In this document: positions 1-34,072 of the stretch, piece by piece
How the letters are laid out: each line of letters begins with the position of its first letter
Numbering within the stretch: the stretch's first letter is position 1
DNA from: Candidatus Gastranaerophilales bacterium
GTDB taxonomy: Bacteria; Cyanobacteriota; Vampirovibrionia; Gastranaerophilales; Gastranaerophilaceae
Length of the DNA: 34,072 nucleotides
Reading direction: 5' to 3'
Assembly: GCA_016287985.1 (NCBI GenBank)
Contig: JAEEXX010000008.1
Location: 1-34,072, forward strand
Made by a program: the position numbers and the translations under genes
The notes under the pieces: generated by a model
What the model was told of the DNA's origin: nothing
Seen by the model: only the letters and a program-made list of their open reading frames with translations
The model's database searches: none

Positions 1-1208
1 ATAATAATTTCCTGATATACCGTTGCAAAAGCTCTCAATTGAACCATTGCACCGGCTGCCGACGGAGTAAGACCCATTTTTGAAGTTTCTAAGTATTCAC
101 AGAAATATGAACCGGCATCTGAATAAGACTTACTTAAAGCTCCAATGTATCCTTGAGCGTTTTCTCTTAAATTACCGCAATCTGTAGGTACTGTAAGTGC
201 AAACGCAAACTTGTTTGCCGGATTAAAATGTGCTTCAGAACTATGATGCATTGCATCCGGAACTTTTGCAATCTGCTTTAATGTGTCTTTAACAGATTCA
301 TTCTGCATTTGAGAGTGCCAATTTACTGCATCATCAAACATTGAACCCAAATACTGATGAACTGAGGAATTAATCCCATCTATTCTGGCAACTGCCCAAA
401 AAGAAGCTTCTGCGTATGGAAGATTAATATTGAAATCAGTACTTAATGCAATTTCAGACATTTTTTGAGCGGAATCAAGCATTTCTTTCATATCTGACTG
501 CAACATACCTGCGTATGCAAGAGTGAACAAAGCATGGTCATCCAGGGCAGAGAACCTTCCGCCAACATCATCATGGATATATAAATCACCAAGCCAGCCT
601 TCAGAGTTTGACATTCTTCTTAATTCACTCTTATCCGGATTTTTGTCTGTTACTGCTATAAAGTGCATTGAAGCTTTTGATTTTGCTTCTTCAGCGGATA
701 ATCCTTGATTTAAATATGCTTCTTCAAGCATTTTCTTTATTCTTAAAAATCCGTCTTTTGTTTCAAAAGTAGAGCCGGATTTTGAAGCTACAAGATAATT
801 TGACTTTGTTACATCATTTTCAATCAAATAAAGGTAACGGTTAAAGCTTGCGGAGTCAACATCCGAATAAAAAAGAACTTCGTGCTTCCCGATATTAAGG
901 CCGTTTATACTTAACATATTTTCAACGGTATGTTTAGAGCCGCCTATCCCTAATACTGTTAAATATTTAGCACCTGTTTGAGTTTTGAACTTCGATACCA
1001 TTGAATAAATATCGTCAAGTCTTAATGCTTGATGCTTAGGTAAATCTACCCAATTTAAAAATTGTCCCGGCATATTAGCTCTTGATTTTAATTCTTCTGT
1101 AGAAGCCGAAATCAAATTCGATAATCTCAACATATCGGTATTTTTGAACATAGCTGAAATCCCAAGGGATGTAGTTATACTCGTTTCATTTAGCATTGCT
1201 GATACCAT
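1..1208 (-). CDS. pgi: Glucose-6-phosphate isomerase (3' end beyond window)
   Basis: This gene interconverts glucose-6-phosphate and fructose-6-phosphate in the cytoplasm (glycolysis/gluconeogenesis). I translated the minus strand from the ATG at 1208-1206. The frame stays open to the window edge, so about 402 residues are present and the C-terminus is missing. Motifs of the family are clear: a GIGGSKHT loop, SKSGSTFET (sugar-phosphate binding, the first family signature) and GGRFSALD. The start is set by a strong AGGAGG five bases upstream of the ATG. It is divergent from the HNH-like gene at 1363. No metabolic neighbours are visible. The SIS-fold assignment is firm. Whether the full protein is a plain isomerase or a fusion (for example with transaldolase, as in some bacteria) cannot be told from this side. 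Confidence 0.95.
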   Translation of the reverse strand, partial: MVSAMLNETSITTSLGISAMFKNTDMLRLSNLISASTEELKSRANMPGQFLNWVDLPKHQALRLDDIYSMVSKFKTQTGAKYLTVLGIGGSKHTVENMLSINGLNIGKHEVLFYSDVDSASFNRYLYLIENDVTKSNYLVASKSGSTFETKDGFLRIKKMLEEAYLNQGLSAEEAKSKASMHFIAVTDKNPDKSELRRMSNSEGWLGDLYIHDDVGGRFSALDDHALFTLAYAGMLQSDMKEMLDSAQKMSEIALSTDFNINLPYAEASFWAVARIDGINSSVHQYLGSMFDDAVNWHSQMQNESVKDTLKQIAKVPDAMHHSSEAHFNPANKFAFALTVPTDCGNLRENAQGYIGALSKSYSDAGSYFCEYLETSKMGLTPSAAGAMVQLRAFATVYQEII

Positions 1209-1302
1209 AAAACCTCCTATATATTAATTTCATTAAAATTATATCATTAAAATACATATTTTTATTAATAAATTTAAATTTAAAGCAAAATAGTCATTTA
1301 TC

Positions 1303-1331
1303 TTGAATCATAATATAAAATTTGTTATCAT
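1303..1331 (+). promoter_or_regulatory. Sigma-70-type promoter for the HNH-like gene
   Basis: TTGAAT at 1303-1308, a 17-bp spacer, then TATCAT at 1326-1331. Transcription would start near 1338, about 25 nt before the ATG at 1363. This is read by eye from consensus similarity. Confidence 0.5.
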
Positions 1332-1332
1332 G

Positions 1333-1351
1333 AGATAAGAATAGCTTATCT
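1333..1351. promoter_or_regulatory. Inverted repeat at predicted transcription start
   Basis: A perfect 7-bp inverted repeat, AGATAAG-AATAG-CTTATCT, sits directly downstream of the predicted -10 box of the HNH-like gene and across its likely start site. The position suits a repressor operator or a short 5' hairpin. No binding protein is identified. Confidence 0.35.
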
Positions 1352-1362
1352 TAAAGGCAAAT

Positions 1363-2412
1363 ATGAGTGCAAAAAAGAATAAGAAGATAACCCCCAAAAT
1401 AACACCTGAAAATTATTTGAAGTATTATTACGATATTCCATATGAAGGTACTACTTCTGCCGGGAAGCCTCTCAGAAAACTGAGAAATATTACCTGTCCA
1501 TACAGAGGAATAAAAATTATTCCAAGTGAAATGATTAAGGGATTTGAAAAAAATCTTGCAAAAACTAAAACAGCAATTGATGCTGTAAAATTGCTTGAAA
1601 CATACAAGAAAAACATGCTTCCGGTAGAAAAAGCGATGTTTGCTATTTTCAAAGACTTTGCACTCTTAAACCCTGATGATAATCTGCAAAACTGTCTCCA
1701 AATGATTCAAGTGAACGCATTAAACAAATTAAAACTTGAAGAACTTGAGGTTTTAGATGATGTCGATATGCTTTCAAGAAAATTGTCTCCTCAAACTGCT
1801 TTGAAACTGCGTGCAAAAACTACAAAATGCCGGCAGATAATCTTAAGTGATAACAAGCGTGATACATTTAAACGAAAAACTTTTTTGATTTCGCTTGAAG
1901 AGATTATTCCAAAAGAAAATGAACGGGAAATATTTAATGATATTAAGAACAAGGCGTTGTTTTTACCAACTTCAGAAAGCAGCAGAAATGCATTTATTGT
2001 AAAATATGCGAAAAGAAAGCAGGTAGAAATAGTTCGTCGTTTGTTTATAGCTTCAACAGGTTCTATAGAACATATTACTCCGGCATCGATGGGTGGTATG
2101 AATACAATAGGCAATTTTCTTCTAACGTCGGCAAGCGGAAATCGTTATCGTGAAAATATGCCGCTTGTTGAATATATAAAAAGATTTCCAAAAATTCCCC
2201 AATATATGCAAAAATATGTAGATGACATTATTGAAGAAATCCACAACGGCGGAATGAAAGGAAATGAAACATATCCGTATAAAATAAAGAAAAAATTACT
2301 CGAAGAATCCGAAGGGAGGATTCTCATAAGTCTTTCCAAATACAAATATACTGAAGAAGAAGCCGCATTAGCAGTCGAAGAATTTGAACACCGATGGGAT
2401 AAATATAATTAG
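1363..2412 (+). CDS. Degenerate HNH-endonuclease-like protein
   Basis: A 349-residue cytoplasmic protein with no signal peptide. Two separated segments look like halves of an HNH (beta-beta-alpha metal) nuclease. Near residue 45 is CPYRGIKIIP, which resembles the CPYCGxxMIP zinc knuckle of HNH proteins but has Arg for the second Cys. Around residue 227 is IEHITPASMGG followed by GNFLL and SASGNRYR, matching the EHIxPxSxGG...N...N core with Asn in the last metal position. About 180 mostly helical residues separate the halves. The start is supported by a promoter at 1303-1331 and a weak AAAGG ribosome site. It may be an active nuclease with an unusual insertion or a dead derivative. Partner and target are unknown. 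It precedes the MlaA fusion by 102 bp. Confidence 0.5.
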   Translation: MSAKKNKKITPKITPENYLKYYYDIPYEGTTSAGKPLRKLRNITCPYRGIKIIPSEMIKGFEKNLAKTKTAIDAVKLLETYKKNMLPVEKAMFAIFKDFALLNPDDNLQNCLQMIQVNALNKLKLEELEVLDDVDMLSRKLSPQTALKLRAKTTKCRQIILSDNKRDTFKRKTFLISLEEIIPKENEREIFNDIKNKALFLPTSESSRNAFIVKYAKRKQVEIVRRLFIASTGSIEHITPASMGGMNTIGNFLLTSASGNRYRENMPLVEYIKRFPKIPQYMQKYVDDIIEEIHNGGMKGNETYPYKIKKKLLEESEGRILISLSKYKYTEEEAALAVEEFEHRWDKYN

Positions 2413-2514
2413 GACAAAATAATAAACACAACATTGCTTATCACATTCCCCCGATTGTGGAATAAAACTTTTACTCTCAATAAATACAATTTAATTGTTA
2501 GAAGTGAGGAGTAA

Positions 2515-4641
2515 ATGTTTTATAAGAAAAATTTTATTTCAATTTTATTATTAATTCTACTTATTATTAATCCAATTTCGGCAAAAGAATATAAGATTAC
2601 AAATACACCGCCGAATGATATTCAAGCTGTTGAAACGACGCAGGAATCCAGATATCCCGATTATGCAAAAATGTATGCGGGCGATGATAAATACGAAAAA
2701 TTTAACCGCAAAATGTTTAATTTGAATTCTCGTCTTAACAAATATATTGCGCGGCCAGTTCATATCATTTGGTCTTCAATTATGCCAAAATTCGGAATAG
2801 ACAGAATAAGAGACGTCTATAATAATATAGAATACCCTAAACGCCTTGCGAGCTGCATTCTTCAGAGAGATGGTCAGGGTGTAAAAATTGAAACGATGAG
2901 ATTTTTAACTAATACAACTTTAGGGTTAGGCGGTTTATTTGACCCTGCTGACAAGATTCTTAAAATAAAACCCACAAATGAAAATATGGAGCAGGCACTG
3001 TGTAAATGTAAACTAAACCAAGGTTCGTATCTGGTTATGCCGATTCTTCATTCATGTACACCTCGTTCCTTGTGTGGCAGAGCGCTTGAGGCTGCGTTAG
3101 ATCCATCGGTATATTTGGCTACACCTATTGTTTCAGCAATAAAGTTTGGTCTTATGTTAAACAGAACTTCTTACATGCAGCCTTTGGCACATATGATAGA
3201 AACAACATATGCTGACCCTTATGACATACACAAAAAACTGTTCGGATTGGAAAACTATATAAGAAATTCAAATCTTGACCGTAAAGATTTACTCGCCGAA
3301 GAAAAAGAGCTTGTTGACGAAGGAAAGTCCGAACTCGCTGAAGAACTGATTGCAGATATTGGTGATAAACCGGCGGAGGTGCATTCCGAAAAGATTATAG
3401 AACAAGTTATTCCGAATGTTTTAAATCCTGCGTTAAAGGATATTTTACCTGTAAATACGAATTCAGTTAATCCTGATATCGTTTTGGATAATTATAAACC
3501 TCAAACTCCTGTTGTTGATTCAATGCGAACGGCTCTTTTTGAAGATCCGAAAATCCATAAATCAATGTGGAACGAACTTTCAGTTTGGAATAGGAGTTTC
3601 TTTAAAAGAATCAAAACAGGCAAAGTTTTTGTAACGGAAAATAAGCCTGAATATGTTTATAAGTACATACTTCAAAAAGACAAAACTGCACCTTTAATAA
3701 TACTGTATCCTTCTATAGGAGAAGGCGCAGGAGCTCATCATTCCGAAGTTTTTGCAAAGAAGTTTTACGATGAAGGATATTCTGTTATCATGCAAGGGAG
3801 TCATTTCCATTGGGAATTCGTAAAAAGTATGCCTGATGGATATTCTCCCGGGTTACCTATTATTGATTCTGAGAAAGTACAGCATGTTACGTCAGAAATA
3901 TTAAAGGATTTGGAGAAAAAATATGATTGTAAATTTGAATCTAAAACGATTGTAGGAACATCTTTCGGAGCATTTGCTACACTATTTTTAGCAGATAGAG
4001 AAAGCAAAGAGCCTGTCATAAATGTACAAAAATCTATAGCCATAAGTCCTCCGATTGACCTTAAATATGCTATAAGTCAACTCGATAAAAACGGAGATGA
4101 GTTTGATAAAAATTCCGATGAAGTAAAACAAAAAACGGCGGTCACAGCAGCAAAGCTTTTGCAATTATATGAACTAAAAGATAGTGGTAAGCTTAATATT
4201 GAAACTATGCCTTTTTCCGACGAAGAGGGGAAAATGATTACAACTTTTATTCTCAGACAAAAACTTTCGGATTTAATTTTTGCACTTGAAAATGTACCTA
4301 AAAATAAAAAAACGGATATATATGAGATGATAAATAACATGAGTTATCGAGATTATGCAGAAAAATATTTGGGTATAACAAATTGGGAAGAAGATGATTC
4401 TAATACAGAAAATCCGAAAAAAACTTCGCTATATTCACTCTCTGCTTTTTTAACCGATAGTGATAATTACAGTATATATGAATCATTTGATGATTATTTT
4501 ATCAATAAAAATCAACTGATAAAATTAAAAGAGCTTACGGGCAAACATTTAAAATGTTTAAATTGCGGGGCACATTTGGGATATTTGTACAGAAAAGAAT
4601 TTGAAGAAAAACTTATTAGTGATATTAAAGGTGGAAGCTAA
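2515..4641 (+). CDS. MlaA-like phospholipid transport domain fused to alpha/beta hydrolase
   Basis: A 708-residue exported protein. Residues 1-23 form a signal peptide with a ISA|KE-type cleavage site and no lipobox Cys, whereas classical MlaA is a lipoprotein. Residues about 55-270 match MlaA/VacJ: FNRKMFNLNSRLNKYIARPV, RFLTNTTLGLGGLFDPADK and GSYLVMPI. After an acidic linker, residues about 380-708 form an alpha/beta hydrolase with nucleophile elbow GTSFGA (Ser483) and a terminal CGAHLGY carrying a likely catalytic His687. MlaA normally removes phospholipids from the outer leaflet of the outer membrane. The fused hydrolase suggests lipid or ester cleavage coupled to that step, which is inference. 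GAGGAG lies just before the start. The stop codon overlaps that of the convergent gene 4638-5189. Domain calls are firm; the acid residue of the triad is not placed. Confidence 0.8.
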   Translation: MFYKKNFISILLLILLIINPISAKEYKITNTPPNDIQAVETTQESRYPDYAKMYAGDDKYEKFNRKMFNLNSRLNKYIARPVHIIWSSIMPKFGIDRIRDVYNNIEYPKRLASCILQRDGQGVKIETMRFLTNTTLGLGGLFDPADKILKIKPTNENMEQALCKCKLNQGSYLVMPILHSCTPRSLCGRALEAALDPSVYLATPIVSAIKFGLMLNRTSYMQPLAHMIETTYADPYDIHKKLFGLENYIRNSNLDRKDLLAEEKELVDEGKSELAEELIADIGDKPAEVHSEKIIEQVIPNVLNPALKDILPVNTNSVNPDIVLDNYKPQTPVVDSMRTALFEDPKIHKSMWNELSVWNRSFFKRIKTGKVFVTENKPEYVYKYILQKDKTAPLIILYPSIGEGAGAHHSEVFAKKFYDEGYSVIMQGSHFHWEFVKSMPDGYSPGLPIIDSEKVQHVTSEILKDLEKKYDCKFESKTIVGTSFGAFATLFLADRESKEPVINVQKSIAISPPIDLKYAISQLDKNGDEFDKNSDEVKQKTAVTAAKLLQLYELKDSGKLNIETMPFSDEEGKMITTFILRQKLSDLIFALENVPKNKKTDIYEMINNMSYRDYAEKYLGITNWEEDDSNTENPKKTSLYSLSAFLTDSDNYSIYESFDDYFINKNQLIKLKELTGKHLKCLNCGAHLGYLYRKEFEEKLISDIKGGS

Positions 4642-5189
4642 TGTTTAGAAATATCTTTGATATATTGTCTAATCGCAGGAGTTATCATTAAATCAGGTTC
4701 TTCGGCGCAAATATCATCCAAAATACTTATTCCTTGTGCAATTTGTCCTGTTTTGGTATACAAAAGTCCTAGTTGTATACGCTTATAAACTTCTTTTGTT
4801 TGGCTATATTCACTGATTTTTGAATTAGCAATCCCAAGTGTTATATAGCACTCAACCAAATTTATATAATATTGAAAGTTTAGCCCGTATAGTTTAATGG
4901 CTTCTTCAAAACAATCTTTTGCCATATCCGGATACCCGATAAAATTATAAGTTTCACCTAAATTATTATAAAATATTGCACTGGCTTGAGTTGAAGGACT
5001 TAATGATATTGCAATCTTAAATTCCTGAATTGCGGCATAATAAATCCTGTCCTGCAAATAATTCAGACCGACATTATTATGATAAAAGGCATTTTTTTCA
5101 GGTTGAATTGAAAATTTATAGGGCTTTCTGTAACCGGAACAAAAAACCATTATTATAAGAAGTAAAATTGTAAGAAATTTTTTTATCAT
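4638..5189 (-). CDS. TPR-repeat envelope protein, probable lipoprotein
   Basis: 183 residues. The N-terminus is a basic start plus a hydrophobic stretch ending MVFC, a weak lipobox that would leave Cys17 as the lipidated residue. At least three tetratricopeptide repeats follow: NNVGLNYLQDRIYYAAIQEF, NNLGETYNFIGYPDMAKDCF, and a third around YYINLVECYITLG. TPR proteins act as protein-binding scaffolds, here probably at the inner face of an envelope membrane. The ATG overlaps the stop of the MBL-fold gene by ATGA, so the two are very likely co-translated. It is the last gene of a minus-strand train, and no terminator is seen before it meets the convergent MlaA fusion gene. Confidence 0.7.
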   Translation of the reverse strand: MIKKFLTILLLIIMVFCSGYRKPYKFSIQPEKNAFYHNNVGLNYLQDRIYYAAIQEFKIAISLSPSTQASAIFYNNLGETYNFIGYPDMAKDCFEEAIKLYGLNFQYYINLVECYITLGIANSKISEYSQTKEVYKRIQLGLLYTKTGQIAQGISILDDICAEEPDLMITPAIRQYIKDISKH

Positions 5190-6118
5190 AATAAGGAAAT
5201 TTCAAGTCCTTCATATGCCATTATTGCATTTTCATCAGCGTATTCTTCTGCCAATAAGTCTAGTTTTTCGTCATTATAGCTTGGGTCATAGTGGAAAAAT
5301 ACAATTTTTTTCGCCTCGATTTGATTTTTGCAATCAAGCGCCATTTCAAATGTCGAGTGTCCGAATCCTTGTTTTGGAACATAAATACTCAAATAATCCT
5401 CTGTTGAATATTGTGCATCATGTATAATTAAGTCACAACCCTTTGCGAACTTAATCAATTTTTTATCCCCACCTGCATAGCTTTCTTTATCTGTCGCATA
5501 TATAAGACTCTTCCCCTTATATTTTATTTTATACACAAAAACACCGTTTTGCGGATGAGCGTACGATTTATAGCAAGTAATTACAACATCGTCATCATTG
5601 TAATCGCCATCTTTTAAGTCATTAACACGTGTTACTCTGGGTAAATCTTCGCCATTCTTGAAAATTATATAATTTGTTTCATTTAAATCAATTATTTTTA
5701 AATCAGCAGCAATATCACCTAAATCAAGAGGGAAAGATTTTCTGAATAATAATTTTGAGAGTTCTGATTCTAAGTTTTCATCATAACCCACTCCACCCAA
5801 CAGCGCCATCTTTGTTGAAGCAAGATGCGATGGACGGAAAAACGGGAATCCCTGAATATGATCTAAATGTATATGACTCAATAATATTGAACACTTAACA
5901 GGTTTTCTGTCAGTTATTGTAGTACCGGATTGTATATATTCCTGCATAAGTTCATTTCCGAGACTTATTAAACCTGTGCCTGCATCAAGTATTATTAAAT
6001 GCCCTCCAACGTTAATTTCAACGCAGGAGGTATTTCCTCCATACTTTAAAAAATCTTTTTCAGCAACAGGATAGCTCCCTCTTACACCTCTAAACTTAAT
6101 CCTAAATTCTTCAGTCAT
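5186..6118 (-). CDS. MBL-fold metal-dependent hydrolase
   Basis: A 310-residue soluble protein of the metallo-beta-lactamase fold. The N-terminus RGVRGSYPVAEKDFLKYGG and the following NTSCVEINVGGHLIILDAGTG are typical of the PhnP / class-II cyclic phosphodiesterase-like branch. The zinc motif HIHLDH is at residues 82-87. A later IHDAQYS Asp and the His of FFHYD complete the expected metal ligands. The substrate is unknown; phosphodiester cleavage is the usual chemistry of this branch. It overlaps both neighbours by ATGA (metallophosphoesterase upstream, TPR lipoprotein downstream), so the three form a tight translational unit. A GGAA ribosome site lies before the ATG. Confidence 0.85.
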   Translation of the reverse strand: MTEEFRIKFRGVRGSYPVAEKDFLKYGGNTSCVEINVGGHLIILDAGTGLISLGNELMQEYIQSGTTITDRKPVKCSILLSHIHLDHIQGFPFFRPSHLASTKMALLGGVGYDENLESELSKLLFRKSFPLDLGDIAADLKIIDLNETNYIIFKNGEDLPRVTRVNDLKDGDYNDDDVVITCYKSYAHPQNGVFVYKIKYKGKSLIYATDKESYAGGDKKLIKFAKGCDLIIHDAQYSTEDYLSIYVPKQGFGHSTFEMALDCKNQIEAKKIVFFHYDPSYNDEKLDLLAEEYADENAIMAYEGLEISLL

Positions 6119-7110
6119 TTCTGTTCCTTTTCTTTTTTTATTTCAAAAGTATTATTTCTGTCTTCTTCTTGTCCATAGAGCAGCTCAGTGCCAAGGACTC
6201 TTAGTTTTGATCTCTTTTGGGTTTCTTTTAAATTAGTTTCTTTTAGAAATATATCAACAAGTGTTCTATTTTTGTTTGAATTTATATTTATTACCCTAAA
6301 AGCATTTGGATATGTGACCAAAGAGGGTGTAGTAATATAAACTATATTATCATTTTGTCTTGCTCTTGCACAATGATAATGTCCCTGTATAACTATAATC
6401 GGATTTTTATAGCTTTTCAAAAGACTTTTGAGTTCATATTCATTATAAAGCCTATGGTCAGAACTTGAATAAGGTTCATCAATGGGAATATGTGTGCAAA
6501 TAACGATAACATCTTTTGTATGATTATCGAGTTCTTCTTTTAGCCAAAGTATTTCTTCTTTAGAAATTTCTCCATTGGTGGTTATTTTATAGTCTATAAT
6601 TGAATCAAGACAAATAATTCTAAACCCTTTTTTGGGGGTAAATGCATAATATGATGAGTCACCGTGCATATTTCTATTGTGGGAATTTATTATTTTTTTA
6701 AATCTTGTTTTTGTTAATGTACCGCCAACGGCAATGTCGTGATTCCCAACACAAGCATACCAAGGATAATTTATTTTTTTTGTTTGGATAAGAAATTTTT
6801 CTAATTCGGATTCTTTAGGCTTATTAATTAAATCGCCCGTAAATACAATAAAATCGTAGGGGCCTGATGTATTTAACTGAAAAATTACATCATTTAAAAG
6901 CTCAGTCGAATTTTTAAGCATTTTGTAAGAAGTATTTTCTTCAAAAGATGAAAAATGTGAATCGCTTATTTGTGCAAATCTCAAGTTATTATTAGCTGCA
7001 GTGCACATTTGTGAACTTATAACGCACACTAAAACTATTGTTAAAATAAAATTAACAATTTTCTGTCCAAAGCTTTCTTTCTTCTCTTTTTTTAAAAATT
7101 TTTTAGCCAT
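6115..7110 (-). CDS. Membrane-anchored or exported calcineurin-like metallophosphoesterase
   Basis: 331 residues. A lysine-rich N-terminus is followed by one hydrophobic segment (about residues 18-38), so the catalytic domain should lie outside the cytoplasmic membrane. The calcineurin fold is shown by DSH (Asp50, His52), GDL (Asp93), GNHD (Asn123, His124), CTHIP and GHYHCA, in the right order and spacing for a dinuclear metal site. The closest familiar group is CpdA-like 3',5'-cAMP phosphodiesterases, but an exported enzyme more likely acts on envelope or extracellular phosphoesters. It lacks a clear Shine-Dalgarno sequence and follows the HicA-like gene by 72 bp of AT-rich DNA. It overlaps the next gene by ATGA. 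Confidence 0.82.
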   Translation of the reverse strand: MAKKFLKKEKKESFGQKIVNFILTIVLVCVISSQMCTAANNNLRFAQISDSHFSSFEENTSYKMLKNSTELLNDVIFQLNTSGPYDFIVFTGDLINKPKESELEKFLIQTKKINYPWYACVGNHDIAVGGTLTKTRFKKIINSHNRNMHGDSSYYAFTPKKGFRIICLDSIIDYKITTNGEISKEEILWLKEELDNHTKDVIVICTHIPIDEPYSSSDHRLYNEYELKSLLKSYKNPIIVIQGHYHCARARQNDNIVYITTPSLVTYPNAFRVININSNKNRTLVDIFLKETNLKETQKRSKLRVLGTELLYGQEEDRNNTFEIKKEKEQK

Positions 7111-7182
7111 AGTTATTATTTATATAATAATCTATTCTCAAAAAAAAATCTATTAAGAATTAAAGCGATATATCAATTTTCA

Positions 7183-7512
7183 TTAATTAACCAGTGAGGC
7201 TTCTTTAAATTTCTTCTCTTTTACCAGCAGAAATCTCTTTAAATCATTTGGGTGAACATGTTTTCTGCCGTGAGGTATTATTACAGGAATATTTAGGTTT
7301 TCAGTTACATTTACGATGGCATGTGAGCCGCGTTTTTTAATTACATAGTAGCCAATTTCTTCATACATTCTTTCAAGTTCATCAAATGTTATTTTTACCT
7401 TGTTTAGTTGTTCGGCCTTTTCCAGTTTTTCTATTAGCTTTTTGGATTTTGAACTTAAAAAAGTAGGAAATGAATTTGTAATAGTGCTGTTGTTTATAGA
7501 AATAATTCTCAT
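7183..7512 (-). CDS. HicA/YcfA-like small protein, no HicB partner
   Basis: 109 residues. The C-terminal two thirds resemble the HicA (YcfA) dsRBD-like toxin fold: EIGYYVIKKRGSHAIV contains the GSH catalytic signature, followed by IPVIIPHGRKHVHPNDLKRFLL, the usual helix after a PxH strand. HicA enzymes cleave mRNA and are normally paired with a HicB antitoxin, but no HicB-like gene lies beside it. It sits instead within a housekeeping gene train. It carries an N-terminal extension of about 40 residues that canonical HicA (60-80 residues) lacks. It may be a domesticated RNA-binding protein or an orphan toxin. No good ribosome site precedes the ATG. Confidence 0.6.
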   Translation of the reverse strand: MRIISINNSTITNSFPTFLSSKSKKLIEKLEKAEQLNKVKITFDELERMYEEIGYYVIKKRGSHAIVNVTENLNIPVIIPHGRKHVHPNDLKRFLLVKEKKFKEASLVN

Positions 7513-7533
7513 AACATAGGAATATTAATAAGA

Positions 7534-8685
7534 TTAAATATCAAAAACATCGTCTTCTTTGTAATAGTTTTTCTTTTTTTGTTTAACCTTATCATTACGT
7601 TTTTTTACATCTTGTGAAACATGTTTATATGCATTATCTAATGATATTTTTGTAAGGGGCTTATTTTTTGTCCTGTCATTTACAACAAGCCAGAATGAAT
7701 GTTTAACATTATCAACTGAGAATGAAATTTTGCCGGCTTTTCTGTCACCCGGTTTGAATTGAGAAAACAAAAGTTTTGTATCTCCAAATATTGAAGGATT
7801 GTATACGGTATTATAATCGCTTACGAGAGCCAGGTCCATTCCTGCAAAACTTTTATCTGACATATTGGAAATACAGACAGAAAGTGTTATTGTATTTACT
7901 TCCCCAAACGGGTCTTTTTCGTATAAAATATTTGCAATTCTTATGTCTAATCCCGGGTATAATTGTTCCTTTTGAACCAATGCTTCTTCTCTGTACACCG
8001 GAAGTTCAACATCAGACATTATTTTAACCCTTATTTCATCACCGGGAGAAATTAAAACATTTTTACCTTTTCTATACAAAGACATGCCAAGCCCTATAGC
8101 ACCACCTACTGCAGCACCTCCTGCAAGCGTATAACCGTTAGAAGCAATTGCAGCTTCGATACCGAGTGCCTGCGCTGCAAACAGACCTCCTATGACTCCG
8201 CCTGCAGCTGTATATCCTATATCGGTCGCCGCAATTTTTGCTGCTGCTTTTACGGGATGCAGTTTGGTTGACATTTTCCCTTCTATAGGTATTTCTCTCC
8301 CATCCGGAGTAATTAATTTATCAAAGCTTAAATCAAGATATCCGTCTCGCCCTAAACGTTTTGCTTCGCCGGAATCCTTAATAAATCCATGCGCTAAACT
8401 CCCTTTAGGAATAATTACACCTTTGTTTCCGTATACATCACTGGTTATTTCCGCAAAAAACTCATCTCCCTCAAACGAAAAGCTCCCGTCAAGAACCTGA
8501 GATACTGTCATTTCAATGGTATCACGTTTTTCAAGCATTTCGGTTTTCCCGGTAAACAGTTTTTTATCAAGCTCTGTATATTCGTCATCGTATTCCGCAT
8601 GACCGCTGAAAACATCGCCCGCTGCTAAAACAGCGTTTTGCATAAGAAATATACTTAATATAAATAATGCTATTCCCCGCCTCAT
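7534..8685 (-). CDS. Exported protein with VirB10/TrbI-like core and glycine-rich hydrophobic segment
   Basis: 383 residues with an N-terminal signal peptide ending at NAVLAAG. Residues about 75-140 (FFAEITSDVYGNKGVIIPKG, then GRDGYLDLSFDKLITPDGRE) recall the VirB10/TrbI C-terminal pattern of a YD-turn, an IPKGS loop, and a hydrophobic strand before a PDG turn. A Gly/Ala-rich hydrophobic stretch follows (about 150-205) and could insert in or span a membrane. The last 170 residues look like a beta-rich domain, then a Lys-rich tail. No conjugation or type IV secretion genes are nearby, so an envelope role is inferred and the family call is tentative. A TATAAT lies 6 nt before the ATG. The gene follows yqeK, where many genomes have rsfS. 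Confidence 0.5.
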   Translation of the reverse strand: MRRGIALFILSIFLMQNAVLAAGDVFSGHAEYDDEYTELDKKLFTGKTEMLEKRDTIEMTVSQVLDGSFSFEGDEFFAEITSDVYGNKGVIIPKGSLAHGFIKDSGEAKRLGRDGYLDLSFDKLITPDGREIPIEGKMSTKLHPVKAAAKIAATDIGYTAAGGVIGGLFAAQALGIEAAIASNGYTLAGGAAVGGAIGLGMSLYRKGKNVLISPGDEIRVKIMSDVELPVYREEALVQKEQLYPGLDIRIANILYEKDPFGEVNTITLSVCISNMSDKSFAGMDLALVSDYNTVYNPSIFGDTKLLFSQFKPGDRKAGKISFSVDNVKHSFWLVVNDRTKNKPLTKISLDNAYKHVSQDVKKRNDKVKQKKKNYYKEDDVFDI

Positions 8686-8725
8686 ATCGAAATTATACCT
8701 TCTTTTTTAAATTAAGTCCAGTGAG

Positions 8726-9304
8726 TTATACCATATCAAGCAGTTTGTTATAAATATCAATTGTTGTTTTACAAATTTTCAAATTTCTGTCGACAAGACT
8801 TTTTATAGTATTTTTATAACAAATTAAAAGAGCTTTGTTAAGTCCGTTCTCTTCAGAGAGTGCTTCTCTGATTGGTTCTGTCCATTCAGAAGGTCTGGTT
8901 TTATTTTCAATTTTATCGGCAATAAAGATAATTTTTTCAAAATCACTCATTTCTTCTTTTCCAAGGGTATGCCATCTTATTGCAGACAGAATTTCTTCAT
9001 CTTCAACACAAAATTCTTCCTTTGCCAAAATTGCACCTGCAGGTGCGTGATGAGTTTTGGGATTATCAAGTTCACCTTCGCAGAGCCCTGAACAACGGCA
9101 CATTATAGCTTCAAGTTCTTCTTTCGGAAAACATTTTGCGCAGTCATGAATAAGTCCGCAAAAATATGCTCTGTTTTTATCTAATCCGTATTTTTCGGCC
9201 AGCTCTGATGCACATTCGGCTGTGCCCAATGAATGCCGGTACCTTTCTTCATTTAAATTGTTTTTAAGCCAATTTTTGTACTTTTCAAGATTTGTATAAT
9301 CCAT
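8726..9304 (-). CDS. yqeK: HD-domain hydrolase YqeK (Ap4A hydrolase family)
   Basis: 192 residues, the usual length. It is an HD-superfamily metal phosphohydrolase: RYRHSLGTAECASELAEKYG supplies the first His, GLIHDCAKCFP the HD pair, and THHAPAGAILAK and IRWHTLGK the later His residues. YqeK proteins cleave diadenosine tetraphosphate symmetrically to ADP. The start codon lies inside the 3' end of nadD (20-nt overlap), the conserved nadD-yqeK order of many bacteria, which supports the assignment and translational coupling. Confidence 0.9.
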   Translation of the reverse strand: MDYTNLEKYKNWLKNNLNEERYRHSLGTAECASELAEKYGLDKNRAYFCGLIHDCAKCFPKEELEAIMCRCSGLCEGELDNPKTHHAPAGAILAKEEFCVEDEEILSAIRWHTLGKEEMSDFEKIIFIADKIENKTRPSEWTEPIREALSEENGLNKALLICYKNTIKSLVDRNLKICKTTIDIYNKLLDMV

Positions 9305-9857
9305 AATTTTTTATATAGTCCTCAACTTCTTTATTAATATTATTTTTGCCTATTTTTCTTATATCTGTTGACGAAATATCCATAAGTACCGAATTCATGA
9401 GTTCGAAATCCCAGCCGCTTTTTCTGAATTCATTATAAATTTCTTTGTCTACGTCTCCTCTTCGCGGGAATACTATAAAATGCACAAGCGTTTTCAATTC
9501 ATCTGCTTTATACCAGCTGTTTAAATTTACAAATGCATCAGTGCCTATTATAAAATTTAAACGACCCGTTATTTTATATTGTTCAATAATCTTTTTAACG
9601 GTTATTAATGAATAAGATTTGCCTTCAGATTGATACTCAATGTCTGAAATTTCGAAGTGTTTGTTATTGGAAATTGCAAGCTTAACCATATTAAACCTGT
9701 GTTTTGCAAGATTTTTGTCAATCTCTTTATGCGGCGGGATATATGCGGGTATGAAAATAATTTTATCAAACCCGAATTTTTCCAAGGCAAACTCTGCCAT
9801 TTTTATATGAGCATTATGTATCGGATTGAATGTTCCCGGGAAAATACAGAGTTTCAT
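9285..9857 (-). CDS. nadD: Nicotinate-nucleotide adenylyltransferase
   Basis: 190 residues. It transfers AMP from ATP to nicotinate mononucleotide in NAD synthesis. The nucleotidyltransferase signature is GTFNPIHNAHIKMAEFAL (a variant of GxFxPxHxGH with Ala for Gly) and the C-terminal SSTDIRK is the second ATP-binding motif. IPPHK and FIIGTDAF are also typical. I prefer the ATG at 9857 over the in-frame TTG two codons upstream because AGAGG lies 8 nt before the ATG. NAD kinase is encoded separately at 16298-17080, so the window carries two steps of NAD(P) synthesis. Confidence 0.93.
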   Translation of the reverse strand: MKLCIFPGTFNPIHNAHIKMAEFALEKFGFDKIIFIPAYIPPHKEIDKNLAKHRFNMVKLAISNNKHFEISDIEYQSEGKSYSLITVKKIIEQYKITGRLNFIIGTDAFVNLNSWYKADELKTLVHFIVFPRRGDVDKEIYNEFRKSGWDFELMNSVLMDISSTDIRKIGKNNINKEVEDYIKNYGLYKS

Positions 9858-9912
9858 TGTCAATACCTCTTATTAAGATACTACAATAAAAACAATAAAT
9901 TTACATCCTGGT

Positions 9913-10647
9913 CTAACCGCCTTGTGATGCTTGATTCAAATCATCTTCTTTGTAGATATTTTCCATATTTCTGATATATGTTTTGGTTAATTCGTCCATT
10001 GCACCATTGCCATTATAGTTTAAATCTATATCACCGTTTCTATCTACAAAGAAAGTGAACGTATCAGGATGCGTACAAGTTGAAGAATAAGAACAACTCT
10101 GCTCAGCGGTGTTTCGGGGGTTTAAATCGACAGATATTCTGTATCCTACTCTGCCTTGGTTTTGAGTAGCATCATAGAAAACTTCTTCTATATTCCATAA
10201 GGATGTATCAGCAGCCCTGCCTGATGCAACATAAGTAGTGCTGCCATTGTTGCACTCAGCTCCATCTTGCAAATTTAGCATTCCTCTCATTAAATTAGGA
10301 TACTTGCAGTGACCGCTATATTTTGTATCATGAAATTCAGGTTCTTTATCAGTTGGTTCTTCTGTGCAAAACAGCCCTATACAGCCTTCTTGTGTATGGG
10401 GTGCGGGTATGTTAGTATCTCCGAAATATGTGTCAAAATTGTCGTCCGGTGTACGTTGATAATATATATCTTCATTGTTTAATAACGCACGGTTTGTTTC
10501 AAGAATAAATTTATACGTATTAAGCACTCTGAATTTATACCTATCAGGTTTAAATCTCATATATGCAGGTGCCAACAACGCTGCAGCAATAGCAATAATA
10601 CTCATAGCTACAAGTAATTCCGCTAAACTAAATCCTCTTTTTTTCAT
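9913..10647 (-). CDS. Type IV prepilin-like / pseudopilin protein
   Basis: 244 residues. The N-terminus is a classical class III signal: KKRG|FSLAELLVAMSIIAIAAA, cleaved by prepilin peptidase after Gly5, with Phe1 and Glu5 of the mature protein conserved, followed by the hydrophobic assembly helix. The soluble part contains several Cys (likely disulfides) and a C-terminal FFVDRNGDIDLNYNGNGAMD, an acidic, possibly calcium-binding loop like those of type II secretion pseudopilins. GGAGA precedes the start. No pilus assembly gene is nearby, so it probably works with machinery encoded elsewhere. Pilus versus secretion role cannot be decided. Confidence 0.85.
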   Translation of the reverse strand: MKKRGFSLAELLVAMSIIAIAAALLAPAYMRFKPDRYKFRVLNTYKFILETNRALLNNEDIYYQRTPDDNFDTYFGDTNIPAPHTQEGCIGLFCTEEPTDKEPEFHDTKYSGHCKYPNLMRGMLNLQDGAECNNGSTTYVASGRAADTSLWNIEEVFYDATQNQGRVGYRISVDLNPRNTAEQSCSYSSTCTHPDTFTFFVDRNGDIDLNYNGNGAMDELTKTYIRNMENIYKEDDLNQASQGG

Positions 10648-10677
10648 ATTAATCTCCGATTCTTCTTCAAAACAATG

Positions 10678-11646
10678 TTAACATATTTTTGCGGAGGTTT
10701 CAAACAAAATTCGGTCAAGAACATCAAAAATTTCTTTTTGATTATCAATCAACACCAGCATTCCCCTATATTTTGAGGCTCCCTGAAATCCGTTAACATA
10801 GTAAGGATAAAATTTTCTTGTAAATTTTATTCCAACATTTTCTCCCCTAAACTCAATTTCTTTTTTAAGATGTATTTTAATTCCTTCAATTTTTTCTTCC
10901 AACGTCGGCGGAGATAAATAAATTCCTTTATTAATATAATTTTCAATTCTTGAGATTAATGTCGGGTCGCCTAAAATCCCTCTCCCTATTGCAATACCGT
11001 CAGCTTGAGATTCTTCAAGGCATTGTTCGGCGGTTTCTATGGAAACCACATCTCCGTTTGCAAAAACGGGAATGTCCACATTGCGCTTGAGTTCTGCTAT
11101 CTTTTTCCAGTCAGCTTTACCTCCGTACATTTGAGAACGGGTTCTGGCATGAATCGTTATAAAATCAGCACCCGCCTCTTGCATTCTTTGTCCGAATTCA
11201 ACGTAATTCATTTCTTCTGCCGTATATCCAAGTCTGAATTTTACACTCAGCGGAATGGAAATACGTGCTTTGACAGCTTTAACAATTCTTTCCGCAAGCT
11301 CGGGATTACGCATGAGCGCAGCTCCGTCTGTACCTTTTACTACTTTATTAACAGGACAGCCCATATTTATGTCAATCATATCAGCATATTTTTGAAGATA
11401 TTCGGCACATGAAGCTATCATTTCAGGTTTATGCCCGCTTAATTGATAAGATATAGGGGAATGATCTTCATTGCGTGCGGTTATAACAGTATCTTTTACC
11501 TGCGTCAAAGCTTCGGAGCTAATCATTTCGGTTGTTAAAAGACAGCTCTTGGAATATTCCCTGACTAAAGAACGCAAAACATAATCCGTAATTCCGGCCA
11601 TCGGTGCAAGAGAAACTCTGCTTGAAATCAAATCCCTAACTTGCAT
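10678..11646 (-). CDS. dusB: tRNA-dihydrouridine synthase (DusB type)
   Basis: 322 residues, normal for the family. This FMN enzyme reduces uridines in the tRNA D-loop with NADPH. It has the TIM-barrel N-terminal motif APMAGITD, the catalytic NMGCPVNKVVKGTDGAALMR with the active-site Cys, KFRLG, the HARTRSQMYGG substrate loop, and FMN phosphate-binding ANGDV and GIAIGRGILGDP. The start lies 11 nt inside the preceding TPR gene, so the two are probably co-transcribed. DusB is favoured over DusA/C from overall motif wording; the subtype is less certain than the family. Confidence 0.92.
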   Translation of the reverse strand: MQVRDLISSRVSLAPMAGITDYVLRSLVREYSKSCLLTTEMISSEALTQVKDTVITARNEDHSPISYQLSGHKPEMIASCAEYLQKYADMIDINMGCPVNKVVKGTDGAALMRNPELAERIVKAVKARISIPLSVKFRLGYTAEEMNYVEFGQRMQEAGADFITIHARTRSQMYGGKADWKKIAELKRNVDIPVFANGDVVSIETAEQCLEESQADGIAIGRGILGDPTLISRIENYINKGIYLSPPTLEEKIEGIKIHLKKEIEFRGENVGIKFTRKFYPYYVNGFQGASKYRGMLVLIDNQKEIFDVLDRILFETSAKIC

Positions 11647-13777
11647 ACGGTTTCAACTCTTCGACTCTGGTTTTTGCGTAATTTAAGTATTCATCTTCGT
11701 TTGTATAACTTGAAATAAACTGATTATAATATTTATACGCTTCTTTATATTTTTCGATTCCGTCATAATCCACTGCTAATAAGTAATTTGCAATCGGAAT
11801 TTCTTTTGATAATTCTAATGCTTTGAGATAATCATTTATTGCTAGTTGATTTTTCTTTTGTTCATCATAAATCAGTGCTCTGTAGTAATAAGCATAAGCA
11901 TTATTTTTATCCGCTTTCAGTATATTTGTAAATTTTACAAGAGCTTTATCAAAATCTTTATTTTCATATTGAGAAATCGCTTCAGAAAGTTCATTCATTG
12001 ACAGATTTTGTTCGACGTAGGCAAGTAAAGCCTTTGCCTCTTCATTTTGATTTAAGGAAATTGATTTCTTCAAGTAAACGCTTGATTCAGCCCATTTTTG
12101 CATTTCTGAATACAAATATCCGATATAATAAGGAATTTGAGCATTTTTAGGGTTAAGGCTTTCCGCTTTTTGGTAGTATTCAATAGCTTTGTTAAAATCT
12201 TTCAATTCCTGACAACAAGCTGCGGCTCCGAGCAATGAATTTTCCGTAGCAGGATTTACATCTAAATAAAGCTTCAAAGCCCCTTTAAAATCTTTGCCCT
12301 CGTATTTTACTCCGGCATCTGCTAGTATTTGTGCGGAATTGTCACCTTGAACATCTTTTAGAGTTTTTAATACAAGTTCATTCAATGGGAACTTGGTTTT
12401 GGCGGTTTGTAAAATGCTTTGAGCATTTTTGTAATCATTTATTGAAGCATAACAAATAGCTAAATTGACGTAAGCATCTACATTTGACGGATTGCTTGTT
12501 ATAACACCGTTATATGCCGAAATAGCTTCTTGAATTTTGTTTTCTTTGTGTAACTTATATGCATAATCGTAAAGCATATTTTGCATATTTTTGTCATTTC
12601 CTGCATTTTTGGTTAAATAAGCAACAAATTCCGAAGGCGTCATTGCATCTTTCATAACACCGATTATCTCTGCTTTTGCAGTGGCATTTGCCGGATCAAG
12701 AGTCAATACTTTTCTGTATAATTCTAATGCGCCGGACTTGTTACCCATTTCTGCAAAAGCTTGAGCTTTGTATAAGTTTGCTTGTACATTATTCGGATAT
12801 AGTGTAAGAACAGAGTCGTATGATTTTATTGCTTTTTGGTAATCTTTCTTTTGCTGAAAAAGCGTACCGACATTCAGCCTTGTATTAACGTTATTCGGAT
12901 TTAGTTGTTCTGCTTTACCGTAATAACTCAATGCCGCATCAAAATCGCCCTGAGCTTGTTTTATAGCACCTATATTAGCATTTAATTCCGCATCCGATGG
13001 AGTTTGAGCAAGTTTTTTAAGATATATCCTCTCAAGTGAATACAAAACTTCCATGTCACCTTTGCTGTTCGCAAGTGCAGCATTATATTGCGGAACAGCC
13101 TCGTCGTAAAGTCCGAGTTTATCCAAAGTTCTTGCATATTTCATCCTCAAAAGTCCGTCATTCGGATTAAGGTCTAATGCTAATTTATAGTATTCTGCAG
13201 ATTTTGGCTCGTTTCCGAGGAGCTTCATAAGTTCTGCGATTTGTAGATAAGAGTTTGCGGTATAACCTTGGTCCTCCGCAGATTTTGAAAATTCATATGC
13301 AGCAGCCGAAAGATTACCCAGAGCCCTAAGTTCTTCAGCCTTTTTGTATCTTGAACCGGCACTTCTGTCAAAACCAACAACTTTAAGACATTGATTTAAG
13401 TTTTCGTTTGCAGAAGCTATCATTGCGGCGGAATTTTGTATCGTTTGGTCTTTTGCAGGAAACATTTTCAGGTAGAAAAGGGCGCTTCTGAAATCATTAG
13501 CGGAATTTTCATATTTTTTTTCCTGATTCGCATAATATGTTGCACGGGCAAGATATGAATTTATAAGTCCGATTCTTGCGGAATTATCCATGAAATTTAT
13601 GCGTAGTGCTTTTCTAAATTCAACAATTGCGGATGAATATTGACCTTTTGCTAAATATTCCTGTGCAGCATCGTAGTGCTGAGCAAAAACTCCTGTGCCT
13701 GCACCTATTGCTATCTGTTGATTAAATACAACGGACAGAGATAATAAACAAAGTATCCCTAAAAATTCTTTCTTCAT
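11636..13777 (-). CDS. Large exported TPR-repeat protein
   Basis: 713 residues with a signal peptide ending near IAIGAG. The rest is an almost unbroken array of tetratricopeptide repeats of about 34 residues (for example AQEYLAKGQYSSAIVEFRKA, ANIGAIKQAQGDFDAALSYY, LNVGTLFQQKKDYQKAIKSY and YYIGYLYSEMQKWAESSVYL). At least a dozen are recognisable, with less regular stretches around residues 380-400 and 480-500. It would form a superhelical scaffold in the periplasm or at a membrane face. The partner is unknown. The start has no Shine-Dalgarno sequence but a TAAAAT 6 nt upstream. It heads the long minus-strand gene train and is divergent from mutL. Confidence 0.85.
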   Translation of the reverse strand: MKKEFLGILCLLSLSVVFNQQIAIGAGTGVFAQHYDAAQEYLAKGQYSSAIVEFRKALRINFMDNSARIGLINSYLARATYYANQEKKYENSANDFRSALFYLKMFPAKDQTIQNSAAMIASANENLNQCLKVVGFDRSAGSRYKKAEELRALGNLSAAAYEFSKSAEDQGYTANSYLQIAELMKLLGNEPKSAEYYKLALDLNPNDGLLRMKYARTLDKLGLYDEAVPQYNAALANSKGDMEVLYSLERIYLKKLAQTPSDAELNANIGAIKQAQGDFDAALSYYGKAEQLNPNNVNTRLNVGTLFQQKKDYQKAIKSYDSVLTLYPNNVQANLYKAQAFAEMGNKSGALELYRKVLTLDPANATAKAEIIGVMKDAMTPSEFVAYLTKNAGNDKNMQNMLYDYAYKLHKENKIQEAISAYNGVITSNPSNVDAYVNLAICYASINDYKNAQSILQTAKTKFPLNELVLKTLKDVQGDNSAQILADAGVKYEGKDFKGALKLYLDVNPATENSLLGAAACCQELKDFNKAIEYYQKAESLNPKNAQIPYYIGYLYSEMQKWAESSVYLKKSISLNQNEEAKALLAYVEQNLSMNELSEAISQYENKDFDKALVKFTNILKADKNNAYAYYYRALIYDEQKKNQLAINDYLKALELSKEIPIANYLLAVDYDGIEKYKEAYKYYNQFISSYTNEDEYLNYAKTRVEELKPYAS

Positions 13778-13868
13778 AAGAACATTTTACTACAATATTA
13801 AAAAAATAAATACTTGCCGATTCGGAGTACAGAAAGATTAATTTTTCTTTTGATATATAATTAATTAT

Positions 13869-15656
13869 ATGGGAAGAATCGTCCAACTATCAAAAAATGT
13901 TATTAACCAAATTGCGGCCGGAGAGGTGATTGAACGTCCTTATTCCGTTGTAAAAGAGCTTGTGGAAAACTCTATTGATGCAGGCGCCACAAGAATAAGT
14001 ATAGAAATTAGCAATGAATGCAGAGACATCAGAATTGCCGATAACGGAAGCGGTATTCATCCTGACGATATTTTACTTGCATTTTCAAAACACGCAACGA
14101 GTAAAATTCAATCTGGCGAAGATTTATATGATATAAAAACTATGGGATTTAGAGGAGAAGCTTTAGCAAGTATTATATCTATATCAAAAGTTACCTGCAT
14201 AACAAGAACCAAGGACTTTGATTACGGTACAAAAGTTGAATGCCGGAATTCCGAAGTTAAACAAACTCGAACAGGTTGTGCAGTCGGCACAGTAATGGAA
14301 ATAAAAGACTTGTTCTATAATATTCCTGCCAGATTGAAATTCTTAAAAAGTGCTAAAACGGAATTCGGTTATATAAGCGAATTTGTGCAAACTGCCGCAA
14401 TAATTCGTCCGAACATATCCTTTGAACTCAAATTTAACGGGAAAACCGTCTTTAAAACGAATTCAGCACATGAACAAATTATAACGATTAGAGAATTATT
14501 TTCGCAAGAAGTTGCTTCGAATCTCAAACCGGTTTTAAAAACGGACAAAATGTCCGGGTTAAAAATTTCCGGTTTTGTAAGCTCTCCTGACTATACAAGA
14601 GCGAGCAAAAAAGATTATTATACTTATGTAAACCAACGCCCGGTAAAATGCCCTGTTTTTCTTAAGGCTGTTGATATGGCTTACAAAAATCTTATCGGAA
14701 ACACTCGCTATCCTTTTGTTGTACTTAATTTAGAGATTCCGCCTGCAGATGTCGATGTAAATGTACACCCGGCAAAGCGTGAAGTGAGATACAAAAATCC
14801 AAACCAAATATTTAATTTTATATTTTCATCAATAAGCGATGCGCTAAAATCAAACATAGAAAAAAGCTTTGCAAGAAACATTTCGAGAGAAATTCCACAG
14901 GCAAAAGATATACCTGAAACAGAAGATATCTATGTGAGTGCTGACGTCAATATAGCTGATGTATTCCAAAAACCTGTACAAGAAATTGCTGCAGTTCAAA
15001 AAGTTGTACCGCTTAAACCTCAATTCGAGAAAAACGTTCAAGAAAATTATAAGCCGGTTGAGCACACTCAAGCTAAATTGCTAAACGAACCGGATTTTAT
15101 TCAGGAAGATATAATTATCGGTCAGTATAAAAAGACATATATTCTTATAGAAAAGGGAAACGGGTTAGAAATAGTTGATCAACATATCGCTGAAGAAAGA
15201 TATATCTATGAAAAATTGAAAGAATCCAAGAATATTGATTGCCAGCTTCTGTTTATTTCGGACGTAATTCCTGTTTCTGTTTCAGATAAAAACATTTTGG
15301 AATCCAATAAAGAAAAGTTGATGAAATTTGGATATGAAATAGATTTTATTTCGGATACAGAAGTTATTTTTAGAAAAATCCCTCAAATATTATCAAAAAT
15401 ACCACCAAAAGATATTCTGGCAGATATTTTGGGAAACATATCGGGAGACATTGATAATATTGAAGAAAAGATTATAATTACCACATCATGTAAAGCAGCG
15501 GTTAAGGCAAATACGTATTTAAATCAATACCAGATGGAAGAAATTATCAGAAATTGGCGAACCTGCAAAAACCCCGAAACTTGTCCGCATGGTAGACCAA
15601 TAGCACATTTTATTGAACACAAAGACTTGGCAAGTTTTTTCATGAGAGGGAAATAA
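13869..15656 (+). CDS. mutL: DNA mismatch repair protein MutL (endonuclease type)
   Basis: 595 residues. The GHKL ATPase half has NQIAAGEVIERPYSVVKELV, ENSIDAGA, DNGSGI and TMGFRGEALASI. The C-terminal dimerisation half has the metal-binding endonuclease motif DQHIAEERYIYE (residues 437-448, pattern DQHxxxExxxxE), CKAAVKAN and CPHGRP (572-577), the three motifs that mark nicking MutL proteins of bacteria without MutH/Dam. Mismatch repair here should therefore be methyl-independent, which is established for this MutL class. mutS is not in the window. A TATAAT at 13856-13861 ends 7 nt before the ATG and there is no Shine-Dalgarno sequence. The stop is 3 nt from the convergent HTH gene. Confidence 0.96.
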   Translation: MGRIVQLSKNVINQIAAGEVIERPYSVVKELVENSIDAGATRISIEISNECRDIRIADNGSGIHPDDILLAFSKHATSKIQSGEDLYDIKTMGFRGEALASIISISKVTCITRTKDFDYGTKVECRNSEVKQTRTGCAVGTVMEIKDLFYNIPARLKFLKSAKTEFGYISEFVQTAAIIRPNISFELKFNGKTVFKTNSAHEQIITIRELFSQEVASNLKPVLKTDKMSGLKISGFVSSPDYTRASKKDYYTYVNQRPVKCPVFLKAVDMAYKNLIGNTRYPFVVLNLEIPPADVDVNVHPAKREVRYKNPNQIFNFIFSSISDALKSNIEKSFARNISREIPQAKDIPETEDIYVSADVNIADVFQKPVQEIAAVQKVVPLKPQFEKNVQENYKPVEHTQAKLLNEPDFIQEDIIIGQYKKTYILIEKGNGLEIVDQHIAEERYIYEKLKESKNIDCQLLFISDVIPVSVSDKNILESNKEKLMKFGYEIDFISDTEVIFRKIPQILSKIPPKDILADILGNISGDIDNIEEKIIITTSCKAAVKANTYLNQYQMEEIIRNWRTCKNPETCPHGRPIAHFIEHKDLASFFMRGK

Positions 15657-15659
15657 CAA

Positions 15660-15866
15660 TTATACTTCTTGAAATACTATTTCATAGCCCAATATTTTTG
15701 CTATTATTTGACACTCTGTAAATGATATTGTATCTCTGTTTAATTTTCCATATAGTTTTGCTGCTGTATAATTTATCCCGGTTTCTTTTGACATAAGTTC
15801 AGCGAGTTTTGAAACTGACAAATGGCGCAAAGTTAAAAATATTTTGAGTTGTGTTTTAATATCCAT
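15660..15866 (-). CDS. Small HTH (XRE-like) regulator
   Basis: 68 residues, starting MDIKTQLKIFLTLRHLSVSK and containing a probable helix-turn-helix (VSKLAELMSKETGINYTAAK, then LNRDTISFTECQIIAKILGY). The layout resembles compact Cro/XRE-like DNA-binding proteins of gut bacteria. A longer reading frame extends upstream to 16193, but it would run through the promoter and coding region of the divergent gene at 15970, so I take the internal ATG at 15866. A TATAAT ends 6 nt before this ATG and there is no Shine-Dalgarno sequence. It probably regulates the divergent promoter at 15886-15913 and itself; this is inferred from position. Confidence 0.65.
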   Translation of the reverse strand: MDIKTQLKIFLTLRHLSVSKLAELMSKETGINYTAAKLYGKLNRDTISFTECQIIAKILGYEIVFQEV

Positions 15867-15885
15867 ATTTAAATTATATACATGT

Positions 15886-15913
15886 TTGACAAAATTTGCC
15901 GATATTGTATAAT
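15886..15913 (+). promoter_or_regulatory. Consensus sigma-70 promoter for the 106-residue protein
   Basis: Perfect TTGACA at 15886-15891, a 16-bp spacer and perfect TATAAT at 15908-15913. It is the strongest promoter seen in the window and reads toward the gene at 15970. A 5' leader of about 50 nt is expected. Confidence 0.75.
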
Positions 15914-15916
15914 AAT

Positions 15917-15950
15917 TATCATATACGATATTAAATATTATATACGGTAA
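15917..15950. promoter_or_regulatory. Operator-like palindrome and direct repeat
   Basis: TATCATATACGATA (15917-15930) is a near-palindrome with TATC/GATA ends placed right at the expected transcription start. The related TATACGGTAA lies at 15941-15950, so ATACGRTA occurs twice about 20 bp apart, roughly two helical turns. This suits binding of two regulator dimers, perhaps the adjacent HTH protein. Confidence 0.4.
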
Positions 15951-15969
15951 TATAATTAAGAGGTGAAAA

Positions 15970-16290
15970 ATGAGTTTAAAATATTTAAAAAATGAATTTG
16001 ATAAATACATAGAAAGCAGTTCCGATAAATTAATTGACCAATTTCTATCAAACACAAATTTTATGGTAATCGCAAAGCCAACATTGCGTAAGATATTTAG
16101 GAAAATGCTTTTTGCAAATATAAATATAATAATTTTAATTGAAGTAATAAGAAAAATTGATAAAAATCCGAGTTTATCCAAAATAATTAACACACAGATG
16201 GAACAAAGTAAAAATCTTAACAGAAGTCTTATATTATGCGAAAACTGTATTAATACTATATGGGAAGAGCTTTACAAAATATTATATTAA
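15970..16290 (+). CDS. Unknown 106-residue protein paired with HTH regulator
   Basis: I do not recognise this family. The protein is small, Lys/Ile/Asn-rich and mostly helical by composition, with a hydrophobic stretch (FANINIIILIEVI, about residues 49-61) that is too short and mixed to be a clear membrane span. One CENC pair lies near the C-terminus. The start is well supported: a consensus promoter at 15886-15913 and AAGAGGTG just upstream. It is divergent from a 68-residue HTH gene, an arrangement shared by toxin-antitoxin and small autoregulated modules. Its stop lies 7 nt from the convergent nadK stop. Confidence 0.65.
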   Translation: MSLKYLKNEFDKYIESSSDKLIDQFLSNTNFMVIAKPTLRKIFRKMLFANINIIILIEVIRKIDKNPSLSKIINTQMEQSKNLNRSLILCENCINTIWEELYKILY

Positions 16291-16297
16291 TTTAATA

Positions 16298-17080
16298 TTA
16301 AACACTTTTTTTAGGCATAACACCCCAATGCAGGGAGTTTCTCAAAACAGGATAAAACTGACGTTCATTTAAAAATGCCAGCACTGCTTTTTTATCTGAT
16401 GCGGTGATAGTAATTTTATCAATACATTTTATAGTATCGTATCCGTCAATTGAAACAGATAAAAGCATATCGCTAGTCTTAACAGCAATTTGTTCTTTCG
16501 CAGGAACAACCAGCGGTCGTGCATTAAGTGTATGAGGGCATATAGGAACTATGACTATTGAATCCAGCGCAGGGTGCAATACAGGTCCTCCCGCAGAAAG
16601 TCCGTATGCAGTCGACCCTGTTGGAGTAGAAATAATTATTCCATCCGCAATGTAATTGCATACGACGTCATCATTTATTTCAAGGTAAAATTTAGATGAG
16701 CGAGACTGATTACATCCCTTTATAACAAAGTCATTCAGAGCCAAAAAAGAGCCTGAAGCAAGCATTAATCGTTCTTCAGAATAATAATTTCCATTTAATA
16801 TTGAATCGATGATATATCCTATATCTTCAGAATGTGAAAGGAAACCCAATCTTCCAAGGTTTATACCGAGTACAGGAATTTTTGTATCTGAATAGAATCT
16901 GGCTGTTCTAAGAATCGTGCCGTCCCCGCCGAGCGCAATTGTAAAATCGCCAAAAGCACTTAATTCAGCTATATCAAAAGACTTATATTCAGTATTATGT
17001 TTTTCGAGTTCTGATTCAACTTTTTTCAAAGTTTCCAAATATTCAGGGATTTTTTCGTTGTATGCTATATTTATTTTCAT
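16298..17080 (-). CDS. nadK: NAD kinase
   Basis: 260 residues. It phosphorylates NAD to NADP. The signature GGDGT (residues 51-55) follows a hydrophobic strand, then LGINLGRLGFLS, LNDFVI (ND in place of the usual NE), ADGIIISTPTGSTAYGLSAGGPV and PICPHTLNARPLVVP, all diagnostic. The ATG at 17080 has no Shine-Dalgarno sequence. An extended -10 (TGATATAAT) ends exactly 7 nt upstream, which suggests a leaderless transcript. It is divergent from the bifunctional-nuclease gene at 17158. Confidence 0.95.
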   Translation of the reverse strand: MKINIAYNEKIPEYLETLKKVESELEKHNTEYKSFDIAELSAFGDFTIALGGDGTILRTARFYSDTKIPVLGINLGRLGFLSHSEDIGYIIDSILNGNYYSEERLMLASGSFLALNDFVIKGCNQSRSSKFYLEINDDVVCNYIADGIIISTPTGSTAYGLSAGGPVLHPALDSIVIVPICPHTLNARPLVVPAKEQIAVKTSDMLLSVSIDGYDTIKCIDKITITASDKKAVLAFLNERQFYPVLRNSLHWGVMPKKSV

Positions 17081-17087
17081 ACAACTG

Positions 17088-17096
17088 ATTATATCA
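17088..17096 (-). promoter_or_regulatory. Extended -10 promoter of nadK
   Basis: On the minus strand TGATATAAT (TG-n-TATAAT) is followed by 7 nt and then the nadK ATG. No good -35 is visible, as is usual with extended -10 promoters. Transcription would begin at or next to the start codon. Confidence 0.5.
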
Positions 17097-17103
17097 CGGA
17101 AAG

Positions 17104-17122
17104 CTATTTTGTGGTAAAATAG
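17104..17122 (+). promoter_or_regulatory. Extended -10 within an inverted repeat, upstream of the BFN gene
   Basis: TGGTAAAAT at 17112-17120 is an extended -10 reading toward 17158. It is embedded in the inverted repeat CTATTTT-GTGGT-AAAATAG (17104-17122), placed between two divergent promoters, so a shared operator is possible. Confidence 0.4.
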
Positions 17123-17157
17123 TTAAATATCAGATATAAAGAGGAATTGAATATATT

Positions 17158-17667
17158 ATGATAGAAATGAAAGTAATGGGTATAGCTCTTGATGTTAGGA
17201 CAAACTCACCAATCGTAGTGCTGCACGATTTGGAGAATAGAAAAGCTTTACCAATTTGGATTGGGTCGGCAGAAGCAAGTGCAATTATAAGATGTATAGA
17301 AGGCTTAGTCGTTGCACGTCCAATGACACATGATTTAATCACAAATATAATCAAAGAAACCGGATATAAAGTTGAAAAAGTCGAAATTAACGATGTTGAG
17401 AAAGATACTTATTACGCAACTATATTTTTGGTCAAAGGAGAAGAAACTCTTGAAATAGATTCCAGACCCTCCGATGCTATTGCTGTAGCAATGAGAGCTG
17501 CTGCTCCTATTTATGTTACGGCAAATGTACTTATGAATGGTTCAGTTTCAACTGATGCTGCGAAAGATGAAGAAGAAGCTCAAGAATTTAAAGATTTTAT
17601 TCAAAATATTAAACCTTCTGATTTTGAAAAATTAATGAAGGGTAAACACGAAGAATCCGACCAATAA
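17158..17667 (+). CDS. Bifunctional nuclease (BFN/DUF151) domain protein
   Basis: 169 residues. The first 130 residues are a full BFN/DUF151 domain: LDVRTNSPIVVLHD, LPIWIGSAEASAI, the RPMTHDLI segment and IDSRPSDAIAVAMRAAAPIYV. Plant and archaeal members have DNase/RNase activity; in bacteria the role is mostly uncharacterised and the domain is common in cyanobacteria. An acidic C-terminal tail of about 40 residues follows. AGAGGA lies 12 nt before the ATG, a slightly long spacing. The gene ends 10 bp before the palindrome-ended element. Confidence 0.9.
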   Translation: MIEMKVMGIALDVRTNSPIVVLHDLENRKALPIWIGSAEASAIIRCIEGLVVARPMTHDLITNIIKETGYKVEKVEINDVEKDTYYATIFLVKGEETLEIDSRPSDAIAVAMRAAAPIYVTANVLMNGSVSTDAAKDEEEAQEFKDFIQNIKPSDFEKLMKGKHEESDQ

Positions 17668-17677
17668 TAGAGCATAA

Positions 17678-17703
17678 TACACCAAAATACATATTTTGGT
17701 GTA
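17678..17703. repeat. Left palindromic terminal repeat
   Basis: 12-bp arms around a 2-bp CA centre. It is the exact reverse complement of 18119-18144 and begins 10 bp after the BFN gene stop. Confidence 0.85.
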
Positions 17704-18040
17704 CTAAACTTTTCTTTTTCATGTAACTTTCTTTGTCATCAAAGAAAGTTACGCAAAGAAACTGCCGAGCTGAACTGCGCTCATTAATCAATTGTACGGC
17801 TCAACCTAAAGCTCGCAAACTCAGGTGCTACGCACCCTCGAACATGCTCGCTCTGTTATTGTTTCGCCTACATTGTTTATTCGCTCCGTTATGCTCGGAT
17901 GAGATAGTAAGTAGCGAGCGTGTCACGTAGTGACAATAGCGAGCAATATAGTGCGGGCTTGCCAGCTACAGCAATTCGATCTTATGCCCGAAGGGCATTG
18001 TGGTTATCCATTTTATCTGCGTGTTTTTCTTTTCTCTTTC

Positions 18041-18089
18041 GTACTTTCTCTTTTCTTTCACTTCGCAATTAAAAGAAAAGAGAAAGTAC
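18041..18089. repeat. 18-bp perfect inverted repeat inside the element
   Basis: Arms at 18041-18058 (GTACTTTCTCTTTTCTTT) and 18072-18089, with a 13-nt loop. This long stem-loop is just inside the right terminal repeat. Confidence 0.8.
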
Positions 18090-18118
18090 AACAAATAAAA
18101 ATGAGATAAAAATATTTA

Positions 18119-18144
18119 TACACCAAAATATGTATTTTGGTGTA
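18119..18144. repeat. Right palindromic terminal repeat
   Basis: 12-bp arms around a TG centre; exact reverse complement of 17678-17703. It lies 19 bp before the -35 box of dapL. Confidence 0.85.
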
Positions 18145-18163
18145 TTTGGATTAGATTTATTGT

Positions 18164-18192
18164 TTGAATAACTAAATATTGTTTGTTATAAT
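18164..18192 (+). promoter_or_regulatory. Promoter of dapL
   Basis: TTGAAT at 18164-18169, a 17-bp spacer and TATAAT at 18187-18192, with TGT in front of the -10 (extended -10). Transcription should start near 18199, leaving an 18-nt leader with AGGGAG. This rules out the in-frame TTG at 18193 as the start. Confidence 0.7.
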
Positions 18193-18216
18193 TTGAAAAA
18201 TAAAAGGGAGAAATGT

Positions 18217-19383
18217 ATGAAGAGGAATACAAATTACGATAATCTGGAACAGAGTTATTTATTTTCAATAATCGGGAAAAAAGTAAATGAATATAAAAAA
18301 CAAAATCCTGATAAAAAGATTATTAGGCTTGGAATCGGTGATGTTACAAAGCCTTTATGCCCTTCGGTAATCAATGCTATGCACAAAGCTGTTGACGAAA
18401 TGGGAGTACAAGAAACCTTTAGAGGGTACGGCCCAGAACAAGGTTATGATTTTTTAAGAACCGCCGTTCAAAACTATTATAAGAATTTTAGTGTAAATTT
18501 AGATTTACCTGAAATATTTATATCCGATGGAGCGAAGAGTGATTTAGGCAATATCCTTGATTTATTTGATAAAAATAATACGGTTCTTGTTCCTGATCCG
18601 GTTTATCCGGTTTATGTAGATACAAATATTATGGCAGGCAGGGTGGTAAAATTTGTTAATGCTAAAGTGGAAAATAACTTTCTTCCAATGCCTGATAACA
18701 ATGTAAAAGCAGATATAATTTATATTTGTTCTCCTAACAATCCCACGGGAGCTGCATATAACAGAGAACAGTTGAAGGAATGGGTTAAATACTCACTTAA
18801 AAATGGAGCAGTCATTCTGTATGATGCAGCTTATGAAGCATTCATTGAAGATAATACAATTCCTCACAGTATTTTTGAAATAGAAGGTGCAAAAAATTGC
18901 GCTATAGAATTCTGTTCATTATCAAAAACGGCAGGCTTCACCGGTACAAGATGCGGTTATACAATAGTGCCGGAAACTATTGGAAAATTAAATAAAATGT
19001 GGGTGAGACGCCAAACCACAAAATTTAACGGAGTCCCTTATATTGTGCAAAGAGGTGCTGAAGCTGTATTTACTGAACAAGGTCAGAAAGAAATAAAAAT
19101 AAATATAGATTATTATAAGAAGAATGCCAAAATTATTTCCGATACTTTGGCAGAATTAGGGATTTGGCATGTCGGGGGGAAACACTCACCTTATATATGG
19201 CTAAAATGTCCGAATAATATGAAATCTTGGGAATTTTTTGACTATCTTTTAAATAATGCACAGGTTGTAGGTACTCCGGGGGTAGGTTTTGGTATTAACG
19301 GTGAAGGATTTTTCAGACTGACCTCTTTCGGTTCATATGAAAATACTCTTGAAGCAATGGAAAGATTCAAAAAGTTGTTCTAA
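18217..19383 (+). CDS. dapL: LL-diaminopimelate aminotransferase
   Basis: 388 residues from the ATG at 18217, chosen because AGGGAG lies 6 nt upstream and the -10 box lies just before the alternative TTG. It is a PLP fold-type I aminotransferase that converts tetrahydrodipicolinate directly to LL-diaminopimelate (lysine and peptidoglycan synthesis), the route used by plants, cyanobacteria and Chlamydia. Evidence: IRLGIGDVTKPL, FRGYGPEQGYDFLR, SPNNPTGAAYN, YDAAYEAFI and the PLP-lysine motif SLSKTAGFTGTRCGY, with GTPGVGFG near the end. The wording matches DapL more closely than general aspartate aminotransferases. The stop overlaps the convergent aldolase gene by 4 nt. Confidence 0.93.
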   Translation: MKRNTNYDNLEQSYLFSIIGKKVNEYKKQNPDKKIIRLGIGDVTKPLCPSVINAMHKAVDEMGVQETFRGYGPEQGYDFLRTAVQNYYKNFSVNLDLPEIFISDGAKSDLGNILDLFDKNNTVLVPDPVYPVYVDTNIMAGRVVKFVNAKVENNFLPMPDNNVKADIIYICSPNNPTGAAYNREQLKEWVKYSLKNGAVILYDAAYEAFIEDNTIPHSIFEIEGAKNCAIEFCSLSKTAGFTGTRCGYTIVPETIGKLNKMWVRRQTTKFNGVPYIVQRGAEAVFTEQGQKEIKINIDYYKKNAKIISDTLAELGIWHVGGKHSPYIWLKCPNNMKSWEFFDYLLNNAQVVGTPGVGFGINGEGFFRLTSFGSYENTLEAMERFKKLF

Positions 19384-20015
19384 CTTCTAAGGCTGATTAT
19401 TGCTTGTTCTTCATCTTGAGTCAACAGTTTTGCACCACCAAGAATTTTTGTATTTAAAACGGTTTGAGCATAAGATTCCGCAAGTTCAAGTTTTAGGTAT
19501 GCATCTTCCATTGTTTTTGCCCCAACGATGAATCCATGGTTTTCCATTAATACTGCATCGTATTTGTCAAAATAGACAATTGTATTCTCAACCAGTTCTT
19601 TTGAAGAAGGAAGTGCATATTTAGCGAGTGGAATTCCTCCAAAGTAAAAAACATTTTCAGCCATAATAGGTTCCAACAAGTCTTTGCTTGCGGATGCAAA
19701 ACTGCTCAAAAATGGTGAATGTACGTGAATTATATAATTAATGTCAGGCCGTTTTTTATATATTTCAATATGCAAAAATTTTTCACTTGAAGGTTTTTTA
19801 CCTTTTTCCAAAGGGTTACCGTTAAAATCCGTATAAACAATATCCTTTGACTTCAAATATCCGTTTGCAGAACCGGAGGTTGTAATAAGCATTCCCTTTT
19901 TATATCTTGCAGAAATATTCCCTGAATACCCCGGTGTATAATTTTTTTCACCGCAAAGTCTCCCGTATCGGATGATTTTTTTTACCAGATTATTCTTGTT
20001 AAAACTAGAGAACAT
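19380..20015 (-). CDS. Class II aldolase/adducin family protein
   Basis: 211 residues from the ATG at 20015, preferred because AAGGA lies about 8 nt upstream; an ATG at 20033 is an alternative. The fold is that of fuculose-1-phosphate aldolase and methylthioribulose-1-phosphate dehydratase, zinc enzymes. Seen: GNISAR, TTSGSANGYL, PSSEKFLHIEIYKKRP, the metal HVHSPF pair and the later MENHGFIVGAKTMEDAY. The substrate cannot be named. It overlaps the 3' end of the LptD-like gene, an odd neighbour for a sugar enzyme, which may hint at a role in envelope sugar metabolism (inference). Confidence 0.85.
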   Translation of the reverse strand: MFSSFNKNNLVKKIIRYGRLCGEKNYTPGYSGNISARYKKGMLITTSGSANGYLKSKDIVYTDFNGNPLEKGKKPSSEKFLHIEIYKKRPDINYIIHVHSPFLSSFASASKDLLEPIMAENVFYFGGIPLAKYALPSSKELVENTIVYFDKYDAVLMENHGFIVGAKTMEDAYLKLELAESYAQTVLNTKILGGAKLLTQDEEQAIISLRS

Positions 20016-22161
20016 CTTCCGTATCCTTAACATTTTCTATGACAGCTTTGTCAAGAACCCGCGATTCGGTTGGTGCCAGATTCGGGTTAACTTTTGGTTG
20101 TTTTTCGGATTTTTTTGCTTTTTTGTCTTGTGTCAATTCAAATGTGTTATACTCAACGCTGGTACCTTTTGCATCCATCATGACTTCAAACGCTGCACGT
20201 AAAATCTGTCTTTCAAAGTCGTAGCCAAGGTGGAATTTAAAATCATCAGGACCTACTGATAAATAGAAAGTATTTTCCTGAACTCTTCTGTGGTTGATTG
20301 AATCGTTAGTTGTATTAATGTTTGTAAACCAAGAAACCGTAAGCCATCTGCATATTCTGAAATACTCCCTCAAATAAATATATTGTGAGCCGTATCTGTA
20401 TGCATCAAATCTTCTCATCGGGGTATTATCCTCATAAGCATTAAACAGATATCCTATATCCTGCATCCACCTTTTGTATTGAAAACTCATGCGAGGACCA
20501 AATTTTGCTACAACTTGAGTGTCACCTGTTCCGTACAAAGCTGTGGATAATTGTGATACAGCAGCGAGAGAAAATGCTTTAAGTTTTTCTCGGTTTTCAT
20601 ATTGAAACAAATTTTGGCTCATCATTGCCATATATCTGAAACGGGTAGTTCCCATTGTACCCCCTCGTCTTACTTTTTCAAAATGGGAGTCAAAATCCAA
20701 ATCGTGGAAATAACCTGCTTCAATTCTGTGCGAAAAAGAAGATGTCATGTTGGGAATTAAAAATCCTTTTGAGTTGTATGAATCTCTGTAAATAAGGGCA
20801 ACTCCGTATTTTGGACGACGTCTTCCCATAAACCATTCATCCATATAGCTATTCATTGAATAGTTTAATGTTAACCTATCATCAAGTTGTTGAGTACCTG
20901 AAACAAATATTTTACTTGCCGCAGTACCATATGCAGCTGTTGTTTCATTAGTTCCGCTGCTGAAACGTCCCATTAAACCTGCACCAAAACCTTCATTATA
21001 ATTCAGAATTGGCATAGCTTTCAATACTGAACCCTTTGGTAGTTCAAATACCCATCCTGGACCGGTATATAAACCTAATCCTCTGTAATAACCTAATTCC
21101 CAGAAATTTGTTTCGGCATAATCATGATTTTTGTTTGTATAAATCTTTACTGCCGGAATGTATAAAATTGCGTGATCCCCTTTAGATATTTTCCCTTTTC
21201 TTATCGAGAGTACTTCTAAATCGCCTTTTTGTTTTATTTTTATGGTATCTGCACGTAATTTGATAAGACCATTTTCCAATTCTTCAGACAATGTGTCTCT
21301 TGGAGGTGTCATCATTCTAACCATTCTCGGGCCGCGTCTGCCGGAACGAAATTCTATAGGGTAGTTGTCATTAATTTCCAAACTGCCCTGTTCTTGGACT
21401 ATTTTATCACCGTATACATATCCTTTTTTTGACTGTATAGCTATTGAATCTGAAGTTGTGACAGGATTTTCAATAAGGGCATTTTCTTCGTTCATATCAA
21501 CAAATATATAATCACCCGTTACAACTCTGCCACTTTTTACTATTCGAACATTACCTTCTGCTTTAATTGTATTATTTATTCTATCAAAAGTGAGAATGTC
21601 GGACTTAACAATAGTTTTTTGGTCAACAAAATTCACACTGACGTTCCCTGTTGCTTTAATCAAGTAATTTTGAGTATCGTAATCCACATTATCACAATCT
21701 AATATAATATTTTCACCGGGGTCATTATTAGTGGTAGTTTTATCTTTTTTCTTACCTTTAACTTTTTGTCTTCCGCTTTCTTCTATAGCTTCTTCATCAG
21801 CTTCAAATCCATCAGGAGCCATTTCTTCAAAGTTGTCATTTTCTTCTTTCGATACATATTTTGTAGTTCCGATTTCTTCGTTTTCATCTTGAATTTCAGG
21901 AGCCGTAGGTGCAAATTCATTATTTTTTGCAGCATTCTCTCTCAGTGTATCCTGTAATTCCAATCGTAATTTTTTTAACGGAGGGATTGTAGGATTAGAA
22001 ACATGACTTCTTTGTTTCTTATAGTAAGAATCTTGTCCGTAATTCGGTTCAAAAAAAGCGTCGCCAGTGAAATCAGCACCGTCTGCAAATTCAAAATCCG
22101 CTTGTGCAGCAACAGTTACAGATAAAAATATTATTAACGATGTGATTATTTTTCTTTTCAA
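20005..22161 (-). CDS. lptD: LptD/OstA-like outer-membrane protein
   Basis: 718 residues starting at TTG 22161, four nt after the M23 stop, with AGGA upstream. A signal peptide ends at AAQA|D. Residues about 145-270 form an OstA/LptA jelly-roll (LDCDNVDYDTQNYLIKATGN, ILTFDRINNTIKAEGNVRIV). The remainder is rich in short amphipathic aromatic strands (GYYRGLGLYTGPGWVFELP, RLTLNYSMNSYMDEWFMGRR and others) as in an outer-membrane beta barrel. LptD inserts lipopolysaccharide into the outer leaflet, so this supports a diderm, LPS-type envelope. Long acidic/Lys-rich linkers flank the domain near residues 60-140. The barrel sequence is divergent from the proteobacterial one, so the exact ligand is not proven. 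Confidence 0.8.
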   Translation of the reverse strand: MKRKIITSLIIFLSVTVAAQADFEFADGADFTGDAFFEPNYGQDSYYKKQRSHVSNPTIPPLKKLRLELQDTLRENAAKNNEFAPTAPEIQDENEEIGTTKYVSKEENDNFEEMAPDGFEADEEAIEESGRQKVKGKKKDKTTTNNDPGENIILDCDNVDYDTQNYLIKATGNVSVNFVDQKTIVKSDILTFDRINNTIKAEGNVRIVKSGRVVTGDYIFVDMNEENALIENPVTTSDSIAIQSKKGYVYGDKIVQEQGSLEINDNYPIEFRSGRRGPRMVRMMTPPRDTLSEELENGLIKLRADTIKIKQKGDLEVLSIRKGKISKGDHAILYIPAVKIYTNKNHDYAETNFWELGYYRGLGLYTGPGWVFELPKGSVLKAMPILNYNEGFGAGLMGRFSSGTNETTAAYGTAASKIFVSGTQQLDDRLTLNYSMNSYMDEWFMGRRRPKYGVALIYRDSYNSKGFLIPNMTSSFSHRIEAGYFHDLDFDSHFEKVRRGGTMGTTRFRYMAMMSQNLFQYENREKLKAFSLAAVSQLSTALYGTGDTQVVAKFGPRMSFQYKRWMQDIGYLFNAYEDNTPMRRFDAYRYGSQYIYLREYFRICRWLTVSWFTNINTTNDSINHRRVQENTFYLSVGPDDFKFHLGYDFERQILRAAFEVMMDAKGTSVEYNTFELTQDKKAKKSEKQPKVNPNLAPTESRVLDKAVIENVKDTEDVL

Positions 22162-22165
22162 AATA

Positions 22166-23287
22166 CTATGTTCCTATATAACTTAAAGGATTATTCGGCT
22201 GACCGTTAACCCTTACTTCAAAATGACAATGCGGTCCTGTACTGTACCCGGTAGTACCTTCATATCCAAGAACTTGACCTCTTTGCACTTTTGTACCATT
22301 CGCAACAGCAATAGAACTCATATGCGCATATAAGGTAGTTACAGGTTTACCATTAACCATTCCGTGTTCCACAATTACCACTTTACCATATCCGCCATAC
22401 CAGCCTGTGTAAATAACTTTACCTGAATTAGAAGCTTTTATGGCGCCTAGGTTTGGGCCTCCTATATCAACACCAGAGTGGAATGTTCTTGTATTAAAAA
22501 TAGGATGGGTTCTCCAACCGAATGGAGAGGTTATCCTACCCTGTATCGGTTTCATAAAACCAGCTGCAACCGTGACCTCAGGAGTTTTACTTGCAGTTCT
22601 GTTAATATAATTGCTCAACTGTTGCGATTGATGAGCTAAGTCTCTTTCCGCTTTTTGATAAGCAGCTCTATCAGTTCGGAGCTTATTTATCATATCTTCA
22701 TTTCTGGCAATGGCTCTTTTTATATAATCTTGCTGAGTATTCATAGAAGCGACCGAGCGTTCAAGATTACGTTTTCTCTTTTGAATATTATTTCTTATTG
22801 AAGCAATTTCTGCTGCTTTATTTCTTGCAGCAAGCATTCTTTCTTCATCTTGTTGTAGTATAACTTTTTGGTAGTACCACCTGTCAACAAGCATGTTAAT
22901 ATCATCCGAATTTAACAAAATTTGAAATCTTGCATTCCGCTGAGATTTATATGCATTTCTTATATGCTCAGCAAGAACTTGATTTAGACTGTTATATTCA
23001 GAAGATGCTACTGATAACCTTGACTCTAACTGGTACAATTTTTTCTGCATTTCTGCAATCTCTGACTTTGAAGTCGTTAAACTATTTGTCGCATTTTCCA
23101 GCTTTTGTTGATTTTTATATAACTTATTAGATTCAACCGTTTCCAACCATTTTAGCTTGTTAATTTTTTCCTTGGTTTCTTTTTGCTGTTTTGCAATGTC
23201 ATCCATGGCATAAGACTGAAGACTCCCAATAGTACTAACAGTGAGTGCAATAAATATTACTAAGTTTAGTATTCTTTTTAAGTTCAA
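22166..23287 (-). CDS. EnvC-like coiled-coil M23 peptidase
   Basis: 373 residues. Translation begins at TTG 23287, with AGGAGG 5 nt upstream; no in-frame ATG fits better. A signal peptide ends near QSYA|M, then about 200 residues of coiled coil (KEKINKLKWLETVESNKLYK onward), then a LytM/M23 domain: GRITSPFGWRTHP, FHSGVDIGGP (His and Asp zinc ligands), LYAHMSS and HCHFEVRVNG (HxH). With the zinc ligands intact it may cleave peptidoglycan cross-links itself, unlike E. coli EnvC, which only activates amidases. It is flanked by the LptD-like gene and a 34-residue membrane peptide. Confidence 0.9.
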   Translation of the reverse strand: MNLKRILNLVIFIALTVSTIGSLQSYAMDDIAKQQKETKEKINKLKWLETVESNKLYKNQQKLENATNSLTTSKSEIAEMQKKLYQLESRLSVASSEYNSLNQVLAEHIRNAYKSQRNARFQILLNSDDINMLVDRWYYQKVILQQDEERMLAARNKAAEIASIRNNIQKRKRNLERSVASMNTQQDYIKRAIARNEDMINKLRTDRAAYQKAERDLAHQSQQLSNYINRTASKTPEVTVAAGFMKPIQGRITSPFGWRTHPIFNTRTFHSGVDIGGPNLGAIKASNSGKVIYTGWYGGYGKVVIVEHGMVNGKPVTTLYAHMSSIAVANGTKVQRGQVLGYEGTTGYSTGPHCHFEVRVNGQPNNPLSYIGT

Positions 23288-23303
23288 ACAAGCCTCCTAA
23301 TAA

Positions 23304-23408
23304 TTACCTCAGGAATAACAGACCTACACCCATACCTACTGTCCATATGATAAATGATATAGTTATAACGCCGACAACTAATTTTTTATGATTTCTAAAA
23401 AAGTCCAT
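23304..23408 (-). CDS. 34-residue single-span membrane peptide
   Basis: MDFFRNHKKLVVGVITISF, then a hydrophobic run to LLFLR and a stop: a basic amphipathic N-terminus and one transmembrane helix (about residues 10-32). It has GAGG about 7 nt before the ATG and a plausible promoter at 23427-23455, and lies 16 bp before the M23 gene, so it leads that operon. The N-terminus resembles the membrane anchors of SurA/PpiD-like proteins, but no folding domain follows. The function is unknown; an accessory of the envelope operon is inferred. Confidence 0.6.
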   Translation of the reverse strand: MDFFRNHKKLVVGVITISFIIWTVGMGVGLLFLR

Positions 23409-23426
23409 ATTCTACCTCACTATATC

Positions 23427-23455
23427 ATAATAATACAAAAAACATTTCAAGACAA
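23427..23455 (-). promoter_or_regulatory. Promoter for the envelope operon
   Basis: Minus strand: TTGTCT (23455-23450), a 17-bp spacer and TATTAT (23432-23427), giving a leader of about 12 nt before the 34-residue peptide. Confidence 0.4.
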
Positions 23456-23478
23456 TTTTGTAAAGAGTTCTTTGTATC

Positions 23479-23508
23479 AAAAAGGACGACATTTAAGCCG
23501 TCCTTTTT
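23479..23508 (-). terminator. Rho-independent terminator after the acidic protein gene
   Basis: 10-bp stem AAAAAGGACG/CGTCCTTTTT with a 10-nt loop, giving a U run in the minus direction. It lies about 50 bp after the stop of the gene at 23556-24209. Confidence 0.75.
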
Positions 23509-23555
23509 GATATAGTTATTATTTTTTCTTTGGATTATTTCTTCATTGTAACTTA

Positions 23556-24209
23556 TTAAACGCCAAATGAATTTTTTATAAATACACGTTGAGTAAATGT
23601 GTATTTTTCTCCTTGGAAACTAAAGGTCAACCGAGCATATATACCATCCGGATTTCGGGTATATACAGGTACGTCATTTACAAATTTTGCGTCATCATTT
23701 CTTTTATCATTATAAAAATATTCAAAATCATAAGATACAAATTCAATTTCTTCAGGAAGTTCTTTTAAAGAATCACAGCCATCTAATTTACCATGCTTGG
23801 CATAATAAATACCAATATGCTCAGTAACACTTTCTAAGCGTGCGTAGAATTGTCGGTTACTTCCATAAGGATCATTCTCTTCATCATATATTCTTAATTC
23901 AACTTCATTCCCATTTTCATCTAAAACAAAATCTTCAGCATCCATAGGAAATCCCTCACCAAATTCAATGTCATTTGTCCCCGGTTTTGGTTCATTCCAA
24001 TACGTTATACCTCTATCCAGAATTTCCTTTACCTCATTACTTACTGTATTGTAAGGATTGTATGCGTATTGACTTTGTCTGTATGCTTTTGCCTGAGAAA
24101 ATATACTCTCTGACATAAGGTCATCTTTCTGACCATCAAGTTTATCAAGCGCGTGAAATTGTTCCTCGCTAATATTCAACTTTGAACGAGCTGTATTAAA
24201 ATCAATCAT
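23556..24209 (-). CDS. Unknown acidic cytoplasmic protein, 217 residues
   Basis: I do not recognise the family. No signal peptide or membrane span. The first 25 residues (FNTARSKLNISEEQFHALDK) look like a short helical motif. The rest is acidic and aromatic, with DEENDPYG and a long beta-like C-terminus (YARLTFSFQGEKYTFTQRVF). AGGAG precedes the ATG. It is monocistronic: a terminator lies after it and the hydA terminator upstream. The composition and N-terminal helical tag could suit a structural or secreted non-classical protein, but that is a guess. Confidence 0.7.
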   Translation of the reverse strand: MIDFNTARSKLNISEEQFHALDKLDGQKDDLMSESIFSQAKAYRQSQYAYNPYNTVSNEVKEILDRGITYWNEPKPGTNDIEFGEGFPMDAEDFVLDENGNEVELRIYDEENDPYGSNRQFYARLESVTEHIGIYYAKHGKLDGCDSLKELPEEIEFVSYDFEYFYNDKRNDDAKFVNDVPVYTRNPDGIYARLTFSFQGEKYTFTQRVFIKNSFGV

Positions 24210-24227
24210 AAGATACTCCTCTTTTTA

Positions 24228-24342
24228 CGTTACAATTTCGTTAACGGCAAATTTTTCAAAAACTTTAATGACAATATATAAAATTCAGTTGCTCTATTCT
24301 GCCATACTTCTTCGTTTATCTACATTTTAGCCAATTGTAACG
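24228..24342. repeat. 10-bp inverted repeat in upstream region
   Basis: CGTTACAATT at 24228-24237 and AATTGTAACG at 24333-24342 flank the AT-rich 5' region of the acidic protein gene. This may be two regulator half-sites or chance in AT-rich DNA. I see nothing else in 24210-24400. Confidence 0.3.
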
Positions 24343-24400
24343 ATTTAAAATTTTCTTAATAATATTAAGAAATATTAAAAATTTTTAGATATTTAACTCA

Positions 24401-24440
24401 ATAAAAAAAAGATGCAGTTAAAACTGCATCTTTTTTTTAT
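24401..24440 (-). terminator. Rho-independent terminator of the hyd operon
   Basis: 19-bp stem, with GATGCAGTT paired to AACTGCATC extended by an A run on one side and a T run on the other. The U run follows the stem on the minus transcript, 20 bp after the hydA stop. Confidence 0.85.
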
Positions 24441-24460
24441 CAATTGATTTAATTAATTAA

Positions 24461-26236
24461 TTATTCACCAACCGAAATGTAGCAATCTTTTCTCTTATCA
24501 ACATAAGTCGTGTGAAGAAGTTCGTGTGCCTTGTGAGAATTCGGTTTTTCCAAATGTTTTGAATACAAATCTTTGATTTCAGGATTCTCATGTGACTTTC
24601 TCCATTCGCCTTGAGCATCATCTGTATACAAACCTTGTGCCCTAAGTTCTTTTATATTGGAATCGTTGCAGCTTTGAGGTTGTCCGCCACCGTTGATACA
24701 TCCACCGGGACAAGCCATAACTTCAAGCATCTGATAATCAGCTTTGCCTTCCTTGATTTCTCTTATGCATTTTTCGGCTTCTTTCAGTGTATTAACGATT
24801 TTTACCTTAACTTTAGTTCCTTTAAGATCAAGCTCAACAGTCTTAACTCTATGAGTTCCCCTCATATCATTTATTACAACATTTTGAAGAGTTTCACCTG
24901 TTACAACTTCATAAGCTGTTCTTGCCGCAGCTTCAGCAACACCGCCTGATACACCAAAGATTGTACCTGCACCTGTGTATTTGCCGAACGGTGAATCAGG
25001 TTCTTCGCCTTCAAGAGACTTGAAATCAATACCTGCACCTTTTATCATTCTGCCAAGTTCTTGAGTTGTCAAAACGTAATCAATTTCTTGTCTGCCGTCA
25101 GCCATTTTAAATTGTTCACGTTTTGCTTCGTATTTCTTTGCCGTGCATGGCATTACTGAAACACTAACAATATTTTCTGAAGTAAATTCAGGATAGTATT
25201 GCGGAACGTACTCTCTGATAACAGCACCCAACATACCTTGAGGTGATTTACAGCTTGAAAGATGGTCAAGCATATCCGGGTGCTGAATTTCCAAAAATCT
25301 TACCCAGCCGGGGCAGCATGATGTAAACAGAGGTAATTTACCGCCATTTTTGAGTCTGTCGATGAATTCGTGAGCTTCTTCCATAATTGTTAAGTCAGCA
25401 GAGAAGTTTGTATCAAATACCAAGTCAAAGCCGATTTTCTTTAATGCAGCATTGATTTTCTTTGTTGAATTTACACCCGGTTCAAGACCAAACATTTCAC
25501 CAATCGCTACACGAACAGATGGCGCAAATTGAACAACAACTTTCTTGTTTGGATTTGTGATTGCATTCCAAACTTCATCAAGTTGTGTAGAATTAATCGT
25601 CAAAGCACCCGTTGGGCAAACTGCAGCACATTGTCCGCAATTGATACATTCACTCTTCGCAAGAGGCTTTCCTGCCATAGGTTCTACAACAGTCTTACTT
25701 CCTCTGTTTGCAAATCCCAAAACCTGCAAACCTTGATGTTCACTGCAAGCTCTTACGCAAGCTCCGCAAAGAATACATTTGTTATTGTCACGAATCAAAG
25801 CGCAAGAAGAATCATCAATCGGTGTTAATTCTTCTCTTTGAGCAAACTTCTTGACATTCTTTATACCATATTCTTCAGCATATTTTTGAAGTTCACAGTT
25901 ACCTGACTTATCGCAGGTTGTACATTCTCTGTCGTGGTTTGCAAGAAGAAGTTCCAAAACCATTTTTCTGATTTTACGAACTTTTTCTGTATTCAAATGC
26001 ACCTTTACTCCTGCTTCCGGAGGCATTGTACAAGATGAATTTATCATCCTTCTGCCATTTGGATACTCAACTTCCACAACACACATTCTGCATGCGCCGA
26101 AAGAAGTCAAATCAGGCCTGTAACATAATGTCGGAACACTCATTCCTGCTTTTCTTATTACTTCCAGAAGGTTGGGTTCGTTGGTAAATTCAACTTCCTT
26201 TCCTTCGATTATTAATGTTTTCTTTTCATCTGTCAT
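24461..26236 (-). CDS. hydA: [FeFe] hydrogenase catalytic subunit, NADH-linked trimeric type
   Basis: 591 residues. In order: an N-terminal [2Fe-2S] domain (Cys38, 49, 52, 69), the His-Cys3 [4Fe-4S] site (His101, Cys105, 108, 114), two ferredoxin clusters (CILCGACVRAC, CINCGQCAAVCPTGAL), then the H-cluster domain with the three signatures FTSCCPGWVRFLE, MPCTAKKYEAKR and EVMACPGGCINGGGQP, and a small-subunit-like C-terminus. All H-cluster cysteines are intact. The length fits HndD/A. woodii-type subunits without the extra C-terminal [2Fe-2S] of Thermotoga HydA. With HydB and HydC it should make H2 from NADH plus reduced ferredoxin (bifurcating type, inferred from subunit domains). Maturases HydEFG are not in the window. 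Confidence 0.95.
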   Translation of the reverse strand: MTDEKKTLIIEGKEVEFTNEPNLLEVIRKAGMSVPTLCYRPDLTSFGACRMCVVEVEYPNGRRMINSSCTMPPEAGVKVHLNTEKVRKIRKMVLELLLANHDRECTTCDKSGNCELQKYAEEYGIKNVKKFAQREELTPIDDSSCALIRDNNKCILCGACVRACSEHQGLQVLGFANRGSKTVVEPMAGKPLAKSECINCGQCAAVCPTGALTINSTQLDEVWNAITNPNKKVVVQFAPSVRVAIGEMFGLEPGVNSTKKINAALKKIGFDLVFDTNFSADLTIMEEAHEFIDRLKNGGKLPLFTSCCPGWVRFLEIQHPDMLDHLSSCKSPQGMLGAVIREYVPQYYPEFTSENIVSVSVMPCTAKKYEAKREQFKMADGRQEIDYVLTTQELGRMIKGAGIDFKSLEGEEPDSPFGKYTGAGTIFGVSGGVAEAAARTAYEVVTGETLQNVVINDMRGTHRVKTVELDLKGTKVKVKIVNTLKEAEKCIREIKEGKADYQMLEVMACPGGCINGGGQPQSCNDSNIKELRAQGLYTDDAQGEWRKSHENPEIKDLYSKHLEKPNSHKAHELLHTTYVDKRKDCYISVGE

Positions 26237-26276
26237 TTTATTTTTCCTTTTTTCTTATTACTAAATTACTGTTTTA

Positions 26277-26360
26277 GTTAATAAGTTAATAGGTTAATAA
26301 GTGAATAAGAAAAAGTTAAAAATCTTATTAACTTATTAACTTTGTTCTTATTAACCTATT
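26277..26360. repeat. 8-bp repeat array between hydB and hydA
   Basis: Units GTTAATAA, GTTAATAG, GTTAATAA and GTGAATAA in tandem (26277-26308) face three reverse-orientation TTATTAAC units (26325-26340 and 26348-26355). A 13-bp stem can form between 26289-26301 and 26347-26359, and the array runs into the hydB stop codon. The same family recurs at 33673-33791. Confidence 0.75.
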
Positions 26361-28209
26361 CTTTCCCTATTGCCTTGAAAGGACATGCATTCAAACAAGC
26401 CTCGCACTTGATACATTTAGACTGATCAATCTTGTGAGGATTTTTAACCGTTCCTTCAATCGCACCAACAGGACAAGTTCTTGCACATTTTGTACAACCT
26501 TTACACAAATCAGGATTGATTTGGATTTTCTTCATTGCGGTACAAACACCGGCAGGGCATTTGTGGTCACGAATGTGTGCAATATATTCATCTTTAAAGT
26601 ATTTTAAAGTTGAAAGTACAGGATTTGGAGCAGTTTTACCAAGACCGCAAAGAGAACCGTCTTTAACTGTCAAAGCAAGTTGTTCCAGCTTGTCTAAATC
26701 TTCCATTTCACCTTTGCCTGCAACAATCTTCTCTAAGATTTTAAGCATGTTTTTAGTACCTTCACGACAAGGAACGCACTTACCACAGGATTCATTCTTT
26801 GTGAAATTCATAAAGAATCTTGCAACTTCAACCATACAAGTATCTTCAGCCATTACAACCAAACCGCCTGAACCAACCATTGCGCCTGCTTTAATCAAAG
26901 AATCATAGTCCATAGAAATGTCAAGATGTTCTTCTGTTAAGCAGCCGCCGGAAGGCCCGCCGATTTGTACGGCTTTGAATTTCTTACCGCCTCTGATACC
27001 GCCTCCGATATCAAAGATAATCTGTCTTAAAGTTGTTCCCATCGGAACTTCTATAAGACCTGTATTGTTAACTTCACCTGTTAAGGCGAATGTTTTTGTA
27101 CCTTTTGATGTTTCACAACCCATTGATGAGAACCATTCAGCACCGTTCAGAATAATCAAAGGAACGTTGGCCAAGGTTTCAACATTGTTAATCAAAGTCG
27201 GTCTTCCGAACAAACCTTTGTTTGCAGGGAACGGCGGCTTCGGACGAGGCATACCTCTTTCCCCTTCTATTGATGCGATAAGAGCTGTTTCTTCACCGCA
27301 AACAAATGCGCCGGCACCTTCTTTTATATGGATTGTAAATGAAAAATCACTTCCCATAATATTTTTACCCAAGAAATGTTTTTCTTCGGCATCAGCAATA
27401 GCTTTTCTTAAACGTTTGATGGCAAGAGGATATTCTGCACGAACATATATATAAGCTTCGTCGGCACCAATTGCGAAACCTGCAATTGCCATACCTTCAA
27501 GAAGCTTATGCGGGTCGCCTTCCATGACTGAACGGTCCATAAATGCGCCAGGGTCGCCTTCGTCACCGTTACATACGACATAGGATTTGCCACCTCTGTT
27601 TGCAGCAGTAAATTTCCACTTCATACCGGTTGGGAAACCTCCGCCTCCTCTTCCTCTTAAACCTGATTTTGTAATTGTATCTATAACATTGTCAGGATTA
27701 TTTTCTTCAATAACTTTTGCTAAAGCTTCATAGCCTCTTACAGAAATTGCCTCTTCGATTGATTCTGCATTGATTTTACCGCAGTTCTTAAGAGCTGTAC
27801 GAGTTTGTTTAGCATAGAAATTAATGTCGTCATTTTTGTGAACAGCTTCACCTGTTTTCGGGTCTTTGTATAAAAGTCTTTCAACAGGTTTGTTATTTTT
27901 AACATGGCTTTCAAAGATTTCTTCGACATCTTCCACATGTACTTTGACATAAGTAACGTGTTTGTCCGGAATAATAACCAAAACACCTTGTTCGCAGAAA
28001 CCGTGGCACCCTGTCGGAACGATGGTTATTTTGTCATAATCGGTGAGTGTAGAAACATTTGCGCCGAGTTCTCTGAATTTTTCAATAACCTTCAAGGAAC
28101 CATTTGCAACGCAGCCTGTTCCTGCACAGACAAGAACTCTCAAGCCTTGTTCTTTAATATGTTCTTGAGCTTTTGTTTGCTCATCTTTAATATTTATATT
28201 CAATGTCAT
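26356..28209 (-). CDS. hydB: NADH-binding subunit of electron-bifurcating [FeFe] hydrogenase
   Basis: 617 residues. A thioredoxin-like [2Fe-2S] domain (CAGTGCVANGS, GCHGFCEQG) leads a NuoF-like core with NADH/FMN sites (GRGGGGFPTGMKW, YVVCNGDEGDPGAFMDR, GAYICGEETA-like GAFVCGEETA), then ESCGKCVPCREGT for a [4Fe-4S] cluster, and ends with two ferredoxin clusters (CKGCTKCARTCP, CIKCEACLNACP). This composition, with extra N- and C-terminal clusters, is that of HydB in HydABC enzymes. Its ATG overlaps the hydC stop by one base and follows a GAGGGGG ribosome site. A 119-bp repeat-bearing gap separates it from hydA. Confidence 0.95.
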   Translation of the reverse strand: MTLNINIKDEQTKAQEHIKEQGLRVLVCAGTGCVANGSLKVIEKFRELGANVSTLTDYDKITIVPTGCHGFCEQGVLVIIPDKHVTYVKVHVEDVEEIFESHVKNNKPVERLLYKDPKTGEAVHKNDDINFYAKQTRTALKNCGKINAESIEEAISVRGYEALAKVIEENNPDNVIDTITKSGLRGRGGGGFPTGMKWKFTAANRGGKSYVVCNGDEGDPGAFMDRSVMEGDPHKLLEGMAIAGFAIGADEAYIYVRAEYPLAIKRLRKAIADAEEKHFLGKNIMGSDFSFTIHIKEGAGAFVCGEETALIASIEGERGMPRPKPPFPANKGLFGRPTLINNVETLANVPLIILNGAEWFSSMGCETSKGTKTFALTGEVNNTGLIEVPMGTTLRQIIFDIGGGIRGGKKFKAVQIGGPSGGCLTEEHLDISMDYDSLIKAGAMVGSGGLVVMAEDTCMVEVARFFMNFTKNESCGKCVPCREGTKNMLKILEKIVAGKGEMEDLDKLEQLALTVKDGSLCGLGKTAPNPVLSTLKYFKDEYIAHIRDHKCPAGVCTAMKKIQINPDLCKGCTKCARTCPVGAIEGTVKNPHKIDQSKCIKCEACLNACPFKAIGKE

Positions 28210-28706
28210 TAGGCTACCCCCTCTTCCTTCATTAATGTATCAAGAATGACGCTGATTGCATCAGAGGTCATTTGAGGATAAACTTTGTCGTTTATCATAC
28301 AGACAGGAGCAAGACCGCAGGCGCCGAGGCAGCTTACAATTTCAAGTGAGAACAAGCCGTTATCACAAGTTCTTTGTCCTTCTTTAAGTTTCAATTTATT
28401 TTTGATTGCGTTCAATACCGGCATTGACCCACGAACGTGACATGCCGTACCGTCACATACTCTGATTTCATATTTCCCCTTTGGTTCTAATGAAAATTGA
28501 GCGTAAAATGTGGCTACACCATATACTGTTGCCGGTGAAAGTCCGTCAACGTGTTCACCTATGTAAGTCATAGCTTCTTCAGGCAAATATTTGTAAACTG
28601 CCTGAACATTTTGAAGCATTGCAATGAGGTAAGATTTTTTGTACTCATACTTCTTCAGGATATCCTCAATTACCTGAAAATCAATCTTCGTGCTTGTTAA
28701 TGTCAT
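28209..28706 (-). CDS. hydC: NuoE-like [2Fe-2S] subunit of the hydrogenase
   Basis: 165 residues, standard length. A helical N-terminal part (ILKKYEYKKSYLIAMLQNVQ, LSPATVYGVATFYAQF) leads the thioredoxin-like domain with four cluster ligands in CDGTACHVRGS and CLGACGLAPVCMIND. It passes electrons between HydB and HydA. It is the first gene of hydCBA, with AAGGAGAG before the ATG and a plausible promoter at 28747-28775. Confidence 0.93.
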   Translation of the reverse strand: MTLTSTKIDFQVIEDILKKYEYKKSYLIAMLQNVQAVYKYLPEEAMTYIGEHVDGLSPATVYGVATFYAQFSLEPKGKYEIRVCDGTACHVRGSMPVLNAIKNKLKLKEGQRTCDNGLFSLEIVSCLGACGLAPVCMINDKVYPQMTSDAISVILDTLMKEEGVA

Positions 28707-28746
28707 CTATTCTCTCCTTGGAAACAAGTTATTATCAAACAATTAC

Positions 28747-28775
28747 AAAGTACCATAAACAAAAAGTAGTGGCAA
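28747..28775 (-). promoter_or_regulatory. Candidate hydCBA promoter
   Basis: Minus strand: TTGCCA (28775-28770), a 17-bp spacer and TACTTT (28752-28747), with TGG in front of the -10. The leader would be about 35 nt. No regulator site is recognised. Confidence 0.4.
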
Positions 28776-28879
28776 GTTTTATATATTTTGATTTGTTAAT
28801 TTAATAACATTTGTTCCGCTAGCAAAAAATATTTTTACGGTGTTTAAAATGAAAAATAACAATTTTACGGAGGCAAAAA

Positions 28880-29176
28880 ATGAATATTAATTTCCAACCA
28901 AGTTACTTAAAAAATCAATCAACAAATATCGCAACTAAAGATAAACCCAGTTTTAAGCAAATTAGAGTGGTTCCAACTTCCTTCGATTCTATTGAGCGTG
29001 TGTTAAGAAAACGCGATGTACATCACTTTGAAGCTATAAAAGAAAATTTAACCAGAGTATATATAGATTGCTGTAGTTATTACAATATGCGCTTTAATAT
29101 ACCGACTATTGAGTATATGTTAAATGCACCTGATGAGTACGAAGTATCGGTTGATTACCTGCACATGTACATGTAG
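28880..29176 (+). CDS. Unknown 98-residue protein
   Basis: I do not recognise it. The N-terminus MNINFQPSYLKNQSTN...PSFKQ is polar and probably unstructured; the rest (FDSIERVLRKRDVHHFEAIK and onward) is likely alpha/beta. A GGAGG lies 8 nt before the ATG, which makes it a credible gene. It ends 59 bp before the fliI-like gene, which appears to have its own promoter. Confidence 0.6.
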   Translation: MNINFQPSYLKNQSTNIATKDKPSFKQIRVVPTSFDSIERVLRKRDVHHFEAIKENLTRVYIDCCSYYNMRFNIPTIEYMLNAPDEYEVSVDYLHMYM

Positions 29177-29219
29177 TTAGCAAGAGTGGGCAAAGTCAGT
29201 AGATATTTCTCAATTAACA

Positions 29220-29228
29220 TGCTAAAAT
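29220..29228 (+). promoter_or_regulatory. Extended -10 of the FliI-like gene
   Basis: TGCTAAAAT (TG-n-TAAAAT) is followed by 7 nt and the ATG at 29236. With no Shine-Dalgarno sequence, a leaderless transcript is likely. Confidence 0.45.
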
Positions 29229-29235
29229 TAATCTT

Positions 29236-30582
29236 ATGGAAGGTGTTAATCAAGAATATCTAAATGACTTAAAAAAGAGAGCTCATACGCAAATCGAGAA
29301 TGCTGATCTATACCAGTTCAAAGGTAGTGTATCCAAATTGCTTGGCTTAACTGTTGAAGTTAAACTACCAGGTTTAAAAATTGGTGATTTGTGTTTTATA
29401 GAAGCCGCAACAGGCGAAAAAAAACCTGCAGAGGTCGTCGCTTTTAAGGGCGATGCCGCACAATTACTGCTATTGTATGATGGTACCGGAATCGGGCAAG
29501 GAAGCCTTGTAACAACAACAGGAAAACCTATAACAATTCCTGTAGGAGATTTTTTACTCGGGAGACTAATTAATCCAATGGGCGACCCGATTGATGGAAA
29601 ACCTATGGATACAACTGGCGCTCTATGGCGAACAATAGAAGGTCCGCCGCCCGGACCGTTTGAACGACCTATTATTACAGAAATGTTTTCAACCGGTGTA
29701 AGAGCAATTGATGCATGTATGACATTTGGCTGTGGTCAACGTATGGGATTATTTGCAGGCTCAGGAGTCGGTAAAAGTACGCTCCTCGGTATGATTGCCA
29801 GAAATTCAGATGCAGATGTTAACGTAGTTGCACTGATAGGCGAACGTGGAAGGGAAGTAAAAGAATTTATTGAAGACTCTTTGGGACCTGAAGGCATGAA
29901 AAAATCTGTTATTGTATGTTCAACAGGCGACCAACCGCCTTTAATTCGACAAAAATGCCTTTTAGCTGCAACTTCAGTTTGTGAATATTTTAGAGACCAG
30001 GGGAAGAAGGTTTTTCTAATGACAGACACTGTTACACGTTGTGCAATGGCAGGGCGTGAAGTCGGTCTGTCTGTCGGAGAGCCTCCTACAATGAAGGGAT
30101 ATCCACCCTCAATATTTTCATGGCTTCAAAAAGCAATGGAAAGAGCAGGAAACAGTCCAAAAGGTTCTATTACAGCTTTTTACACAGTACTGATGGAAGG
30201 TGATGATATTAATGACCCTATTGTAGATACAGTCCGTGGTATCACTGACGGTCACATTTTCTTATCCAGAAAAGTTGCTGAAGCAAACCATTACCCGGCA
30301 ATTGATGTTTTGGGAAGTATTTCACGTCTTATGTCATCAATAGCGTCATCTGAACATAAGGAAGCGGCTGCGAAGATGAGAAAAATTCTTGCAATGTACA
30401 GAGAGAATAAAGATTTAATTGATGTAGGTATGTACCAGCCCGGAACGAACCCTAAACTTGATATTGCAATAGAAATGATGCCAAAAATCAATGAATTTTT
30501 ACAACAGAAAACTTCAGATAGTGTTAATATGCAAAACACTATTGATACACTGATAAATATGATGGCTGAAGTCGATGTATAA
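29236..30582 (+). CDS. fliI: FliI/SctN-type flagellar or type III export ATPase
   Basis: 448 residues, normal for the family. F1-beta-like ATPase that unfolds export substrates at the flagellar or type III secretion gate. Seen: LGRLINPMGDPIDG, the Walker A GSGVGKST (residues 175-182), VALIGERGREVKEFIED, Walker B-like KKVFLMTDTVTRCAMAGREV, GEPPTMKGYPPSIF (typical of FliI/SctN rather than F1) and SITAFYTVLMEGDDINDPI. A DNA or ATP synthase role is unlikely because the C-terminal helical domain of F1 beta is missing. No other flagellar gene is in the window, so partners are elsewhere or absent. A terminator follows at 30602. Confidence 0.85.
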   Translation: MEGVNQEYLNDLKKRAHTQIENADLYQFKGSVSKLLGLTVEVKLPGLKIGDLCFIEAATGEKKPAEVVAFKGDAAQLLLLYDGTGIGQGSLVTTTGKPITIPVGDFLLGRLINPMGDPIDGKPMDTTGALWRTIEGPPPGPFERPIITEMFSTGVRAIDACMTFGCGQRMGLFAGSGVGKSTLLGMIARNSDADVNVVALIGERGREVKEFIEDSLGPEGMKKSVIVCSTGDQPPLIRQKCLLAATSVCEYFRDQGKKVFLMTDTVTRCAMAGREVGLSVGEPPTMKGYPPSIFSWLQKAMERAGNSPKGSITAFYTVLMEGDDINDPIVDTVRGITDGHIFLSRKVAEANHYPAIDVLGSISRLMSSIASSEHKEAAAKMRKILAMYRENKDLIDVGMYQPGTNPKLDIAIEMMPKINEFLQQKTSDSVNMQNTIDTLINMMAEVDV

Positions 30583-30601
30583 TACACCGATTTTTAAACA
30601 C

Positions 30602-30637
30602 ATACAAAAGGGGCCTTTATTAAGACCCCTTTTGTAT
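30602..30637. terminator. Bidirectional terminator between fliI and rpoD
   Basis: 12-bp stem ATACAAAAGGGG/CCCCTTTTGTAT with a 12-nt loop, placed between two convergent genes, with A/T runs on both sides. Confidence 0.85.
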
Positions 30638-30644
30638 ACCTATT

Positions 30645-31736
30645 CTAATTTTCTACATATTCTCTTAAACGTTTACTTCTATTCGGGTGTCTCAGTTTTC
30701 TCAAAGCCTTTGCTTCAATCTGTCTGATACGTTCACGTGTAACACCAAACAACTGTCCTACTTCTTCCAAAGTTCTCTGACGACCATCATCCATACCAAA
30801 TCTCAATCTTAAAACATCTCTTTCACGGGGAGAAAGCGTACAAAGAACTTCTGCGAGATCCTCTCTTAAAAGCTCGGAGGCAACTGTTTTAATCGGTGCA
30901 TCTGCTTCTTTATCCTCAATAAAATCACCTAACCTTGAATCTTCTTCTTTACCAATAGGAGTTTCCAAAGATAATGGTTCTTGAGCTATTTTGACAATTT
31001 CTCTTAATTTTGAAATGGAAACACCCATCTCGACAGCCAATTCTTCTTCGGTTGGTTTCCTTGAAAGTTCTTGCGCCAAGCGGCGAGTAACTTTCTTAAG
31101 CTTGTTAATGGTTTCAACCATGTGTACCGGGATACGGATTGTCCTTGCCTGATCGGCGATTGCTCTTGTAATTGCTTGTCTAATCCACCATGTAGCATAA
31201 GTTGAGAATTTAAAACCTCTTTCATGGTCAAATTTTTCAGCGGCACGAATTAAGCCCAAATTCCCTTCTTGAATCAAATCCAGGAAAAGCATACCTCTTC
31301 CGACATACTTCTTAGCAATTGAAACAACCAGCCTTAAATTTGCCTGAACTAACTTACGCTTTGCTACAGCACCAGCCGCACCGCCTTGAATAATTTTTCT
31401 GGCGAGTTCGATTTCTTCACCGGTTGATAAAAGTTTAATACGTCCGATTTCTCTTAAGTATAACCTTACCGGATCTTCAACCGCAACTCCTTTCGGAGTT
31501 TCAATATCAACTTCCGAATCCGCATCGGAATCGGATGAATCCATCATATAAAAATCTTCACCCTTAATACCATCCAGCTTTGATGTTTCAATAATATCTT
31601 CAATATTATCAGTACCTAAATCTGTACCGATATAATCGTCGTTTTCGTCTTTTTCTTCATCATCAAAACCAAGTAAATCAATATTTTCGTCTTCTACACT
31701 TACAACTGATGATCTTGAATTACGTTTTTGTGTCAT
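30645..31736 (-). CDS. rpoD: Primary RNA polymerase sigma factor
   Basis: 363 residues. An acidic N-terminal part of about 85 residues (region 1.1-like, rich in Asp/Glu) is followed by region 1.2 ([19 protein letters not shown]), region 2 ([40 protein letters not shown]), region 3 ([17 protein letters not shown]) and region 4 with its HTH ([20 protein letters not shown]). Region 4 closely resembles cyanobacterial SigA. It recognises the TTGACA/TATAAT-type promoters listed here. The ATG abuts the dnaG stop, with GGAG inside the dnaG end, so both are co-expressed. Confidence 0.96.
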
Positions 31737-33623
31737 TTATTTATCTCCAGTATTTAACTTTATCTTATCTCTAAGCTGCATTTGAAGCTTAAGGGCCTCT
31801 GTATCGTCATTATTGACTTCACGATAATGCTTACGAAGCTTTTCTGTATCTTGTTCAGAGTAGCATCTATCTAGTCTAAATATATTTTCCCTAACTGTTT
31901 GTTCCAATTCCTCTGCATCTAACCCGTTAAATGCTTCAGACATATCGACTATATCAGTTAATATTTGTGTTATGTTATCATCCTCAATGAATTCAGTATA
32001 TAGATTTTTTGTCAATTCCCTAACATTATTTACTGTATCAATCAATTTGTCAATTGTATTTTTTACAATTATTAATGTTTCATCTCGGATAATATTTTCT
32101 GGGAGCAATTCATTTAGTTTTTGATAGTTTTGACTACCTCCAACAGATAGAAAAACGCTCAACAAATTTTTTTGCGCTTTTATTTCGAATTGTGAAGAAT
32201 TTGTTACAGAAAATTTTTGTACTTTCGGTGAAATATGGTTGTCATAAGCATTCTCGGTACGTTTTAATTCTTTGAGAATCGCATTTTCATTAACATCCAA
32301 AACAGAAGAAACCATTTTTACATATTCGGTTTGTATAATTTTATTATTAACATCTTTAAGTATTTCTATAACTTTTGAAACCAATTCAGATTTTTCTTGC
32401 GGAGTTTTAATGTCATGCCTTTCAGAAAGAATATTATTTAATAAAAAGTCAATTAAAAGCGGAGCTTCTTTTACGAATTCATTAAAGGCTTCGCCACCCA
32501 TTGTACGTATAAATTCATCAGGATCCTTACCTTGAGGTGGCGAAATTACTCTGATTTCACAAGCATATTTATTATCAAGCGCAGTAGAAATATGACTTTC
32601 ATCGAATTGCTTAATATCACCTAAGGTGGCTAAAGTGTCCTTAATAACTTGGCTTCCGCGTTTTGTCGCATTAATTCCGGCAGAATCGGTATCAAACGAC
32701 AAATATACCCTTCTGGATTTGGTGTATCGGCTTAAAAGCTTTACATGTTCAGCCGTAAGGGCAGTCCCGCATGATGCAACCGCATTTTTTACACCATTTG
32801 ATTGCGCTGTTATTACATCAAAATAACCTTCCATAATTATTACCGAATCATCGTCTTTTATCGACTCTTTAGCGGTATAAAGCCCAAAGAGCGTTTTACT
32901 TTTGTTGTAAATCAATGAATCCGAAGAGTTCAAATACTTAGGATTTTGCCCCTCATCAACAGCTCTGGCGCCAAATGCTATGTAATCCCCGTTTTCATTC
33001 TGAATCGGAATAATAATCCTGTTTCTGAATCTGTCTATCCAGCCGCCTTGATTAGATTTAAGTATCAAACCTGCTTTTTCAAGTATTTCGTCTTTAAAAT
33101 CTTTTTTTAATTCGTTATACAAAGAGTCATGCTTATTCGGTGCCCAACCGAGAGTATACGTATCAATAATTTCGTCAGTAATATTTCTGCCTTTTAAATA
33201 AGTCATTGCCTTATTGGAATCATTAGCGGTTTTAAGCTGAAAATTATAAAATTGTGCAGCTTTTTTGCATGCTTTGAGCATTGCTTCACGCTGGGTTTTG
33301 GTTTCACTTGAAGGAGCAAATTTTTTCGGCAATTCTATGCCAAACTTTTCCGCAAGTTCAAGAATTACTTCTTTGTACTCCCGATTTTGGATTCGTACCA
33401 AAAAGTTAAGGGCATCCCCTCCGGCGCCGCAGGAAAAACACTTGTATATTCCCTTAGACGGACTTACAGACATAGATGGGTGCTTGTCGTCATGGAACGG
33501 ACAAATTCCCCAATAATTTGCTCCGCTTTTTTTCAAAACGACGTATTGTGATATTGTGTCTACTATATCCAGCCGGTCTTTAATAAGAGAAACTGCTTCT
33601 TCAAAAGAACTTGCAACAACCAT
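31737..33623 (-). CDS. dnaG: DNA primase
   Basis: 628 residues. It makes RNA primers at the replication fork. The CHC2 zinc domain has Cys41, His44, Cys62 and Cys65 (CPFHDDKHPS, YKCFSCGAGGD). The core has RFRNRIIIPIQNENGDYIAF and the Toprim VIIMEGYFDVI, then SFDTDSAG and QGKDPDEFI. A long C-terminal helical part for helicase binding follows. The ATG at 33623 has no Shine-Dalgarno sequence; TGCTAAACT ends 7 nt upstream. rpoD follows directly, the conserved dnaG-rpoD pairing, but rpsU is not present upstream. Confidence 0.95.
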   Translation of the reverse strand: MVVASSFEEAVSLIKDRLDIVDTISQYVVLKKSGANYWGICPFHDDKHPSMSVSPSKGIYKCFSCGAGGDALNFLVRIQNREYKEVILELAEKFGIELPKKFAPSSETKTQREAMLKACKKAAQFYNFQLKTANDSNKAMTYLKGRNITDEIIDTYTLGWAPNKHDSLYNELKKDFKDEILEKAGLILKSNQGGWIDRFRNRIIIPIQNENGDYIAFGARAVDEGQNPKYLNSSDSLIYNKSKTLFGLYTAKESIKDDDSVIIMEGYFDVITAQSNGVKNAVASCGTALTAEHVKLLSRYTKSRRVYLSFDTDSAGINATKRGSQVIKDTLATLGDIKQFDESHISTALDNKYACEIRVISPPQGKDPDEFIRTMGGEAFNEFVKEAPLLIDFLLNNILSERHDIKTPQEKSELVSKVIEILKDVNNKIIQTEYVKMVSSVLDVNENAILKELKRTENAYDNHISPKVQKFSVTNSSQFEIKAQKNLLSVFLSVGGSQNYQKLNELLPENIIRDETLIIVKNTIDKLIDTVNNVRELTKNLYTEFIEDDNITQILTDIVDMSEAFNGLDAEELEQTVRENIFRLDRCYSEQDTEKLRKHYREVNNDDTEALKLQMQLRDKIKLNTGDK

Positions 33624-33630
33624 GCCAAAC

Positions 33631-33639
33631 AGTTTAGCA
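33631..33639 (-). promoter_or_regulatory. Extended -10 of dnaG-rpoD
   Basis: Minus strand TGCTAAACT (TG-n-TAAACT), then 7 nt, then the dnaG ATG. This predicts leaderless transcription of the operon. Confidence 0.4.
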
Positions 33640-33672
33640 CGAATAAATTTTGGGGTAAAGAGAGGAGAGAAA

Positions 33673-33791
33673 GTTAATAATAGCTAAGTTAATAAGAGCT
33701 AAGTTAATAAGTTAATAAGCTTTGTTCTTATTAACTTATTAACTTATTAACCTATTAACCTATTAACCTATTAACCTACTAACCTACTAAC
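33673..33791. repeat. 8-bp tandem repeat array upstream of dnaG
   Basis: Four forward GTTAATAA units (33673, 33688, 33703, 33711) face eight tandem reverse units from 33728 to 33791 (three TTATTAAC, three CTATTAAC, two CTACTAAC). A perfect 20-bp stem forms between 33700-33719 and 33727-33746 with a 7-nt loop. TTTGTTCTTATTAAC at 33721 is identical to 26341-26355. The graded unit sequence suggests local expansion by slippage. Confidence 0.8.
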
Positions 33792-33798
33792 TAAAACA

Positions 33799-33819
33799 AG
33801 GGCGGATTTCATCCGCCCT
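33799..33819 (-). terminator. Terminator after the repeat-protein gene
   Basis: 9-bp GC-rich stem AGGGCGGAT/ATCCGCCCT with a 3-nt loop, 16 bp after the stop at 33836, followed on the minus strand by TTGTTTT. Confidence 0.65.
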
Positions 33820-33835
33820 AATTAAAAAATTATTC

Positions 33836-34072
33836 TTATTTATGTAGATGTTTTTCTTGATTTGTTTTGTCTGAAACATTTAGCATTTCTTCCAGCGAGT
33901 TTTGTATATCATCAAGATTAGCATTATTATTTATTTCTATCTCTTGATTCATTTTATTAATATTTTCTGAAGTATTTAGCATTTCTTTCAGCGAGTTTTG
34001 TATATCATCAAGATTAGCATTATTATTTATTTCTATCTCTTGCTTCATTTTCTTAATATTTTCTGATGTATT
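33836..34072 (-). CDS. Repeat protein with 32-residue units (5' part beyond window)
   Basis: The frame is open to the window edge, so only the last 78 residues are seen. An internal ATG at 34048 is unlikely to be the start because the repeat unit continues upstream of it. The unit is NTSENI(N/K)KM(N/K)QEIEI, then NNNANLDDIQNSL(E/K)EML, 32 residues (96 bp). Two copies are visible and nearly identical in DNA; a truncated third breaks off into NQEKHLHK. Each unit looks like a short helix-loop-helix, so coiled-coil or solenoid structure is likely. Copy number and function are unknown. Confidence 0.75.
   Translation of the reverse strand, partial: NTSENIKKMKQEIEINNNANLDDIQNSLKEMLNTSENINKMNQEIEINNNANLDDIQNSLEEMLNVSDKTNQEKHLHK

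Follow-up and report, generated by a model that had tools for sequence, protein, structure and literature searches.

In Pseudomonas aeruginosa, outer-membrane lipid asymmetry is served by the MlaY-MlaZ pair, PA3238-PA3239 (Guest et al., 2023, PNAS 120:e2302546120, as cited in PMC11131202, PMC11977310, and PMC12569750). Genetics indicate that lipid is removed by MlaZ and degraded by MlaY, and it has been proposed from the same kind of data that the phospholipid is handed directly from MlaZ to MlaY (PMC11131202, PMC12569750). Genetic evidence identifies MlaY as a lipase (PMC11977310, PMC12569750) and is the main basis for its activity (PMC11131202, PMC11977310, PMC12569750); its catalytic triad consists of Ser187, His415, and Asp388 (PMC11977310). 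According to a 2023 survey, MlaABC are totally absent in diderm Terrabacteria, the absence of MlaA accompanying that of Lol (PMC10665443). Likewise, outer-membrane lipoproteins are described as lacking in diderm Terrabacteria in another report (PMC11784454).

The present analysis concerns a stretch of 34,072 nucleotides (the window) from a genome of the order Gastranaerophilales, in which an MlaA domain and an MlaY-type alpha/beta hydrolase are encoded by one gene. The Gastranaerophilales are non-photosynthetic Cyanobacteriota, and the host is a gut member of this order.

The fused gene and its surroundings

The features of the fused gene and of its product are listed in Table 1. Stop codons crowd the strand opposite the ORF.

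Table 1. Positions within the window of the fused gene and of the features of its product.
Feature	Position	Strand	Evidence
Fused gene, MlaA domain and MlaY-type alpha/beta hydrolase, ATG start, 708 aa	2515..4641	+	Profile match, AlphaFold2 model, Foldseek, full-length relatives
Probable ribosome-binding site, GAGGAG region directly 5′ of the ATG	2503..2512	+	Sequence reading
Signal sequence resembling type I, about aa 1-23, with ISA preceding KEYK, without lipobox	2515..2583	+	Probable cleavage site, judged by eye
MlaA domain PF04333, aa 57-243	2683..3243	+	Profile match, Foldseek
Variable linker of low confidence, about aa 264-317	3304..3465	+	pLDDT below 50 at aa 280-316; gappy alignment
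MlaY-type alpha/beta hydrolase half, aa 318-708	3466..4638	+	AlphaFold2, Foldseek, profile comparison
Nucleophile elbow GTSFGA, aa 481-486, with Ser483	3955..3972	+	Ser invariant in 61 of 61 sequences
Helical lid, about aa 511-650	4045..4464	+	AlphaFold2 model; aligns with the MlaY lid
Asp660 codon, predicted catalytic acid	4492..4494	+	Invariant in 61 of 61 sequences; aligned to MlaY Asp388
His687 codon, predicted catalytic residue	4573..4575	+	Invariant in 61 of 61 sequences; aligned to MlaY His415

No conserved operon was found around the fused gene, its neighbours in the window recurring in at most two of the 80 related loci. As read from their sequences, three genes at 24461-28706 (-) resemble those for HydA, HydB, and HydC of an electron-bifurcating [FeFe] hydrogenase, and an LptD/OstA-like protein is encoded next to an EnvC-like peptidase at 20005-23287 (-). 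The latter two genes are consistent with an outer membrane that bears LPS. A small ORF at 7183-7512 (-) is similar to a HicA-type toxin.

An MlaA domain without a lipobox

The N-terminal half matches the MlaA profile PF04333 (E 8.6e-39; 133.6 bits, the cut-off being 25), a profile that is also matched in all 11 of the relatives compared, and the same residues match MlaA chains of the PDB in a sequence search. In the AlphaFold2 model, pLDDT in this region is approximately 63-92, and Foldseek retrieves the MlaA structures 5nur, 5nuo, and 8i8r (TM 0.77-0.78, at about 25 % identity). Together, AlphaFold2 and Foldseek predict the helical ring fold of MlaA for this half of the protein. None of 60 relatives carries a lipobox, and a hydrophobic signal sequence is found in all 60, in agreement with the original prediction that the lipobox had been replaced by a type I signal peptide.

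The MlaA halves from the Gastranaerophilales form one clade on a long branch; the tree neither supports nor rejects its grouping with MlaZ rather than with canonical MlaA (p-AU 0.28). Four MlaY-linked MlaA (MlaZ) proteins share a SPFEYE motif close to the C-terminus, which is our own reading of those four sequences and not a published criterion; this motif is missing from the MlaA half of the fusion. At this place the fusion protein shows ADPYD, with an ADPY motif like that of canonical MlaA.

A hydrolase half homologous to MlaY

For residues 318-708, no significant sequence match was obtained in Pfam, NCBIfam, or the PDB, profile searches included. The AlphaFold2 model, built from 61 sequences, has a pTM of 0.79, with pLDDT mostly at 90-97 in the hydrolase core. 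The strand order in the model is that of a canonical alpha/beta hydrolase, Ser483 following beta5, Asp660 following beta7, and His687 following beta8, and all three residues are identical in each of the 61 sequences. Searches with the model in Foldseek returned many alpha/beta hydrolases of diverse activities, including a bacterial membrane phospholipase A (6i8w), and a library of viral structures yielded only generic alpha/beta hydrolases. The original prediction had described an MlaA domain fused to an alpha/beta hydrolase with a GTSFGA nucleophile elbow at Ser483 and a C-terminal histidine, His687. With both the MlaA ring and the hydrolase fold predicted by the model, and with both of these residues invariant, that description holds, and Asp660 can be added as the acid that it had left unnamed.

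When profiles were compared by hhalign, the hydrolase half matched Pseudomonas MlaY with an E of 4.9e-20 and an alignment of four MlaY members with an E of 9.9e-28, over 318 columns that include the lid; two unrelated alpha/beta hydrolases, used as controls, gave E values of 0.22 and 0.11. Ser483, Asp660, and His687 line up with Ser187, Asp388, and His415 of MlaY; in the MlaY-type protein of Fusobacterium, the position of Asp388 is occupied by Glu. By these alignments, homology of the hydrolase half to MlaY extends across both core and lid and is specific with respect to other alpha/beta hydrolases. Identity between the two is about 23 %, at which the substrate may differ from that of MlaY. 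An early guess from a GxHLG motif, that this was a YheT/ABHD-like hydrolase, was abandoned on finding the MlaY match.

With the hydrolase half alone as a tblastn query, four of 72,556 records in a plasmid collection were matched, three from P. aeruginosa and one from Fusobacterium vincentii, and an independent search with the MlaA half placed an mlaA gene next to the hydrolase in all four. In one P. aeruginosa record, genes annotated as 'alpha/beta fold hydrolase' and 'VacJ family lipoprotein' lie 3 bases apart; a second record carries no annotation for the hydrolase, which was matched as two segments and is followed directly by the VacJ gene. On the basis of gene order and the papers on MlaYZ, the Pseudomonas pair in these records is probably PA3238 and PA3239. 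The hydrolase and mlaA ORFs of Fusobacterium overlap by 29 bases. Using the Pseudomonas hydrolase as the query added two Skermanella plasmids with the identical arrangement; mlaA is directly downstream of the MlaY-type hydrolase gene in all six records from Pseudomonas, Skermanella, and Fusobacterium. On the two Skermanella plasmids (L163:2339-7266 and L164:2330-7212), mlaY-mlaZ are flanked on one side by an RND efflux permease gene together with a hypothetical gene and on the other by a TamB-domain gene, whose product is a candidate for carrying phospholipid the opposite way.

Distribution of the fusion

Matches were found in 95 of the 192 genomes of the order, one of which is a short remnant, and the fusion is therefore present in 94. 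Three of the matching genomes belong to a second family of the order (f7). Full-length fusions are 44-64 % identical and are spread over many contigs and assemblies, and in a scan of genome contigs Gastranaerophilales-like MAGs were among the best 80 matches listed.

Across a sample of 386 genomes of the phylum, MlaA is found in 93, all inside the Gastranaerophilales, and the full hydrolase domain is restricted to MlaA-bearing genomes. The MlaA is part of an ORF of at least 650 aa in 92 of these. In the 93rd (G134), positions 2-26 of the hydrolase profile are on one contig and 26-384 on another, as would be expected from a contig break. Since the MlaA and hydrolase domains co-occur only in fused form, their linkage is obligate within the phylum sample and the fusion is old.

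Approximately half of the 192 genomes are without the fusion while retaining LpxC (present in 191 of 192) and MlaE (present in all 192), and the gene is therefore dispensable. The presence of LPS synthesis was considered as a cause of the patchy distribution and rejected; with LpxC in nearly all genomes, it leaves the absence of the fusion unexplained. Weak, short matches to the fusion were seen in two genomes that otherwise do not have it, one of 60 residues of the hydrolase (G180:C13:332-514) and one of 77 residues with a single TGA (G131:C2:215168-215398). Each is possibly a decaying remnant.

Envelope genes of the host

Neither MlaC, above the cut-off, nor PldA was found in any of the 192 genomes of the order. 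LolA exceeds the cut-off in two of the 192, weakly, and was not found in the genome that carries the window. The absence of a lipobox in the relatives fits the missing Lol pathway, as without Lol there would be no route by which an MlaA lipoprotein could reach the outer membrane. The fused gene is an exception to the absence of MlaA from diderm Terrabacteria, and not to the absence of MlaC, Lol, or outer-membrane lipoproteins.

The original prediction had raised the question of MlaFEDB homologues. MlaE, MlaF, and MlaD homologues are present in the genome: on another contig, one mlaE is clustered with an mlaF-like ABC gene and an mlaD that encodes a 450-aa MlaD (L116:4007-6905, G000:C126). A second MlaE (L118:1274-2011) and a second, shorter MlaD (L117:4598-5272) are each encoded apart from the others.

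Proposed function and alternatives

It is proposed, with a probability of roughly three in four, that the single chain is a natural lipid-asymmetry system of the MlaZ-MlaY type. Phospholipid would be extracted from the outer leaflet by the MlaA ring, in a protein probably located at the outer membrane without a lipid anchor. The hydrolase, held at the periplasmic face by the flexible linker, would take the lipid by direct hand-off and, as a putative phospholipase, cleave it at the Ser483-Asp660-His687 triad. Extraction and disposal would require neither ATP nor a lipid anchor, and the cleavage products would be recycled, perhaps via the MlaEFD importer. Because the host is without the MlaC shuttle and without PldA, the fusion would extract and dispose of the lipid alone. 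Coupling of lipid removal to cleavage in one periplasmic polypeptide, as originally suggested, is supported as a reading; it fits all of the evidence and has in MlaZ-MlaY a genetic precedent that the original prediction did not name. A wider claim is favoured on balance, with less confidence: that this is an unlipidated, extract-and-destroy form of MlaA, which would clear the outer leaflet by passing lipid from the ring to the attached phospholipase, independently of retrograde transport, in a lineage without MlaC, Lol sorting, or PldA.

Other functions can be envisaged for the hydrolase. The MlaA ring could take outer-leaflet phospholipid for an acyltransferase, which might, for example, move one of the acyl chains of that lipid onto a different acceptor, or the attached enzyme could be an esterase or deacylase of some other envelope lipid. 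Transferases and esterases, too, are built on the alpha/beta hydrolase fold and a Ser-His-Asp triad, the Foldseek matches extend over many activities, and identity to MlaY is low; however, the homology over core and lid is specific to MlaY, itself a lipase by genetics (PMC11977310, PMC12569750), and such an activity is considered unlikely. It is quite improbable that MlaA instead passes intact lipid along a retrograde route to MlaEFD, with its long MlaD, the hydrolase standing in for MlaC in a lipid-holding or regulatory role with little or no catalysis. Conservation of the triad in 61 of 61 sequences is hard to explain without catalysis, and half of the genomes have MlaE but not the fusion, although in the hosts MlaE, MlaF, and a long MlaD do occur without MlaC, and a hydrolase with a lid could retain a lipid.

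There is very little chance that the fusion is an artefact of annotation or assembly, or the joining by chance of unrelated neighbours with no shared function. The two genes are separate in Proteobacteria and Fusobacteriota, but there the identical two partners are adjacent, and among related genomes a single ORF always holds both domains. The occurrence of full-length fusions, 44-64 % identical, in 94 of the 192 independent genomes, with the second family included, together with the exclusively fused form in the phylum, refutes a gene-fusion artefact, which the original prediction had named as a possibility.

The function of the MlaZ and MlaY pair is already known, and therefore so is the kind of system proposed here for the fused protein. 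No description was found, in the passages of the literature consulted, of a fused MlaA-hydrolase, of such a protein as the sole MlaA, of MlaA in the absence of MlaC, or of MlaA in Terrabacteria. A natural fusion that is the only form of MlaA in the order provides independent evidence for direct coupling of channel and enzyme, and a single-chain protein lets the transfer from channel to enzyme be seen and tested. An MlaA without a lipid anchor, LolA, or MlaC is also an exception to the association of MlaA with Lol, as given in the 2023 survey (PMC10665443). If the proposal is true, a self-contained, fused MlaA runs counter to the idea that only Lol-bearing bacteria have MlaA.

Comparison with known systems

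The fusion shares PF04333 membership and the ring fold, here predicted, with canonical MlaA (VacJ), which acts with MlaC and MlaFEDB in Proteobacteria. It differs in having no lipobox and an attached enzyme, and in belonging to an order of Cyanobacteriota without MlaC. The mlaE-mlaF-mlaD cluster of the host, with its 450-aa MlaD and no MlaC, is like the MlaEFD of the Veillonella type with a long MlaD; that system, however, is described in the survey as being without MlaA (PMC10665443), which the fusion host has. Like PldA (OMPLA), the fusion would destroy mislocalised phospholipids, although PldA is an outer-membrane beta-barrel that is active in the outer leaflet.

The closest likeness is to MlaY-MlaZ, which also combines an MlaA-family protein with an alpha/beta hydrolase, periplasmic in P. 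aeruginosa. The hydrolases are homologous, with an identical triad, and Pseudomonas MlaZ is likewise without a clear lipobox. There, however, the two proteins come from adjacent genes in the order hydrolase-MlaA, whereas the fusion is one polypeptide in the order MlaA-hydrolase, and P. aeruginosa has in addition canonical MlaA, MlaC, and MlaBDEF, whereas the fusion host has neither MlaC nor any other MlaA.
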